Positions 1-36,562 of a stretch of DNA of 36,562 nucleotides are shown here, in pieces; positions within the stretch are counted from its first letter, which is position 1, and each line of letters starts with the position of its first letter. Made by a program: the position numbers and the translations under genes. Source of the stretch: Planobispora longispora (lineage in GTDB: Bacteria > Actinomycetota > Actinomycetes > Streptosporangiales > Streptosporangiaceae); NCBI RefSeq assembly GCF_016863135.1, contig NZ_BOOH01000077.1:1-36562 (forward strand), read 5' to 3'. The notes below the pieces were generated by a model. The model was not told where the DNA came from. It ran no database searches and was given only the letters and a program-made list of their open reading frames with translations.

Positions 1-821
1 CCGATGGCGGCTCGCCGGGTTTGTCCGGCTCGAACAGCCGCAGCGAGCCGAGGTCCTGCCGCGACCGGTCAAGGACCTGGGCGAGAGTCCGGTTGGAGGT
101 GGTGATGACCGGGCTGAGCCGGTCCCAGTCCGCGCGGCGCCGCGCGGGCTCGGCGTGTTCGATCCCGTGCTGGGTGGAGAACCAGGCGGGCGTCTCCTCC
201 CCCTCGACGATCGGGTTGACCTGCAGCGTCACGACCCACTCCCCCCGCGCCGGGACGACCGCCCGGAAGGTGAGCAGGCCCGGCACGGCCGTCGGCATGG
301 GGTCGGTCACCACCCTGGCCCCGCGCGACCGGGCCGGGGCCGAGATCAGCAGGCCCGACGTGTCGGCCGCCGTCTCCACGGCGGAGACGTGGTGGGCGTG
401 GCCGCCCTTCACCTCGAACAGGTCGGCCATGTCGGAGCCGACGTGCATGGTGATCACACACCCGGCCGCCTCGTCGGACATGTTGCGCAGGGTCAGGTCC
501 TCCCGCAGGCCCCCGCCGACGTAACGGTCCCTGATCACCATCAGGGTGCTCTCCGCCTGTCCCGGCCGCGGCCCCGTCCGGCCCAGGAACGTCGCGTGGT
601 ACGGCTCAGCGGTGATCACCCGGAGCGGCTCGACGCGGGCCTCGTCCACCCGCAGCTCCCAGCGCGACAACAACCGGGTGTCGGCGTGGTAGACCCCCTG
701 CGCCCCGCCCGGCACGATGTCGCCGCTGCTTGAGCACACGCAGAAGGAGCCGCCTTCCACGAGAGTCACCGTGGTGTCGCCCAGCGCGCCGGGCTGGCTC
801 TCGAACGTCCATGCGTTCACT
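1..821 (-). CDS. Amylo-alpha-1,6-glucosidase / glycogen debranching enzyme, N-terminal part (cut by window edge)
   Basis: The 273 visible residues begin VNAWTFESQPGAL and contain the pattern of the N-terminal domain of bacterial glycogen-debranching-type proteins (GDE_N_bis): VEGGSFCVCSSSGDI, YHADTRLLSRWEL, then RDRYVGGGLREDLTLRN. In this family a C-terminal six-hairpin glucosidase domain follows; it lies outside the window. The expected role is hydrolysis of alpha-1,6 branches in glycogen or a related oligosaccharide, but the catalytic residues are not visible. The GTG at 819-821 is chosen because GGGGGAG stands just upstream, whereas the nearby ATG at 811-813 opens a different, non-coding frame. 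The 112 bp up to the next gene probably carry its promoter. Being near the GlgE/GlgP block fits alpha-glucan metabolism, although an unrelated operon lies between. Confidence 0.8.
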
Positions 822-933
822 GCTCTCCCCCGAGGTGTGAGTTCCGGCCTTCCGTTCCTTCCCGGATGTGCCATGAAAGAACGGAGAGAAAGGATGTTTC
901 ACCTCGTAAGGGCAGCAAACCGACGAAGGTTAC

Positions 934-2073
934 TCAATCAGCGAAGAACAGCACCGGCCCCTCGACGGTGACGCCGACCCGGTCCCCCGGCCGGTGCGGC
1001 ACGTCGCCCCGCGTGCGGGCCCGGATCACGGTCCCCGACTCCAGCGTGACCGTCACCGCGGCGTCGTGCCCGAAGAACTCCACCCGCTCGACCAGCCCGC
1101 CCGCGCCCTCCCCCGGCGCGCGGAGCACGAACTGCTCCGGCCGGAGCGCCACCGAGCCCGCCGTCCCGTTCCCTGCGCCGTTCCCGGCCACCGACCCGTT
1201 CGCGGCCCCGTCCGCCGTCCCGTTCGCGGCCCCGTTCCCCGTCTCGCTCGCGGTCCCGTTTCCGGTCCCGTCCGCCGTGCCGTTCGCGGTCCCGGTGGCT
1301 CCGTCGCGACGCGGGAGCAGGTCGCCGAGCTCGCACGTGACGGTGTCCCGGCCGCGGGAGGCCGTCAGGACCACCGCCTCCCCCACGAACGTCGCCACCC
1401 CCAGATCGCGCGGGGCCGCGTAGATCGACGACGGGGCGCCCTCCTGGACGATCCTGCCCTCCCGCATGACGGCGACGGTGTCGGCCATGGACAGCGCCTC
1501 CTCCTGGTCGTGCGTGACGAGCACGGCGGTCGCCCCGGCCCGCTTCAGCGCGGCCCGCACCTCGTCGCGCACGCTCACCCGGAGCGAGCGGTCCAGCGCG
1601 TTGAACGGCTCGTCCAGCAGCACCACGCCGGGCCGGGGCGCGAGCGCCCGGGCCAGGGCCACCCGCTGCTGCTGCCCGCCGGAGATCTGGTGCGGCATGC
1701 GGTCGCCGTACCCGGCCAGCCCGACCAGTTCCAGGCACTCCTCGATCCGCCCGGTCCGCCCGGACGACCCGCGCGGCAGCCCGAAGCCGACGTTGCGGGC
1801 CACCGACAGGTGCGGGAAGAGCGCCGCCTCCTGCGGCACGATCCCGACCCCGCGCCTCTCCGGCGGCAGGCCGGCCACCTCCCGCTCGCCGATCCGCACC
1901 GACCCGCCGTCCAGGCCCTCGAAGCCCGCGACGATCCGGAGCAGGGTGGTCTTGCCGCAGCCGGACGGGCCGAGCACCGCGGCGAGGTCGCCCTCCCGGA
2001 CGGTCAGCGACGCCCCGCGCAGCACCTCCGTGGCGCCGAAGGACTTGCGCACGTCCGTGACGGTGAGCTTCAC
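934..2073 (-). CDS. Iron(III)-type ABC transporter ATP-binding protein with a low-complexity insertion
   Basis: This is the ATPase of an FbpABC/SfuABC-like importer (379 aa). Walker A GPSGCGKTT is at 35-43, the Q-loop glutamine near 81, signature SGGQQQR at 131-137, Walker B VVLLDEP at 150-156 and the switch histidine (THDQ) at 188. A TOBE-like C-terminal domain follows from about 307 (VALRPEQFVLR). Between the two lies a 49-residue Gly/Asn/Thr/Ala run (258-306, repeating NGTA and NGAA units) that ordinary members lack. The GTG start overlaps the stop of the upstream permease by four bases (GTGA), and GAGGAGG in the end of that gene serves as ribosome site, so the two are translationally coupled. 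It is the last gene of the minus-strand operon. The family assignment is strong. Ferric iron as substrate is inferred from the binding protein and the iron box. Confidence 0.9.
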   Translation of the reverse strand: MKLTVTDVRKSFGATEVLRGASLTVREGDLAAVLGPSGCGKTTLLRIVAGFEGLDGGSVRIGEREVAGLPPERRGVGIVPQEAALFPHLSVARNVGFGLPRGSSGRTGRIEECLELVGLAGYGDRMPHQISGGQQQRVALARALAPRPGVVLLDEPFNALDRSLRVSVRDEVRAALKRAGATAVLVTHDQEEALSMADTVAVMREGRIVQEGAPSSIYAAPRDLGVATFVGEAVVLTASRGRDTVTCELGDLLPRRDGATGTANGTADGTGNGTASETGNGAANGTADGAANGSVAGNGAGNGTAGSVALRPEQFVLRAPGEGAGGLVERVEFFGHDAAVTVTLESGTVIRARTRGDVPHRPGDRVGVTVEGPVLFFAD

Positions 2074-3659
2074 GAGGCCTCCTCAAGGGACCGGCGGCCG
2101 AGGACGAACCCCGGGACGGCCGCGAGCAGCATCAGCAGGGCGGCGTACGGCGCGGCGGCGCCGTACGCCCCCGAACCGGTCTCCGTCCACAGCCGGGTGG
2201 CGAGCGTGTCCATGCCCGTGGGCCGCAGCAGCAGGGTCGCGGGCAGTTCCTTCATCGCCGTCAGGAACACCAGCGCGGCCCCGGCGAGCACGCCGGGCAG
2301 GGCGAGCGGGAGGGTGACCTCGCCGACGGCCCGCAGCGGGCCGCGGCCCAGCGAGCGGGCGACCTCCTCCAGGACCGGCGGCGACTGGAGCACCGAGGCC
2401 CGCACCGCGCCGACGGCCGCCGGCATGAACAGCACCGCGTAGGCGATCACCAGCAGCGGCCAGCGCTGGTAGATCGCCGGGACGTAGCGCACCGCGAAGA
2501 ACACCAGCGACAGCGCCATGACGATGCCGGGCAGCGAGTGCCCCACGTAGGTGGACTGCTCCAGGAACGTCGCCGTGCGGCCCCGGTACCGGGCCGCGAT
2601 GATCCCGACCGGCACGGCCAGCGCGGTGGTGAGCACCGCCCCCGCCGCCGCGACGCCCAGCGTGGCGGCCACCGCCTCGGCGATCCTGCCCGCGTCGGCC
2701 CCGGCCGAGGACCCGCCGGCGAGCCAGTAGCAGATGCTCACCAGCGGGAACCCGACCGCCAGACCGGCCAGCGCGACGGACCAGGCCAGCGCGCCCGCGC
2801 GGGCCGCGCCGCCCAGCCGGACCACCGGGGGCCTGCGGGCCGGGGCGCCGCGCGTGGCGTAGCCGGCCCGGCCCCGGGTGCGGAACTCCGCCACCACGAT
2901 CACCAGCGTGATCGCCACCAGCAGCAGGCCGAGCACCGCGGCCGGGGTGCGGCTGAAGCCCGACCGGTAGGAGGTGTAGATCTGCGTGGTGAACACGTCG
3001 AACCGCATGATCGCCACCGCGCCGAACTCGGCGAGCACGTACATGGCGACCAGCAGCCCGCCGGCGGCGGCCGAGGGCCGCAGCTGCCGGAGCACGACGC
3101 CGGACCTGCCGCGTCCCAGGGAGAGCGCGACCTCCTCCATGGCCGGGTCCATCCGGCGCAGCGCGGCGGCCACCGGGAGGTAGACGTAGGGATAGCTGCA
3201 CAGCGTCAGCACCAGCACCGACCCGCCGAAGCCCTCGATCCCGGTCGCGGCCACCCAGGTGTAGGCGGCCACGTAGGACGGCACCGCCAGCGGCAGCGCC
3301 GCCAGCACGCCGAAGACTCGGCGGCCGGGCAGGTCGCTCCGGACGACCAGCCAGGCCAGCGAGATCCCGACGACCACGCACAGCGCGGTCACCACGGCCG
3401 CCAGTCCCAGGCTGCGCACCGCCAGCTCCAGCGTCCTGCCCCGCAGCAGGGTCCGGGCCACGGCGTCCGCCCCGCCCTCGGCGGAGCGGACCGCCAGGTA
3501 GCCCACCGGCAGCAGCGCCAGCGCCGCCGTCACCCCGGCCGGCGCCAGCAGCCCCGCGGGGATGCGCCGGGCGGCCGTGCCCGCCGGGACGCGGCGGACG
3601 GCGGTCCGCTCGGGGACGCGACGGACGGCGGTCCGCTCGGGGACGCGACGGACGGCCAT
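2070..3659 (-). CDS. Iron(III)-type ABC transporter permease, two fused membrane domains
   Basis: The 529-residue protein has two BPD_transp_1 modules in tandem, as in FbpB/SfuB permeases. Each carries an EAA-type loop: EEVALSLGRGRSGVV in the first half and EEVARSLGRGPLRAV in the second. About twelve hydrophobic segments are visible, starting with GVTAALALLPVGYLAV. The ATG at 3657-3659 begins two bases after the stop of the binding-protein gene. The N-terminus (MAVRRVPERTAVRRVPERTA...) is a basic repeat of nine residues encoded by 27-bp tandem copies. It could instead be read as untranslated if a downstream start were used, for example near LLAPAGVTAA. The open frame continues further upstream, but that part is only a shadow of the binding-protein gene. 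The partner ATPase follows with a 4-bp overlap. Confidence 0.88.
   Translation of the reverse strand: MAVRRVPERTAVRRVPERTAVRRVPAGTAARRIPAGLLAPAGVTAALALLPVGYLAVRSAEGGADAVARTLLRGRTLELAVRSLGLAAVVTALCVVVGISLAWLVVRSDLPGRRVFGVLAALPLAVPSYVAAYTWVAATGIEGFGGSVLVLTLCSYPYVYLPVAAALRRMDPAMEEVALSLGRGRSGVVLRQLRPSAAAGGLLVAMYVLAEFGAVAIMRFDVFTTQIYTSYRSGFSRTPAAVLGLLLVAITLVIVVAEFRTRGRAGYATRGAPARRPPVVRLGGAARAGALAWSVALAGLAVGFPLVSICYWLAGGSSAGADAGRIAEAVAATLGVAAAGAVLTTALAVPVGIIAARYRGRTATFLEQSTYVGHSLPGIVMALSLVFFAVRYVPAIYQRWPLLVIAYAVLFMPAAVGAVRASVLQSPPVLEEVARSLGRGPLRAVGEVTLPLALPGVLAGAALVFLTAMKELPATLLLRPTGMDTLATRLWTETGSGAYGAAAPYAALLMLLAAVPGFVLGRRSLEEAS
3574..3655 (-). repeat. 27-bp tandem repeat in the permease N-terminal coding region
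   Basis: Two exact 27-bp copies (unit begins gcggtccgctcggggacg) and one diverged copy lie side by side, with a weaker fourth next to them. Each encodes a nine-residue basic unit (RTAVRRVPE or similar), so the frame is kept. Confidence 0.75.
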
Positions 3660-3661
3660 CC

Positions 3662-4675
3662 TCAGATCAGGCCCACGTCTTGCAGCAGCGCGACGGTCTG
3701 CTCGATCGAGTCGAGCCGGGCCAGGTCGACGTCGGGCCCCTTGAGCGAGTCGAACGGCGGCAGGCCGGAGGCCGCCGGGACGCCGGAGATCAGCGGATAC
3801 TCCTTGGTGGTGTCGGCGAAGTACTTCTGCGCCTCGGCGCCGAGGAGGAAGTCCACCGCCTTCCGGGCCGCCTCGGAGTGCTTGGACGCCTTCAGCACGC
3901 CCACGCCCGCCACGTTGACCAGCGCGCCCGGGTCGCCGGCCGGCAGGTAGGCCAGCCGGGACGGCACCCCGCCCTGCCCCTTCTCGGCCACCTTCTCGTA
4001 CCAGTAGTAGTGGTTGATCAGGCCGAGCTGGAGCTTGCCCTCGTCCACGGCGTTGAGGATGTTGACGTTGTTGGAGAAGGTCTGGGCGCCGTTGGCCTTC
4101 ATCGCCTCCAGCCACTGCCGGGTCCTGTCCTCACCCGAGATCACGCGCATCGCGGTGACGAACGACTGGAAGGAGGCGTTCGTCGGCGCCCAGCCGACCT
4201 TGCCCCGCCACTGGGGGGCGGTCAGCTCGAAGACGCTCTTGGGCGGGGCGGCGACGGTCCGCGGGTCGTAGACGATCACCCGGGACCGGCCGGAGACGCC
4301 CACCCAGGTGCCGTCCGAGCCGCGGTACTCCGCCGGGACCTTCGCCAGCGCCTCCCGGGCCACCGGGGCGAGCACCTGATGCCTGCTCAGCGCCCCGAGC
4401 GCCCCGGCGTCCTGGGAGAAGAACACGTCGGCCCGGGTGTCCTCGCCCTCCTCGAGGATCTGCGCGGCCAGTTCGGCGCTGTCGCCGTACCGGACCTGCA
4501 CGTCCAGGCCGGTCGCGGTCCTCATCCTGTCGAGCAGCGGGCCGACGAGGTTCTCGTTGCGCCCGGAGTAGACGACGAGGGAGTCGTCGTCGAAGCTCTC
4601 CCCGTCCCCGCCGCAGGCGGACGCCAGCAGCGCCAGAGGGACCAGAGCGACGGCGACCAGCCTGCGCAGGGACAT
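3662..4675 (-). CDS. Iron(III)-type ABC transporter substrate-binding lipoprotein
   Basis: This 337-residue protein has a basic N-terminus, a hydrophobic stretch and a lipobox (LLASAC, Cys21), so it should be lipid-anchored on the outer face of the membrane. The mature part begins with VVYSGRNENLVGPLLDRM, the usual opening of class II ferric-binding proteins of the FbpA/SfuA kind. NHYYWYEKVAEKG near the middle carries the vicinal tyrosines typical of iron ligation in that family. The ATG is preceded by AAAGGAGAG. The gene lies 59 bp after the 45-residue lipoprotein gene and 2 bp before the permease. Ferric iron is the likeliest ligand, supported by the iron box at the head of the operon. Other metals, siderophore complexes or organic ligands cannot be excluded from sequence alone. 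Confidence 0.88.
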   Translation of the reverse strand: MSLRRLVAVALVPLALLASACGGDGESFDDDSLVVYSGRNENLVGPLLDRMRTATGLDVQVRYGDSAELAAQILEEGEDTRADVFFSQDAGALGALSRHQVLAPVAREALAKVPAEYRGSDGTWVGVSGRSRVIVYDPRTVAAPPKSVFELTAPQWRGKVGWAPTNASFQSFVTAMRVISGEDRTRQWLEAMKANGAQTFSNNVNILNAVDEGKLQLGLINHYYWYEKVAEKGQGGVPSRLAYLPAGDPGALVNVAGVGVLKASKHSEAARKAVDFLLGAEAQKYFADTTKEYPLISGVPAASGLPPFDSLKGPDVDLARLDSIEQTVALLQDVGLI

Positions 4676-4734
4676 GGGTGCTTCTCTCCTTTACCGGAGG
4701 GTCCTGGACGTTCGGATCTGCCGGAGGGTCCCGG

Positions 4735-4872
4735 TCATTCGGAGGAGCTGGAGGAGCCGGAGCCGGAGCCGCCGTCGTCCTCGCTACCGCCGCCGCAGGC
4801 CGTCAGGCCGAAGGTCAGCGCGCCGGCCAGGGCCAGGATCGCCGTGGTCCGCCGGATCGGGGTCGACTTCAT
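4735..4872 (-). CDS. Very small lipoprotein (45 aa), function unknown
   Basis: ATG at 4870-4872 opens a 45-codon frame closing with TGA at 4735-4737. The peptide begins MKSTPIRRTTAILALAGAL, runs through a hydrophobic core and ends its signal with LTAC (lipobox Cys26). What remains after lipidation is only about 20 residues, almost all Gly, Ser, Asp and Glu (GGGSEDDGGSGSG and a serine run). AAAGGAAG stands just upstream of the start. The annotated frame of the upstream membrane protein overlaps this gene by 89 bp in another frame. Position before the iron-binding lipoprotein suggests it belongs to the operon. I recognise no family. Its role could be structural, a membrane-proximal accessory, or a short regulatory product. 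The signal sequence, lipobox and ribosome site together make chance unlikely. Confidence 0.7.
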   Translation of the reverse strand: MKSTPIRRTTAILALAGALTFGLTACGGGSEDDGGSGSGSSSSSE

Positions 4873-6442
4873 GTGATCTTCCTTTCGTGAGGTACGGCGT
4901 GCCGTACACGATCAGGAGGAGGGAGACGAGGGCCCAGGTCAGGTGGAGCGGCCAGAAGCCGTCCCAGCCGGCCCGGTAGTCGGGCAGGAGCGGGCGGAGC
5001 CCTTGGTGGAGCGGCGAGCCGACCCGCTCGAAGCCGCTCACCCAGGTGATCCGGACGGCGTACCCGTCGATCAGCAGCCAGGCGTAGGTGACCAGCCCGG
5101 CGACGCCCAGGGCGAGGCCGGTGCGGTGGAGCCATCGGGGCCGGTCCCGGAGGAAGGCCAGGATCAGCAGGAGGGCGAGGGGGAGCACCACCACGGTCTG
5201 GCGGCCCGGCCACCAGTAGCCGTTCATGGTCAGCGCGACGAAGGTCGCGGTGAGCCACCCGGCCGCCAGCGGGAGCAGCAGCACGGCGCCGCGGAAGGCG
5301 GCGGGGAGGGCAGGGGGAAGGGCGGCGGGCGAGACGGAGGGGAGGGCGCCGGGGAGATCCCGCGGGCGTCCGGGGGGACGCCGTGAGAGCAGGAGCCGGA
5401 GACCGTGACCGACGGCGGGCAGGAGCAGCAGCCAGGCGGGCTGCCAGGCGGCCAGGCCGTACCCCCGGTCGGCCATCAGACCGACCAGCCGCACCGCGCG
5501 GCCCGCGAAGTCGGGGTCGAAGCCCATCACGCCGAACTCGCCGGACGCCTGGAAGTGGTCGCCGCTGGCGTAGACCGTCCAGCCGCCCCAGACGAGGCGG
5601 TGGACCGCCAGATAGGCGGCGCCCATCACGGCGAACCCCCCGGCCAGGGCGGCGAGCGCCCGCCGGCCGGCCCGCAGCCGCCACAGGCCGAGCAGCGCGA
5701 GCACGGCGGCCACCGGGGCGTACTTGACCGACAACCACGGCAGCGCGGTGATCACCAGCCCGAAGACGGCGACGTCGCGCCGGACCCGCCCCGGGGACGG
5801 ACTCCCCGCACCGTCCTTTCTGCTCGCGGCGCCCACGCTCGTGAAGGCGGGGCCGGTCAGGACGGCCACCGCGGCGACGGCGGCGAGCGCCGCCGGGAGC
5901 TCCGGATAGACCTGCTGGCCGTAGACGGCGAGGGGGGCGCTCGCCGAGGCGAGGATCACTCCGCCGGTCGCGAGCCGCCGCGGGACCGCGAACCTCCGCA
6001 CCGCCGTCCACAGGGTCAGCGCGGCGAGCGCGCCCGCCATGAGCGCCATGGCGGCCTTGGCCGCGACCCAGCCGCCCAGGCCCATCGGGACGGCCAGGAC
6101 GATCGGCAGCAGCGGGTCGTGCGGGCTGATCTGCGTGCCGTCGGCGAGCACCTCGGTCTGCACGGGCAGCGCCGCGGTGCCCGCCCAGGGCGCCCAGCGC
6201 CGCTCGTCCAGTTCGTCGGTGATGTCGAGGTCGAAGTCCTCGAAGATCGAGAGCGCGGTGAGCAGATACTGCGGCTCGTCGACGGCCACGTGCCCGCCGA
6301 AGCGCGCCCGCACCCCGATGCCGAGCAGCGCCGCCGCCGTCGCGACCACCGCCACCAGGCCCATCGCCGCCGGCCCCACCGCCGCCGGACCGGCCGCGGG
6401 AGCGTCCGTCGCGGGGGTCCGCGGTGGCCGGTCGCCGGTCAT
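4784..6442 (-). CDS. Polytopic membrane protein, possible GT-C-type glycosyltransferase
   Basis: The 552-residue frame encodes about ten to twelve hydrophobic segments after a Pro/Ala-rich cytoplasmic start. Just after the first segment comes AVDEPQYLLTALSIFEDFD. An acidic pair (Asp55-Glu56) in the first outer loop, followed by a YL motif, is how many GT-C (GT39/GT83-like) transferases begin; these use polyprenyl-phosphate sugars. No donor or acceptor can be named. The start overlaps the epimerase stop by 4 bp (ATGA). The last 30 or so residues (from RSHEVDPDP) are charged and overlap the small lipoprotein gene in another frame. A single-base shift near the end would instead give a stop at 4869, forming an ATGA junction with that gene. 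So the true C-terminus is uncertain. Confidence is high for a membrane protein and moderate for a glycosyltransferase. Confidence 0.72.
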   Translation of the reverse strand: MTGDRPPRTPATDAPAAGPAAVGPAAMGLVAVVATAAALLGIGVRARFGGHVAVDEPQYLLTALSIFEDFDLDITDELDERRWAPWAGTAALPVQTEVLADGTQISPHDPLLPIVLAVPMGLGGWVAAKAAMALMAGALAALTLWTAVRRFAVPRRLATGGVILASASAPLAVYGQQVYPELPAALAAVAAVAVLTGPAFTSVGAASRKDGAGSPSPGRVRRDVAVFGLVITALPWLSVKYAPVAAVLALLGLWRLRAGRRALAALAGGFAVMGAAYLAVHRLVWGGWTVYASGDHFQASGEFGVMGFDPDFAGRAVRLVGLMADRGYGLAAWQPAWLLLLPAVGHGLRLLLSRRPPGRPRDLPGALPSVSPAALPPALPAAFRGAVLLLPLAAGWLTATFVALTMNGYWWPGRQTVVVLPLALLLILAFLRDRPRWLHRTGLALGVAGLVTYAWLLIDGYAVRITWVSGFERVGSPLHQGLRPLLPDYRAGWDGFWPLHLTWALVSLLLIVYGTPYLTKGRSHEVDPDPADHGDPGPGRRADLRPDGLRRR

Positions 6443-7338
6443 ACCGCCTCCACCAGGGGACGGGCGGCGGCCTGGCGGCGGACGAGGCCGGGCAGGTCGG
6501 TCTCCGGAGACCAGCCGATCAGGGATCGCAGCAGGCGGACGTCGGCGAGGGAGGCGCCGGGCTCGGCCGCGGGGGCCCGTTCGACGGTGAAGGAGACCTC
6601 GGTGTCCAGGGCCTCGGCGACGGCGGCGGCCATCGCGCGGAGGGTCTGGCCGCGGCCGGTGCCGATGTTCACGACGCCCTGGGCGCCCGCGGCGGCGAGA
6701 TCGGCCATGGCCCGGGCGGCCTGCCGGACGTCGGTGACGTCACGGGTGCGGTCGAGCGAGCCGAGCACCCTGAGCGGGCGCCTCCTGCGGGCCGCCTCCA
6801 GCCAGAGCGAGAGCGCCATGTCGGGCCGCTGGCCCTCGCCGGCCACGGTGAACGGTCTGATCATGATGGTCCGGCCGCCGCGGGCCAGCCGCCCGGCGCA
6901 CAGCCGCTCCAGCAGGGCCTTGCTCCTGGCGTAACCGCCGGCGGGCCGGAGCGGGTCGGCCTCGTGGCTGGGACGGCCGTCGCGCGCCCCGCCGTACACC
7001 GAGCTGGAGGAGGCGACCAGCACCGGCACCCGCCGGGGGACGGAGGCCAGGACGTAGGCCCCGGCCAGCACGTTGTCGTGCCGGCGCCGGCGGGCGACGT
7101 CGGGGCCGCGGTCCCGCACGCCGGGGCATCCGGCCAGGTGGTAGACGACGTCGGCGTCCCCCAGGGCCGTCCGGACGAGTTCGTCGCCGGACAGGAGGTC
7201 GGCGGTGAGCACGGTGAGACCGGGCCGCGGCGGCTGGGCCACCCGGTCGATGGCGACGACCTTCTCTCCCGAGGAGAGGAGCGTCTCAACCAGCGTCCGG
7301 CCGATGAATCCGGCTGAGCCGGTCACGATCGATGACAC
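6439..7338 (-). CDS. NAD-dependent sugar-nucleotide epimerase/dehydratase family protein
   Basis: This 299-residue short-chain (extended SDR) protein starts MSSIVTGSAGFIGRTLVETL. The dinucleotide-binding TGSAGFIG is at 6-13, the serine motif ASSSSVYGG at 109-117, and the catalytic pair YARSK has Tyr136 and Lys140. This is the GalE/RmlB-like fold acting on nucleotide sugars; the exact reaction cannot be told. It is first in the minus-strand operon, and the next gene starts within its stop codon. The 67 bp upstream, shared with the divergent glycosyltransferase fusion, hold an iron box. The neighbours suggest it supplies an activated sugar for surface glycan assembly. It is slightly shorter than typical GalE (about 330 aa), with the C-terminal substrate part reduced. 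Confidence 0.87.
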   Translation of the reverse strand: MSSIVTGSAGFIGRTLVETLLSSGEKVVAIDRVAQPPRPGLTVLTADLLSGDELVRTALGDADVVYHLAGCPGVRDRGPDVARRRRHDNVLAGAYVLASVPRRVPVLVASSSSVYGGARDGRPSHEADPLRPAGGYARSKALLERLCAGRLARGGRTIMIRPFTVAGEGQRPDMALSLWLEAARRRRPLRVLGSLDRTRDVTDVRQAARAMADLAAAGAQGVVNIGTGRGQTLRAMAAAVAEALDTEVSFTVERAPAAEPGASLADVRLLRSLIGWSPETDLPGLVRRQAAARPLVEAV

Positions 7339-7360
7339 GGGGCCCTCTTCTCATCCTCAC

Positions 7361-7379
7361 TAAAGGTAGCCTAACCTCA
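7361..7379. promoter_or_regulatory. Iron box (DmdR/IdeR-like operator) in divergent promoter region
   Basis: The 19-bp segment taaaggtagcctaacctca agrees with the actinobacterial iron-box consensus TTAGGTTAGSCTAACCTAA at 15 of 19 places by my alignment; the right half is nearly perfect and the left half weaker. It lies in the 67 bp between two divergent starts (7338 and 7406). A direct repeat cctcactaa flanks it at 7355-7363 and 7375-7383. Iron-loaded DtxR-family repressors bind such sites, which fits an operon ending in a ferric ABC importer. Confidence 0.65.
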
Positions 7380-7405
7380 CTAAGCGAAACCTTAAAGGAC
7401 CCTGT

Positions 7406-9055
7406 GTGGCCGCCACATCCTCCTCTTCGCTCAAGCTGGTCCGGCGCGGCGCCGGTCTGCTGGTCCTCGCCGTCGCCGTCGTCTACCTCACCCGGGTCGT
7501 CTCCGGCCCGGACCTGGCCTCGGCCGGGCGCGCGCTCCTGCGCGACCCGCTGGGCGTGCTGACCGCGCTGGGGATGTACGGCTGCGCGTTCGCACTGCGG
7601 GCGTGGTCCTGGTGCCGGGTGCTCCCCGGCCTGTCCCTCGCCCACTCCTGGTCCGCCCTGCACGTGTCCCTGCTCGGCAACCACGTCCTGCCGTTCCGCC
7701 TGGGCGAGGCGCTGCGGGTGACCACGGTCCTGCGCCGGACCCGCCTGTCCCCCGCCCCGGTGGTCGCCTCCACCGTGACCCTCCGCTCCGCCGACCTCGC
7801 CGCCGTGGCCCTGCTCGCCCTCGTCGCCGCCCCGGCCCTGCTCACCGCCCTGGCGGGACCCTGGCTCCAGCCCCTCATCGCCGTCCTGATCCTCGCGACG
7901 CTCGCCGGCGCCCTCTGGCTCACCCGCCTGAACGCAACCCCCGCCACCCCCGTCTCCGAGCGGAGCGAGGGCGGACGGGCTCGGCGGCGCGGGACGGCGG
8001 CCGTGCTCGCCGTCGTCTTCGCCGCGGCCGTCGTGGCGTGGATGCTGGAGGCGGCGGTCGTGTACGAGGTGGCGCAGCTGGCCGGGGTGGCGCTGACACC
8101 CGGGGAGGCGGTGGCCGTGACGGCCGTGACGATCGCCGCCCAGACCGTGGCCGTGACCCCCGGCGGGTTCGGCTCCTACGAGGCCGCGGCCACAGCGGCG
8201 CTGGCCGCGCTCGGCGTCGCCCCCGGCCCGGCCTTCGCCGTCGCCCTGCTCACCCACGCGCTGAAGACCGCCTACTCCCTCGCCGTCGGAGGTGTCGCGC
8301 TCGTGACTCCCACCAAGCTCAGGCTGCCCCGTGTCCTTCCTCCGCGGCCGGGACCGTTCCCCGTCCCGCCCGACGCGCCGGTCGTCGTGTTCATCCCCGT
8401 CTTCAACGAGGAGGAGACCATCGGGGAGGTCGTCGAACGCCTACCGGCCGAGATCTCCGGACGACCGCTGGTCACGATCGTGATCGACGACGGCTCCTCC
8501 GACGCCTCGGCCCGGCGCGCCCTCGACGCCGGGGCGTCCGTGATCTCCCAGCCGCACAACCTCGGCCTGGGCGCCGCCGTGCGCCGCGGGCTGGCGGAGG
8601 CCGTACGGCTCGGCCCGGCGGCGGTCGTCTACCTGGACGCCGACCTGGAGTACTTCCCCGAGGACATCGAGCTCCTCGCGGCCCCGGTCCTGTCCGGCGC
8701 GGCCGACTACGTGGTGGGCTCCCGGTTCACCGGGAGCATCGGCCGCATGCTCCCGCACCGCCGTCTCGGCAACCGGGTCCTGACCGCCTGGGTGCGCTGG
8801 ATGACCCGGCACGACGTCACCGACGGGCAGAGCGGCTACCGGGCCTTCTCCCCCGGCGCGGCCCGCGCGGCCGAGGTGATCCACGACTACAACTACGCCC
8901 AGGTCCTCACCCTCGACCTGCTGGCCAAGGGCTACCGCTACCACGAGGTCCCGATCCGCTACGCCTTCCGCTCCACCGGCGCGTCCTTCGTCACGCTCGG
9001 CCGCTATCTCCGCAAGGTCATCCCCGCCGTCCACCGCGAGCTCAACTCCCCCTGA
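7406..9055 (+). CDS. Fusion: UPF0104/LPG-synthase-type membrane domain + GT2 glycosyltransferase
   Basis: The 549-residue protein has two parts. Residues 1 to about 310 form a multi-span membrane domain of the lysylphosphatidylglycerol synthase TM/UPF0104 kind, with GNHVLPFRLGEALRV at 91-105 and TPGGFGSYEAA at 251-261. From about 325 there is a GT-A GT2 domain like dolichyl/polyprenyl-phosphate sugar synthases: FIPVFNEEETIGEVVERL at 329-346, IDDGSSD (Asp361-362) and the metal-binding DADLEY at 411-416. It probably makes a polyprenyl-phosphate sugar and keeps the active site at the membrane. GTG at 7406 has AAAGGA six bases upstream. The gene diverges from the epimerase operon and shares the iron-box region, so the two sets may be co-regulated. 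Its stop lies in a short inverted repeat (9053-9069) that also holds the stop of the convergent gene. The sugar and lipid are unknown. Confidence 0.85.
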   Translation: MAATSSSSLKLVRRGAGLLVLAVAVVYLTRVVSGPDLASAGRALLRDPLGVLTALGMYGCAFALRAWSWCRVLPGLSLAHSWSALHVSLLGNHVLPFRLGEALRVTTVLRRTRLSPAPVVASTVTLRSADLAAVALLALVAAPALLTALAGPWLQPLIAVLILATLAGALWLTRLNATPATPVSERSEGGRARRRGTAAVLAVVFAAAVVAWMLEAAVVYEVAQLAGVALTPGEAVAVTAVTIAAQTVAVTPGGFGSYEAAATAALAALGVAPGPAFAVALLTHALKTAYSLAVGGVALVTPTKLRLPRVLPPRPGPFPVPPDAPVVVFIPVFNEEETIGEVVERLPAEISGRPLVTIVIDDGSSDASARRALDAGASVISQPHNLGLGAAVRRGLAEAVRLGPAAVVYLDADLEYFPEDIELLAAPVLSGAADYVVGSRFTGSIGRMLPHRRLGNRVLTAWVRWMTRHDVTDGQSGYRAFSPGAARAAEVIHDYNYAQVLTLDLLAKGYRYHEVPIRYAFRSTGASFVTLGRYLRKVIPAVHRELNSP

Positions 9056-9066
9056 CCGGCGGACGG

Positions 9067-9696
9067 TCACTCCGGAGCCGGAGCCGGGGCCGGAGCCGGG
9101 GCCGGGTCGGGGCCGGGGTCGGGAGCCGGGTCGGAGGCGGGGCCAGGGGCGGGGGCGGCGACCAGGCGCGGCCCGTACCGGTACCCCACGAATGCCGCGA
9201 TCGCCAGCGGAGGCCCGAGGAACAGCGGCTCACCGAAGAACGACTGCTCCCAGCCCCCGCCCATCGCCACGATTCCCGCCTCGAACGCGACGGTCGCGGC
9301 CGCGCAGGCGAAGGCGCACACCAGCCGCGCCCAGATCGGCCGTACGGCCAGCCACGGGGCCGCGAGCGCCATCACCGCCGCGACGGGCAGGGCCACCACG
9401 AGCCCCGCGACCATCCCGACCAGGCCGCCGATCACCGCGAAGTTCAGCAGGCCGCCGATGGCCTGGAGCACGGCGACGGTGACGGCGTCGGCGGTGGACT
9501 CGTCCGTGGAGGCGGTGCCGCCACCGGACGTGGTCCCGAGGCTGGGATCGACGTAGGGCCCGGAGATGCTCTCCATGACGACGATGACGGCGAGGCTGAG
9601 CGGAGCGCTGATCGCCCCCGCCGCGGCGCCGCCCAGCAACCCCGTGAGGAATGTCCTGCCGACGACCGTCAGTCTTTGAACACGTTCAACAGCCAC
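9067..9696 (-). CDS. Small polytopic membrane protein with Pro-Ala-rich tail, unknown function
   Basis: The protein (209 residues from GTG at 9694-9696) has about four or five hydrophobic segments, among them FLTGLLGGAAAGAISAPLSL, GLVGMVAGLVVALPVAAVMAL and LFLGPPLAIAAFVGY. It ends in a repetitive Pro/Ala/Asp/Gly tail encoded by GGAGCCGGGGCC-like units. It is clearly related to the protein at 12653-13183: both have a VVALPVAAVMALAAPWLA-type segment followed by RP...RLV.A.ACAA. The start is uncertain; the ribosome site is a modest GGGGAAAA. The open frame extends further upstream, but that part is in non-coding DNA and the FAD gene. I recognise no family. Confidence 0.68.
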   Translation of the reverse strand: MAVERVQRLTVVGRTFLTGLLGGAAAGAISAPLSLAVIVVMESISGPYVDPSLGTTSGGGTASTDESTADAVTVAVLQAIGGLLNFAVIGGLVGMVAGLVVALPVAAVMALAAPWLAVRPIWARLVCAFACAAATVAFEAGIVAMGGGWEQSFFGEPLFLGPPLAIAAFVGYRYGPRLVAAPAPGPASDPAPDPGPDPAPAPAPAPAPE

Positions 9697-9809
9697 ATGA
9701 CCAGTTTTCCCCAAATTTCGGCAAAACGCAGTCGCCGGGTGGAGAAAAAACGCATCCGACGCATCCGCACCGGACCATTCAGACGCGCGGGGAACGGGGC
9801 CGGGAACGC

Positions 9810-11492
9810 TCAGTCCTCCACGACGTGCTCGGCGAACCGGGCGCGGGCGGCCCGCCAGGCGGCGGCGTCCCAGCCGGCGGCGGCGAGGGATTCGACGGCG
9901 TCGTAGCCCATCGCCATGGCGTGATGGGTGTTGTCGTGGGCGAACAGGCCCAGGCGGCCGAAGGTGGTCACGCCGGGGACGGTCCCGGCCCAGGCGTCCA
10001 GTCCCGCCAGGTGGGCGGCGTAGCCGGTCTCGTAGACGGGGTAGACGTGCGGCACCCGCCGTACGACCACCTCGGCGAGATCGACCGGGGGCAGCCCGGA
10101 GGCGGCGAGGGTGTCGTGGACGAGCCCGGACAGATCCCCGGCCGTCCACACCTCGTCCCCGGCCGTGCAGGGGATCTCGAAGCACAACACGGTGCGGTCC
10201 GCCGGATCGGCGGCGCTGACCCGGTAGTTGGCGGGCTCGGAGATCCGGGTCACCGGGGTCTCGGGGCCGGGCAGGTAGTGCGCGTCGTACGGCGTCCACC
10301 GCCCGCCCTCGTGCACCGCGTAGACCAGCACCATGGCCCGGAAGCGCAGGCGCCCCGCCGCCGCCGCGACCCCGGCCGGCGGGCCGGGCTCCACCAGCCG
10401 GGCCAGCACGGGCATCGGGATCGTGGAGAAGACCCGCCCGGCCTCGATCCGGCCGCCCGCCGCGGCCGGCCCCGGCGAGGCGGACAGCCCAGATTCACCG
10501 GACAGCCCAGATTCACCGGACGCCCCGGACAGCGTCTCGGGATTCCCCGAGCCGGGGCCCTGTGCTGGGCCGGGTCGCTGTGACGGACCAGGCCCTTGTG
10601 ATCGATCAGACCCTTGTGATCGATCAGGTCCCTGGGACGGGTCGGGTCCCCGGGACGTGTGCAGCGTCACCGGTCCCCCGGCCCTCGCGGGGGGCTCGAT
10701 GCGAGTGCAGGCCGTACCGAGCCGGATCTGCGCCCCGGCGGCCGTCGCGGCCTCGGCGAGCGCCTCGACGATCTGGCCGAACCCGCGCCGGGGATAGTGG
10801 AAGATCTTCCCCTGCCCGTCCGGACGGCCGCGCAGGATCCGCCGGGCGATCTTCCACGGGCTGTCGGCCGTGACCCGCCTGCGCGCCTGGTCGCCGTCGA
10901 TCTCCTCGCCCGGCAGGCCCCACAGCTTCACCGCGTAGGGGGCGTAGAGCGCCTCGTAGAGCGTCGGGCCCAGGCTCGCGCGCAGCGCCCCGGCGTAAGT
11001 GTCCGCGGCATCCGCCCGGCCCTCGCCCTCCGATCCGGGGCGCCCGGCCGGGAACGCACGGCTCCTCCCCGGGAACGCACTGCCCCCGCCCGGGGACACG
11101 CGGCCCCCGCCCCGCAGGGGCGCCGTCACCGCGTCGCGCGCCACCCCGGCCAGCAGCCCCGGGGGCAGGCGCCTGGCCAGCTCGCCCGCCCGCAACGGGA
11201 AGCCGACGAACCGCCCGGCGATCCGGAGACGGCCGTTGCGCGGGCGCGTCTGCAGGTCGTCGCCGAGCAGGGCGCGCAGGTCGGCCATGAGACGGGGCGG
11301 GGTGGCCGGATGGAGCCGGTGGCTGCCGTGGTCGACCCGGACCCCGGCGACCTCGAAGCTCGCCGACAGCCCGCCGGCGTGGCCGGCCCGCTCCAGCACG
11401 ACGACGGACATGCCCCGCAGCGCGGCCCGCCAGGCCGCCGCCAGCCCCGCGGGCCCGGCGCCCAGCACCACCAGATCAGCACTTTCCCGCAT
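9810..11492 (-). CDS. FAD-dependent oxidoreductase, amine-oxidase/protoporphyrinogen-oxidase fold
   Basis: The 560-residue protein begins [20 protein letters not shown], with the FAD-binding GAGPAG at 11-16 and the usual [12 protein letters not shown] segment ending the beta-alpha-beta unit. Later it has [26 protein letters not shown] and near the C-terminus [18 protein letters not shown], a FAD-contacting motif seen in UDP-galactopyranose-mutase-like and desaturase-like members. The substrate is unknown. ATG at 11490-11492 is used; the open frame continues upstream over the divergent alcohol dehydrogenase gene and is not coding there. Two low-complexity insertions are odd: about 129-160 (Gly/Pro/Arg-rich) and about 281-347 (Ser-Gln-Gly-Pro-Asp repeats). 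Both probably sit in surface loops. It diverges from the dehydrogenase across 96 bp. Confidence 0.82.
10481..10628 (-). repeat. Two sets of 18-bp tandem repeats inside the FAD oxidoreductase gene
   Basis: cggacagcccagattcac occurs twice in a row at 10481-10516. A second unit, cccttgtgatcgatcaga/g, is at 10593-10628, with decayed copies on both sides. All keep the reading frame and encode six-residue Ser/Gly/Gln/Pro/Asp units. Confidence 0.75.
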
Positions 11493-11588
11493 AGCGCGGA
11501 ACCCTACCCACCGGCCGCCGCGAGCCCGAGGGGTTCGCGTCGTTCCCACCGGAGATCGCCGTGCCGGGGCGTGCCGTACCCTCGTCCC

Positions 11589-12626
11589 ATGCGCGCCGTC
11601 CTCTTCGACCAGTTCGGTGGCCCTCTCGACGTCCGCGAGGTGCCCGCGCCCACCGCCTCCCCCCGCGGCGCGGTCATCCGGGTGGAGGCGACCGGGCTGT
11701 GCCGCAGCGACTGGCACGGCTGGCAGGGACACGACGCCGACATCACGCGCCTGCCGCACGTGCCGGGACACGAGCTGGCGGGCGTGCTGGAGGCGGTCGG
11801 TCCCGAGGTCCGCGGCTGGCGTCCGGGCGACAGGGTGACGATCCCCTTCGTCGCCGCGTGCGGTTCCTGTACGGCCTGCGCGGCCGGCGACCAGCAGGTG
11901 TGCGAGCGCCAGACCCAGCCGGGGTTCACCCATTGGGGATCGTTCGCCGAGTACGTGGCCGTCGAGAACGCTGACGTCAACCTGGTCGCCCTGCCTCCCG
12001 GCATGTCCTTCACCACGGCCGCGTCCCTCGGGTGCCGGTTCGCCACCGCCTTCCGGGCCGTCGTCCAGGTGGGCGGGGCACGGCCCGGCGAGTGGGTGGC
12101 GGTGCACGGATGCGGCGGGGTGGGCCTGTCCGCCGTGATGATCGCGGCGGCGGCCGGAGCGCGGGTGGTCGCCGTGGACGTCAGCGCCGAGGCGCTGCGG
12201 CTGGCCGGGGAGGCGGGCGCCGCCCACGTGATCGGCGCCGCGCCGGGGGACACCCCGGCAGGCGTCGCCGCCCGGATCGTGGAGCTGACCGGGGGCGGGG
12301 CCCACGTCTCGATCGACGCGCTGGGCAGCGCGCCGACCTGCGCGGCGTCGGTCCTGGGACTGCGGCGCAGGGGCCGCCACGTGCAGGTGGGCCTCCTGCC
12401 GGGCGGCCGGACGCCGGTCCCGATGGATCGGGTGATCGCCTACGAGCTGCGCGTCCTGGGCAGCCACGGCATGGCCGCGCACGCCTACCCGCCGATGCTG
12501 GAGCTCATCGGCTCGGGCGCGCTCCGTCCCGACCGGCTCGTCACCCGGACGATCGGCCTGGAGGAGGCGGGCGGGGCGCTGGCCGCGATCGGGTCGGTGC
12601 CGGGGGTGACGGTGATCGTCCCCTGA
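11589..12626 (+). CDS. Zinc-dependent alcohol dehydrogenase (MDR superfamily)
   Basis: The 345-residue medium-chain dehydrogenase/reductase starts [20 protein letters not shown]. Catalytic zinc ligands are Cys38 and His61-Glu62 (in VPGHELAG), with Cys149 in the position of the third. The structural zinc lobe is complete: Cys91, Cys94, Cys97 and Cys105 in [15 protein letters not shown]. The nucleotide-binding turn is HGCGGVGLS at 173-181. It should oxidise an alcohol or reduce an aldehyde with NAD(P); the substrate cannot be read from sequence. The ATG at 11589 follows CGTACCCTCGTCCC, a poor ribosome site, so a short leader or leaderless message is possible. The gene converges with the membrane protein at 12653, leaving 26 bp. 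Confidence 0.9.
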
Positions 12627-12652
12627 GCCGGACCGCCGTTCCCCGCGCGTCC

Positions 12653-13183
12653 TCAGGCCTCGGGCGTCTTCCCGGCTCCCTCTCCCCGCTTCCCTGCGTC
12701 CCCCGCGTCCTCCGCGCCGGCGGGCGGGGCGGGCGCTTCCGCGGAACGGGCGCCGACCAGGTACGGCCCGCGCCACGCCCCCAGGATCGCCGCCAGGATC
12801 GTCGGGGACCAGAAGACCGGGTCGAACCCGGGCGGCGACCAGTCCGTCCCGGCCAGCAGCGTCGCGAGCAGGAACAGCGGCAGCACGGAGCCGGCCGCGC
12901 ACGCCAGCGCCGGCACCAGCCGCGACCGCCTGGGACGGCCGGCCAGCCACGGGGCCGCGAGCGCCAGGACGACCGCGGCCGGCAGGGCCCCGACGGCTCC
13001 CGCGACCGTCCCGATCAGGATGAGGTAGAAGAGCACCTGCGCCACGGCCTCGATGTTCACCAGCCAGTCCATGACGATGAAGAGCACGAAGACCGCCAGG
13101 GCCATCCCGCCGCCCCCGAGCGAACCGGTGACGACCGTCCTGCGCACGATCCCCGGCCGGTGAACGCCCCCCGATGTAGTCAT
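12653..13183 (-). CDS. Small polytopic membrane protein, paralogue of the protein at 9067-9696
   Basis: The 176-residue protein has hydrophobic segments such as SLGGGGMALAVFVLFIVMDW, VLFYLILIGTVAGAVGALP, AAVVLALAAPWLA and LFLLATLLAG. It ends in a charged Ala/Glu/Gly/Pro tail. RRTVVTGSLGG at its start, and LALAAPWLAGRP followed by RLVPALACAAG, match its paralogue about 3 kb away, so the pair derives from duplication. Family and function are not recognised. It starts in the region right after the glgP terminator and runs toward the dehydrogenase gene. Confidence 0.68.
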   Translation of the reverse strand: MTTSGGVHRPGIVRRTVVTGSLGGGGMALAVFVLFIVMDWLVNIEAVAQVLFYLILIGTVAGAVGALPAAVVLALAAPWLAGRPRRSRLVPALACAAGSVLPLFLLATLLAGTDWSPPGFDPVFWSPTILAAILGAWRGPYLVGARSAEAPAPPAGAEDAGDAGKRGEGAGKTPEA

Positions 13184-13236
13184 ACGGCGCAGTCTTCACC
13201 ATGAGACGGCCGGCCGGCATCCGGGAAGACGTGATT

Positions 13237-13278
13237 CTCCCGGGGCCCGCCGGAGGTCTTCTCGGCGGGCCCCGGGAG
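13237..13278. terminator. Strong perfect-stem hairpin after glgP
   Basis: The arms ctcccggggcccgccg (13237-13252) and its exact reverse complement (13263-13278) form a 16-bp stem with a 10-base loop. It stands 24 bp past the glgP stop. The T-tract is poor on both strands, as is common in high-GC actinobacteria. Confidence 0.8.
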
Positions 13279-13301
13279 GTCTCACGCAGGGCCGGTGCGG
13301 G

Positions 13302-15884
13302 TCAGCGGAGGGTGCCGTTGGTCATGCCCGCGGGCTCCTCCGGCACGGCGATCAGTCCCAGTTCGGCGGGGGAGGCCATCAGCGGGTGCGACGGGACGAC
13401 GCGGACGGTGTACCCGAAGGCGCCGGTGCGCTGCAGCGGGAGGGTCCCGGCGAACACGGCCCGGCCGTCGTCGCCCTGGGACTCGACGGACAGGGGCGCG
13501 TAGGAGGGGTCGACCAGCTCGTCGTGGAGCCCGACCCGGCCGTAGGCGGCCTGCACCTGGACGTCGCCGGCCTCCAGCTCGCCGAGGGCGACGGTGGCCC
13601 GCAGCTCCAGCGAGGCCCCCACTTCGGGCGTGTCGCCCAGCCCGGACGCCTCGATGTGCTCGACCCGCACCCCCGGCCAGGCCCGGCCGACCCGGAGCTT
13701 CCAGGAGGCGAACCCCTTGGCCTGCTCGTGACCGCCGCCCGACAGGGCGCGGGCGGACTTGGCCGCCGGGAGGTAGAGCTCCACGACGTAGTCGCGGAGC
13801 ATCCGGCCGGCCAGGACCTTGGGGCCGAGGGAGGACAGGGTGTGGCGGACCATCTCCAGCCAGCGGCGGGGCAGGCCCTCACCGGGGCGGTCGTAGAACC
13901 GGTCGGCCACCTCGTGGTCGATCAGGTCGTAGAGCGCGCTCGCCTCCAGCTCGTCGCGGCGGTCGGGATCGGCGACGCCGTCGGCGGTGGGGACGGCCCA
14001 GCCGTTGGTGCCGTCGTACCACTCGTCCCACCAGCCGTCCCGGATCGACAGGTTGAGCCCGCCGTTCAGGGCGGCCTTCATGCCGCTGGTCCCGCAGGCC
14101 TCCAGGGGGCGCAGCGGGTTGTTCATCCACACGTCGCAGCCCTGGACCATGAGCTGGCCCAGCGCCATGTCGTAGTCGGGCAGGAAGACGATGCGGTGCC
14201 GCACGTTCTCCTGGTCGGCGAACTTCACGATCTGCTGGATGAGCTTCTTGCCGCCCTCGTCGGCCGGGTGGGCCTTGCCCGCGATCACGATCTGGACCGG
14301 CTTGTCGGGGTCGAGCAGGAGCCCGCGGAGCCGTACCGGGTCGGACAGCATCAGGGTGAGGCGCTTGTAGGAGGGCACCCGGCGGGCGAAGCCGATGGTC
14401 AGCACCTCCGGGTCGAGGGCGTCGTCGATCCAGCCCAGCTCGGCGGTGGAGGCCCCGCGGTCGATCCAGGAGCGGCGGAGCCGGACCCGGGCCGCCTCGA
14501 CCAGCCGCGCCCGCAGCTTCCCGCGGATGGCCCAGATCTCCTCATCGGGGATCTTGCTGACCCCCTCCCAGCCCTGGGCCTTCTCCACCAGGGAGGGAAG
14601 CTCGCGCCCGGCCAGCTCCATGATCTCCCGGCCGACCCAGGTGGGCGCGTGCACGCCGTTGGTGATCGAGCCGATCGGCACCTCGGCGATGTCGAAGCCG
14701 GGCCAGAGCCCCTGGAACATCTCCCGGCTGACCTCGCCGTGCAGCTCCGAGACGCCGTTGACCCGCTGGGCCAGCCGCATGCCCATCGCGGCCATGTTGA
14801 ACTTGCCGGGCTCGTCCTCGGCGCCGAGCGCCAGGATGCGGTCCACCGGGACGGTGGGCCAGGAGTTCTCCCCGCCGAACTGGCGGGCGATCAGCTCGGT
14901 CGGGAAGCGGTCGATCCCGGCCGGTACCGGCGTGTGGGTGGTGAAGACGGTCCCGGCGCGCACGGCCTCCAGCGCCTCCTCGAAGGAGAGCCTGGCCTCG
15001 GTCAGCTCGCGGATGCGCTCCAGCCCGAGGAAACCCGCGTGCCCCTCGTTGGTGTGGAACACCTCGGGCTCGGGGTGGCCGGTGATGCGGCAGTAGGCGC
15101 GGATGGCGCGCACGCCGCCGATGCCGAGCAGCAGCTCCTGCTTGAGGCGGTGGTCGGTGCCGCCGCCGTACAGCCGGTCGGTGACGTCGCGGGCGGCGGT
15201 GTCGTTCTCGGCCACGTCGGAGTCGAGCAGCAGCAGCGGGACCCGGCCGACCTGGGCCACCCAGACCTGGGCGTTGAGCACGCGGTGCTCGGGCAGGCCG
15301 ATCTTGATCCGGAGCGGGGAGCCGTCCTCCTCCTTCAGGAGGGTCAGCGGCAGGCCGCCCGGGTCGAGCGACGGGTAGTGCTCCAGCTGCCATCCCTCCG
15401 GCGAGAGGGACTGGGTGAAGTAGCCGTGCCGGTACAGGAGCCCGACCGCGAGGATGGGCACGCCGAGGTCGCTGGCCGCCTTGAGGTGGTCTCCGGCGAG
15501 GATGCCGAGACCTCCGGAGTACTGCGGCAGCGCGGCGGCGATGCCGTACTCGGGCGAGAAGTAGGCGACGGCCTGCGCGGCGTCCGGCATGGACTGGTAC
15601 CACCGCGGGGCGGTCATGTACTCGCGCAGATCGTCGGCGGCGTCGGCGAGCCGCCGCAGGAAGCGCCGGTCGCCGGCCAGCTCACGGAGCCGCTCGGGCT
15701 CGACGGCGCCCAGCAGGGCGACGGGGTCGTGCCCGACCCGTTCCCAGGTGTCGGGATCGACCTCGGCGAACAGGTCGAGCGTCTCGGGATGCCATGACCA
15801 GCGGAGGTTTTGCACGAGCTCGCCGAGGGGGGCCAGCTCCGAAGGAAGAACGGTTCGGACGGTGAACCTGCGGATAGCTCTCAC
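13302..15884 (-). CDS. glgP: Alpha-glucan (glycogen) phosphorylase
   Basis: This GT35 enzyme releases glucose-1-phosphate from the non-reducing ends of alpha-1,4-glucans using PLP. It has 860 residues, the length of the actinobacterial type, with the family's own N-terminal domain (DUF3417: RRFTVRTVLPSELAPLGEL...NLRWSWHPETLDLF). The glucan and phosphate site region includes FHTNEGHAGF (276-285) and THTPVPAGIDRFP (316-328). The PLP lysine is Lys603 in EACGTSGMKAALNGGLNLS. The start is GTG at 15882-15884 with a weak ribosome site (AGGGTCTGG). It diverges from glgE across 400 bp and is followed by a perfect hairpin terminator. Together with GlgE and GlgB it gives both synthesis and breakdown of the storage or surface glucan. 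Confidence 0.95.
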   Translation of the reverse strand: MRAIRRFTVRTVLPSELAPLGELVQNLRWSWHPETLDLFAEVDPDTWERVGHDPVALLGAVEPERLRELAGDRRFLRRLADAADDLREYMTAPRWYQSMPDAAQAVAYFSPEYGIAAALPQYSGGLGILAGDHLKAASDLGVPILAVGLLYRHGYFTQSLSPEGWQLEHYPSLDPGGLPLTLLKEEDGSPLRIKIGLPEHRVLNAQVWVAQVGRVPLLLLDSDVAENDTAARDVTDRLYGGGTDHRLKQELLLGIGGVRAIRAYCRITGHPEPEVFHTNEGHAGFLGLERIRELTEARLSFEEALEAVRAGTVFTTHTPVPAGIDRFPTELIARQFGGENSWPTVPVDRILALGAEDEPGKFNMAAMGMRLAQRVNGVSELHGEVSREMFQGLWPGFDIAEVPIGSITNGVHAPTWVGREIMELAGRELPSLVEKAQGWEGVSKIPDEEIWAIRGKLRARLVEAARVRLRRSWIDRGASTAELGWIDDALDPEVLTIGFARRVPSYKRLTLMLSDPVRLRGLLLDPDKPVQIVIAGKAHPADEGGKKLIQQIVKFADQENVRHRIVFLPDYDMALGQLMVQGCDVWMNNPLRPLEACGTSGMKAALNGGLNLSIRDGWWDEWYDGTNGWAVPTADGVADPDRRDELEASALYDLIDHEVADRFYDRPGEGLPRRWLEMVRHTLSSLGPKVLAGRMLRDYVVELYLPAAKSARALSGGGHEQAKGFASWKLRVGRAWPGVRVEHIEASGLGDTPEVGASLELRATVALGELEAGDVQVQAAYGRVGLHDELVDPSYAPLSVESQGDDGRAVFAGTLPLQRTGAFGYTVRVVPSHPLMASPAELGLIAVPEEPAGMTNGTLR

Positions 15885-16284
15885 GCTGCCAGACCCTAGT
15901 TACTCAACGCCACGAGGGCGACCAGAATGCTCACGCGTCTCCCCCTCACCGCTATCGCCGGACTCCAAACACTGCGCGCCGACATCACCGACGTGGCCGG
16001 ACATTGTGAGGACGCCGCGAGGGACGCCGCGAGAGAAGTCCAGGACACGGCACGACACTCCGGACGGAAAGCCCCCGGCTCTTCCGAAAGAAGGGCATGA
16101 AGGGCGACTATTGGGGCAACCCAACGTATGAGCCACACGTTCTGTCCCCGGACCGGCCTTCGGCAAGGGGCAGGGCTTCGCCTTGCCCGAAGGTCGGTCA
16201 AAGGGATGCTTGAAGAAGCAAAGGGTCTTTCTTGCCCGAAATCTCCCGGCGGTACCGGGTGTGCCGTCGCTACCGTGAGACGCG
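15885..16284. promoter_or_regulatory. Divergent glgP-glgE intergenic region
   Basis: These 400 bp carry no convincing gene; the short frames present lack family resemblance. The region must hold both promoters. The one clear structure is the inverted repeat at 16151-16199. The word cttgcccgaa recurs at 16182 and 16234, which could mark a repeated binding site. Confidence 0.5.
16151..16199 (+). other. Long hairpin in the leader region of glgE
   Basis: gaccggccttcggcaagg (16151-16168) pairs with ccttgcccgaaggtcggtc (16181-16199), leaving a 12-base loop. The stem is 18-19 bp with one bulge and one mismatch. It ends 85 bp before the glgE ATG and has no T-tract, so it may be a regulatory RNA hairpin or an operator rather than a terminator. 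Confidence 0.6.
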
Positions 16285-18408
16285 ATGATCGGACGAATCC
16301 CTATCCAGGACATTCACCCCACCGTCGACTGCGGGCGCCGGCCCGCCAAGGCCGCCGCGGGTGAGACCTTCGAGATCACTGCCGTCGTGTTCCGCGAGGG
16401 GCACGACGCGGTGGCCGCCGGAGCCGTGCTGATCGGCCCGGACGGTAAGCGCGGCCCTCTGCTGCCCATGCGCGAACTGGCCCCCGGAACCGATCGCTGG
16501 GGCGTGGAGGTGACGCTGCCCGCCGAGGGCACGTGGCACTTCCGCGTCGAGGCCTGGAGCGACCCCATCGCCACCTGGCTGCACGACGCGGGCATCAAGA
16601 TCCCGCGTGACATCGACGCGGACCTGATGTGCGAGGAGGGCGCGCGGCTGTTCGACCGCGCGGCGAAGGCGGTGCGTCCCGGCGACTGCGCGGTCAAGTA
16701 CGTCCGCGCGGACGAGGACGAGCCCGGCGAGGACGACGGGGACGGCGGAGACGTCAGGAAGACCGAGGAGCGCGGGAGGACCGGCGGCCCGTGCGGGCAC
16801 CGGGCGGCGTTCCAGGCGCTGGCGGCCAAGCTCCGCGACGATTCCATCGACCCGCGGGCGCGGTTCGCGGTGGCGCAGCTGCCCGACACGGCCGAGCTGC
16901 TCCGCGCCCACCCGCTGCGGGACCTGGTGACCAAGTCGGCCAAGCACACGGTCCTGGTCCACCGGCGCCGGGCGCTGTTCGGGTCCTGGTACGAGTTCTT
17001 CCCCCGCTCGGAGGGCGCGGTCGTCGAGCCGGGCGTCACCCCGAAGTCCGGGACCTTCGCCACCGCGGCCGAGCGGCTGCCCGCCGTGGCCGGGATGGGC
17101 TTCGACGTCGTCTATCTGCCGCCGATCCACCCGATCGGGCAGAGCTTCCGCAAGGGGCGCAACAACACGCTGAGCCCCGAGCCGGACGACCCGGGCTCGC
17201 CGTGGGCGATCGGCTCGGAGGACGGCGGGCACGACGCGATCCACCCGGACCTGGGCACCTTCGAGGACTTCGACGCCTTCGTGGCCAAGGCGCGCGAGCT
17301 GGGCATGGAGATCGCCCTCGACCTGGCCCTGCAGTGCTCGCCCGACCACCCGTGGGTCAAGGAGCACCCGGAGTGGTTCAACATCCGCGCCGACGGCTCG
17401 ATCGCGTACGCGGAGAACCCGCCGAAGAAGTACCAGGACATCTACCCGCTCAACTTCGACAACGACCCCGAGGGGATCTACGCCGAGATCAAGCGGGTGG
17501 TGAAGGTCTGGATGGACCACGGCGTACGGATCTTCCGGGTGGACAACCCGCACACCAAGCCGGTGATGTTCTGGGAGCGGCTGCTGGGCGACATCCACGG
17601 GACCGATCCGGACGTGCTGTTCCTGTCGGAGGCGTTCACCCGGCCGGCGATGATGCAGGCGCTGGCCAAGATCGGTTTTCACCAGTCGTACACGTACTAC
17701 ACATGGAAGAACTCCAAGTACGACGTCGAGACCTACCTGGGCGAGCTCGCCCAGGAGACATCGCATTTCCTCCGGCCGAATCTTTTCGTTAACACTCCCG
17801 ACATCCTCCACGAATACCTTCAGCATGGCGGAATTCCGGCGTTCCGTATCCGGGCGGTCCTGGCGGCCCTGACGTCGCCGACCTGGGGCATGTACGCCGG
17901 ATACGAGCTGGGAGAGAATGTCCCGGTTCGTCCAGGCAGTGAAGAATACCTTGATAGCGAGAAATATCAGTACAGACCACGCAATTGGCTCGAAGCAGAA
18001 CGAGAGGGGCGCAGCCTGGCGCCGTTCATCACGCGGCTGAATTTGTTCAGAAGAGCACACCCGGCGCTCCAGGAATTGCGTAATCTACGGTTCCACAGCG
18101 TCGACCACCCGGACATGGTCTGCTTCTCCAAGCGCCTGGCGGGCTCCCACGACACGGCCTCACGACGGCACGGCCTGGGCGACGTCGTTCTGGCAGTCGT
18201 CAATCTCAACCCGCACCACACCCACGAGGCGACGGTGTCTCTCGACATGCCCGCTCTGGGGCTCGACTGGAACGCCGAGTTCGTCGTCGACGACGAGTTG
18301 TCCGGCGAGTCGTACCGCTGGCGGCAGTCGAACTACGTGCGCCTCGATCCCCACATCCAGCCGGCGCACGTCTTCTCTCTGCGCACGGCGGCGGCCACTC
18401 ACAGGTAA
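16285..18408 (+). CDS. glgE: Alpha-1,4-glucan:maltose-1-phosphate maltosyltransferase
   Basis: GlgE (GH13_3) adds maltosyl units from alpha-maltose-1-phosphate to alpha-1,4-glucans. The 707-residue protein opens with the family hallmark MIGRIPIQDIHPTVDCGRRP and FREGHDAVAA. The nucleophile is Asp420 in RIFRVDNPHTKP, the general acid/base Glu449 in LFLSEAFTRP. YLPPIHPIG and ALQCSPDHPW are also typical. Residues 141-171 form an acidic, Gly/Asp/Glu-rich insertion in the linker between the N-domain and helical region, making it longer than the Streptomyces enzyme (about 675 aa). Codon use changes sharply at 17761-18060, where 35 of 100 codons end in A or T against none of 40 just before. It is first in the plus-strand cluster and 48 bp from treS. 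Confidence 0.96.
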   Translation: MIGRIPIQDIHPTVDCGRRPAKAAAGETFEITAVVFREGHDAVAAGAVLIGPDGKRGPLLPMRELAPGTDRWGVEVTLPAEGTWHFRVEAWSDPIATWLHDAGIKIPRDIDADLMCEEGARLFDRAAKAVRPGDCAVKYVRADEDEPGEDDGDGGDVRKTEERGRTGGPCGHRAAFQALAAKLRDDSIDPRARFAVAQLPDTAELLRAHPLRDLVTKSAKHTVLVHRRRALFGSWYEFFPRSEGAVVEPGVTPKSGTFATAAERLPAVAGMGFDVVYLPPIHPIGQSFRKGRNNTLSPEPDDPGSPWAIGSEDGGHDAIHPDLGTFEDFDAFVAKARELGMEIALDLALQCSPDHPWVKEHPEWFNIRADGSIAYAENPPKKYQDIYPLNFDNDPEGIYAEIKRVVKVWMDHGVRIFRVDNPHTKPVMFWERLLGDIHGTDPDVLFLSEAFTRPAMMQALAKIGFHQSYTYYTWKNSKYDVETYLGELAQETSHFLRPNLFVNTPDILHEYLQHGGIPAFRIRAVLAALTSPTWGMYAGYELGENVPVRPGSEEYLDSEKYQYRPRNWLEAEREGRSLAPFITRLNLFRRAHPALQELRNLRFHSVDHPDMVCFSKRLAGSHDTASRRHGLGDVVLAVVNLNPHHTHEATVSLDMPALGLDWNAEFVVDDELSGESYRWRQSNYVRLDPHIQPAHVFSLRTAAATHR

Positions 18409-18456
18409 ACCAGCCGGACGCGGTCCGGTCCCAGGCACAGCAGGCGGGGAGTCCAC

Positions 18457-20160
<1,704 letters not shown>

Positions 20161-20162
20161 CC

Positions 20163-21494
20163 ATGTTGACCGAGCTCCTTACCGGTTGGATGAGGCACCA
20201 ACGCTGGTTCGCCGGTAAGGGTCGCCCGGTCGACGGACTCACGATCGACTCAGACGTCGAGCTCGCCCCCGGCCTGCGTCACCTGATCGTCTCCGTTCAC
20301 CAGGCCGGGACACGCGACCGCTACCAGATCCTGCTCGGATGCTGCAATGACGACATGCCGGACAAGCTCCGGCACGCGACGATCGGTGAGGGCTTCTACG
20401 ACGCCGCCCACGACGCCGACCTCACCGGCACCCTGCTGGAGGCGATGGCCGACGGGCGCGACATCGGCCCGCTGCGCTTCCGCCACCTGGAGGGCACGCA
20501 CATCGACACCTCGCCGCGGAGCCTGGTGCTCGGCGCCGAGCAGTCCAACACCTCCCTGGTGTACGGCGACGCCTACATCTGCAAGCTGTTCCGCCGCCTG
20601 ATCCCGGGAGTCAACCCCGAACTGGAGATCGTCAACGCGCTGGCGCTGCGCAAGGCCGCCCACATCGCGCAGCCGTACGGCTGGATCGAGACGGACATCG
20701 ACGGCGAGCCCACCACGCTCGCGATGACCCAGGAGTTCCTGTCCAACTCCAACGACGGCTGGGCCCTGGCGCTGGCGAGCGTCCGCGACCTGTACGCCTG
20801 CCTGGACGCCTCGGCCTCCGAGGCCGGCGGCGACTTCAGCGCCGAGTCCTTCCGGCTGGGCACGGCCACCGCGGAGGTCCACCAGGAGCTGGCGGCCGCC
20901 TTCCCGACCGGCGTGATGGAGCCCCAGGAGATCACGCATCTGGTCGAGGACCAGCGCCGCCGCCTGGCCCACGCCGTCACCGAGGTCCCCGAGCTCGGCC
21001 GGCACGCCGCCGCCGTGGAGGAGGCCTACCAGCGGGTCTGCGACGTGGCCCACAAGGTGCCGGTCCAGCGGGTCCACGGCGACTATCACCTCGGCCAGGT
21101 CATGCGCACCCCGACGGACTGGGTCGTCCTCGACTTCGAGGGCGAGCCGGGACAGCCGCTCCCCGAGCGCCGCGCCCTGGCCTCCCCGCTGCGCGACGTG
21201 GCCGGGATGCTCCGCTCCTTCGACTACGCCGCCCGGCACCTGCTGGCCGACCATCCCGAGGCCGAGGAACTCCTGCCGCGGGCCGTCGAGTGGGCCGAGC
21301 TCAACCGTTCGTCCTTCCTCGCCGGTTATTCGGCGGGCGGCGGACGCCTGCACGGCGAGGACGCCGTTCTGCTGCGCGCCCTGGAGCTGGGCAAGGCCGT
21401 CTACGAGGTGGTCTACGAGGCGCGCAACCGGCCTTCCTGGCTGCCCATCCCGCTGGCCGCCTTCGGCCCCGGCGCGGCGCCCGTGACCCTCTGA
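20163..21494 (+). CDS. mak: Maltokinase (ATP-dependent, makes maltose-1-phosphate)
   Basis: The 443-residue aminoglycoside-phosphotransferase-like kinase begins MLTELLTGWMRHQRWFAGKG, the conserved N-terminal cap of maltokinases. The catalytic loop is VHGDYHLGQV with Asp307, and the metal-binding DFEGEP is at 324-329. Mak phosphorylates maltose at C1 to give the GlgE substrate. ATG at 20163 has GGAGGG, part of the treS stop region, just upstream, so treS and mak should be translationally coupled. The open frame extends further upstream into treS, but the family's N-terminus and ribosome site fix the start here. A strong terminator follows directly, which separates it from the amine-oxidase-like pair and glgB. 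Confidence 0.95.
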   Translation: MLTELLTGWMRHQRWFAGKGRPVDGLTIDSDVELAPGLRHLIVSVHQAGTRDRYQILLGCCNDDMPDKLRHATIGEGFYDAAHDADLTGTLLEAMADGRDIGPLRFRHLEGTHIDTSPRSLVLGAEQSNTSLVYGDAYICKLFRRLIPGVNPELEIVNALALRKAAHIAQPYGWIETDIDGEPTTLAMTQEFLSNSNDGWALALASVRDLYACLDASASEAGGDFSAESFRLGTATAEVHQELAAAFPTGVMEPQEITHLVEDQRRRLAHAVTEVPELGRHAAAVEEAYQRVCDVAHKVPVQRVHGDYHLGQVMRTPTDWVVLDFEGEPGQPLPERRALASPLRDVAGMLRSFDYAARHLLADHPEAEELLPRAVEWAELNRSSFLAGYSAGGGRLHGEDAVLLRALELGKAVYEVVYEARNRPSWLPIPLAAFGPGAAPVTL

Positions 21495-21501
21495 ACCGCC
21501 C

Positions 21502-21536
21502 GCCCCCTCGAGAGACCGCCCGTCTCTTCAGGGGGC
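21502..21536 (+). terminator. Terminator of the glgE-treS-mak unit
   Basis: gccccctcgagagac (21502-21516) and gtctcttcagggggc (21522-21536) form a 15-bp stem with two mismatches and a 5-base loop, beginning 8 bp after the mak stop. There is no T-tract. Confidence 0.75.
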
Positions 21537-21592
21537 CCGTTCCACGCACCGCCCGGTTCACGATTCCCCCACCGGCCACCCAAGAAACTACT

Positions 21593-21622
21593 ACTCTTCG
21601 CATACGAAAACAAGCGAAGAGT
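21593..21622. promoter_or_regulatory. Inverted repeat upstream of the split amine oxidase genes
   Basis: actcttcg (21593-21600) and cgaagagt (21615-21622) are perfect 8-bp arms 14 bases apart, ending 11 bp before the next start codon and overlapping its ribosome-site region. It could be an operator or an RNA hairpin that hides the ribosome site. Confidence 0.4.
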
Positions 21623-21633
21623 GAGGAGCGGGG

Positions 21634-22311
21634 ATGGCGTGGGGACGGATCGTCGTGGCGCTCGCGGGAGCGGGGGTGGCGGCTCTGGCGGGCTCGCTGC
21701 TCCTGCTCTCCGGGGAACAGGGGTCCCAGGCGGCCCGCTCCCCGCTCCGGACGCCCTCCCCGGCGGACCCGCTGACCGACGAGGAGATCGACCGGGTGGG
21801 CGAGATCGCCTCGGCGACGCTGCGCGCCCGCATGACGAACGGGCGCGTCGAGCTCCTCTACATCGAGCGCGGCGACGACAAGGCGGCCGGGGAGCGCCGC
21901 CGGGCCGACGCCTACATCTACGACTACGCCGCCAACCGGTTCATCGTGCGGACCGTGGACCTCGCCGAGGGCAGGGTGGTCGCCGAACGGGAGGGCCGGG
22001 GCACGCAGCCGCCGCCGTCGCGGCTGGAGGAGGAACGCGCGGCCGAGCTGCTCCTGGCCGACCGGGTGCACGGCGGGCGGATCCGCGCCGCCTACGCCCG
22101 GACCGCCGGAAGGCCCCTGCGGTCGGCGTCCGACCTGGGCCTGCGCGCCCTGATCTACACGCCGCGCCCGGCGTCGCGGGGGGCCGAGGCGTGCTCGGAC
22201 CACCGGTGCGTGCGGCTGCTGGTGCGCCTGCCGGACGGCACCTGGCCGGACACCACCCGGACCGTCGTCGACCTGTCCGCCAAGAAGATCCTCACCCTGA
22301 CAGGACGGTGA
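21634..22311 (+). CDS. Membrane-anchored protein resembling the N2/N3 domains of a copper amine oxidase
   Basis: The 225-residue protein has one N-terminal hydrophobic segment (VVALAGAGVAALAGSLLLL, residues 7-25) with no evident cleavage site, so it is probably a membrane anchor with the rest outside. The soluble part starts DPLTDEEIDRVGEIASATLR, runs through ADAYIYDYAANRFIVRTVDL and AEGRVVAEREGRGTQPPPS, and ends DLSAKKILTL. This order matches the small N2 and N3 domains that precede the catalytic domain in copper amine oxidases (PLT..EI, R.A.V...D....V.VDL..G.V, ..QP). ATG 21634 follows GAGGAGCGGGG. Its stop overlaps the next gene by 4 bp (GTGA). I propose it pairs with that product. The match is by pattern only. 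Confidence 0.65.
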   Translation: MAWGRIVVALAGAGVAALAGSLLLLSGEQGSQAARSPLRTPSPADPLTDEEIDRVGEIASATLRARMTNGRVELLYIERGDDKAAGERRRADAYIYDYAANRFIVRTVDLAEGRVVAEREGRGTQPPPSRLEEERAAELLLADRVHGGRIRAAYARTAGRPLRSASDLGLRALIYTPRPASRGAEACSDHRCVRLLVRLPDGTWPDTTRTVVDLSAKKILTLTGR

Positions 22312-23552
22312 CCGTGCGGCTCTCCGCGCTCCTGCCCTCACTGCTCTCCTGCGCCCTGATCGTCACCTGCGGCGCCTCCGCTTCCGCCTCCGCCCCCGCC
22401 CGCGCCGGAACCGTCCTGCCCACCGGAACCGTCCGGCCCAGCGGCGCCCTCTCTCCCGGCGGCGCCGTACGGGAGGCCGCGCGGCGGGCGCCCGCGTGCG
22501 GCGCGCCGTACCTCGTCGAGCGGGAACTGCCGAACGGCGCGCGCTGGCGGCTCTGCTGGGAGATGCGCGTCATCGAGGGCCTCACCCTCACCGGCGTCGC
22601 CTACACCCCGCCGCGCGGCCGGCCGATCCCGGTGCTCCGCAGCACCGCCCTGGCCCAGATCCACGTGCCCTACGACAGCGGCGAGCCCCGCTTCCACGAC
22701 ATCGGCGCCCTCGGCGAGAACGCCGTCACGCTGGCCTCCGCCGACTGCCCCGGCGGGGAGCGCCGCGAGCGGTTCGTGTGCGTGACCACCCGTTCGCGCG
22801 GTCACGGCTATCTGAAGTCGCTGCCCGGCGAGCCGAACCTCTCCGCCCTGGGCCACGAGCTGGTCGTCTACGCCGCGTTCCAGATCGGCTGGTACACCTA
22901 CCTGGTCGAATGGGCCTTCTCCGACGACGGCGCGATCACCCCGCGCGTGGGCGCGACCGGCTCGCTGGCCGGCTTCGCCACCGGCCCCGAGTACGGATGG
23001 TCCACCGGGACGGGCGACACGCACGTCGAGCAGAGCCACACCCACAACATCTTCTGGCGGCTCGACTTCGACGTCGACGGCCCGAAGCACGACGTGGTCG
23101 AGCAGTACGACTTCCCCGGCTCCGGCACGGCCAGGCGAACGCTCTCCCGCACCGTCTTCACCGAGGAGGCCAAGGCCGTCAACGCCCCGGCCCGGTGGTG
23201 GCGGGTGGTCGACACCGAGAGCCGCAACGCCGACGGGCACCCGATCTCCTGGGAGATCGGCGACTCCGGCAGCGCGCAGTACCGCGGCCCCGCCGACGAG
23301 GCGTTCACCCGGGCCGACCTCTACGTGACCCAGTACCGCGCGTGCGAGCGCCTGGCCAGCAACAACCCCGCGCCCCGCTGCGCGGGCAGCGTCGACCGCT
23401 ACGTGAGCGGCCAGCGGCTCACCGACCCCGTCGTCTGGGTGAACGTCAGCTACCACCACGTCGCCCGCGACGAGGACGCCGATCCCATGCCCACGCACTG
23501 GCAAGGTTTCCGCATCACCCCGCGCGACGCGATGGCGGAGAACCCCCGCTGA
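22308..23552 (+). CDS. Secreted copper amine oxidase catalytic-domain protein, atypical
   Basis: From GTG 22308 (or GTG 22314) the protein has 414 residues and begins with its own signal peptide (LSALLPSLLSCALIVTCGA), so it is a true gene and not a frameshift product. The catalytic fold of copper amine oxidases shows in EWAFSDDGAITPRVGATG (201-218), SHTHNIFWRLDFDVDG (243-258) and YHHVARDEDADPMP (382-395). Copper ligands would be His244, His246 and His383 or 384, and the base Asp131 (FHDIGALGEN). Where classical enzymes have N-Y-D/E-Y, with the first Tyr turned into topaquinone, this one has W195-Y196-T197-Y198. The Tyr is kept, but the preceding Asn is Trp and the following acid is Thr. Usual enzymes exceed 600 residues because they include N2/N3. 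It may oxidise an amine, or be a non-catalytic relative. Confidence 0.75.
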   Translation: MTVRLSALLPSLLSCALIVTCGASASASAPARAGTVLPTGTVRPSGALSPGGAVREAARRAPACGAPYLVERELPNGARWRLCWEMRVIEGLTLTGVAYTPPRGRPIPVLRSTALAQIHVPYDSGEPRFHDIGALGENAVTLASADCPGGERRERFVCVTTRSRGHGYLKSLPGEPNLSALGHELVVYAAFQIGWYTYLVEWAFSDDGAITPRVGATGSLAGFATGPEYGWSTGTGDTHVEQSHTHNIFWRLDFDVDGPKHDVVEQYDFPGSGTARRTLSRTVFTEEAKAVNAPARWWRVVDTESRNADGHPISWEIGDSGSAQYRGPADEAFTRADLYVTQYRACERLASNNPAPRCAGSVDRYVSGQRLTDPVVWVNVSYHHVARDEDADPMPTHWQGFRITPRDAMAENPR

Positions 23553-23659
23553 TCGAAACTCCCTGCAAAGATCTTGCTTGGCATGTCCCGGGTGGAGTGG
23601 GTTGAATGCCCACAGGCGGGCAGGGTTAGGGAATATCGACCTACGGGAGTCAATGACCC

Positions 23660-25855
23660 ATGAGCGTGCATCTGGATCTGGACCTGGACCGGCTGGCCGG
23701 TGGAGCTCACCACGACCCGCACTCGATCCTCGGGGCGCACCCCGGCCCCGACGGCGTGACCATCAGGACGTTGCGACCAATGGCGCAACGGGTGCAGGCG
23801 ATCGTGGGCGACGAGGCGCACGACATGGAGCACATCGCCAACGGGGTGTTCGCGGTCACCGTCCCCGGGCTGGACAAGGTCCCCGACTACCGGCTCCGGA
23901 TCGCCTACGCCGGGGCGGAGCCGTACGAGACGTCCGATCCCTACCGGCACTGGCCCACGCTGGGCGAGGTGGACCTGCACCTGATCAACGAGGGACGGCA
24001 CGAGCGTCTCTGGGAGGTGCTCGGCGCGCGGATCATGCGGCACGAGGACGTGGACGGCACGGCCTTCGCCGTCTGGGCGCCCAACGCGCGCGGTGTCCGG
24101 GTGATCGGCGACTTCAACCACTGGGACGGCGTCGGCCACCCCATGCGCTCGCTGGGCCACTCCGGGGTGTGGGAGCTGTTCGTCCCCGGCCTGTCGGAGG
24201 GCGACCGCTACAAGTTCGCCATCCTCGGCGTGGACGGGGTCTGGCGGGAGAAGGCCGACCCGATGGCCCGCCGCACCGAGCACCCGCCCGCGACCGCGTC
24301 CGTCATCGACCGGTCGGTCTACCAGTGGCAGGACGGGACGTGGATGCGGGAGCGGAACCAGCGCAGGGCGCTGGAGGAGCCGATGAGCGTCTACGAGGTG
24401 CACCTCGGCTCGTGGCGGCCCGGCCTGTCCTACCGCGACCTGGCCACCGAGCTGGTGGACTACGTCAAGGACATGGGCTTCACCCACGTCGAGCTGCTCC
24501 CCGTCGCCGAGCACCCGTTCGGCGGCTCGTGGGGCTACCAGGTGACGTCCTACTACGCGCCCACGGCCCGCTTCGGCTCGCCCGACGACTTCCGCCATCT
24601 CGTGGACAAGCTGCACGAGGCGGGCATCGGGGTGCTGCTCGACTGGGTGCCCGCGCACTTCCCGATGGACGACTGGGCGCTGGCCCGCTTCGACGGCACC
24701 CCGCTGTACGAGCACGCCGACCCGGCCCGGGGCGAGCACCCCGAGTGGGGCACCTACATCTTCGACTTCGGCCGCCGGGAGGTGCGGAACTTCCTGGTCG
24801 CCAACGCCCTGTTCTGGCTGCGCGAGTTCCACATCGACGGGCTGCGGGTGGACGCGGTCGCCTCGATGCTCTATCTCGACTACTCGCGGCGCGAGGGCGA
24901 GTGGACGCCCAACCAGTACGGCGGGCGGGAGAACCTGGACGCGGTGGAGTTCCTCAAGGAGATGAACGCCGTCTGCTACCGCGAGGCCCCGGGCATCGTG
25001 ACGATCGCCGAGGAGTCCACCGCCTGGCCGGGGGTCTCCCGCCCCGCCTACCTGGGCGGGCTCGGCTTCGGCTTCAAGTGGAACATGGGCTGGATGCACG
25101 ACACGCTCTCCTACCTGCGGCACGAGCCGATCTTCCGGCAGTACCACCACCACCAGATGACGTTCTCGCTGATGTACGCCTACTCGGAGAACTTCATGCT
25201 GCCCCTCTCCCACGACGAGGTCGTCCACGGCAAGGGCTCCCTGCTGGGCAAGATGCCCGGCGACGAGTGGCAGCGCTTCGCCAACCTGCGGACGCTGTTC
25301 GCGTTCATGTGGGCCCACCCCGGCAAGCAGCTGCTGTTCATGGGCGGCGAGTTCGGTCAGGGCTCGGAGTGGTCGGAGGAGCGCGGCCTCGACTGGTGGG
25401 TGCTCGACTTCGACGGTCACAAGGGCGTGCAGCGGCTGGTGCGCGACCTCAACCGGATCTACCGGGACACCCCGGCCCTGTGGAGCGCGGACACCTCTCC
25501 CGAGGGCTTCCGCTGGATCGACGCCGACGACGCGCCGGGCAACGTCTTCTCCTTCCTGCGGCACGGGTCGGACGGCTCGGCGCTGGCCTGCGTGGCCAAC
25601 TTCTCCGGCGGCCCGCACGAGGACTACCGCCTGGGCCTGCCGATGGGCGGGACCTGGGAGGAAGTCGTCAACACCGACGCCTACGACTACGCGGGCAGCG
25701 GGGTCGGGAACATGGGCGCGGTGGAGGCGGTCGAGGAACCCCACCACGGCCTGCCGTACTCGGTGCGCCTGCGGGTCCCGCCCCTGGGCGCCCTCTGGCT
25801 CCGCCACGCCGCCCCGGCGCAGGAGGCCCTGCTGACCGAGGACGAGGTCGACTGA
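23660..25855 (+). CDS. glgB: 1,4-alpha-glucan branching enzyme
   Basis: GlgB (GH13_9 with CBM48) cuts an alpha-1,4 chain and rejoins it as an alpha-1,6 branch on the GlgE product. The 731-residue protein has an N-terminal beta-sandwich region ([20 protein letters not shown]), a CBM48 module ([22 protein letters not shown], 136-157) and a TIM barrel. The nucleophile is Asp398 ([11 protein letters not shown]), acid/base Glu451 ([16 protein letters not shown]), and [14 protein letters not shown] holds the third acid. The spacing matches E. coli GlgB. ATG at 23660 follows GGGAGT by 9 bases. It is separated from mak by the amine-oxidase-like pair and the mak terminator, so it probably has its own promoter in the 107 bp upstream. 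It converges with the methyltransferase gene. Confidence 0.97.
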
Positions 25856-25879
25856 CGGGACACGTTCCGCCCCCACCTC

Positions 25880-26701
25880 TCATGCCTTCCGCGACGCGAT
25901 GACCGCCATGGTCGTGTAGGGCATGGTGAAACCGCCTCCGGCCGCGTCGACGGCGGCCCCGGCGGCCTCCAGCACCTCGGCCAGCCGATCCGGCGGGAGC
26001 CGGGTGAGTCCGCCGGTGGTGGGCAGCAGGTCGAGCCATTCGGCGCGGGTGTAGTGCCGCTCCCAGTCGAATCGCCACTGCTCCGGCTCGCCGAACGCGG
26101 CGGCCTGCCGGATGCCGTCGGCGAACGCGGCGAACATCTGCCGGTAGACCTCCTGGACCGGTCTCGGCGGCCCGCCGGTGAACGGCGAGTCGGGCGCCAC
26201 CCGGCGCAGTGCGGTGGTCAACGCCTCCGCGATCGGGGCCGGAGGGTCGTACGCGTGGGCGAACACCGCCAGCGGGCCGCCGGGACGCAGCACCCGCGCC
26301 GCCTTGGCCGGGCCCGCGACCGGGTCCACCCAGTGCCAGGACTGCCCGGCGACGACCGCGTCGAACGTGCGCCCGGCGGCGTCCCAGTCCTCGAACGTCG
26401 CCACCTCGACCTCGACCCCGGTACGGCGGGCGAACTCGGCCATCCGGGCGTCCGGCTCGATCCCCAGCACCTCGCAGCCGGCCGCCAGGAACTGCCGGGC
26501 CTCGATGCCGGTACCGCAGCCGACGTCGACGATGTCGGAGCCGGGGCTGGCGGCCATGATCCGCCGCACCAGGGCATCGGGATAGTCGGGCCGGGCCCGG
26601 TCGTAGCGTTCGGCGTCGACGCCGAACGATTCGGCCGTCCGCCTGGCCCTGTGGGATGCGTTCTGCGGAGGACGGGGGTGTTCCCGCGATGAAGTGGGCA
26701 T
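25880..26701 (-). CDS. Class I SAM-dependent methyltransferase
   Basis: The 273-residue protein has the Methyltransf_11-like layout: SFGVDAERYDRARPDYPDAL, motif I IVDVGCGTG (57-65), LGIEPDARMAEFARR, then AGQSWHWVDP and ARVLRPGGPLAVF. The QSWHWV motif is common in this actinobacterial group, whose substrates are mostly unknown small molecules. The ATG at 26699-26701 lies inside one arm of a perfect inverted repeat and has no visible ribosome site, so the message may be leaderless or the true start may be slightly downstream. It diverges from a TetR regulator gene and is very likely repressed by it. Confidence 0.85.
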   Translation of the reverse strand: MPTSSREHPRPPQNASHRARRTAESFGVDAERYDRARPDYPDALVRRIMAASPGSDIVDVGCGTGIEARQFLAAGCEVLGIEPDARMAEFARRTGVEVEVATFEDWDAAGRTFDAVVAGQSWHWVDPVAGPAKAARVLRPGGPLAVFAHAYDPPAPIAEALTTALRRVAPDSPFTGGPPRPVQEVYRQMFAAFADGIRQAAAFGEPEQWRFDWERHYTRAEWLDLLPTTGGLTRLPPDRLAEVLEAAGAAVDAAGGGFTMPYTTMAVIASRKA

Positions 26702-26729
26702 GCGCCCACACTAATGGGCGCATGCCCAC
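26694..26729. promoter_or_regulatory. Probable TetR operator: perfect 15-bp inverted repeat
   Basis: GTGGGCATGCGCCCA (26694-26708), six bases, then its exact reverse complement (26715-26729). Each arm is itself an imperfect palindrome (TGGGC at one end, GCCCA at the other), so the site could hold two TetR dimers. It covers the methyltransferase start codon and lies 58 bp before the regulator start. Confidence 0.75.
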
Positions 26730-26787
26730 TCGCCAACCGGATAGCGTTTCGCGTTGAGCGAAGGTTCCATGAAGGGGAGAACGGGCG

Positions 26788-27390
26788 ATGCCAACGGGAG
26801 TGGCCCTCCGGGACGCCCGGCAGCAGCTGTTCGACGCCGCCGAGCGCGTCCTGCTCCGGGACGGGGCGAACGGGCTGACCAGCCGGGCCGTCACGGAGGA
26901 GGCGGGCGTCGCCAAAGGCGTTCTGCACCGGCACTTCGAGGACTTCGACGACTTCCTGGTCGAGCTGGTGCGGGAACGCGTCGCCCGGCTCGACGGCGCG
27001 TCCGCCGACCTGCGCGGCTCGGCCGGGACCGGCACCGTCCCCGGTCACCTCACCGCGGCACTGATCCAGCTGTTCGACCCGGTCACCGTGGCAATCGTCA
27101 GCCTCATCATCTTCCGGGACGAACTGCGCACCCGGTTGCGTCAGGCCCGGCCCGCACCCGGCATCCCGGTGCTGACACAGGCGGCAGGCATGATCAGCGC
27201 TTACCTGAGAGACGAGTGCGAGATGGGGCGCATCGCCGCGGACGCCGACGTGGACGCGCTCGCGCTCTCCCTGGTCGGGGGCGCGCACCTGCTGTTCGCC
27301 GACCGGGAGGCGGGCCCTCCGGATTCCGCGGCAGTCGGCGAGGTCGTGAACGCGGTCATCGCCGACGTCGTGCAGAGACGCCTGCTGTAA
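26788..27390 (+). CDS. TetR-family transcriptional regulator
   Basis: The 200-residue protein has the TetR N-terminal helix-turn-helix: LFDAAERVLLRDGANGLTSRAVTEEAGVAKGVLHRHFEDFDDFL across residues 14-57, with the usual recognition-helix end HRHF. The C-terminal ligand domain (from about 65) is variable and no ligand can be predicted. ATG 26788 follows GGGGAG by 9 bases. It diverges from the methyltransferase, and a perfect inverted repeat lies between them, the usual arrangement of a local repressor controlling itself and its neighbour. A hairpin terminator stands about 175 bp after its stop. Confidence 0.9.
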   Translation: MPTGVALRDARQQLFDAAERVLLRDGANGLTSRAVTEEAGVAKGVLHRHFEDFDDFLVELVRERVARLDGASADLRGSAGTGTVPGHLTAALIQLFDPVTVAIVSLIIFRDELRTRLRQARPAPGIPVLTQAAGMISAYLRDECEMGRIAADADVDALALSLVGGAHLLFADREAGPPDSAAVGEVVNAVIADVVQRRLL

Positions 27391-27565
27391 CCGGTTGCCC
27401 CATGACAGAGATCCGCACGGAACCGAGGTCTCACCACACCACCGGCGGGGCCGGTGCAGGTAGTCCAGGCCGATCAGGCGGAGGCGGCCAGCACGGAGTG
27501 GCAGAGGGTCGAATCGCGGGTCCTCCCGGCCGGCGCGAAGGCGTCCGGTCCCGTCGTGATCGGAC

Positions 27566-27610
27566 CCCGCCCGCCTCCGGTCCGCGATGACGACCGGATG
27601 GGCGGGCTTT
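27566..27610 (+). terminator. Hairpin terminator after the TetR gene
   Basis: CCCGCCCgcctCCGGT (27566-27581) pairs with ACCGGatGGGCGGG (27593-27606), two stacked perfect stems with a small internal loop, followed by CTTTGTT. Confidence 0.7.
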
Positions 27611-27663
27611 GTTGATCACAAGTTTGTATCGTCCCTTACGTTGACTTTTGTCCCTCTTTACTC

Positions 27664-27692
27664 TTGAGTCGCACATTACCCACAGGTAACAG
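27664..27692 (+). promoter_or_regulatory. Possible promoter of protease gene 1
   Basis: TTGAGT (27664-27669), 17 bases, then TAACAG (27687-27692), in the AT-richer stretch ahead of the protease gene. The match is only partial and other choices exist close by. Confidence 0.25.
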
Positions 27693-27741
27693 TCACGTGG
27701 GTTCGGGGAGAGCTGACGGGCTCGACAGCACGGGGGACCTC

Positions 27742-27816
27742 ATGAGGCGTACGGCATCGTCGTCGGTCTCCCGCGTGCCGTCCGGCGCGTCCAGGGATCC
27801 CGATCGGCCCCGCTGA
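27742..27816 (+). CDS. Possible leader peptide (24 aa) ahead of protease 1
   Basis: ATG at 27742 follows GGGGGA by 4 bases and reads 24 codons (MRRTASSSVSRVPSG...) to TGA at 27814-27816. The peptide is basic and serine-rich, with no signal sequence. Its last codons overlap the left arm of a hairpin (27804-27831). It may be a regulatory leader or a chance frame. Confidence 0.25.
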   Translation: MRRTASSSVSRVPSGASRDPDRPR

Positions 27817-27835
27817 CTCCCGTCGGGCCGACTTT
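27804..27835 (+). terminator. Attenuator-like hairpin in the leader of protease 1
   Basis: TCGGCCC (27804-27810) and GGGCCGA (27825-27831) form a 7-bp stem with a 14-base loop, followed by CTTTT. The stop of the leader frame lies in the loop. It is 51 bp before the protease GTG. Confidence 0.4.
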
Positions 27836-27885
27836 TCATGTTCACGGCCGTGTACCGCATGACACGGCATTCCCCCGGAGGATTC

Positions 27886-29832
27886 GTGAGACTTCGACGT
27901 CTCCTGGCGGGAGCCATCGCGCTCGCCGCCACCTCGGTCACGCTCGCGGCGACACCCGCAACCGCCGCGACCGACCCCACCCCCAAGATCTCCGCCGACG
28001 TCCTGGACGAGAGCGGCAAGGTCCGCGTTCTCGTCCAGGTCAACTCCAGCGCCAATGTCGCGTCCACCGCGGACAAGGCTGAGGCCGTCAAGAGCTCCGA
28101 GGTCGTGGCCGAGGCCCCGAGCCTGCGATTCTTCGCCGTGGAGACCACGGTCGAGGGCGCCAAGAAGATCGCCCAGGACCCCGCGGTCACCGCGGTCACC
28201 GAGGACCGCAAGCACAGGGTGCGCATGACCGACAGCCTGCCGGTGATCGGCGGCGACAAGGTGCACAAGGCCGGGATCACCGGCGCGGGCCAGGAGATCG
28301 CCGTCCTGGACACCGGCATCGACGCCGCGCACAAGTTCTTCTCCGGCCGCGTCACCGAGGCGTGCTTCTCCGCCGCCAGCGAGGCCGAGAACGCCGAGCC
28401 CCTGTGCGCGAACGGGCAGGAGTCCCAGGAGGGCCCCGGCTCCGGCTACGCCCTGACGCCCAAGTGCATGTCCCCCCAGGGCTTCATGCTCTGCTACCAC
28501 GGCACGCACGTCGCGGGCATCGCGGCGGGCAAGTCGTTCAACGCCCAGTACGGCGACGGCGTGGCCCCCGGCGCGAAGATCCTCTCCATCCAGGTCTTCA
28601 GCCGCTTCAACGGCGAGAAGGAGTGCGGGGAGGGCGAGGCCCCCTGCGTCATGGCCTACGACTCGTCGATCCTCCAGGGCCTCAACTACGTCCTGCAGAA
28701 GAGCTCCTCGCGCAAGTTCGCCGCGGCGAACCTGAGCCTCGGCGGCGGCCGGTTCACCGAGCACTGCGACACCGCCCAGGACGGCGCGCCGTACAAGACG
28801 GTGATCGACGCCCTCGCCGCCAAGGGCGTCGCCACCGTGATCGCGGCCGGCAACGAGGAGTACGACCACGAGGTGAGCCACCCCGGCTGCGTCTCCTCGG
28901 CCGTGACCGTCGGCGCCACCGACAACGCCGACGCCGTCGCCGGATTCTCCAACCGCGGCAAGCTGCTCGACCTCTTCGCCCCCGGCGTCGAGATCGTCTC
29001 GGCCATCCCCAGCCAGAACGGCGAGCGCATGCACCCCCTCGGCGGCACCTCGATGGCCGCCCCGCACGTCGCGGGCGCCTTCGCGCTGCTCAAGGAGAAG
29101 TCGCCGAACGCCTCGGTCGCCGAACTCCTCGCCCGCCTGAAGGAGACCGGCAAGCCGATCGAGTACAGCAGCGACGGCGTCAAGATCAAGACCCCGCGGA
29201 TCAACGTGTTCGACGCGCTGCCCGCGACCTCCACCCCGACGCCCACGCCCACCCCCACGCCGACCCCGACGGTGTCCGCGACCCCGACCGCGACTCCCAC
29301 CGTCACCCCGACGGCGTCGCCGACCACCCCGGCGAGCCCGTCCCCCGTCCCGAGCCCGACCGTCACGGACGGCCCCATCATGAGCGACGGCGGCGGCAGC
29401 GCCGTGCCGCTGCCCGACGTCTGCGAGCGGGGCAAGGGCACCCGGGCCCTGACGTCCACCGGCTGGGCCACCGAGGTCCTGCGCGGCAAGGGCAAGCTGA
29501 GCGACAAGACGCTCATCTGCTACCTGAGCATCGTGCAGAACGGCAGCAAGGTCTTCCCCGAGCTGACCGACGCGGGCTCGCTGGGCAAGGCCTACAAGGT
29601 CCTCAAGCCCAGGACCAAGAGCGCCAAGGCCCTGCTCGACCGTGAGCTGCTGGCCGCCTGGCTGAACTACGCCCACGGCGTCTACAACGGCTCCGCCAAG
29701 ATCAAGGGCGCCACGACGCTCAAGAGCGCCATCGGCGTCGCGGAACGGCACCGGGCCAACCCGAAGGCCACCTCCGCCCAGCTGCTCAAGGCCGCCGTCT
29801 ATCTGAACAAGAACGTCAACCGGGCCAAGTAA
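27886..29832 (+). CDS. Secreted subtilisin-like (S8) serine protease 1 with Pro-Thr linker and C-terminal domain
   Basis: The protein has 648 residues from GTG 27886, chosen because GGAGGA and the first codons (VRLRRLLAGAIALAA) are shared by all three proteases here; the frame also opens earlier at ATG 27838 without a ribosome site. Order: signal peptide (1 to about 28), an inhibitor-I9-like propeptide (about 30-115), peptidase S8 domain with Asp142 (AVLDTGID), His205 (HGTHVAG), oxyanion Asn323 (AAGN) and Ser389 (GTSMAAPHVAG), a Thr/Pro linker (448-492), and a C-terminal domain from about 510. A cysteine-rich insert lies between Asp and His (Cys160, 174, 194, 203). The C-terminal domain has two cysteines (513, 545) and ends NVNRAK. 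The 3' end is identical to that of protease 2. It should act outside the cell on protein substrates. Confidence 0.92.
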   Translation: MRLRRLLAGAIALAATSVTLAATPATAATDPTPKISADVLDESGKVRVLVQVNSSANVASTADKAEAVKSSEVVAEAPSLRFFAVETTVEGAKKIAQDPAVTAVTEDRKHRVRMTDSLPVIGGDKVHKAGITGAGQEIAVLDTGIDAAHKFFSGRVTEACFSAASEAENAEPLCANGQESQEGPGSGYALTPKCMSPQGFMLCYHGTHVAGIAAGKSFNAQYGDGVAPGAKILSIQVFSRFNGEKECGEGEAPCVMAYDSSILQGLNYVLQKSSSRKFAAANLSLGGGRFTEHCDTAQDGAPYKTVIDALAAKGVATVIAAGNEEYDHEVSHPGCVSSAVTVGATDNADAVAGFSNRGKLLDLFAPGVEIVSAIPSQNGERMHPLGGTSMAAPHVAGAFALLKEKSPNASVAELLARLKETGKPIEYSSDGVKIKTPRINVFDALPATSTPTPTPTPTPTPTVSATPTATPTVTPTASPTTPASPSPVPSPTVTDGPIMSDGGGSAVPLPDVCERGKGTRALTSTGWATEVLRGKGKLSDKTLICYLSIVQNGSKVFPELTDAGSLGKAYKVLKPRTKSAKALLDRELLAAWLNYAHGVYNGSAKIKGATTLKSAIGVAERHRANPKATSAQLLKAAVYLNKNVNRAK

Positions 29833-29919
29833 GCACCGGACGACACGAGGATCCCGCGGACCGACCTCCGCACGATCCGGGCCGGTCACGCCATGCGTGA
29901 CCGGCCTTTCCCATGCCGG
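29527..29919 (+). repeat. Exact 393-bp direct repeat, copy 1
   Basis: Every base I compared is identical to 33027-33419, at an offset of exactly 3500. It covers the last 101 codons of protease 1, its stop, the 47-bp spacer and the terminator. Identity ends abruptly on both sides, although weaker similarity continues upstream. Confidence 0.93.
29880..29910 (+). terminator. Terminator of protease 1
   Basis: GGCCGGTCACGC and GCGTGACCGGCC form a perfect 12-bp stem with loop CAT, followed by TTTCCC. The same hairpin follows protease 2, and a near copy follows protease 3. Confidence 0.85.
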
Positions 29920-30036
29920 AGGCGGCGTACGAACGATGTACGCCCGAGAGCGGCATCCCGGAACGGTGAGGCTCCATGGACGTCAGTTCTCGAAAATACG
30001 GTCGCTTTGAGTGATCGACATGTCACAATAGGCAAC

Positions 30037-30966
30037 GTGCCTTCCCCCCGACACGACTCCCTCATCCAGCTCTTCCGCGGCCGCCCCGAACTGGCCGTGG
30101 AGCTCCTACGCGACCTGCTCGGCCAGCACCTGCCCGTCACGTCGCTGATCCGACCGGAGAAAACCACCTTCAACACCCGGCCCTCCGACGACATCGAGGC
30201 CGACCTGGTGCTGGTCCTGGGCCCGCCGACGGCCCCGGCGCACGCCATCATCGTCGAGATCCAGCAGGACAAGTCGAAAGACCCCCGCCAGCTGGCCCGC
30301 TACGCCGTCGCTCTCTGGCTGCAGTCGCGCTGTGACGTCACCGTCCTGGTCGTCTGCCCCGACGCCACCACCGCCGCCTACTACGCCAAGCCCATCGACT
30401 TCGGGCTGACCGGTTGTCGGCTGCAGGCGCAGGTGCTGGGCCCGGATGACATCCCGGTCATCACCGACGCGCAGCAGGCCGCCGCCCAGCCGGAGCTGGC
30501 CACCCTGGCGGTGATGATGCACGGCCGCCGCGAGCGCAAGGTGGTGGAGGCCTTCACCGCGGCGCTGACGGACCTGCCCGGCGAACACGCTCCGAAGTAC
30601 TATGAATACGCATTCAGCATGGCCGCGCCCGAGGTACGGAACCTCCTGGAGGAGATCATGGCGTCCACCACCTGGCCCGTCTACAGCCCCTTCGCCCGCG
30701 AGCACTACGGCCGCGGCCTGGAAGAAGGCAAGACCTTGGGCAGAGTAGAAGGCGAGACCAAGGGCAAGGCCGAGGGCAAGGCCGAGGAAGCGGCCCGGAT
30801 GGTGCTGGTGGTGCTGGAGGCCCGAGGCCTGCCCGTGCCCGAGGAGATGCGGACCCGGATCACCGCCTGCACCGACCTCGCGCAACTGGAGTCCTGGGCG
30901 AGCCGCGCGGTGACCGCCCCGACCGTGCACGACCTGTTCGGCGAGACAGGCGAAGAGAACCACTGA
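30037..30966 (+). CDS. Rpn-family PD-(D/E)XK nuclease-like protein
   Basis: From GTG 30037 the protein has 309 residues: SPRHDSLIQLFRGRPELAVELL, then EADLVLVLG (54-62) and AIIVEIQQDKSKDP (70-83), matching the DxV ... ExQ core of the Rpn (recombination-promoting nuclease)/transposase_31 type of PD-(D/E)XK proteins. Asp56 and Glu74 would be the metal ligands, with Gln76 in place of the usual Lys, as is common in this group. Near the end is the EEGKTLGRVEGETKGKAEGKAEEAA stretch (235-260), a Gly/Glu/Lys-rich helix typical of the family. RpnA of E. coli promotes RecA-independent recombination and cuts DNA. Whether this copy does so is unknown. The start is not certain; the ribosome site is weak. 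It lies between the two copies of the 393-bp repeat. Confidence 0.72.
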   Translation: MPSPRHDSLIQLFRGRPELAVELLRDLLGQHLPVTSLIRPEKTTFNTRPSDDIEADLVLVLGPPTAPAHAIIVEIQQDKSKDPRQLARYAVALWLQSRCDVTVLVVCPDATTAAYYAKPIDFGLTGCRLQAQVLGPDDIPVITDAQQAAAQPELATLAVMMHGRRERKVVEAFTAALTDLPGEHAPKYYEYAFSMAAPEVRNLLEEIMASTTWPVYSPFAREHYGRGLEEGKTLGRVEGETKGKAEGKAEEAARMVLVVLEARGLPVPEEMRTRITACTDLAQLESWASRAVTAPTVHDLFGETGEENH

Positions 30967-31193
30967 CGAACATCCACCGTCTCCGGGCTGAGGCCGTATG
31001 ACTGCATGGCTGTTTGGAAGTCACACAGCGTGCCTGAATCCGAATCTGCCCGCAGGCGCCGGGCGATCTCGTCAACGTCTTCCGTATCCACCCGCTGACA
31101 GCTGAACCGCGTATCCAGCCCCCGTTCGACCAGCAGATCCCGCGGGTCTTCACCGGGAAGGTGGACGGGTCTCCGGGGGGCAGCGCCCTGCAT
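30967..31193 (-). pseudogene. Possible gene remnant opposite to the proteases
   Basis: In one minus-strand frame the stretch reads DLLVERGLDTRFSCQRVDTE, then DVDEIARRLRADSDSGTLCD, then FQTAMQSYGLSPETVDVRQW. Its residue balance looks like a real protein and unlike the Arg/Pro-rich shadows elsewhere. It then runs into the antisense of the Rpn-like gene, so no full gene exists. It may be the surviving fragment of a gene truncated by insertion or recombination. I do not recognise a family. Confidence 0.3.
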
Positions 31194-31415
31194 GACCTTT
31201 TGAGGACCTCGAAATGAGGCCTCTCGTCACCCACCTGCGAGCACCCTCTCTCCCTGCACCTGGGTGATCAGGCCATCGTGCGGCCGCCCCTGCTCCGGGT
31301 TCGTCGGTCCCCTCCCCTATCTTCTTGACCGCGATACGTCATGATCAGTTGCTCATGGCGTTCCTCGCGCTGCCAAGGCACACGTGCCGCAATGAACCCC
31401 CCTCACGGAGGATCA
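31194..31415 (+). other. Upstream region of protease 2
   Basis: No gene is visible between the possible remnant and the protease start. Unlike the other two proteases, this leader shows no obvious hairpin next to the start. A promoter is expected, but I find no convincing -35/-10 pair. Confidence 0.4.
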
Positions 31416-33332
31416 GTGAGACTCCGACGTCTCCTGGCGGGAGCCATCGCGCTCGCCGCCGCCTCGGCGGCTCTGGCCGCCGTCCCCATATCCGCATCGG
31501 CCGCCCCGGACCCGGCGGCGCCGAGGATCGATCCGGCGGTCGTCTCCGGTGTCGAGGCCGGCAAGAAGGTCCGGGTCATCGTCTCGGTGAAGGACGGCCA
31601 GGCCGTCGCGCCGGTGGCCGAGAGCGCCGAGGCGATCTCGGCCGCGACCCGTGTCCTGCCGGACTCCGGCGGCAAGAGGTTCTTCGTCATGGAGACCAAC
31701 CGGGCCACTCTCGCCTCGCTCCGCGGTGATGAACGCATCTCCTCGATCTGGAAAGACTGGCTCATCGCTCCCGCCGCCCTCGCCTCCAGCACCAAGGTGA
31801 TCGGCGCCGATCGGGCGCACGCGGCCGGGGCCACCGGCAAGGGCCAGAATGTCGTCATCCTGGACACCGGCATCGATCGCGACCACCCGGCCTTCACCGG
31901 GCGCATCATCGCCGAAGCGTGTTTCTCCCACACACTTGAGCGGGAGTCCGTCCGCTCCCTCTGCCCCGACGGCAGCGACCGGCAGGTCGGTCCCGGTTCC
32001 GCGAACGCGGAGACCGCACTGTGCCTGTCCGGAGGGAAGAACCTGTGCACCCACGGCTCGCTGGTCACCGGGATCGCCGCTGGCAAGAAGAACGCGGGCG
32101 GACAGGTCGACGGCGTCGCCCCGGACGCCGGAATCATCGCAATCCAGATCTTCACCCGTTTCGACAGCGAGGAGCACTGCGGGGAGGGCAAGGCCCCTTG
32201 CGTGCTCTCCTGGGGCTCCAGCCAGATCCGCGCCATGGACTACGTGATCGAGCTCGCCAAGAGCCACAAGATCGCGGCGGTCAACTTGAGCGCCACCCTG
32301 TACGGCGCCAGCCGCAGCCCGTACGACGAATACGACGAGAGCGAGTCGTGCGAGGTCGAACCCGTCTCGGAAGAGATCATTGACCTGTTCAAGCTGGGCA
32401 TCCCCGTCGTCACCGCCGCCGGCAACAGCGGCAAGGAGGGCAAGATCGCCGTTCCCGCCTGTGTCCGGTCGGCCGTCGCGGTGGGTGCCACGGACGACTC
32501 CGACGCGGTGGCGTCCTTCTCCAACCGGGGAATCCTCCTCGATCTCTTCGCCCCCGGCGTCGGCATCACCTCCTCCGCCCCCGGCGGCACCCAGGCCACG
32601 GCGAGCGGCACCTCCCTGGCCGCCGCGCACGTGACGGGCGCCTTCGCGCTGCTCAAGGAGCGCGTGCCGGAGGCGAACGGCGCCGAGTTGCTGAAGAGGC
32701 TCCGGGACACCGGTAAGCCGATCTCCTACCGGAACATCGGCAAGACCCTCACCACCCCCCGGATCGACCTCGCGCGGGCTCTCGGACTCCCGGCCGCCAC
32801 CCCGAGCCCCGTCCCGAGTCCCACCGTCACGCCTTCCGCGACGTCCACGGCGACTCCCGCCCCGACGCACACGCAGCCGGGCGACGGCACCGGCCTCGAC
32901 CCGCTCCCGGTCCCGGACGTGTGCAAGCGCGGCAAGGGCGGCAAGGCGCTGACCGCGGCCCGGTGGGACGTCGAGTTCCACGAGAGCGCCGGCAAGCTCT
33001 CCGACAGCACCTTGCGGTGTTACCTCAGCATCGTGCAGAACGGCAGCAAGGTCTTCCCCGAGCTGACCGACGCGGGCTCGCTGGGCAAGGCCTACAAGGT
33101 CCTCAAGCCCAGGACCAAGAGCGCCAAGGCCCTGCTCGACCGTGAGCTGCTGGCCGCCTGGCTGAACTACGCCCACGGCGTCTACAACGGCTCCGCCAAG
33201 ATCAAGGGCGCCACGACGCTCAAGAGCGCCATCGGCGTCGCGGAACGGCACCGGGCCAACCCGAAGGCCACCTCCGCCCAGCTGCTCAAGGCCGCCGTCT
33301 ATCTGAACAAGAACGTCAACCGGGCCAAGTAA
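31416..33332 (+). CDS. Secreted subtilisin-like (S8) serine protease 2
   Basis: The protein has 638 residues from GTG 31416 (preceded by CGGAGGATCA). It has the same layout as protease 1: signal peptide (VRLRRLLAGAIALAAASAAL...), propeptide-like region (about 35-120), catalytic Asp150 (VILDTGIDRDHPAF), His213 (CTHGSLVTG), Asn337 (AAGN) and Ser400 (SGTSLAAAHV), a shorter Pro/Thr/Ser linker (about 460-490) and the C-terminal domain from about 500 with Cys503 and Cys535. The motifs deviate slightly (HGS for HGT, GTSL for GTSM) but no catalytic residue is lost. The last 101 codons are identical in DNA to protease 1, while the catalytic domains differ widely, so the tails have been homogenised. 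Substrates are unknown. An acidic loop DEYDESESCEVE (304-315) is specific to this copy. Confidence 0.92.
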   Translation: MRLRRLLAGAIALAAASAALAAVPISASAAPDPAAPRIDPAVVSGVEAGKKVRVIVSVKDGQAVAPVAESAEAISAATRVLPDSGGKRFFVMETNRATLASLRGDERISSIWKDWLIAPAALASSTKVIGADRAHAAGATGKGQNVVILDTGIDRDHPAFTGRIIAEACFSHTLERESVRSLCPDGSDRQVGPGSANAETALCLSGGKNLCTHGSLVTGIAAGKKNAGGQVDGVAPDAGIIAIQIFTRFDSEEHCGEGKAPCVLSWGSSQIRAMDYVIELAKSHKIAAVNLSATLYGASRSPYDEYDESESCEVEPVSEEIIDLFKLGIPVVTAAGNSGKEGKIAVPACVRSAVAVGATDDSDAVASFSNRGILLDLFAPGVGITSSAPGGTQATASGTSLAAAHVTGAFALLKERVPEANGAELLKRLRDTGKPISYRNIGKTLTTPRIDLARALGLPAATPSPVPSPTVTPSATSTATPAPTHTQPGDGTGLDPLPVPDVCKRGKGGKALTAARWDVEFHESAGKLSDSTLRCYLSIVQNGSKVFPELTDAGSLGKAYKVLKPRTKSAKALLDRELLAAWLNYAHGVYNGSAKIKGATTLKSAIGVAERHRANPKATSAQLLKAAVYLNKNVNRAK

Positions 33333-33419
33333 GCACCGGACGACACGAGGATCCCGCGGACCGACCTCCGCACGATCCGGGCCGGTCACGCCATGCGTGA
33401 CCGGCCTTTCCCATGCCGG
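33027..33419 (+). repeat. Exact 393-bp direct repeat, copy 2
   Basis: Identical to 29527-29919. The next base upstream differs (cctCagc against cctGagc), and downstream the match ends after ccatgccgg. Confidence 0.93.
33380..33410 (+). terminator. Terminator of protease 2
   Basis: Perfect 12-bp stem GGCCGGTCACGC/GCGTGACCGGCC with a 3-base loop and TTTCCC, part of the 393-bp repeat. Confidence 0.85.
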
Positions 33420-33668
33420 TCTCATGCCGGAGGTTTCTGACGGCTTCCTGACAGCCGGGACGACAGGCTGTACCGTTCCAAAACTCCTATCTCATAAGCC
33501 AGCAAATGTCTCACATGCACCTTTAAGATCCCTTTAAGCTTCTGCCGCCGGAGACAGGTGAGGGTCCCTCATCTGTATCGGCGATGCGGGTCGCCCGGCT
33601 CCGAACTGCGGTCCGGGTCGCTCATCACGTTCTGCGGCCGCCCCGCGCGGCCTGTAACGGAGGATCAT
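33411..33668 (+). promoter_or_regulatory. Promoter and leader region of protease 3
   Basis: An AT-richer stretch at about 33475-33540 contains the repeated word cctttaag (33520-33539) and is the likely promoter. A GC hairpin ggccgc/gcggcc with a 5-base loop (33636-33652) stands directly ahead of the ribosome site. No gene is visible. Confidence 0.4.
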
Positions 33669-35630
33669 GTGAGACTGCGACGTCTCATGGCGGGCGCCAT
33701 CGCACTCGCCGCAGCATCGGCGGCCCTGACCGCCACCCCCGCCTACGCCGAGGACCCCGTCGACAAGAAGATCTCCGAAACGCTGGCGGACTCGGCCAAG
33801 GACGTCCGCGTCATCGTCGAGGTGAAGTCCGCCGCCAAGACCGACGAGGTCGCCGAGGCCGCCGAGGACCTCGACTCCAAGGTCGTCCTGGAGTCGGAGC
33901 GCAAGCCGTTCATCGTGGTCAGCGGTGACGGCGACGAGCTCACGGAGCTCGCGAAGGAGGAGGACGTCGTCTCCATCCGCGAGGACCGCGTCATGACCCC
34001 CTCGACGCTCTCCAGCCTCGCCGTGATCGGCGCCGACAAGGTGCAGCAGGCCGGGATCACCGGCGAGGGCCAGGCCGTCGCGTTCCTGGACACCGGAATC
34101 GACCGCGGCCACCCCGCCTTCGCGGGCCGGATCGTCGCCGAGGCGTGCTTCTCGCCCTCCGGCCCCTTCAATTACGTCCTCCAGTCTCTCTGTCCGGACG
34201 GCGGCTGGAAGCAGACCGGCCCCGGCTCGGCCGACGCCACGACGGCCAGGTGCCTGAACGGCACGGTGAACCTGTGCGCCCACGGCACACTGGTGGCCGG
34301 CGTGGCCGCGGGCAAGAGCACCGGCGCGGGCAAGCCCGGCGGCGTCGCACCGGGCGCGAAGATCATCGCGATCCAGGTCTTCTCCCGGGTCAACGGCGGA
34401 ATCCTCTGCGGCGGCTCGTCCGCGTGCCTGGTGACCTTCGAGTCGTCGGTGCTGGAGGCGCTGGCCCACGTCGAGAGCCTGGCCGCGACCCACTCGATCG
34501 CGGCGGCCAACCTCAGCTTCAACGGCCACCTGGAACGCGCCAACTGCGACAAGTTCCTCTGGTGGGAGACCGCCATGAAGAAGCAGGTCGACGCCCTGGC
34601 GGCCAAGGGCGTCGCCACCGTCGTCCCCGCCGGGAACGACCACAGCGACGCCGGAGTCGCCTACCCCGCGTGCGTCTCCACGGCCGTGGCCGTCGGCGCG
34701 ACCGACGACGCCGACGTTCCATCGCCGTCCGCCAACCGCGGCGACCTGCTCGACCTGTTCGCGCCGGGCGTCTCGATCGACTCCACCGCGCCCGGCGGGT
34801 ACGGCTCCGGCAGCGGCACCTCGCTGTCCGCCCCGCACGTCGCCGGCGCCTTCGCGCTGGTGAGGTCCAAGAACTCCGGCTGGACCCCGGGCGCGATCCT
34901 GACCAGGCTCAAGGACACCGGCAAGCCGGTCGAGTACGTCGTCAGGGGACACGGCCGCAAGGGCGGGGACAGGAAGGTCGTCACCCCGCGCATCGACCTG
35001 TACGAGGCGCTCGGCAGGCCCGTCGTGCCGACGCCCACCCCCACACCCACACCCACACCCACACCCACGATCACTCCCACTGTGACCCCGACGGCGACGC
35101 CCACCGCGACCCCCACGGCCACGCCCACGACCTCCAAGCCGACGCCCACTCCGACGCCGTCGCCGAGCTCTTCGGGCACCGGCCAGGAGCCGAGCAGCCG
35201 GGGCCCCCTCTCCGGCCAGGCGACCTGCGCCCGGGGTGACGGCGCCAAGGCGCTGAGCGCCGCGCAGTGGGCCGTGGAGATGCACAAGCGCACCGGCAAG
35301 CTCTCCGACGACACCCTGCTGTGCTACCTGAGCCTGGTCCAGAAGGGCAGCAAGGTCTTCCCCGAGGCCCGCAGGGCCGGCACGCTCGGCACCGCCCACG
35401 CGGTCCTCAAGGGCAAGGGCGGCAAGGCCGTGCTCGACAGGGAGCTGCTGGCGGCCTGGCTCAACTGGGCCCACGGCGTCTACGACGGCTCCACCAAGGT
35501 CAAGGGCGCCACCACGCTCAAGCGCGCCGTGACCGCCGCCGAGAAGCACCGCCTGAATCCCAAGGCCACCTCCGCCCAGGTCCGCGGGGCCGCCGCCTAC
35601 CTGAGCAAGAACGTCAACCGGGCGAAGTAG
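33669..35630 (+). CDS. Secreted subtilisin-like (S8) serine protease 3
   Basis: The protein has 653 residues from GTG 33669, preceded by CGGAGGATCAT. Signal peptide VRLRRLMAGAIALAAASAAL to about Ala27, propeptide-like region (about 30-110), catalytic Asp141 (FLDTGIDRGHPAF), His205 (CAHGTLVAG), Asn323 (PAGN) and Ser385 (SGTSLSAPHVAG). A long PTPTPT linker (about 453-500) follows, then the shared C-terminal domain from about 515 with Cys520 and Cys552. The domain is clearly homologous to that of proteases 1 and 2 (KLSDDTLLCYLSLVQ, LLAAWLNWAHGVY, ending NVNRAK) but was not part of the recent homogenisation. The insert between Asp and His has the same cysteine pattern. It should be exported by Sec and act extracellularly. 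Confidence 0.92.
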   Translation: MRLRRLMAGAIALAAASAALTATPAYAEDPVDKKISETLADSAKDVRVIVEVKSAAKTDEVAEAAEDLDSKVVLESERKPFIVVSGDGDELTELAKEEDVVSIREDRVMTPSTLSSLAVIGADKVQQAGITGEGQAVAFLDTGIDRGHPAFAGRIVAEACFSPSGPFNYVLQSLCPDGGWKQTGPGSADATTARCLNGTVNLCAHGTLVAGVAAGKSTGAGKPGGVAPGAKIIAIQVFSRVNGGILCGGSSACLVTFESSVLEALAHVESLAATHSIAAANLSFNGHLERANCDKFLWWETAMKKQVDALAAKGVATVVPAGNDHSDAGVAYPACVSTAVAVGATDDADVPSPSANRGDLLDLFAPGVSIDSTAPGGYGSGSGTSLSAPHVAGAFALVRSKNSGWTPGAILTRLKDTGKPVEYVVRGHGRKGGDRKVVTPRIDLYEALGRPVVPTPTPTPTPTPTPTITPTVTPTATPTATPTATPTTSKPTPTPTPSPSSSGTGQEPSSRGPLSGQATCARGDGAKALSAAQWAVEMHKRTGKLSDDTLLCYLSLVQKGSKVFPEARRAGTLGTAHAVLKGKGGKAVLDRELLAAWLNWAHGVYDGSTKVKGATTLKRAVTAAEKHRLNPKATSAQVRGAAAYLSKNVNRAK

Positions 35631-35693
35631 CAGGGAGCAGAGAGGGAGGAATCGGTCGTGTGAGGGCACGGCCGTACGGCCTCCTCCGCATCC

Positions 35694-35722
35694 GGGCCGG
35701 TCACGCCATGCGTGGCCGGCCC
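35694..35722 (+). terminator. Terminator of protease 3
   Basis: GGGCCGGTCACGC and GCGTGGCCGGCCC form a 13-bp stem with one wobble pair and loop CAT. It is a diverged copy of the terminators after proteases 1 and 2. Confidence 0.8.
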
Positions 35723-35792
35723 TTCGCGTGTCCGGCCCGGAACGGCGAACCTTAAATTCCCCTTATGTCGGCCTTATCGACCTCGACAGGTG

Positions 35793-35822
35793 TTGACCAT
35801 CGCGGGAACGCCCACCTAACCT
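35793..35822 (+). promoter_or_regulatory. Probable promoter of the chitinase gene
   Basis: TTGACC (35793-35798), 18 bases, TAACCT (35817-35822), a fair sigma-70-type (HrdB) match in an AT-richer stretch. Transcription would start near 35829, about 60 bases before the TTG start codon. Confidence 0.5.
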
Positions 35823-35832
35823 CCTCTAACTA

Positions 35833-35849
35833 ATAGGAAACTTTCCTAT
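35833..35849. promoter_or_regulatory. 17-bp perfect palindrome, probable operator of the chitinase gene
   Basis: ATAGGAAACTTTCCTAT is perfectly symmetrical around the central C and lies just past the predicted transcription start, where a bound repressor would block initiation or early elongation. The responsible regulator is unknown. It does not resemble the DasR site. Confidence 0.65.
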
Positions 35850-35888
35850 GAATACGGGGGCCAGTACCTCTCTTATCTGGAGCGACTC

Positions 35889-36562
35889 TTGCGACGCATC
35901 ACCCTGGGCACCCTCCTCGCGGCATCCGCCCTGTTAGTCCCCCTGGGCGTCGGTGCAGCGAACGCCGCCACTCCCGCCACCGCCACCTACGCGACGTCCT
36001 CCGACTGGGGCTCCGGTTTCCAGGGACAGGTCACCGTCAAAGCCGGCAGCTCCGCGCTGAAGAGCTGGAAGGTCGAGTTCGACCTGCCGGCGGGCACCTC
36101 CCTGTCCTCCTCGTGGGACGCCGACATGACCAAGAGCGGCAACCACTACACCTTCGTCAACAAGTCGTGGAACGGCGAGCTCGCGGCCGGCGCCTCGGTC
36201 AGCTTCGGCTTCGTCGGCGCGCCGGGCGGACTGAAGGGCCTGACGAACTGCACGCTCAACGGCGCCTCCTGCTCCGGCACGGGCGGCACCCCCGACCCGA
36301 CGCCCACGCCGACCCCCACCGCCACGGTCAAGCCGACCCCCACTCCCACTCCCACCGCGACGGTCACGCCGACCCCGACGCCGACCGTCGACCCCAACCC
36401 CTCGGGCAAGAAGGTCGTCGGCTACTTCACCAACTGGGGCGTCTACGGGCGTAACTTCCACGTGAAGAACCTGGTCACCAACGGCTCCGCGGCCAAGCTG
36501 ACCCACATCCTGTACGCCTTCGGCAACACCACCGGCGGCAAGTGCACCATCGGCGACGCCTA
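35889..36562 (+). CDS. Secreted chitinase, CBM2 + linker + GH18 (cut by window edge)
   Basis: The visible 224 residues start at TTG 35889 with GGAG eight bases ahead (RRITLGTLLAASALLVPLGV..., a Sec signal ending AANA). A family-2 carbohydrate-binding module follows at about 29-131: ATYATSSDWGSGFQGQVTVK, LKSWKVEFDLPAG and the closing disulfide-type Cys121/Cys128 region. Next comes a Pro/Thr linker (134-169). The start of a GH18 catalytic domain is VVGYFTNWGVYGRNFHVKNL and AKLTHILYAFGN; the catalytic DxxDxDxE lies beyond the window. The enzyme should degrade chitin outside the cell. A promoter and a 17-bp palindrome stand upstream. The frame is easily missed because of its TTG start and open end. 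Confidence 0.88.
   Translation, partial: MRRITLGTLLAASALLVPLGVGAANAATPATATYATSSDWGSGFQGQVTVKAGSSALKSWKVEFDLPAGTSLSSSWDADMTKSGNHYTFVNKSWNGELAAGASVSFGFVGAPGGLKGLTNCTLNGASCSGTGGTPDPTPTPTPTATVKPTPTPTPTATVTPTPTPTVDPNPSGKKVVGYFTNWGVYGRNFHVKNLVTNGSAAKLTHILYAFGNTTGGKCTIGDA

Follow-up and report, generated by a model that had tools for sequence, protein, structure and literature searches.

The window analysed here, a 36,562-nucleotide stretch of Planobispora longispora DNA (contig NZ_BOOH01000077.1), carries two adjacent genes that together hold the domains of a copper amine oxidase (CAO), and the catalytic protein has Trp in place of the classical Asn before the precursor Tyr of the cofactor. The explanation that we favour, at a probability of roughly 0.6, is a secreted, two-gene, Trp-type copper/topaquinone amine oxidase whose D2-D3 domains are supplied by a partner protein. 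An earlier sequence-only reading had given the coordinates, strand and GTGA overlap of the two genes as we find them (Table 1), and the gaggag at 21623-21628, upstream of gene 1, reads as a ribosome-binding site. That reading had also proposed a separate export signal for each protein, and both indeed have an N-terminal hydrophobic stretch. It had called the first protein membrane-anchored; the hydrophobic stretch was borne out, and could be either a cleaved signal peptide or a membrane anchor. A lipoprotein assignment for gene 2, considered from a Cys near its signal, was rejected because this Cys is not retained in relatives.

Table 1. Features of the two-gene locus in window coordinates; boundaries of the two halves of the gene 1 protein were set by eye.
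Feature	Position	Strand	Remarks
Gene 1 (P0001, 225 aa)	21634..22311	+	Apparently exported protein with CAO domains D2-D3
Gene 1 hydrophobic N-terminal segment	21646..21711	+	Best 19-residue mean hydropathy 2.36, at residue 6; pLDDT about 50
D2-like half, about residues 46-141	21769..22056	+	Helix, four strands, helix; profile match
D3-like half, about residues 142-224	22057..22305	+	Contains Cys187 and Cys192
GTGA overlap, gene 1 stop and gene 2 start	22308..22311	+	GTG at 22308, TGA at 22309-22311
Gene 2 (414 aa from the GTG at 22308; P0002 numbered from the next codon)	22308..23552	+	Catalytic CAO domain D4; separate export signal
Gene 2 signal sequence and low-complexity linker	22308..22490	+	pLDDT <50 for residues 1-28 and 30-60; hydropathy 1.94
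Tyr121	22671..22673	+	Cofactor-H-bonding Tyr column; 86/86 rows; Tyr in 24/24 one-chain CAOs
Asp130	22698..22700	+	Catalytic-base column; 86/86 rows; 24/24 one-chain CAOs
Motif W194-Y195-T196-Y197	22890..22901	+	Y195 in the precursor-Tyr column; W194 replaces Asn of N-Y-(D/E)
His243, His245	23037..23045	+	Copper-ligand columns; 86/86 rows; 24/24 one-chain CAOs
His382-His383	23454..23459	+	86/86 rows; His383 is the third copper-ligand column, His in 24/24

The second protein matched the Pfam CAO family PF01179 with E=4.2e-32 (112 bits against a curated cut-off of 27), as expected from the catalytic domain claimed for it, and the E. coli amine oxidase with 1.6e-12 (phmmer). Our comparison set of one-chain enzymes comprised 24 actinobacterial CAOs (23 distinct), all of the Asn type, and the gene 2 profile aligned with them over columns 315-696 (profile-profile, E=3.5e-28). 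The D4 family profile gave 41 matches among PDB sequences (E from 1.7e-29), every one an amine or lysyl oxidase except for one with an uninformative name. The predicted model (pLDDT 82.9, pTM 0.81) superposed moderately on known CAOs (TM 0.66-0.73), which made up 50 of the 50 Foldseek PDB matches listed (E from 8.2e-23). The column of Cys157 is Cys in all 24 one-chain CAOs, that of Cys146 is not, and gene 2 ends directly after the last conserved Asn-Pro. Judged by the profile cut-off and by the presence of three His ligand columns, a base Asp and a cofactor-holding Tyr, the protein belongs to PF01179.

The first protein was identified through its family. Searched alone, it matched no Pfam family, scored E=0.0047 against the CAO model, far under the model's cut-off, and in a single-sequence search of PDB sequences gave seven SAKe repeat proteins and nothing else, none of the matched stretches being significant alone. 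A profile of 34 family members, compared with the N-terminal part of the 24 one-chain CAOs, gave an hhalign probability of 96.7 (E=3.7e-10) over columns 80-266 of the one-chain alignment, in line with the N2/N3 (D2/D3) order that had been proposed. The reversed profile scored 0.5 and five column shuffles 0.1-0.3; against the one-chain catalytic part the probability was 0.5, versus 97.1 against the N part alone. Other profile searches gave fainter matches: the family profile found a CAO among PDB sequences at E=0.68, and in Pfam, with E up to 1 allowed, AGAO-like_N2 was matched by 2 of the 34 members (best 0.00034) and Cu_amine_oxidN2 also by 2 of 34 (best 0.093). More members, 5 of 34, matched PF14449 (best 0.0027), which we took as matches to low-complexity linker. 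A search of both proteins against CAO profiles thus succeeded directly for the second, and for the first as a 34-member family profile and not as a single sequence.

The predicted structure of the gene 1 protein (pLDDT 85.6) consists of a helix, four strands and a helix followed by a further helix and strands. CAOs accounted for 50 of the 50 Foldseek PDB matches listed (E from 8.6e-8), including two 1spu rows titled only oxidoreductase and counted as CAO from a separate sequence search; the superposition was loose (TM 0.48-0.54, rmsd 5.3-7.4 Å). The available passages of PMC3382800 describe D2 and D3 as small domains of alpha/beta type, each about 100 residues long. In the D3-like half, Cys187 and Cys192 could form a disulfide. 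Gene 1 (columns 80-266) and gene 2 (columns 315-696) are collinear with one-chain CAOs and do not overlap, and on this alignment the split point between the genes is the D3-D4 linker.

A short overlap in one window, taken by itself, could be read as one CAO gene interrupted by a frameshift or by a mistake in assembly, and nothing else points that way. This reading has next to no chance of being correct, as gene 2 carries a separate export signal and the two-gene form recurs in relatives. The genome scan confirmed 397 relatives, of which the best 80 were kept (distant relatives could differ), and a separate N-domain frame lay upstream on the same strand at 79 of the 79 evaluable loci among these best 80 of 397 (weakest E=5.8e-42). 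The 80th locus, L073, has an N-run, an assembly gap, upstream and was left out of the pairing count. By a first-start rule the two genes overlap in 28 of the 79 pairs and are at most 140 nt apart in the other 51. Within the window's family, 36 of 297 genomes carry a split-type catalytic gene (E <1e-100) among the matches listed; in 35 of these 36, again among the matches listed, a full N-protein is adjacent and on the same strand by coordinates. Evenly sampled genomes of the phylum yielded the split type (E <1e-160) in 6 of 396 among the matches listed, with an N frame in 6/6. The two-gene form is thus recurrent and conserved in related bacteria, and the view that it is not a sequencing error is upheld.

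The pairing bears on whether the N-protein is an oxidase subunit at all. It could instead have a cell-surface role of its own, for which D3 alone is enough, and merely be co-transcribed with the catalytic gene. Among the matches listed, a protein consisting of the D3 half only occurs in 12 of 297 family genomes, namely G028 (locus L153) and 11 of genus g32 (L154 and L208-L217), and no split-type catalytic gene was found among the matches listed for these 12 genomes, nor a catalytic frame in the 12 retrieved stretches. Read from their sequences, these D3-only proteins have a hydrophobic N-terminus. The D3-only gene lies between mak and glgB in 11/11 genus g32 genomes (11 of the 12 overall), in some more than 1 kb from one neighbour; the stretch retrieved from G028 has neither mak nor glgB. 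Conversely, one genome, G030, has a lone Trp-type catalytic gene (L155 6911-8248, motif G-W-Y-E-Y) close to a contig end; the N-profile matched nothing in the 8.3 kb around it (best E=0.4) or anywhere in that genome (best E=0.31). Because of the 12 D3-only genomes and this lone catalytic gene, the N-protein and the catalytic protein do not appear strictly interdependent, and the persistence of D3 without a split-type catalytic gene suggests that D3 is either useful in itself or a slowly decaying remnant.

Substitution rates were also compared. Crude dN/dS values (NG86, which is biased in GC-rich DNA) had medians of 0.61 for the N-protein gene, 0.52 for the catalytic gene and 0.27 for the neighbouring GlgB gene, so the N-protein would be the faster evolving of the pair; with a crude value of 0.97 between the window and P. 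rosea in addition, gene 1 appears weakly constrained. Pairs of D3-only genes gave pN/pS of 0.21-0.47 in the twelve lowest-pN pairs and a median of 0.61 over 66 pairs, a weak measure here. Third-position bias makes both ratios unreliable, and we set them aside as measures of constraint; neither dN/dS nor pN/pS revealed strong constraint on gene 1. Against an independent N-protein stand the collinearity of both gene products with one-chain CAOs and the adjacent catalytic gene in 35 of the 35 family genomes with a full-length N-protein, among the matches listed. On balance we consider a separate role for the N-protein unlikely and regard it as the D2-D3 partner of a two-gene enzyme.

We next turn to the active site. 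The catalytic alignment had 86 rows, namely the window protein, the 80 loci (best 80 of 397, L073 included) and 5 further loci, near-copies among them. Invariant in all 86 were Trp194, Tyr195, Tyr121, Asp130, His243, His245, His382 and His383, and six of these (Tyr121, Asp130, Tyr195, His243, His245 and His383) fall on columns identical in 24/24 one-chain CAOs. The His ligands and precursor Tyr expected at a single site, which the sequence-only reading numbered His244, His246, His383/384 and Tyr196 (243, 245, 382/383 and 195 here, as P0002 starts one codon later), thus correspond column for column with the one-chain enzymes. When the family profile was searched against PDB sequences, the position where 1qaf and 1qal, the E. 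coli active-site-base mutants, carry Glu or Asn in place of the wild-type residue fell on Asp130. The Tyr121 column is, we assume, that of AGAO Tyr284. A conserved Tyr hydrogen-bonds the cofactor in the Arthrobacter enzyme according to the available parts of PMC9491219.

In the window the motif reads Q-I-G-W-Y-T, the classical Asn being replaced by Trp. Trp precedes the precursor Tyr in 86/86 split rows (best 80 of 397 plus 6), versus Asn in 24/24 one-chain CAOs, and the patterns used to scan for relatives did not contain this motif, so that rows were not selected for Trp. The residue after the Tyr is E in 44, T in 26, D in 11, A in 3, N in 1 and H in 1 of the split rows, compared with E or D in all 24 one-chain CAOs. 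The changed motif W-Y-T-Y therefore combines a family-wide change, the Trp, with a residue that varies within the family: Thr is not part of the signature, since 55 of the 86 rows have E or D at that position. Surveyed in these homologues, Trp before the precursor Tyr is a family marker and the residue following the Tyr is variable. The distance from Tyr121 to Asp130 also differs, being 9 in 86/86 split rows versus 14 in 24/24 Asn-type rows. A HEED block present in 24/24 actinobacterial one-chain rows and in 0/86 split rows was dropped as a family mark, the E. coli enzyme also lacking HEED in the alignment.

Mutational work on the Asn shows what its replacement may cost. According to the available passages of PMC9491219, the Asn that precedes the precursor Tyr is highly conserved, is a near neighbour of the cofactor ring in the Arthrobacter structure and prevents nonproductive flipping of the cofactor; in the Asn->Ala mutant the ring is flipped, topaquinone is still made, 180-fold more slowly, and kcat is down 160-fold. 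For the yeast enzyme, the passages available from PMC3382800 report that Asn->Ala leaves 5-10% topaquinone, and that Glu->Gln on the other side of the Tyr slows cofactor formation about tenfold. No test of Trp at the Asn position was found in the parts of the CAO literature available to us. By analogy with these mutants, altered topaquinone formation in the Trp-type family, as proposed from the sequence, is plausible.

The same data could be taken further, to a catalytic protein that is a non-enzymatic copper binder or sensor in which the cofactor no longer forms because the Asn is gone. The low topaquinone yield of the yeast mutant and the losses in rate and kcat of the Arthrobacter mutant would fit, and the presence of Asn in 24/24 Asn-type CAOs speaks against activity being retained in the Trp type. 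The Arthrobacter Ala mutant, however, still forms topaquinone, and none of the copper ligands, the catalytic Asp, the cofactor-holding Tyr or the precursor Tyr varies in the 86 split rows; the Asp and the two Tyr are also present in 5/5 one-chain Trp-type rows (below). Copper binding alone would not need the Asp and the cofactor-holding Tyr, which makes the non-enzymatic protein suggested earlier quite improbable. Another alternative keeps the enzyme and changes the cofactor: Trp194 and Tyr195 would give rise to a ring-modified or Trp-linked quinone and not to plain topaquinone. An invariant Trp beside an invariant precursor Tyr, in 86/86 split rows and in 5/5 one-chain sister rows including one from Variovorax, and the placing of the Asn column next to the ring of the cofactor in the structure of the Arthrobacter enzyme (PMC9491219, passages available) are what such chemistry would call for. 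Stacking alone would nevertheless explain a conserved aromatic residue, and the available literature passages on the CAO cofactor held no precedent for one altered by Trp, so that we think this very improbable and retain a topaquinone enzyme as the preferred reading.

The Trp variant is also found in single-chain proteins. Gene 2 was the sole match in the window genome (completeness 99.96) both for the PF01179 model and for the Asn-type profile, and no Asn-type CAO was found there. A search with P0002 additionally found a one-chain paralogue (L026; C37, 1450-3006) with the motif G-W-Y-R-Y, scoring 25.6 bits against PF01179, under the 27-bit cut-off, compared with 51.1 bits for a Variovorax relative, which passes. 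The paralogue has no evident export signal, and annotation may miss its gene, which falls just under the Pfam cut-off. The one-chain G-W-Y-R-Y family comprises L026, L010, L025, L027-L029 and the plasmid protein WP_162487223.1 of Variovorax sp. WDL1, a 'hypothetical protein' with 41% identity. At L219 2893-6674 the Variovorax gene adjoins one for a galactose oxidase-like protein, giving two possible copper oxidases as neighbours. The spacing between the cofactor-holding Tyr and the Asp is 9 in 4 of 5 one-chain Trp rows and 10 in Variovorax.

In a phylogenetic tree that carries a long-branch warning, the Trp-type rows (45 split and 6 one-chain) grouped apart from the 24 Asn-type rows with support of 100/100, and the split rows alone had 94/84, under the starred support level. 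This branch, with the invariant Trp, bears out the idea of a new subfamily. The N-part of the one-chain Trp family matched the split N-protein with a probability of 93.6 (E=2.1e-7 over 86 columns; reversed, 0.1), compared with 49.3 before the Variovorax sequence was added. These comparisons suggest, as the simplest history, one Asn/Trp divergence followed later by gene fission; the split form most likely arose once, from a Trp-type one-chain ancestor. The direction of this event is our inference, since no root was inferred for the tree.

The gene pair of the window lies between mak (maltokinase) and glgB in an alpha-glucan cluster that by Pfam reads phosphorylase (minus strand), glgE, treS, mak, gene 1, gene 2, glgB. 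Downstream of the cluster are two subtilase-family (Peptidase_S8) genes, at window positions 27838-29832 and 31341-33332. Of 28 Streptosporangiaceae loci, 24 had GlgB within the retrieved flanks (≤5 kb). A second set of 40 loci, mainly from Streptomyces (L075-L115 minus L084), had GlgX beside the pair in 38 of 40, on the opposite strand and thus divergent in 38/38, and TreY in 33 of 40; both were identified by NCBIfam on L091 (2-3750), and GlgX was found at 0 of the 11 loci L063-L073. This mainly Streptomyces neighbourhood of glgX and treY is not the GlgE cluster of the window. That the pair has different alpha-glucan neighbours in two families could be significant or could reflect an inherited position; we considered a functional tie of the pair to the alpha-glucan genes, and leave it unexplained.

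In the mechanism that we propose for the two-gene enzyme, the three His of D4 would bind copper, copper and O2 would convert Tyr195 to topaquinone, and Asp130 would take a proton from the substrate amine, with aldehyde, ammonia and H2O2 as the predicted products. The D2-D3 module, exported by its own signal, probably binds D4 outside the membrane and there takes up the position of D2-D3 in one-chain CAOs. Docking could hold the enzyme on the cell surface, and the module may also help to shape the entrance of the substrate channel. In the yeast enzyme, positions 155 and 156 fall in D3. They are included among the channel positions of that enzyme in the available passages of PMC3382800, which is why we would guess that gene 1 contributes to the channel mouth. 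Trp194 stands in place of the Asn that limits flipping of the cofactor ring. Stacking of Trp194 on the ring could keep it in position, and, as a bulky aromatic replacing Asn, Trp194 may do the Asn's job while altering the rate of cofactor formation and the choice of substrate.

The pair resembles one-chain CAOs such as Arthrobacter globiformis AGAO, the E. coli amine oxidase and Hansenula HPAO in its D2-D3-D4 order, its D4 fold, its three His ligand columns, catalytic Asp, precursor Tyr and cofactor-holding Tyr. It differs in consisting of two genes with two export signals, in the Trp for Asn before the precursor Tyr and in having five residues fewer between Tyr121 and Asp130; D2 and D3 are present but on a separate gene, not in a single polypeptide. 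With the one-chain Trp-type family, with which it groups apart from Asn-type CAOs in the tree (long-branch warning), it shares the Trp before Tyr, the short Tyr-Asp spacing, a D2-D3-like N-part and the ligand columns, whereas that family is single-chain, without an evident export signal, and has Arg after the Tyr. The plant clade I CuAOs, as described in the available passages of PMC12058724, are likewise CAO relatives without the canonical T/S-X-X-N-Y-D motif. Compared by that description, the motif is lost in the plant proteins, whereas the split family keeps the Tyr, ligands and Asp and has another residue fixed. No paper on a split CAO or on the Trp variant was found in the available portions of the open-licence literature, and the term 'amine oxidase' is absent from the main text of the Planobispora omics papers searched for it.

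More speculatively, and with little chance of proving right in all its parts, the Trp type could be a separate branch of quinoenzymes in which Asn-Tyr has given way to an invariant Trp-Tyr pair, the cofactor is chemically different (Trp-stacked or Trp-modified) and splitting of the oxidase has made D2-D3 a free surface protein, the D3 part of which has outlived the enzyme in one genus. For the family itself, a natural group in which Trp is fixed at the Asn position makes the requirement of that position directly testable, and the gene fission provides a natural test of the purpose of D2-D3.
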